Positions 1-14,328 of a stretch of 14,328 nucleotides of DNA are shown here, piece by piece (position 1 is the first letter of the stretch; every line of letters begins with the position of its first letter). A model generated the notes under the pieces. That model did not search any database and was not told where the DNA came from. It worked only from the letters and a program-made list of their open reading frames with translations. Position numbers and translations under genes: made by a program. The DNA comes from Deltaproteobacteria bacterium (GTDB lineage: Bacteria > Desulfobacterota > Desulfuromonadia > Desulfuromonadales > BM103): assembly GCA_024636215.1 (NCBI GenBank), contig JAGXHL010000082.1:1-14328 (forward strand), in the 5' to 3' direction.

Positions 1-222
1 AATCTGCCTGCGCAACAGAGAGAGCAGCGACTCGACATCGCGCTTTTCGTTATAAGACAAGGCGAAATAGTCGCTGACGTGGCGTTTGCTGATCACCAGA
101 TGATGCCCCGGAGTCACCGGATACTTATCGAGGATCGCGAAGACTGAACCGTATTCGACAACCAGGCGGTTGCTGGAGGCACGTTGGCAAAAGAGGCATT
201 CAGTGGCAGACGACAGACTCAT
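1..222 (-). CDS. HIT-family protein, N-terminal part (runs off the window)
   Basis: The minus strand from the ATG at 222 reads open for 74 codons to the window edge. The peptide starts MSLSSATECLFCQR and continues with VTPGHHLVISKRHVSDYF, a typical N-terminal half of histidine-triad (HIT) proteins: a CxxC pair (C9, C12), an ILDKYPVTPGH strand and a KRH turn. HIT proteins are cytoplasmic nucleotide hydrolases or transferases that cleave nucleoside phosphoramidates, diadenosine polyphosphates and similar compounds. The catalytic HxHxH motif would lie in the missing C-terminal part, so activity cannot be judged. The start codon overlaps the stop of the upstream small ORF by four bases (ATGA), which supports both the start choice and translational coupling. 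The family call is firm; the substrate is unknown. Confidence 0.88.
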   Translation of the reverse strand, partial: MSLSSATECLFCQRASSNRLVVEYGSVFAILDKYPVTPGHHLVISKRHVSDYFALSYNEKRDVESLLSLLRRQI

Positions 223-467
223 TGACTCAACCTGAATTTCCGGCGATGCCAGACGGTGAAGACATTGACAGAAGGGAGCCGGCTGACCAGCTTTTTGACA
301 AAGAAATGGACCTGCTCGCGCGGGCTGTGATCGAGGGGTTTGCTGTTCAGGAACCAGCGGCCATCGCGTACCGGCAGATCGCCGGCGAACGCCTCGTAGA
401 GCCGCAGCTCCGCGTTTGAATCAGTAGGACGCGACTTCTCTCTGGGCCACAAACCGGTTTTATTCAT
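219..467 (-). CDS. Small hypothetical protein coupled to the HIT gene
   Basis: This is an 82-residue reading frame starting MNKTGLWPREKSRP and ending in a basic tail (WHRRKFRLSQ). I do not recognise the family. It has no signal peptide or membrane segment; it is hydrophilic, with many Arg and Lys, and a short AELRLYEAF helix. Evidence that it is real: a GGGGGA Shine-Dalgarno-like sequence lies a few bases before the ATG at 467, and the stop overlaps the HIT start as ATGA, the usual sign of a coupled two-gene operon. A further in-frame upstream TTG at 479 is unlikely because it would lie on the ribosome binding site. A plus-strand frame at 222-419 covers the same bases but has no comparable support. 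Confidence 0.55.
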   Translation of the reverse strand: MNKTGLWPREKSRPTDSNAELRLYEAFAGDLPVRDGRWFLNSKPLDHSPREQVHFFVKKLVSRLPSVNVFTVWHRRKFRLSQ

Positions 468-489
468 TTTGTCCCCCAAGACAAAACAA

Positions 490-516
490 GGGCATCACGC
501 ATAAAGCGTGATACCC
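490..516 (-). promoter_or_regulatory. Strong hairpin in the leader of the small ORF/HIT operon
   Basis: An 11-bp stem (490-500 with 506-516, one G-T wobble) closes a 5-nt loop. Read on the minus strand it is GGGTATCACGC, loop, GCGTGATGCCC, followed by the U-rich stretch TTGTTTTGTC and then the ribosome binding site and ATG of the 82-residue ORF. The form fits an intrinsic terminator or attenuator in the 5' leader; a palindromic protein-binding site is the alternative. The geometry is seen directly; the function is inferred. Confidence 0.5.
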
Positions 517-1005
517 CTCCCGTTAATTCGACACAAAATATACCAGCATTCAAGTTGCTGCCGTTGAGCAGTGTTACCCTACACTATGGATTGGTGTTCT
601 ACAATAAATCATTCTTCTGATTCTCGAAGGATTTGACTCTGGCAGGATGAGCAGCATGGCCTGCGCCCGGCTTGAGAGCTGTGCTGGTTCGTTTCGTACT
701 TTCTGCAGGTTTATACGTGTATGCACGAGTAGACCAAAATCAACACCGACAGTTCCAGCCTTCGCCAAGGCTACGGCACGGCAAGCGCGTCCCGCCAGAC
801 GCCATACTTTTTTTGCAAGCGCCAAAAAAAGTACGCAAAAAATGGCTAGCGGAGGGCATGTCTTGCGCATCGCTGATTGGCTTTGGCCAACAATACTGCT
901 GATGACATGGGCGGAGCCGTATTCAACGGAGGCCGAGGGCCTGTTGTTTGCCCCCGGGAGGTTCGCCAGGGGTGGCTGTTGCGTCGTAGCGGTCCAGTTT
1001 GACGG
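517..1005. other. Gene-free, repeat-derived stretch
   Basis: I find no convincing gene here. Open frames exist on both strands (574-1026 minus, 647-1354 plus), but their peptides are low-quality, rich in Arg, Ser and Ala, and they lack ribosome binding sites. The plus frame also runs through the MNT gene. The central part (about 745-870) has the look of a dispersed intergenic repeat, with a T7/A7 hairpin at 805-833. The right end merges into the 99-bp repeat at 1006. The contents are probably debris of multicopy repeats. Confidence 0.5.
805..833. repeat. Perfect 11-bp inverted repeat with T7/A7 arms
   Basis: TACTTTTTTTG (805-815) and CAAAAAAAGTA (823-833) are perfect reverse complements around the 7-nt loop CAAGCGC. 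The U-tract lies inside the stem rather than after it, so it is not an ordinary intrinsic terminator. It sits in a gene-free stretch and resembles the core of a dispersed intergenic repeat that I associate with Desulfuromonadales-type genomes from memory; no second copy is present in this window. Confidence 0.6.
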
Positions 1006-1104
1006 GAGCTTTCGGTTTGAACCCATTCAATTTACAACCACGCGGTCAAAAATCCGCAAGCGGCCTATCGACCGGTCTTCCCCGTGTTGTCGCACCGGAA
1101 TGGA
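1006..1104 (+). repeat. 99-bp structured repeat, copy A
   Basis: This aligns without gaps to 1962-2060, with about 81 of 99 identical bases. Most of the differences fall in a 20-bp central block. The flanking blocks are nearly identical (GAGCTTTCGG..., TTTACAACCACGCGGTCAA, and CTTCCCCGTGTTGTCGCACC). The outer conserved blocks can pair: 1034-1047 (ACAACCACGCGGTC) with 1070-1074 plus 1083-1090 (GACCG, CGTGTTGT), leaving one bulged C on the left and an 8-nt bulge on the right. The variable centre contains its own small hairpin, CCGC-AA-GCGG (1054-1063). The copy begins 28 bp beyond the stop codon of the MNT gene. Weak similarity runs about 10 bp past 1104. Confidence 0.85.
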
Positions 1105-1131
1105 TCCGAAGGCTGTAGGCCGGTACCACAA

Positions 1132-1449
1132 TCACTGGATTTCAATCCCGGTTGACCGTACCTCATGGATGAGAGGCACCCAGGTGTCTTCGCTAAAAGC
1201 CGCAGATGACAGTGGTACCGGGTGCAGCCTGGCATCCACTCGCCACGCCAAGCGGTTGAGTAGAGTCCCTTCCCCAAGACGGTCTCTGCCGAAATCCGGG
1301 GAAACGATCGCCACGTCAAGGTCGCTGTCCGAACCTTGGCGGTTGGATGCGTAGGAGCCGTAGAGCAACACCTTATCGACGTGGATGCCACGTTCGGCAA
1401 TACTGGCGGCGAACCTGCGGACTATGTCTCTAACGTCTTTCGACACCAT
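1132..1449 (-). CDS. MNT-type minimal nucleotidyltransferase (antitoxin of HEPN/MNT pair)
   Basis: The product is a 105-residue cytoplasmic protein of the DNA polymerase beta-like minimal nucleotidyltransferase family. The signature is GSYASNRQGSDSDLDV: G31-S32 for nucleotide binding, then D43 and D45 as metal ligands, with D72 as a candidate third acidic residue. In characterised MntA/HepT (type VII) systems the MNT partner neutralises the HEPN toxin by adding AMP to it. The chosen start is the ATG at 1449, preceded by AAGGTG at a good distance; the frame is open further upstream but that stretch lies inside the HEPN gene. It overlaps the end of the HEPN gene by 28 bp, the usual arrangement of such pairs. 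The family call is confident; antitoxin function is by analogy. Confidence 0.85.
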   Translation of the reverse strand: MVSKDVRDIVRRFAASIAERGIHVDKVLLYGSYASNRQGSDSDLDVAIVSPDFGRDRLGEGTLLNRLAWRVDARLHPVPLSSAAFSEDTWVPLIHEVRSTGIEIQ

Positions 1450-1823
1450 GCGAACACCTTCTTGATTTCGCGATACTTGGCCCGTGCAAACTCCTGCGTG
1501 CAACGCTGATAAAAATCAGCTTTCACATCGGGATAACGAGCTTCCGTGTGGAACTCCATGAATTCCGCCAGCTGGTCGAGCAATCCCTCCGACACATCAA
1601 GCCCAGCGCGTTGAGCCAGCATGACCAGCGAGTGGCTGTAGGGTGCATGTTCACTGGTCCGTTTGACGACAATCGCTTTCAGAATCTTTTCCAGAGCAAG
1701 GTGACCAAAAAATAGTGCGTAAGGGTACTTTTTTGAACGGAGCAAGGTCTGTCCAGTTTCCAGATCATAGACAGCACCATTCAACCAATACTGTACTGTC
1801 TTCTCAGTCTCAAACGTAGCCAT
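1422..1823 (-). CDS. HEPN-domain protein (toxin-side partner of MNT)
   Basis: The product is a 133-residue protein matching the HEPN family found next to minimal nucleotidyltransferases: W13, D20, the helix GHLALEKILKA (40-50), HS at 64-65 and ARYPD (95-99). HEPN toxins of type VII systems are RNases with an Rx4-6H motif. I cannot find that spacing here (R55-x3-H59 is the nearest), so RNase activity is uncertain, as with Haemophilus HI0074-like HEPN proteins. The preferred start is the ATG at 1823, preceded by GGAGG 11 nt upstream; an in-frame ATG at 1850 has no ribosome binding site and lies at the predicted transcription start. It is the first gene of the two-gene operon. Confidence 0.82.
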   Translation of the reverse strand: MATFETEKTVQYWLNGAVYDLETGQTLLRSKKYPYALFFGHLALEKILKAIVVKRTSEHAPYSHSLVMLAQRAGLDVSEGLLDQLAEFMEFHTEARYPDVKADFYQRCTQEFARAKYREIKKVFAWCRKTLET

Positions 1824-1855
1824 CCTGTTGCCTGCCTCCACATGTTCCATTTGTT

Positions 1856-1885
1856 ACTATATCAGGCGACCTGAATGCTTGTCAC
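1856..1885 (-). promoter_or_regulatory. Probable promoter of the HEPN/MNT operon
   Basis: On the minus strand, GTGACA (1885-1880) and TATAGT (1861-1856) are separated by 18 bp, a fair match to a housekeeping sigma-70 promoter. Transcription would begin near 1850, giving a leader of about 27 nt to the preferred HEPN start at 1823. Upstream is a direct repeat of CCACTGAA (1886-1893 and 1899-1906), possibly a binding site. Prediction only. Confidence 0.45.
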
Positions 1886-1961
1886 CCACTGAAAAAAACC
1901 ACTGAACAAAGTTTCAGATGGATGCCGGACATTCTCAAGAGTAAAGGGGTCGGGTCTCCGT

Positions 1962-2060
1962 GAGCTTTCGGATTGAACCAATTTAATTTACAACCACGCG
2001 GTCAATTTTCGCTCTGGCGACCTCCGACCGGCCTTCCCCGTGTTGTCGCACCGGAATGGA
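1962..2060 (+). repeat. 99-bp structured repeat, copy B
   Basis: This is a direct copy of 1006-1104 in the same orientation. The outer arms pair as in copy A: 1990-2003 with 2026-2030 plus 2039-2046. The divergent centre again forms a small hairpin but with a different sequence, TCGC-TCTG-GCGA (2009-2020). Retention of the hairpin despite sequence change points to selection or shared mechanism acting on structure. With copy A it brackets the HEPN/MNT module; it lies about 140 bp upstream of the HEPN start. Confidence 0.85.
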
Positions 2061-2070
2061 GCCGCGGACT

Positions 2071-2240
2071 GGCGAAAAGCCCGAACAACTGTTTGAGCGA
2101 AGCGAGTTTTGTTCGGGCCGCCAGACCGTGGCGGAATGCAGGGCACCTGCCGCAGGCGGGTGCGACATTCGGGGCACTCGGGGGTCCAGGGGGCGGGGTG
2201 CCTTAGCCCCCTGGTCGTCGTCCGGGGGCGAGTCCCCGGA
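2071..2240. repeat. GC-rich hairpin array in the HEPN-Fic intergenic region
   Basis: Three perfect inverted repeats follow one another: GCCCGAACAA/TTGTTCGGGC (2079-2088 with 2109-2118), CCAGGGGGC/GCCCCCTGG (2186-2194 with 2206-2214) and CCGGGG/CCCCGG (2222-2227 with 2234-2239). The G+C content is much higher than in the surroundings. Short open frames here on both strands have poor composition and are not believed to be genes. None of the hairpins is followed by a T-run in either direction, so simple termination is not the obvious role. It follows repeat copy B directly and may belong to the same element. Confidence 0.6.
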
Positions 2241-2284
2241 TTCAGGGCTGCGGTGTTTCTTTGTGCTGTGTGGTTTGTTGAGTT

Positions 2285-2324
2285 GATGAACGCAGAAAAA
2301 GCGGATCAACCAAAGGCCTGAAGG
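2285..2324 (+). repeat. 40-bp dispersed repeat, copy 1
   Basis: This is identical to 3756-3795 at 38 of 40 positions, in the same orientation; it begins GATGAACGCAG and ends CTGAAGG. Shortly after, GCGTTCATC (2357-2365) is the reverse complement of its first nine bases, and ATCAGCGT occurs twice (from 2353 and from 2372), so the copy is part of a larger, partly palindromic intergenic element. The two copies bracket the Fic gene. The rest of the gap up to 2434 holds no gene that I can see. Confidence 0.8.
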
Positions 2325-2434
2325 TTCAACCCCAGATTTATGGTTTAGCTTGATCAGCGTTCATCATGAAAATCAGCGTCCAATTAAGGTTTTCTCGGTA
2401 TTGCTTCCAATCGCCCTTGATACCGTGCAAACCA

Positions 2435-3484
2435 TCACTTGCCTGACGTGTACCACGTCGCCTTGCCCGTCCCGTGCCGCATCAGGTGACTACTCTCGAC
2501 AAGCTTGCGGATGTGCAGCTTGGCCGTGTTGCGGTTGACATCCAGCAGGGTCACGGCTTCTGCGATCGTCAAACGGCCACGCTCTTTGGCTAGTGCCACC
2601 AAACGCGCCGACACCGGCGGCAGCTTCTCCAATCGTTGTTCCAGCTCGATCTTGTGCTGCAGCACTTCCTGCTGTTTTCTTAAGCTCCGCAAGAGAAACA
2701 ACACCCAGGCGTCAAGGTTCTCGGTGGAGGTCCTGATACCCTTCTGCGATTGGCGCAGCGCCCGGTAGTAGCCATCTTTGCTGTCTTCTATGATCCGTTC
2801 AAGGGAGCAGTAAGGGACATAGCGATAGCCGGACTGCATGAGCAACAGCGTGGTCAACACACGTGAGAGGCGACCATTGCCGTCCTGGAACGGATGGATC
2901 GCCAGGAAATGTACCACAAAGGCAGCGATCACCAGCAGCGGATGCAGTTCCCGATTTGTCAACTCCTGAGTGCTTGACTCCACCAGCTCCGCCATCAAGC
3001 GTGGCGTGTCAAAGGGTGTCGCAGTCTCGAAGATGACTCCAATGCTCTTGCCGTCGGCATCGAACGCCTCGACGTTGTTCGGGAACTTCTTGTACTCCCC
3101 ACGGTGGGGCACATCCTTGCTGCTGAATTTAAGGAGTATGCCGTGCAGTTGCTTGACATGGTTCTCGGTTAGTGAGATGTGCTCCCAGGAATCGAAGACC
3201 GTGCTCATCGCCTCAGCGTACCCAGCCACCTCCTCCTCGTCGCGGGAACGGAAAGAGCCGATGTTCAGGTTTGCCAGCAGAAGGCCGACCTCATAATCGG
3301 AAAGCCTGGCACCTTCGATCCTGGTGGATGAGCCTACTGATTCAATGGTTGCCACTCGCCGGAGGGACGACAGGACATCCGGGGCGAGCTTACCCAGCAG
3401 TTCCCAGCGGCCCTTGAATTCTTCCAGTTCAGCGATCAGCTTCAGCAGTAGTGCATCGATGGTTATTTTGCCCGGAATGATCAT
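2435..3484 (-). CDS. Class II Fic-domain protein with C-terminal winged helix (probable AMP-transferase)
   Basis: The product is a 349-residue cytoplasmic protein. A Fic_N-type region contains the inhibitory motif SSTRIEG (52-58, matching S/TxxxEG), which places it in class II, where an N-terminal helix blocks ATP binding. The Fic core carries HPFQDGNGRLSR (197-208), with catalytic H197 and all residues needed to bind phosphates. Residues 290-349 look like a winged helix-turn-helix (LTIAEAVTLLDVNRNTAKLHIRKL). Fic enzymes transfer AMP from ATP to hydroxyl groups of target proteins; the target is unknown. The start chosen is the ATG at 3484 (MIIPGKITID), with GGAG 8 nt before it; an in-frame TTG at 3523 is less likely. 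The gene stands alone, with a large palindrome as its leader. No separate antitoxin is present, consistent with built-in inhibition. Confidence 0.92.
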   Translation of the reverse strand: MIIPGKITIDALLLKLIAELEEFKGRWELLGKLAPDVLSSLRRVATIESVGSSTRIEGARLSDYEVGLLLANLNIGSFRSRDEEEVAGYAEAMSTVFDSWEHISLTENHVKQLHGILLKFSSKDVPHRGEYKKFPNNVEAFDADGKSIGVIFETATPFDTPRLMAELVESSTQELTNRELHPLLVIAAFVVHFLAIHPFQDGNGRLSRVLTTLLLMQSGYRYVPYCSLERIIEDSKDGYYRALRQSQKGIRTSTENLDAWVLFLLRSLRKQQEVLQHKIELEQRLEKLPPVSARLVALAKERGRLTIAEAVTLLDVNRNTAKLHIRKLVESSHLMRHGTGKATWYTSGK

Positions 3485-3498
3485 TTTAACGGCTCCAG

Positions 3499-3658
3499 CT
3501 GTCTGTTGGACTATACGGGCCAAAGCGAAAATTTGGATGTTTGAGAACAGATTTTAGCTCATTTGCAGGTTCATAGCTGTAGCTATGGACCAAAAAGGAG
3601 CTGAAATATGGGCCAAACAGCCGGATTTGCAGCCGCTCATGGATAGTCCGACAGACTG
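3499..3658. repeat. 160-bp imperfect palindrome forming the Fic leader
   Basis: Nested arms share one axis near 3579. The outer arms 3499-3514 and 3643-3658 match at 14 of 16 positions (CTGTCTGTTGGACTAT against CAGTCTGTCGGACTAT). Middle arms TTTTAGCTC (3552-3560) and GAGCTGAAA (3598-3606) pair at most positions, and the inner arms 3569-3578 and 3581-3590 match at 9 of 10, with CATAGCT-GT-AGCTATG at the tip. GGGCCAAA also recurs directly at 3517 and 3610. The outer left arm ends 15 bp before the Fic start codon, so the element includes the Fic leader and probably its promoter. It has the appearance of a small non-autonomous palindromic element. Confidence 0.75.
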
Positions 3659-3861
3659 CTAGCCGCAATCATACCCGAAAATACCCGCAAGGCAAGAAAT
3701 TCTTATAGTTTCAGGGCTTTGATCATAAAGGCAAATGCAAAAGCCATCGGACGCTGATGAACGCAGAAAAAGCGGGTCAACCAAAGACCTGAAGGGCTTG
3801 CTAAGCAAACAACACCCTAGCAATGGGGTCAATGCTGGAATATGCCGAGGGAACATCAGTA
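3659..3861. other. Gene-free junction between the repeat-rich region and the metabolic locus
   Basis: I see no convincing gene in these 203 bp. The stretch holds copy 2 of the 40-bp repeat and then runs into the end of the flavin oxidoreductase gene. A weak ACCC/GGGT hairpin near 3823-3838 is the only terminator-like structure after that gene and is not convincing. Confidence 0.45.
3756..3795 (+). repeat. 40-bp dispersed repeat, copy 2
   Basis: This matches 2285-2324 at 38 of 40 positions in the same orientation. The bases just before it (GGACGCT) extend the motif to GGACGCTGATGAACGCAG, whose reverse complement resembles the ATCAGCGT pieces near 2353-2380. It lies beyond the Fic palindrome, so the Fic gene and its leader sit between the two copies. 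Confidence 0.8.
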
Positions 3862-4953
3862 TTAACCTTGACGGTGAAGAATACAGATATTCCCCCCCGA
3901 GTCTCGACATTGATTGCATGACAGGCATTTTGCTTTGCTGCGAACACCCTGTTGCCAGCGCTGCACCAGGTTTGGCTCTGTCAATAATGGTCTGGCTAAA
4001 GAGAAATAATCAATCTTTGTATCGGTCAACAGTTGCTCTATGACTTCGAATGACTTGAGGCCACCGACAAGAATTACTGGGGATTCGACATCCTCGGCAA
4101 TCTGAGCAGCATAAGCCGCAAAATATGCTTCATCACCAGTAGTCTCCACATGAGGTCTAGCCCATCGCAGGTTCTCATCTGCGGCAAAAACGCCACCGCT
4201 GATCTCGATACCATCGATACCCCGTTTTGATAATTCCTTGCAGACAAAACGACAATCATCGAATGTTGCACCCTCGTCAACAAAATCTTCACTATTGATT
4301 TTGATCATTACCAGAAAATCTAAACCACAACGGCGTCGAATCTCTTCGTAGGTCTCGAAAATTATACGGGCGCGATTTTCAATTCCTCCTCCATACATAT
4401 CCGATCTATGGTTATGGTAGGGGCTGAGCCATTGGCCAAACAAATAACCGTGCGCACAATGAATTTGCACTCCATCAAAACCGGCATTTTTCGCTCTTAT
4501 TGCCGCATCACCGAAGGTTTTGACCAAATCTTGGATCTCTGTAAGGTTCGCCTCTTTTGCAACAACTCCAGTCTTCATCTCTGCAACTTCTGATGGGCCT
4601 AATATGGTTCGATCGATCGGATTGAAGAACGTTTGTGTTCCACCATAGGCGATTTGCATGACGATTGCGCTGCCGTGACTGTGCACCATCTCGGTTAATG
4701 CCCGATATTTGTCTTGCCCTCGGTCATCATATATACCCAACATTCCAGGGTTCGGTTGTCCGTCGCGGGCCACGAACGTGTAACTGGTTATTATCAGGCC
4801 AACCTGGCCTTTTGCCAGATCTTCATATACTGCGAATAAACGGTCATTCATCTGGCCGTCTTCAGATGCCATTTGCTCCCAAGTTGCGCTGCGCACAAAA
4901 CGGTTTTTTAGCAAAACCTTTTTAAGACGTGTAGCATCAAACAAATCGCGCAT
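3862..4953 (-). CDS. Old Yellow Enzyme-family NADH:flavin oxidoreductase with C-terminal cysteine cluster
   Basis: The product is a 363-residue cytoplasmic TIM-barrel flavoprotein. Family landmarks in order: LKNRFV (15-20), MQIAYGG (99-105), the paired histidines in IHCAHGYLFGQWLSP (164-178; H165, H168), NHRSDMYGG (181-189), NRAR (193-196), IKIN (217-220), ILVGGL (294-299) and LARP (319-322). These bind FMN and the substrate carbonyl; the family reduces activated C=C bonds or dehydrogenates the reverse. The C-terminus has KCLSCNQC...NIC (C343, C346, C349, C357), as in the 2,4-dienoyl-CoA reductase branch where such cysteines hold a [4Fe-4S] cluster, but the extra flavin/NAD(P) domain of that branch is absent, so the electron donor is probably another protein. 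AAAGGAGA precedes the ATG at 4953. It follows the DUF1445 gene by 18 bp, so one operon. The substrate is unknown. Confidence 0.88.
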   Translation of the reverse strand: MRDLFDATRLKKVLLKNRFVRSATWEQMASEDGQMNDRLFAVYEDLAKGQVGLIITSYTFVARDGQPNPGMLGIYDDRGQDKYRALTEMVHSHGSAIVMQIAYGGTQTFFNPIDRTILGPSEVAEMKTGVVAKEANLTEIQDLVKTFGDAAIRAKNAGFDGVQIHCAHGYLFGQWLSPYHNHRSDMYGGGIENRARIIFETYEEIRRRCGLDFLVMIKINSEDFVDEGATFDDCRFVCKELSKRGIDGIEISGGVFAADENLRWARPHVETTGDEAYFAAYAAQIAEDVESPVILVGGLKSFEVIEQLLTDTKIDYFSLARPLLTEPNLVQRWQQGVRSKAKCLSCNQCRDSGGNICILHRQG

Positions 4954-4971
4954 TAAATTCTCCTTTTGGCT

Positions 4972-5799
4972 TCAACCAACTCGAAAATCTTCATCACGAT
5001 AATCGGAAACGAACATGTAGCCGGGGGCATGGGTAATCGCAATTTCCGGTACAAGGTTCATCAGTGCTACCTGTGGCGTCACACCGCATGCCCAGAACAC
5101 CGGAGTCTCTCCCGGGTAGATCGATACCGAATCGCCGAAATCAGGTTTTGCCAGATCGGCAATGCCGATCGCTCTCGGGTCTCCGTAATGAACCGGCTCG
5201 CCATGAACAGCGGGATAGTGACCGGTAACTGAACAGGCTTTGTCAACCAAGTCATCTGCAACCGGTCGCATACTCACAACCATTTGACCGTAGAAAGGTC
5301 CGGCCGGTTCGCAGGGGATACTGGTTATGTACATAGGCACATTACATCCGAGTTCAATGTGCCGTATCTGGATGCCATTTGCGATCAGGGCTTGTTCGAA
5401 GGTGAAACTGCAACCGATCAAAAAACTCACAAAATCATCTTGCCATATTTCTTTCACGTCATTTCTATATTCGGTTTGGTGGCCACGAAAGACCTTGTAC
5501 CCTGGGCAGTCTGTTCGCAAGTCACTCCCTGGTGCCAGCTTAATCGCCTCGACTTGTCCCGGGCCAACAGTTTCAAGTAATGGGCAAGGTTTCGGATTTT
5601 TCTCACAGAAAACCTGGAAGTCGGTGGCGTAGATCTCAGGCAGAACAACCAGATTCAACTGGGTAAAACCTGCACAACAGCCCGAGGTCGGCTTCAGCCA
5701 GTTTCCCTGGCGAACTGACATCCGGAAGTCAGCAGGTGATAATCTGCTTTTTTGCTTCTCAGCATCCTGCTCTGGAGAGCCGGGAAATATTCGGTTCAT
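4972..5799 (-). CDS. DUF1445/YcsI (UPF0317) family protein, putative hydro-lyase or D-glutamate cyclase-like
   Basis: The product has 275 residues, full length for the family. Conserved blocks: CCAGFTQLNLVVLPE (41-55), DFQVFCEKNPKPCPLL (60-75), WQDDFVSFLIGCSFTFEQAL (119-138), NVPMYITSI (153-161), MVVSMRPV (173-180), VHGEPVHYGDP (198-208), PVFWACGVTPQ (233-243) and ITHAPGYM (255-262). The family is annotated as a putative hydro-lyase; the N-terminal part of mammalian D-glutamate cyclase is related, and Bacillus ycsI lies in the 5-oxoproline (pxp) region. The bacterial reaction is not established to my knowledge. There is no signal peptide, so it is cytoplasmic. AAGGAG lies 8 nt before the ATG at 5799. 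It is the first gene of a two-gene operon divergent from the GntR regulator, which probably controls it. Confidence 0.9.
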   Translation of the reverse strand: MNRIFPGSPEQDAEKQKSRLSPADFRMSVRQGNWLKPTSGCCAGFTQLNLVVLPEIYATDFQVFCEKNPKPCPLLETVGPGQVEAIKLAPGSDLRTDCPGYKVFRGHQTEYRNDVKEIWQDDFVSFLIGCSFTFEQALIANGIQIRHIELGCNVPMYITSIPCEPAGPFYGQMVVSMRPVADDLVDKACSVTGHYPAVHGEPVHYGDPRAIGIADLAKPDFGDSVSIYPGETPVFWACGVTPQVALMNLVPEIAITHAPGYMFVSDYRDEDFRVG

Positions 5800-5836
5800 C
5801 TGATATACTCCTTTCCAATAACAATGTTCTAAATTA

Positions 5837-5865
5837 TTGACTGTTAATATATATGTGATATATTA
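5837..5865 (+). promoter_or_regulatory. gntR promoter with overlapping palindromic operator
   Basis: TTGACT (5837-5842) and TATATT (5859-5864) form a good sigma-70 promoter with a 16-bp spacer. A perfect inverted repeat, TAATATAT and ATATATTA around ATGTG (5845-5865), covers the spacer and -10 element, so a bound dimer would block polymerase. It lies in the 71-bp gap between the divergent DUF1445 and GntR genes. GntR/FCD regulators commonly bind such short A/T-rich palindromes near their own gene; autoregulation and joint control of the divergent operon are inferred. Transcription should begin around 5871, at the ATG. Confidence 0.65.
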
Positions 5866-5870
5866 CGCCC

Positions 5871-6518
5871 ATGTCAAATATTTCTTTACGCGTTCAGGCC
5901 TACCAGGTGCTGAAAAAAAAGATCATTACCCTGGAATATGCCATGGGCACCCCCCTTGTGGAAATCGAGTTGTGTCAAGACCTTGGCATGGGTCGTACCC
6001 CCGTCAGGGAGGCCGTTCAACAATTGGCATCCGAAGGTTTGGTGAACATTCTGCCCCGCAAGGGTTGTTTCGTCAGTAATATTAACCTTTGGGAGTTTGA
6101 AAACCTTTTAGACGCCAGGATTATGCTCGAAACACATGTCGTTCGAAAGCTGGCTGGAATAATCAGCCATGAACAGATTGATAAGTTGCAAGCTCTATTC
6201 GACAATGTCCCTGCTCTGATCAAGCAGCGTGACATCGATGCGCTTTTAACTATTGAACGTGAGTTTCACCAAGGATTGGTCACGTTGCTTGATAATCCTT
6301 TCCTCGATACCATTGCAGAAAACATCTACGATCTCGTCACACGCACCTGGTATCTCTCATTCCGGAGAAGAAGCCAGGACGACCTCGCATCCACTTTGCA
6401 GGAGAACCTTGATATTCTTGAGAAACTCGCACGTAACGATGCCGATGCAGCAGAAGATGCCGTCCGTGAACATGTTATAAGCTTCAAGAATAAAGTTCTC
6501 AGCCGGCCCAACCCATAA
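5871..6518 (+). CDS. GntR-family transcriptional regulator, FCD (FadR) type
   Basis: The product has 215 residues. The N-terminal winged helix (about 5-70) shows the family pattern LCQDLGMGRTPVREAVQQLASEGLV followed by PRKGCFV. The C-terminal FCD domain (about 75-210) is all-helical and binds an organic acid effector, often through a metal held by Asp and His. Visible candidates are D81, H133 and H201, while the position usually His in the eH..I..A motif is N179 here. The start at 5871 fits the family N-terminus, but no ribosome binding site precedes it; with the predicted promoter the mRNA would be leaderless or nearly so. The dctP gene begins 35 bp downstream. It probably represses its own cluster until the transported acid or a metabolite of it is present. 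Confidence 0.93.
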   Translation: MSNISLRVQAYQVLKKKIITLEYAMGTPLVEIELCQDLGMGRTPVREAVQQLASEGLVNILPRKGCFVSNINLWEFENLLDARIMLETHVVRKLAGIISHEQIDKLQALFDNVPALIKQRDIDALLTIEREFHQGLVTLLDNPFLDTIAENIYDLVTRTWYLSFRRRSQDDLASTLQENLDILEKLARNDADAAEDAVREHVISFKNKVLSRPNP

Positions 6519-6553
6519 GGGATTTAACAACAGAAAACAAAAGGAGACTCATT

Positions 6554-7591
6554 ATGAAACACATTGGTAAGTTCATTCTCATCCCCAGTCTGATATTTTT
6601 GTTGTCTGGAACCACTGTATTTGCTAAGGACCTGCGGGTTGTTGGCAGTTGGAACAGCCTGACAATGTACAAGAATTTCGAAAAACCATTCTGGACAGAG
6701 TTACTCCCAGCGGCCATGCCTGATATCAAGGTCGATATGACCTCGCTCGGTGAAGTGAATTTGAATGGGCCTGCGGTCTTGCGCCAGATGGATATGGGCG
6801 TTTTTGACGTGGTCCATACGGTCGCTGACTATGTCGTTGCCGATTCTCCAGCACTTGCCGGCCTGGATATGCCTGCCCTGGCTCCTGAAATCAGTCAAGC
6901 CAGAAAGGTTGTTGATGCATACCGTCCTGTCGTTGCTGAAGCTTTGGCGAAAGACTTTAACGCTAAGCTTTTGGCGATCGCGCCTTACCCAGCCCAGGTC
7001 ACTTTCTGTCGTGACAAGATCACCGGACTTGATGACCTCAAAGGCAAAAAAATCCGTGCCAGTGGCTGGACGACCTCGGAATTTGTCACGGCTTTGGGCG
7101 CGACCGGCGTAACCATGTCTTTCAGTGAAGTCCCCCAATCCTTGCAGCGTGGTGTTGTAGACTGCGCAATTACAGGCAGCCTATCTGGCTATTCGGCCGG
7201 CTGGGGTGAAGTCGCGAATTATGTTTACCCACTTCCAGTTGGAGGCTGGGATTACGTGATCACAGCAATGAGTATGAAAACATGGGACAGTTTCAGCAGT
7301 AAAGAGCAAGAGCAACTTCAATCCCTGGTTACCGAAAAACTTGAAAAGCCAGCGTGGGATGTGACCGCTAGTGAAACCACGCAAGGCATCGATTGTCTGA
7401 CCGGCGGTACGTGCCCGCACGGAGAGCCCAACAAACTGTCCCTGGTGCCCGTTACAGACAAAGACCTGGATCGTGCGCGTCTTATTCTCGTTGAGAGTGT
7501 TTTGCCTGCATGGGCCTCCAAGGTAGACCCTTCAATTGTCGCTAAATGGAATGCCACTGCTGGCAAGCAAGCCAATATTCAAGCAAAGTAG
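6554..7591 (+). CDS. dctP: TRAP transporter solute-binding protein (DctP family), system 1
   Basis: The product has 345 residues. A signal peptide ends near TVFA (24), so the mature protein is periplasmic. Family features: LKGKKIRASG (162-171) with R168, the residue that usually forms the salt bridge with the substrate carboxylate, and VPQSLQRGVVDCAITG (193-208). DctP proteins capture organic acids and hand them to the membrane DctQM complex, driven by the sodium gradient. Four cysteines in the mature part (C152, C204, C281, C287) could form one or two disulfides; the C281-x5-C287 loop is unusual. A strong AAAGGAG precedes the ATG. It is the first structural gene after gntR. The ligand is not predictable from sequence; the symbol is the generic family name. 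Confidence 0.93.
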   Translation: MKHIGKFILIPSLIFLLSGTTVFAKDLRVVGSWNSLTMYKNFEKPFWTELLPAAMPDIKVDMTSLGEVNLNGPAVLRQMDMGVFDVVHTVADYVVADSPALAGLDMPALAPEISQARKVVDAYRPVVAEALAKDFNAKLLAIAPYPAQVTFCRDKITGLDDLKGKKIRASGWTTSEFVTALGATGVTMSFSEVPQSLQRGVVDCAITGSLSGYSAGWGEVANYVYPLPVGGWDYVITAMSMKTWDSFSSKEQEQLQSLVTEKLEKPAWDVTASETTQGIDCLTGGTCPHGEPNKLSLVPVTDKDLDRARLILVESVLPAWASKVDPSIVAKWNATAGKQANIQAK

Positions 7592-7608
7592 AAAACATCT
7601 GCCTCCCT

Positions 7609-7640
7609 GCGGCGGGCGCCGATATTTAGGCGCTCGCCGT
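7609..7640 (+). promoter_or_regulatory. Intercistronic hairpin between dctP and dctQ
   Basis: GGCGGGCGCC (7611-7620) and GGCGCTCGCC (7629-7638) pair at 9 of 10 positions around the loop GATATTTA; C7610-G7639 and a G-T wobble extend the stem to 12. It lies in the 68-bp gap after the dctP stop. No T-run follows, so it is more likely a 3' stabiliser or partial terminator that keeps binding-protein mRNA more abundant than permease mRNA than a full stop. Confidence 0.65.
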
Positions 7641-7659
7641 CAAACGACAAAGTCATTTT

Positions 7660-8253
7660 ATGAATAAGATTTTAGCGTTTACAGAAATACTCAATCGGGC
7701 CGGTGTCTGGGTCGGTGGCACCTTGTTGTTTTTGACATCAATAATGATTGCTGTGGAAGTTGTCCTTCGCAAGCTATTCTCGATCTCGATGGGTGGTTCA
7801 GATGAACTCTCCAGCTATGTCCTCGCGATAAGCTGTAGTTGGGCTTTTGGTTTTGCCTTATTGCATAAGGCACATATCCGTATCGATATCCTCTACACGC
7901 GATTTCCAGAAAAAGTCCGTCCTTTCTTGGATATTTTGTCACTATTGACCTTCCTTGCCTACCTGGCCCCGCTGGTCTACTTCGCTTTTTGGGTAGTCCA
8001 GACCTCTGTAATCAGGCAATCGACAGCGAACACACCTCTACAGACACCGCTTTGGATTCCTCAAGGCATATGGTTGGCCGGCTTAATGGTTTTTCTTTTC
8101 ACTGTCATTGTTCTACTGGTGGGGACAATCATTCGACTGGTTAAAAAGGATATCACTGGAGCTCATCAACTGTCCGGACCGACGACTCTTGAAGAGGAGA
8201 TCGAGGAAGAGAGTGGAATCAATTTAAAAGAGCTCTCCAAGGGAGGTAACTGA
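7660..8253 (+). CDS. dctQ: TRAP transporter small permease subunit (DctQ family), system 1
   Basis: The product is a 197-residue inner-membrane protein with four hydrophobic segments (roughly 15-33, 48-67, 85-108 and 128-153), the DctQ layout. Family marks are HIRIDILY (71-78) after the second segment and TPLWIPQGIW (128-137) before the fourth. The C-terminal tail is acidic (LEEEIEEESG), longer than in the second DctQ of this window. DctQ pairs with DctM to form the sodium-coupled membrane part. No clear ribosome binding site precedes the ATG at 7660; the preceding hairpin may influence initiation. The stop overlaps the dctM start (TGATG). Confidence 0.92.
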   Translation: MNKILAFTEILNRAGVWVGGTLLFLTSIMIAVEVVLRKLFSISMGGSDELSSYVLAISCSWAFGFALLHKAHIRIDILYTRFPEKVRPFLDILSLLTFLAYLAPLVYFAFWVVQTSVIRQSTANTPLQTPLWIPQGIWLAGLMVFLFTVIVLLVGTIIRLVKKDITGAHQLSGPTTLEEEIEEESGINLKELSKGGN

Positions 8254-9539
8254 TGGTCGTCGTTGTCGCCCTGGTGGTTCTGCTGATTCTGCTTCTGTTG
8301 AGCATCCCCGTTGCCGCGACTTTAGCCGCTTTAGGTCTCAGCCTTGGTAGTCTTTATTCATCATTCCCTCTTTACAGAGCAATCGGAGAAATATCTTGGA
8401 CCGCAGGGACCGACTTCCTGCTATTGGCCATTCCATTGTTCGTTCTTCTCGGAGAAATTCTTTTACGCGCCGGCATCGCGGAACGTACATATCGTTCGCT
8501 CTTTCTTTGGCTATCTTGGCTTCCTGGAGGGCTGTTGCATGCCAATATTGCAACCTCGGCAATGTTTGCAGCAACATCAGGATCCTCAGTGGCAACAGCC
8601 GCCACCATTACCACTGTGGCACTACCACAGGCCCGCAAATTCGGTTATACAGAGAGCCTTTTTTGCGGCTCGATTGCTGCCGGTGGCACCCTGGGCATCC
8701 TCATCCCACCATCGATCAATTTGATTGTTTATGGCTTTCTTACGAACACATCAATACCACGACTTTTCCTGGCTGGAATTGTGCCCGGCATCCTGCTGGC
8801 CTTGATGTTCATGATCTGCATTATGGTGATTTGCCTCTTCAACCCTAAGGTTGCCGGGCTTCGTCAAAAGACTAACTGGACAGAGCGCCTGGAAAGCCTT
8901 AAAGATATTCTGCCGGTTTTCTTTATCTTTTTTATCGTGATTGGTTCGATTTACGCAGGCTTCGCAACGCCGACTGAATCTGCGGCTCTTGGTGTCATTG
9001 CTGCCATAACGATCGCTTTTTTTTATCGCAGGGTTAATTTGCACATGTTGCGTGAGGTCGTAGAAGGCACCATGAGGACAACGGCCATGATCATGTTGAT
9101 CCTGCTGGCGGCTTATTTCCTCAATTTCATTCTGGCTTCCGTCGGATTGACCAGCATGCTTACAGAATTTGTCAATCACCTAGGCATGAGTCCCATGTCA
9201 ACCATGGCTGTGATCGTCGTGATGTATATCGTCCTCGGGTTTTTCATCGAAACGCTATCATTAATGATCATCACCATCCCAATTGTGGCGCCTGTGGTAA
9301 CTGGGCTTGGTTTCGACCCGATTTGGTTTGGTGTGTTACTGATACTGTTGATCGAAATGGCTTTGATTACCCCACCTGTAGGACTCAACCTTTATGTCGT
9401 ACAAGGCATCCGTCAAAGAGGCTCGATCAGTGATGTCATGATCGGTAGTTTGCCGTTCGTGGGCATGATCCTCGTAATGATAGTATTGATGTTGGTTTTC
9501 CCGGACATGGCCTTGATCCTTGCTAAATACGTTAATTGA
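8253..9539 (+). CDS. dctM: TRAP transporter large permease subunit (DctM family), system 1
   Basis: The product is a 428-residue inner-membrane protein, hydrophobic throughout, with about a dozen membrane segments as expected for DctM. Family motifs include AIPLFVLLGEILL (59-71), ATSGSSVATAATI (107-119), GGTLGILIPPSI (144-155), FATPTESAALGV and ALITPPVGLNLYVVQ. DctM carries the transport path and sodium sites. GGGAGG ends seven bases before the ATG, which shares one base with the dctQ stop. It belongs to an apparent gntR-dctPQM-DUF2848 transcription unit. Confidence 0.95.
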   Translation: MVVVVALVVLLILLLLSIPVAATLAALGLSLGSLYSSFPLYRAIGEISWTAGTDFLLLAIPLFVLLGEILLRAGIAERTYRSLFLWLSWLPGGLLHANIATSAMFAATSGSSVATAATITTVALPQARKFGYTESLFCGSIAAGGTLGILIPPSINLIVYGFLTNTSIPRLFLAGIVPGILLALMFMICIMVICLFNPKVAGLRQKTNWTERLESLKDILPVFFIFFIVIGSIYAGFATPTESAALGVIAAITIAFFYRRVNLHMLREVVEGTMRTTAMIMLILLAAYFLNFILASVGLTSMLTEFVNHLGMSPMSTMAVIVVMYIVLGFFIETLSLMIITIPIVAPVVTGLGFDPIWFGVLLILLIEMALITPPVGLNLYVVQGIRQRGSISDVMIGSLPFVGMILVMIVLMLVFPDMALILAKYVN

Positions 9540-9566
9540 GCTGATTTACAACAAAGGGAATAATTT

Positions 9567-10253
9567 ATGAGTCATAAAATTATACGATTGGCCGTAGGTG
9601 GCAAGACCCAAGACATTCCTATCGATCGGCTGGTGGTTGCCGGTTGGGTCGGAAAGAACCTTACCGCTCTGCAAAAGCATATTGATGAACTGGCCGAGCT
9701 TGGTATTGAACCACCGACTAGAACGCCGACGTACATGAATTTGTCTCCATCTATCTTAACCACAGATGCACGAATACACGTCGTCGGAGACAGCTCGTCG
9801 GGAGAAGTTGAATGCGTGGTATTAACTTGTCGCGACGGTCAGAGATACCTGGGCGTAGGCAGCGACCACACGGATCGTGAATTTGAGAAATATGGCATCC
9901 CTGCATCCAAACAGATGTGCGCAAAACCAATCGCCAATGAGGCCTGGCCATTCAGTGCCGTTATGGACCATCTAGACTCCCTTGTCCTGAGATCCTGGAT
10001 GGTAAAAGACGGTCAAAAATTTCTCTATCAGGAAGGCAAACTGAGCGAGAATCGCGCATTGGCTGAACTCGTCGAAAACATCCCTGAAGGCTGTATCTCG
10101 ATAGGTGAATCCTACTGCCTGTATTGCGGGACCTTCTCCGCAATCGGTGGGCTGAAATATGGTGAGCGTTTCGAGTTCGAGCTTTATGACCCGGTCCTTG
10201 AGCGCCAGATTACTCACGGCTACGACATAGAGGTTTTACAGCAATACCTTTAA
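9567..10253 (+). CDS. DUF2848-family protein
   Basis: The product is a 228-residue cytoplasmic protein without signal or membrane segments. It matches the DUF2848 pattern: VAGWVGKN (24-31), HIDELAELGIEPP (38-50), SSSGEVECVVL (76-86), GVGSDHTDREFE (96-107), SKQMCAKPIA (114-123), DHLDSLVLRSW (134-144) and FEFELYDPVL (202-211). The function of the family is not established. The GEVE segment and the SDHTDR block faintly resemble the metal-ligand regions of fumarylacetoacetate hydrolase-type enzymes; that is my inference, not a match. AAAGGGA precedes the ATG, and the gene starts 27 bp after dctM, so it is co-transcribed and probably acts on the imported compound or a product of it. Confidence 0.85.
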   Translation: MSHKIIRLAVGGKTQDIPIDRLVVAGWVGKNLTALQKHIDELAELGIEPPTRTPTYMNLSPSILTTDARIHVVGDSSSGEVECVVLTCRDGQRYLGVGSDHTDREFEKYGIPASKQMCAKPIANEAWPFSAVMDHLDSLVLRSWMVKDGQKFLYQEGKLSENRALAELVENIPEGCISIGESYCLYCGTFSAIGGLKYGERFEFELYDPVLERQITHGYDIEVLQQYL

Positions 10254-10339
10254 CACAATGAATTAATGTAAGATTTTTGGTGCGTCATCGCCAGGCGGCA
10301 CGCCATAAAGGTTGCTCGCCACCGACGAGTGAGGTCATT

Positions 10340-11245
10340 TTGACATCTTGGTACGTCATTAACCAGATCATCGTACCAATGGCCGTCCTGCTCGGACTGG
10401 CATTCGGTTACCAAAAGCTTTTTAAAGCCGACACGCAGCAGTTCAACAATCTGGTGCTCTACCTGCTGCTGCCGGTCAATATCTTCCATGAACTCTCGAT
10501 CAAACAAATCGGTTTTGCCGAACTTGGGCAACCGGCACTGTTCATGGTACTGCTGACCGGCGCATTGTCCGCTATCGCCTGGCTGGCGGCCAAGATGTTA
10601 CGGCTGGATCTGAATCAGCGGGTTTCCTTCATCCTTAGCGTGGCGATGATCAATGTCGGCAACTTCGGCTTGTCGTTGATTTACTTCACTTACGGTCCGG
10701 AAGCGAATTTCAGCGCCATACTTACCTTCGTCGCTTTTAACGTCCCACTGACAACCCTGGCAATCTATTTCTCAAGCACCCAGGGAAGCAAACTCGGCGC
10801 ACTGAAGGATATGCTGAAGATTCCCATCTTCCATGCTACTTTTCTGGCCCTGCTTTTGACGACGCTGAACATTACAGTCCCTGCACCAGTGCACAAGATC
10901 ACCGGCTATCTCGGCCAGGCGACTTTCCCGATTTTCACCTTTGTCTTCGGGATGCAGTTGGCTGATGTGCGCTTCTCAAGAACAATGCTCGGTACAGTCG
11001 CTACGGCGAGCTTTTTGCGCTTGGTGATTTCTCCATTGATTGCAGCACTCATCCTGGGCACCTTGGGAGTCGTCGGTCTGAGCTACAAAGTGGGGCTGGT
11101 GCAAACATCGACCCCGGCGCCGATCCTGCCACTTATGTATGCGATCCGCTTCAACCGGTCCCCGGAGCTTTTGGCAGCGATCATTATCGTTACAACAATA
11201 CTGTCAACCGTCACTCTGCCGATAGTCATCTACTTTGCCGGGTGA
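10340..11245 (+). CDS. AEC-family permease (auxin efflux carrier/malonate-type transporter)
   Basis: The product is a 301-residue inner-membrane protein with about ten hydrophobic segments. Family marks are LVLYLLLPVNIF (38-49), the INVGNFGLSL segment (104-113) and the C-terminal PAPILPLMYAI block. AEC proteins are secondary carriers; characterised bacterial members move malonate, malate or similar acids. I chose the TTG at 10340 because GAGG lies five bases upstream and the first membrane helix then begins at once; the frame stays open back to a GTG at 10277, but those extra residues (RHRQAARHKGCSPP) do not look like family sequence. ATG at 10379 is a less likely alternative because it would cut the first helix. 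It begins 86 bp after the DUF2848 stop and may be an import or efflux partner. Confidence 0.88.
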   Translation: MTSWYVINQIIVPMAVLLGLAFGYQKLFKADTQQFNNLVLYLLLPVNIFHELSIKQIGFAELGQPALFMVLLTGALSAIAWLAAKMLRLDLNQRVSFILSVAMINVGNFGLSLIYFTYGPEANFSAILTFVAFNVPLTTLAIYFSSTQGSKLGALKDMLKIPIFHATFLALLLTTLNITVPAPVHKITGYLGQATFPIFTFVFGMQLADVRFSRTMLGTVATASFLRLVISPLIAALILGTLGVVGLSYKVGLVQTSTPAPILPLMYAIRFNRSPELLAAIIIVTTILSTVTLPIVIYFAG

Positions 11246-11476
11246 TGGGTAATAGTCTCGGAAGCCGGCTGGTTTGCACTTTTGCTTGAATGTTTTAATG
11301 ATACAGTTGCCGTCGACATATTATTAACTTGTAGGCAAGACAATAGATTGACGGATCGCTTCCCAGAGCCAGAGCAGCGATAGTCAATTCGGGGCTGCGT
11401 CTGCTAACGTTGCCTTCTTTTGCATATGGTACGTGAGTACCCATTAACTAAAAGCTGAAAATGGAAAGGAGATGTT
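11246..11476 (+). promoter_or_regulatory. Intergenic region with leader hairpins ahead of the second TRAP operon
   Basis: No gene is seen. A weak promoter candidate is TTGCAC (11274-11279) with AATGAT (11297-11302), 17-bp spacing. A sizeable hairpin lies at 11347-11388: ATTGAC/GTCAAT and ATCGCT/AGCGAT stems separated by a small internal bulge, with a 15-nt loop holding AGAGC twice. A second hairpin, ATGGTAC-GTGA-GTACCCAT with one bulged base (11426-11444), ends 32 nt before the dctP ATG. GGAAAGGAG is the ribosome binding site. I recognise no known riboswitch. The hairpins may be operators or leader elements; there is no clear terminator for the AEC gene. Confidence 0.45.
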
Positions 11477-12472
11477 ATGAAAAAGATGTTGATGACGTTC
11501 GTAGCTGGCCTTGTTTCTCTAGCACTGACAGTCCCCGTTCTCGCCGAGACTAAACTTGACTTGGCAACGACCTATTCCGGAGCCAACTTGCAAGCAGAGA
11601 CCTGTCGCGAGTTTGCTAAGCGGATCAAAGAAGCCACCAATGGTGAAGTAGTTGTCGCTGTACATGAAGGTGGCGCACTCGGCCTGAAGGACGAGGATCA
11701 TTTCACATCCGTGGCCGATGGTATTGTGCCCATGGCCAGCGTTCTCATGGGGGCAGCGGTTGGCACTTCACCGATTTTTGGTTTGAGCACCTCCCCTTTC
11801 CTGGTTAAGGATTTCAAGGAAGCCAAGCTGCTATTGGATATCGCCAGACCTTACTACGATAAGGAAGCGGCCCGTTTAAACCAGATCATTCTTTATACGG
11901 CACCTTGGCCATCAAGTTCGATCCATGCCAAACGTCCGATCAATACCTACGAGGACCTCAAGGGTCTACGCATCCGCACCTACGACAAGAATGGTACTGA
12001 GGTTTTAAAAAAAGCTGGTGCCAATGCAATTGTCATGTCCTGGGGTGATGTCTATCCAGCTCTGGCTACCGGCACCATCGACTCGGTCCTGACTTCGTCG
12101 ACCAGCGCCGTGGCTGGTAAGTTCTGGGAAGTGCTCTCGGACACTACCCGCGTGAACTTTGCCATCCCTTTGAATATGATCAATATCAACCGCGATACCT
12201 TTAATAAATTGTCCAAAACACAACAAGAGCTCTTCCTCAAAGTCGGTCGCGACATGGAGGCTCTCCAATGGCAAATAGGCGCCGACGCCATGGATGCAGA
12301 AGAAGCGATTCTCCAGAAAAATGGCATGAAAATCCATCCGAAGATTTCTGATGAACTGGCCGGGAAACTCAAAGAAAGCGGTCGCTACATCATCGAGGAC
12401 TGGCAGGAGAAGAACGGGGAAGCCGGCAAAGCGATCCTGGACCAGTTTGAATCCAAACGCAATACCCTATAA
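11477..12472 (+). CDS. dctP: TRAP transporter solute-binding protein (DctP family), system 2
   Basis: The product has 331 residues with a signal peptide ending near VLA (23), so it is periplasmic. DctP marks: EFAKRIKEATNGEV (45-58), LKGLRIRTYD (161-170) with R167 as the likely carboxylate-binding arginine, and the WGDVYPALATGTIDSVLTS block (189-207). It is clearly a different branch from the first DctP of the window: the sequences share only family-level features, there is a single cysteine (C43), and the ligand-pocket regions differ. The two systems therefore probably take different, perhaps related, acids. GGAAAGGAG precedes the ATG. The ligand cannot be named. Confidence 0.94.
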   Translation: MKKMLMTFVAGLVSLALTVPVLAETKLDLATTYSGANLQAETCREFAKRIKEATNGEVVVAVHEGGALGLKDEDHFTSVADGIVPMASVLMGAAVGTSPIFGLSTSPFLVKDFKEAKLLLDIARPYYDKEAARLNQIILYTAPWPSSSIHAKRPINTYEDLKGLRIRTYDKNGTEVLKKAGANAIVMSWGDVYPALATGTIDSVLTSSTSAVAGKFWEVLSDTTRVNFAIPLNMININRDTFNKLSKTQQELFLKVGRDMEALQWQIGADAMDAEEAILQKNGMKIHPKISDELAGKLKESGRYIIEDWQEKNGEAGKAILDQFESKRNTL

Positions 12473-12484
12473 AAGTCTGTGACT

Positions 12485-13021
12485 ATGAATGCCAAAAACC
12501 CTTTGGTGAACCGGCTGCTGAGATATGTTGAGCTGCTCTCAGCAGCCGGCGGTGTCCTCTCTGGTGTGACTTTCACACTTATGACACTTTTGATTCTCGC
12601 GGAAATTTTTATGCGGACCTTCTTTGACCAATCAACCCTTAACGCCAGCGAATATTCTGGCTACACACTGGCGGCCATGATCTATCTAGGGCTCGGTTTT
12701 TCTTTCCGTCAAGGTGCACATATCCGTATCACCTTCCTGCGGGAAAGGCTAAAAGGCTGGGCTCTTCATTTACTGGAAATCACCTGTGCACTGGCTGGGT
12801 CGGTTCTCTGTTTGTTGTCGACGGTTTTCATGTGGGAGATGGTGTTCACGTCTTACCAACGTGGAGCTACCGCTTATACCGTCTCTGAGACTCCCCTGTG
12901 GATACCACAGTCGATTGTTCTGGTCGGACTGATCATTCTGACCATGCAGGTGCTGGCCTATCTTTTATTCCTCATTGCGCACGGACCTGGCGCTGTCGAA
13001 TCGAGGACAGTGAACATATGA
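12485..13021 (+). CDS. dctQ: TRAP transporter small permease subunit (DctQ family), system 2
   Basis: The product is a 178-residue inner-membrane protein with four hydrophobic segments and the DctQ marks HIRITFLRERL and ETPLWIPQSIV. The C-terminus is short, without the acidic tail of the first DctQ. Start choice is uncertain: ATG at 12485 is used here, while an in-frame GTG at 12479 adds two residues; neither has a good ribosome binding site, so translation may be coupled to dctP, whose stop lies only 12 bp upstream. The stop overlaps the dctM start as ATGA. Confidence 0.9.
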   Translation: MNAKNPLVNRLLRYVELLSAAGGVLSGVTFTLMTLLILAEIFMRTFFDQSTLNASEYSGYTLAAMIYLGLGFSFRQGAHIRITFLRERLKGWALHLLEITCALAGSVLCLLSTVFMWEMVFTSYQRGATAYTVSETPLWIPQSIVLVGLIILTMQVLAYLLFLIAHGPGAVESRTVNI

Positions 13022-14325
13022 ATTTAGTCATATTTACTGTCCTCTTTACTGTTTTCGGGTTCTTGCTTTCCGGAATCTGGATCGCCTTGTCTCTGATGGC
13101 GACGGCTGGCATCAGTCTCGAGCTGTTTACATCTTTGCCGGTCGGCAAAATCTGGTCTCAATCGCTCTGGAACAGCCTTAATAATTGGGCGCTGGCCGCA
13201 CTTCCAATGTTCATTTTTCTCGGTGAGATGATCATGCGGACCAGAATGTCCGAATTACTGTTCGCAGGGCTCAAACCCTGGGTACAGTTCATTCCGGGCC
13301 GCCTGTTGCATATCAACGTGGTCGGCAGTGCCATTTTCGCTGCGGTATCCGGATCTTCGCCTGCGACCGTCGCGACCATTGGCAAGATAACCTTGGGTAA
13401 ACTCGAAGAGGAAGGCTATGACAAGACCCTCAGTTACGGGTCACTTGCCGGTGCAGGGACCCTCGGTCTTCTAATTCCACCGAGCATCGTGCTGATCATT
13501 TACGGCGTGCTTGGCGAAGTTTCGATCGGCCGTCTGTTCATTGCCGGTGTACTGCCAGGTATAATGTTGGCTTCTCTCTATAGCGGCTACGTAGCGCTGC
13601 GCGTATTGATCAACCCCAATCTGGCTCCGACCCAGAGGGAGATATTTACTTGGCGAGAAAGGCTTGTTTCCCTGTGCAAACTATTCCCGGTCGGTTTTCT
13701 TATCCTGTTCATCCTTGGTTCTATCTATACCGGTTTCGCAACACCCTCTGAAGCAGCGGCACTCGGTGTTCTGGGTGGTATTCTGGTTGCTGGGCTGCTC
13801 GGTGACCTGACTTGGCGCAACTTGATCGATTCAGTTAAAGGCACCATTAACACCTCAGCCATGATCTGTTTCATTATTGTAGGTGCGAGTTTTCTCTCAG
13901 TAACCATGGGCTATCTGCACCTTCCATCCACAGTGGCAAACTATATCGGTTCTCTAGGACTTAGCCCATACATCCTTATTGTATTGTTCACGCTCTTCTA
14001 CATCGTCCTTGGTTTCTTCCTGGACGGTATATCCATGATCGTAATGACTCTGCCCATTACTCTACCTTTAGCGGTGCTTTCTGGATTTGATCCAGTCTGG
14101 TTCGGTATCTTCCTGGTGCTGGTTATTGAGGCTGGTCAGATCACTCCACCTGTTGGCTTCAATCTTTTCGTTCTTCAGGGCCTGACGAATGAACCCTTGG
14201 AAAAGATAGTAATGGCGGCAATTCCCTTTTTCCTGATCATCCTATTCGCTATTATGCTGATAACCTTTTTTCCCGAGATCGTCTTGCTACTGCCCAGATT
14301 GATGATGCAGGCGGCTGTCGGTTGA
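13018..14325 (+). CDS. dctM: TRAP transporter large permease subunit (DctM family), system 2
   Basis: The product is a 435-residue polytopic inner-membrane protein, complete, ending three bases before the window edge. Motifs: ALPMFIFLGEMIM (61-73), AVSGSSPATVATIG (109-122), GAGTLGLLIPPSI (145-157), FATPSEAAALGVLGG and QITPPVGFNLFVLQ. The ATG at 13018 overlaps the dctQ stop (ATGA), with GAGGA about 10 nt upstream; the frame is open back to 12898, but that part is the dctQ gene in another frame. It shares all motifs with the first DctM but differs along its length, so the two operons are old paralogues rather than a recent duplication. Confidence 0.95.
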   Translation: MNLVIFTVLFTVFGFLLSGIWIALSLMATAGISLELFTSLPVGKIWSQSLWNSLNNWALAALPMFIFLGEMIMRTRMSELLFAGLKPWVQFIPGRLLHINVVGSAIFAAVSGSSPATVATIGKITLGKLEEEGYDKTLSYGSLAGAGTLGLLIPPSIVLIIYGVLGEVSIGRLFIAGVLPGIMLASLYSGYVALRVLINPNLAPTQREIFTWRERLVSLCKLFPVGFLILFILGSIYTGFATPSEAAALGVLGGILVAGLLGDLTWRNLIDSVKGTINTSAMICFIIVGASFLSVTMGYLHLPSTVANYIGSLGLSPYILIVLFTLFYIVLGFFLDGISMIVMTLPITLPLAVLSGFDPVWFGIFLVLVIEAGQITPPVGFNLFVLQGLTNEPLEKIVMAAIPFFLIILFAIMLITFFPEIVLLLPRLMMQAAVG

Positions 14326-14328
14326 ACC

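Follow-up and report, generated by a model that had tools for sequence, protein, structure and literature searches.

Background

Bacterial recovery of pyroglutamate (5-oxoproline) is of general interest because this compound arises spontaneously from glutamine and glutamate, as passages of PMC13274462 state. Excerpts of that paper and of PMC10448178 describe its utilisation by pxpTABC with PxpR in C. glutamicum, where 5-oxoproline is sensed by a GntR regulator (PMC13274462), and by the pxpA-ycsG-ycsI operon with pxpBC in B. subtilis. Bordetella pertussis has the TRAP pyroglutamate receptors DctP6/DctP7 (2pfz, 2pfy) near a eukaryotic-type 5-oxoprolinase (PMC13274462, in part). A mammalian D-glutamate cyclase (9030617O03Rik) converts D-glutamate to 5-oxo-D-proline; it carries DUF4392 besides DUF1445, and the passages concerned of PMC5339696 do not assign the activity to either domain. 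A human D-glutamate cyclase is listed in an excerpt of PMC11580864.

Here we analyse a stretch of 14,328 nucleotides from a Deltaproteobacteria bacterium (the window). We favour, with modest confidence, a reading in which its locus would scavenge 5-oxoproline or a close five-membered lactam acid.

Gene content of the locus

An earlier note had described a packed gene set at 3862..11245, and profile searches found every gene that it named in place. The minus strand carries an Old Yellow Enzyme-type FMN reductase, hereafter ene-reductase (3862..4953; PF00724, E 1.7e-61), and a DUF1445 protein, also called D-Glu_cyclase or putative hydro-lyase (4972..5799; PF07286, E 5.6e-65; NF003969, 378 bits for a cut-off of 324). 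On the plus strand follow a GntR-family regulator with an FCD domain (5871..6518; PF00392 and PF07729), TRAP binding protein 1 (DctP, 6554..7591), its small permease DctQ (7660..8253; PF04290) and large permease DctM (8253..9539; PF06808), DUF2848 as a divergent FAH-superfamily enzyme (9567..10253; PF11010, E 1.2e-65) and an AEC-type permease (Mem_trans, ORF 10277..11245; PF03547), which has an equivalent position in loci L082 and L064. The start of the latter is uncertain and probably lies further inside the ORF, because the L082 ORF is 20 residues shorter.

A second TRAP set extends beyond this interval (11477-14325), also on the plus strand: binding protein 2 (DctP, 11477..12472; PF03480), DctQ (12479..13021; PF04290) and DctM (13018..14325; PF06808), the ATG at 13018 overlapping the DctQ stop. 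No 5-oxoprolinase gene, of either PxpABC or OplAH/hydantoinase type, was present among the genes of the window, which stops at this second DctM. The gene set fits the small-carboxylate catabolism proposed earlier.

Co-occurrence and synteny

We annotated 61 neighbourhoods of DUF2848 and 60 of DUF1445 by tblastn with cluster members as queries, since ORF calling was crude in GC-rich loci and missed some DUF2848 genes. The DUF1445 set was fetched from 94 over-cut-off places (63, 2 and 29) and chosen without adjacent DUF2848, 27 of 29 coming from the class of G002 and 33 of 63 from that of G003. Sampling went class by class, starting from genomes originally found via DUF2848, so that the counts are not global; G818, below the cut-off, was excluded from the 57 genomes.

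The order DUF1445-DctP-DctQ-DctM-DUF2848 was recurrent. DUF1445 occurred in 15/61 DUF2848 neighbourhoods (L106, whose DUF1445 lies 9.4 kb away and just beyond the fetched stretch, being excluded), and TRAP genes were present too in 12/61. DUF2848 and DUF1445 lay within 10 kb of each other at 12 of 38 places in the alphaproteobacterial sample, against about 0.16 expected, and PxpA lay less than 10 kb from DUF1445 at 6 of 63 places, against 0.17 expected, expected adjacency being computed from one rough genome size. The earlier note had named absence of recurrence in other genomes as a refutation; DUF1445, DUF2848 and TRAP genes were instead found together in several classes.

A chance neighbourhood of unrelated genes is very improbable in our estimate. 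It would agree with the rarity of the ene-reductase in such loci, with the separate occurrence of DUF2848 and DUF1445 elsewhere, and with the class of G002 (85 genomes), in which 5/10 DUF2848 genomes also carried DUF1445 (p 0.17, not significant, by Fisher's test, which ignores relatedness of genomes) and 0/13 DUF2848 places shared a contig with DUF1445, many contigs being short. Chance grouping of the DUF1445-TRAP-DUF2848 core is however contradicted by the alphaproteobacterial count and was rejected; it is further opposed by a gene order that L082 and L064 share with several alphaproteobacteria. The genes are grouped above chance.

The order of the window was kept in L082 from DUF1445 to the second DctM, followed by PxpB, PxpC and PxpA, which are true Pxp subunits. 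L064 encodes a fused hydantoinase/caprolactamase-like protein, below NCBIfam cut-offs. Pxp or hydantoinase-type genes were present in 8/61 DUF2848 neighbourhoods and in 17/60 DUF1445 neighbourhoods devoid of DUF2848; none was seen in the other 53/61 and 43/60, many of these stretches being short.

TRAP binding proteins

Among solved structures 2pfy ranked first for both binding proteins. For binding protein 2, the three best relatives were 2pfy, 2pfz and 6wgm (E 3e-37 to 9e-32), all with titles naming pyroglutamic acid or pyroglutamate. Other acid binders came within about 4 Z units, and 4n4u was tied; the 4n4u title as printed names no ligand. In a DctP tree, binding protein 1 grouped with DctP from PxpBCA and hydantoinase-type loci in its own 32-row clade, apart from 2pfy/2pfz, while binding protein 2 joined 2pfy/2pfz at a deep midpoint-rooted fork, with a path length of 4.2 to 2pfy. 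The DUF2848 label of L219 was dropped from this tree, the ORF being artefactual and overlapping DctM.

By kinship with solved binders, both proteins would be of pyroglutamate type. A DctP clade is marked for ligand screening with D- and L-5-oxoproline and with hydroxylated and unsaturated analogues. The earlier note knew of no named pathway with such a set; synteny with 5-oxoprolinase genes and pyroglutamate-type binding proteins now place the locus close to 5-oxoproline utilisation.

DUF1445

PF07286, currently named D-Glu_cyclase in Pfam, was the sole domain found by profile search in the 275-residue DUF1445 protein of the window; the search gave no DUF4392, a domain of the assayed mammalian protein. 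Solved relatives of DUF1445 (3db9 and 2pif) are uncharacterised UPF0317 proteins. A control search of B. subtilis found PF07286, and YcsI of this species is presumably a DUF1445 protein.

Salvage of D-glutamate or of peptidoglycan fragments, with 5-oxoproline as a mere side product of DUF1445, would account for the names given to DUF1445 in Pfam and NCBI and for the D-glutamate conversion shown with the mammalian protein (PMC5339696, in part). We nevertheless consider it improbable: the scanned genes of the window included none recognisable as a peptidoglycan or D-amino-acid gene, and the binding proteins are closest to pyroglutamate binders.

DUF2848

DUF2848 appears to combine an FAH-superfamily fold with a metal-site motif. 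The predicted fold was that of FAH, and E80, E82 and D100, which we take to be metal-binding positions, were invariant across 67 sequences. E80/E82 aligned with E70/E72 of YcgM in all three MAFFT modes; MAFFT pairs D100 with E87 of YcgM, and the D100-D101 match was drawn by eye from the D-x-T-x-R motif. Direct comparison of the DUF2848 profile with YcgM by hhalign was weak (E 0.03), the C-terminal G-T region being aligned. The window protein reached PF11010 only, with no match to PF01557 at 1e-3, and the L097 homologue was the sole relative to pass PF01557 (25.9 bits for a cut-off of 23.9). Neither the protein nor its profile retrieved a convincing hit from PDB sequences, and a full-text literature search for DUF2848 found no paper. 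The family thus gains a predicted fold, a motif for a metal site and a substrate class amenable to assay. The earlier note called the function of both families unestablished, but DUF2848 is assignable to the FAH superfamily and DUF1445 has a proposed activity by name.

2-oxo or enol acids are the substrates of known FAH-fold enzymes. The acid handled by the locus could instead be a different cyclic nitrogen compound, for instance a pyrrolidone carboxylate in oxidised or hydroxylated form, or a compound left when a pyrrole or pyridine ring is broken down. Its open-chain derivative, a 2-oxo or enol compound, would then be processed by DUF2848 together with an amidase, a nitrilase or the ene-reductase, and 5-oxoprolinase genes would be neighbours on account of opening rings of this type. 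Such a scheme, taken as a whole, is somewhat unlikely but deserves weight. Other DUF2848 loci carry cupin, HpaB-type hydroxylase, amidase or nitrilase genes and molybdenum-hydroxylase-like clusters (judged by subunit sizes), an amidase follows DUF2848 in L083, L088, L090, L091, L093 and L112, and for the hydantoinase-type proteins the top-scoring models are those of caprolactamase, although every score stays under the cut-off. The true Pxp subunits of L082 argue against it, and so does the finding that for both binding proteins the top-ranking solved structures are pyroglutamate binders.

Ene-reductase

An ene-reductase is present, as claimed earlier, but it is a facultative gene outside the conserved core. 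Its best match among 194 genomes searched (64%) was in the G139 locus, adjoining AEC and hydantoinase B/A genes. None lay beside DUF1445 in L082 or L064, and G001, the genome of L082, gave no match at 1e-60. G176 was not among the 69 genomes with such a match, and relatives in L088, L090 and L091 reached 24-25% only. Core membership was rejected on these grounds.

Regulator and divergent promoter

The DUF1445 and FCD genes diverge from a gap of 71 bp. The gap contains a single sigma-70-like promoter match, assigned to the FCD gene (5837..5864, plus strand); it is weak on its own because 0.8 were expected in shuffles. A near-palindrome, GTGATATATTAC (5855..5866, plus strand), overlaps its -10 box as a candidate operator. 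The box preceded the FCD gene in all three relatives checked, L082, L064 and L074, with 0, 1 and 1 mismatches; simulated first-order sequences gave an exact copy in 0/200 runs and a one-mismatch copy in 0/20. The operator formerly placed in the divergent promoter is thereby supported indirectly, and the single FCD regulator may govern the whole gene set.

Proposed function

In the 5-oxoproline reading, the acid would be moved by the two TRAP systems, perhaps by the AEC permease as well, and would release the FCD regulator from the conserved box that covers the -10 region. DUF1445 may, like D-glutamate cyclase, remove or add water and so interconvert the lactam acid and its open amino acid form, and an ATP-driven 5-oxoprolinase, found in relatives and expected past the right end of the window, would produce glutamate. 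DUF2848 could be a metal-dependent FAH-type enzyme whose substrate is a 2-oxo or enol carboxylate; a modified ring is the most likely source of the latter. Where substrates of this kind are used, a double bond would be removed by the ene-reductase. Several points weaken this reading. The window has no 5-oxoprolinase gene, genes of Pxp or hydantoinase type were not seen in most DUF2848 and DUF1445 neighbourhoods, binding protein 1 stands apart from 2pfy/2pfz, and other acid binders come close in Z. D-glutamate cyclase activity is known from a mammalian protein in which DUF4392 accompanies DUF1445. Neither an FAH-type enzyme nor an ene-reductase is required for any step of plain 5-oxoproline breakdown.

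More speculatively, and rather doubtful to us, DUF2848 might provide DUF1445-TRAP loci with a third means of dealing with a five-ring lactam acid, besides PxpABC and the hydantoinase type. Independently of ATP, and with or without the help of an amidase, it would use as substrate a 5-oxoproline relative that is oxidised or unsaturated and that the ene-reductase could also supply; if true, this would be a lactam-acid pathway so far undescribed. Against such a route, L082, L064, L097 and L003 have both DUF2848 and a 5-oxoprolinase-type gene, and an added step fits equally with replacement.

Comparison with known systems

The locus has in common with PxpABC systems a GntR-type regulator and an acid carrier, and its relatives contain Pxp genes. 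It differs by TRAP and AEC carriers where the known system has an NRAMP-like protein, by the addition of DUF2848 and the ene-reductase, and by having no Pxp gene inside the window. DUF1445 is shared with the B. subtilis pxpA-ycsG-ycsI operon, presumably through YcsI, and with the mammalian D-glutamate cyclase, which carries DUF4392 in addition. DUF2848 shares the predicted fold and the E-x-E and D-x-T-x-R motifs with the FAH superfamily (fumarylpyruvate hydrolase, FAHD1, YisK, YcgM), whereas the window protein reaches PF11010 and not PF01557. In environmental bacteria, the locus would connect DUF1445 with the uptake of lactam acids. Finally, DctP6/DctP7 are the best solved relatives of both window binding proteins, binding protein 1 forming a separate clade.

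Genes of the locus

The earlier note had proposed an acid-catabolism system, and the genes that it listed, together with their coordinates, proved correct. The Old Yellow Enzyme-type reductase (ene-reductase; 3862-4953) and DUF1445 (4972-5799) genes lie on the minus strand, while the plus strand carries a GntR/FCD regulator (5871-6518), a first TRAP DctP-DctQ-DctM set (6554-9539), DUF2848 (9567-10253), an AEC permease (ORF at 10277-11245) and, as the last genes in the window, a second TRAP set (11477-14325). In the first TRAP binding protein (6554-7591), cysteines 281 and 287 of the C-terminal loop are invariant among 37 sequences, possibly forming a disulphide. Just beyond the cluster lies a Fic-domain protein (2435-3523, minus) with a winged-helix-like match in its C-terminal part. 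An NTP_transf_2 nucleotidyltransferase gene (1132-1503, minus) overlaps a HEPN gene (1422-1850, minus), resembling an MNT/HEPN toxin-antitoxin pair.

Co-occurrence of DUF1445, DUF2848 and TRAP genes

The best genome match of the window's DUF2848 (71%) is a Desulfuromonadales MAG, and close homologues mostly bear Desulfo-type names. DUF2848 was found in 35/289 alphaproteobacterial genomes, 10/85 and 3/194 genomes of two Desulfo-type classes and 3/274 gammaproteobacterial ones (two of the three over cut-off). DUF1445 exceeded the cut-off in 57/289 alphaproteobacterial and 27/85 and 2/194 Desulfo-type genomes. Both families were present in 28 of the 35 alphaproteobacterial DUF2848 genomes (Fisher p 6.6e-17, relatedness ignored), 5/10 in the 85-genome class (p 0.17) and 2/3 in the 194-genome class. 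DUF1445 lay within 10 kb of 12 of the 38 alphaproteobacterial DUF2848 genes, about 0.16 being expected on a rough uniform estimate; by coordinates, none of 13 DUF2848 places in the 85-genome class shared a contig with DUF1445.

The association recurs: among 61 fetched DUF2848 neighbourhoods, the window itself left out, 15 carried DUF1445 and 12 carried DUF1445 with TRAP genes, usually in the order DUF1445-DctP-DctQ-DctM-DUF2848.

A second, divergent DUF2848 (about 37% identity to the window's) stands behind the second TRAP set in relatives L082 (11025-11762), L074 (9424-10128) and L065 (8917-9621); asparagine replaces the conserved lysine, position 120 in the window's protein, in that of L082 and in a few others. 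In another Desulfo-type class (L070-L073), DUF2848 accompanies cupin_7, nitrilase and dihydroorotate-dehydrogenase-type proteins, and further genes suggest, by size alone, a molybdenum hydroxylase; these settings point to other nitrogen-ring pathways for the DUF2848 family. In the 85-genome class (L188, L191, L196, L199 and others), the usual neighbour of DUF1445 is not a TRAP gene but a gene from one sequence cluster. This cluster is represented in L065 by a Peripla_BP_6 binding protein, and its members may serve as an alternative carrier, for the same acid or one related to it.

Lactam-opening genes

Between DUF1445 and the second DctM, the nearest relative, L082, has its genes arranged as in the window; next come the second DUF2848, nitrilase-family and metallo-beta-lactamase-fold proteins, then PxpB, PxpC and PxpA. 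Both PxpB and PxpA of L082 score above their NCBIfam cut-offs; the PxpC-type protein does so with the domain model for 5-oxoprolinase/urea amidolyase, not with the PxpC equivalog. Behind DUF1445, L064 carries a single 1206-residue protein similar to both caprolactamase subunits, below cut-offs. In L065, hydantoinase A and B are encoded separately. Pxp or hydantoinase-type genes occurred in 8/61 DUF2848 neighbourhoods and in 17 of 60 DUF1445 neighbourhoods lacking adjacent DUF2848 (drawn from 94 over-cut-off places); TRAP DctM was present in 19 of these 60. PxpA lay within 10 kb of DUF1445 at 6/63 places (0.17 expected). Neither system was seen in the majority of neighbourhoods examined. Since two unrelated lactam-opening systems occur in the same setting, we argue for a lactam acid as candidate substrate class.

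The ene-reductase

Relatives at E 1e-60 or better occurred in 69/194 genomes of the class that includes L082 (genome G001). The closest (64%, genome G139) has as neighbours an AEC gene, which shares 65% identity with that of the window, and genes for hydantoinase B and A; its locus also holds second-type DctP and DctM, DUF2848, nitrilase and metallo-beta-lactamase-fold genes. None of the next five (52-58%; flanks fetched, one contig just 6.7 kb) adjoins such genes. Distant family members (24-25%; L088's checked with Pfam) follow DUF2848 and amidase in L088, L090 and L091. No ene-reductase adjoins DUF1445 in L082 or L064. Taken together, these observations make the gene a facultative cluster member.

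Regulation and comparison with known systems

A near-palindrome, GTGATATATTAC, overlaps the predicted -10 box upstream of the FCD gene and recurs before this gene in L082, L064 and L074. The FCD protein may act on this candidate box by analogy with Corynebacterium glutamicum, where pxpTABC is described as repressed by a GntR regulator that binds 5-oxoproline (PMC13274462).

We judge the locus to be real, recurring and probably of lactam-acid type, a kind already known; one enzyme family, DUF2848, is newly put into a superfamily by prediction. Pfam and NCBI name DUF1445 D-glutamate cyclase and putative hydro-lyase. The cyclase activity is reported as demonstrated on a mammalian protein (PMC5339696), from which we infer it for the bacterial one, and the neighbouring genes found here strengthen this transfer; the mammalian enzyme bears DUF1445 and DUF4392, whereas the bacterial protein has DUF1445 alone.
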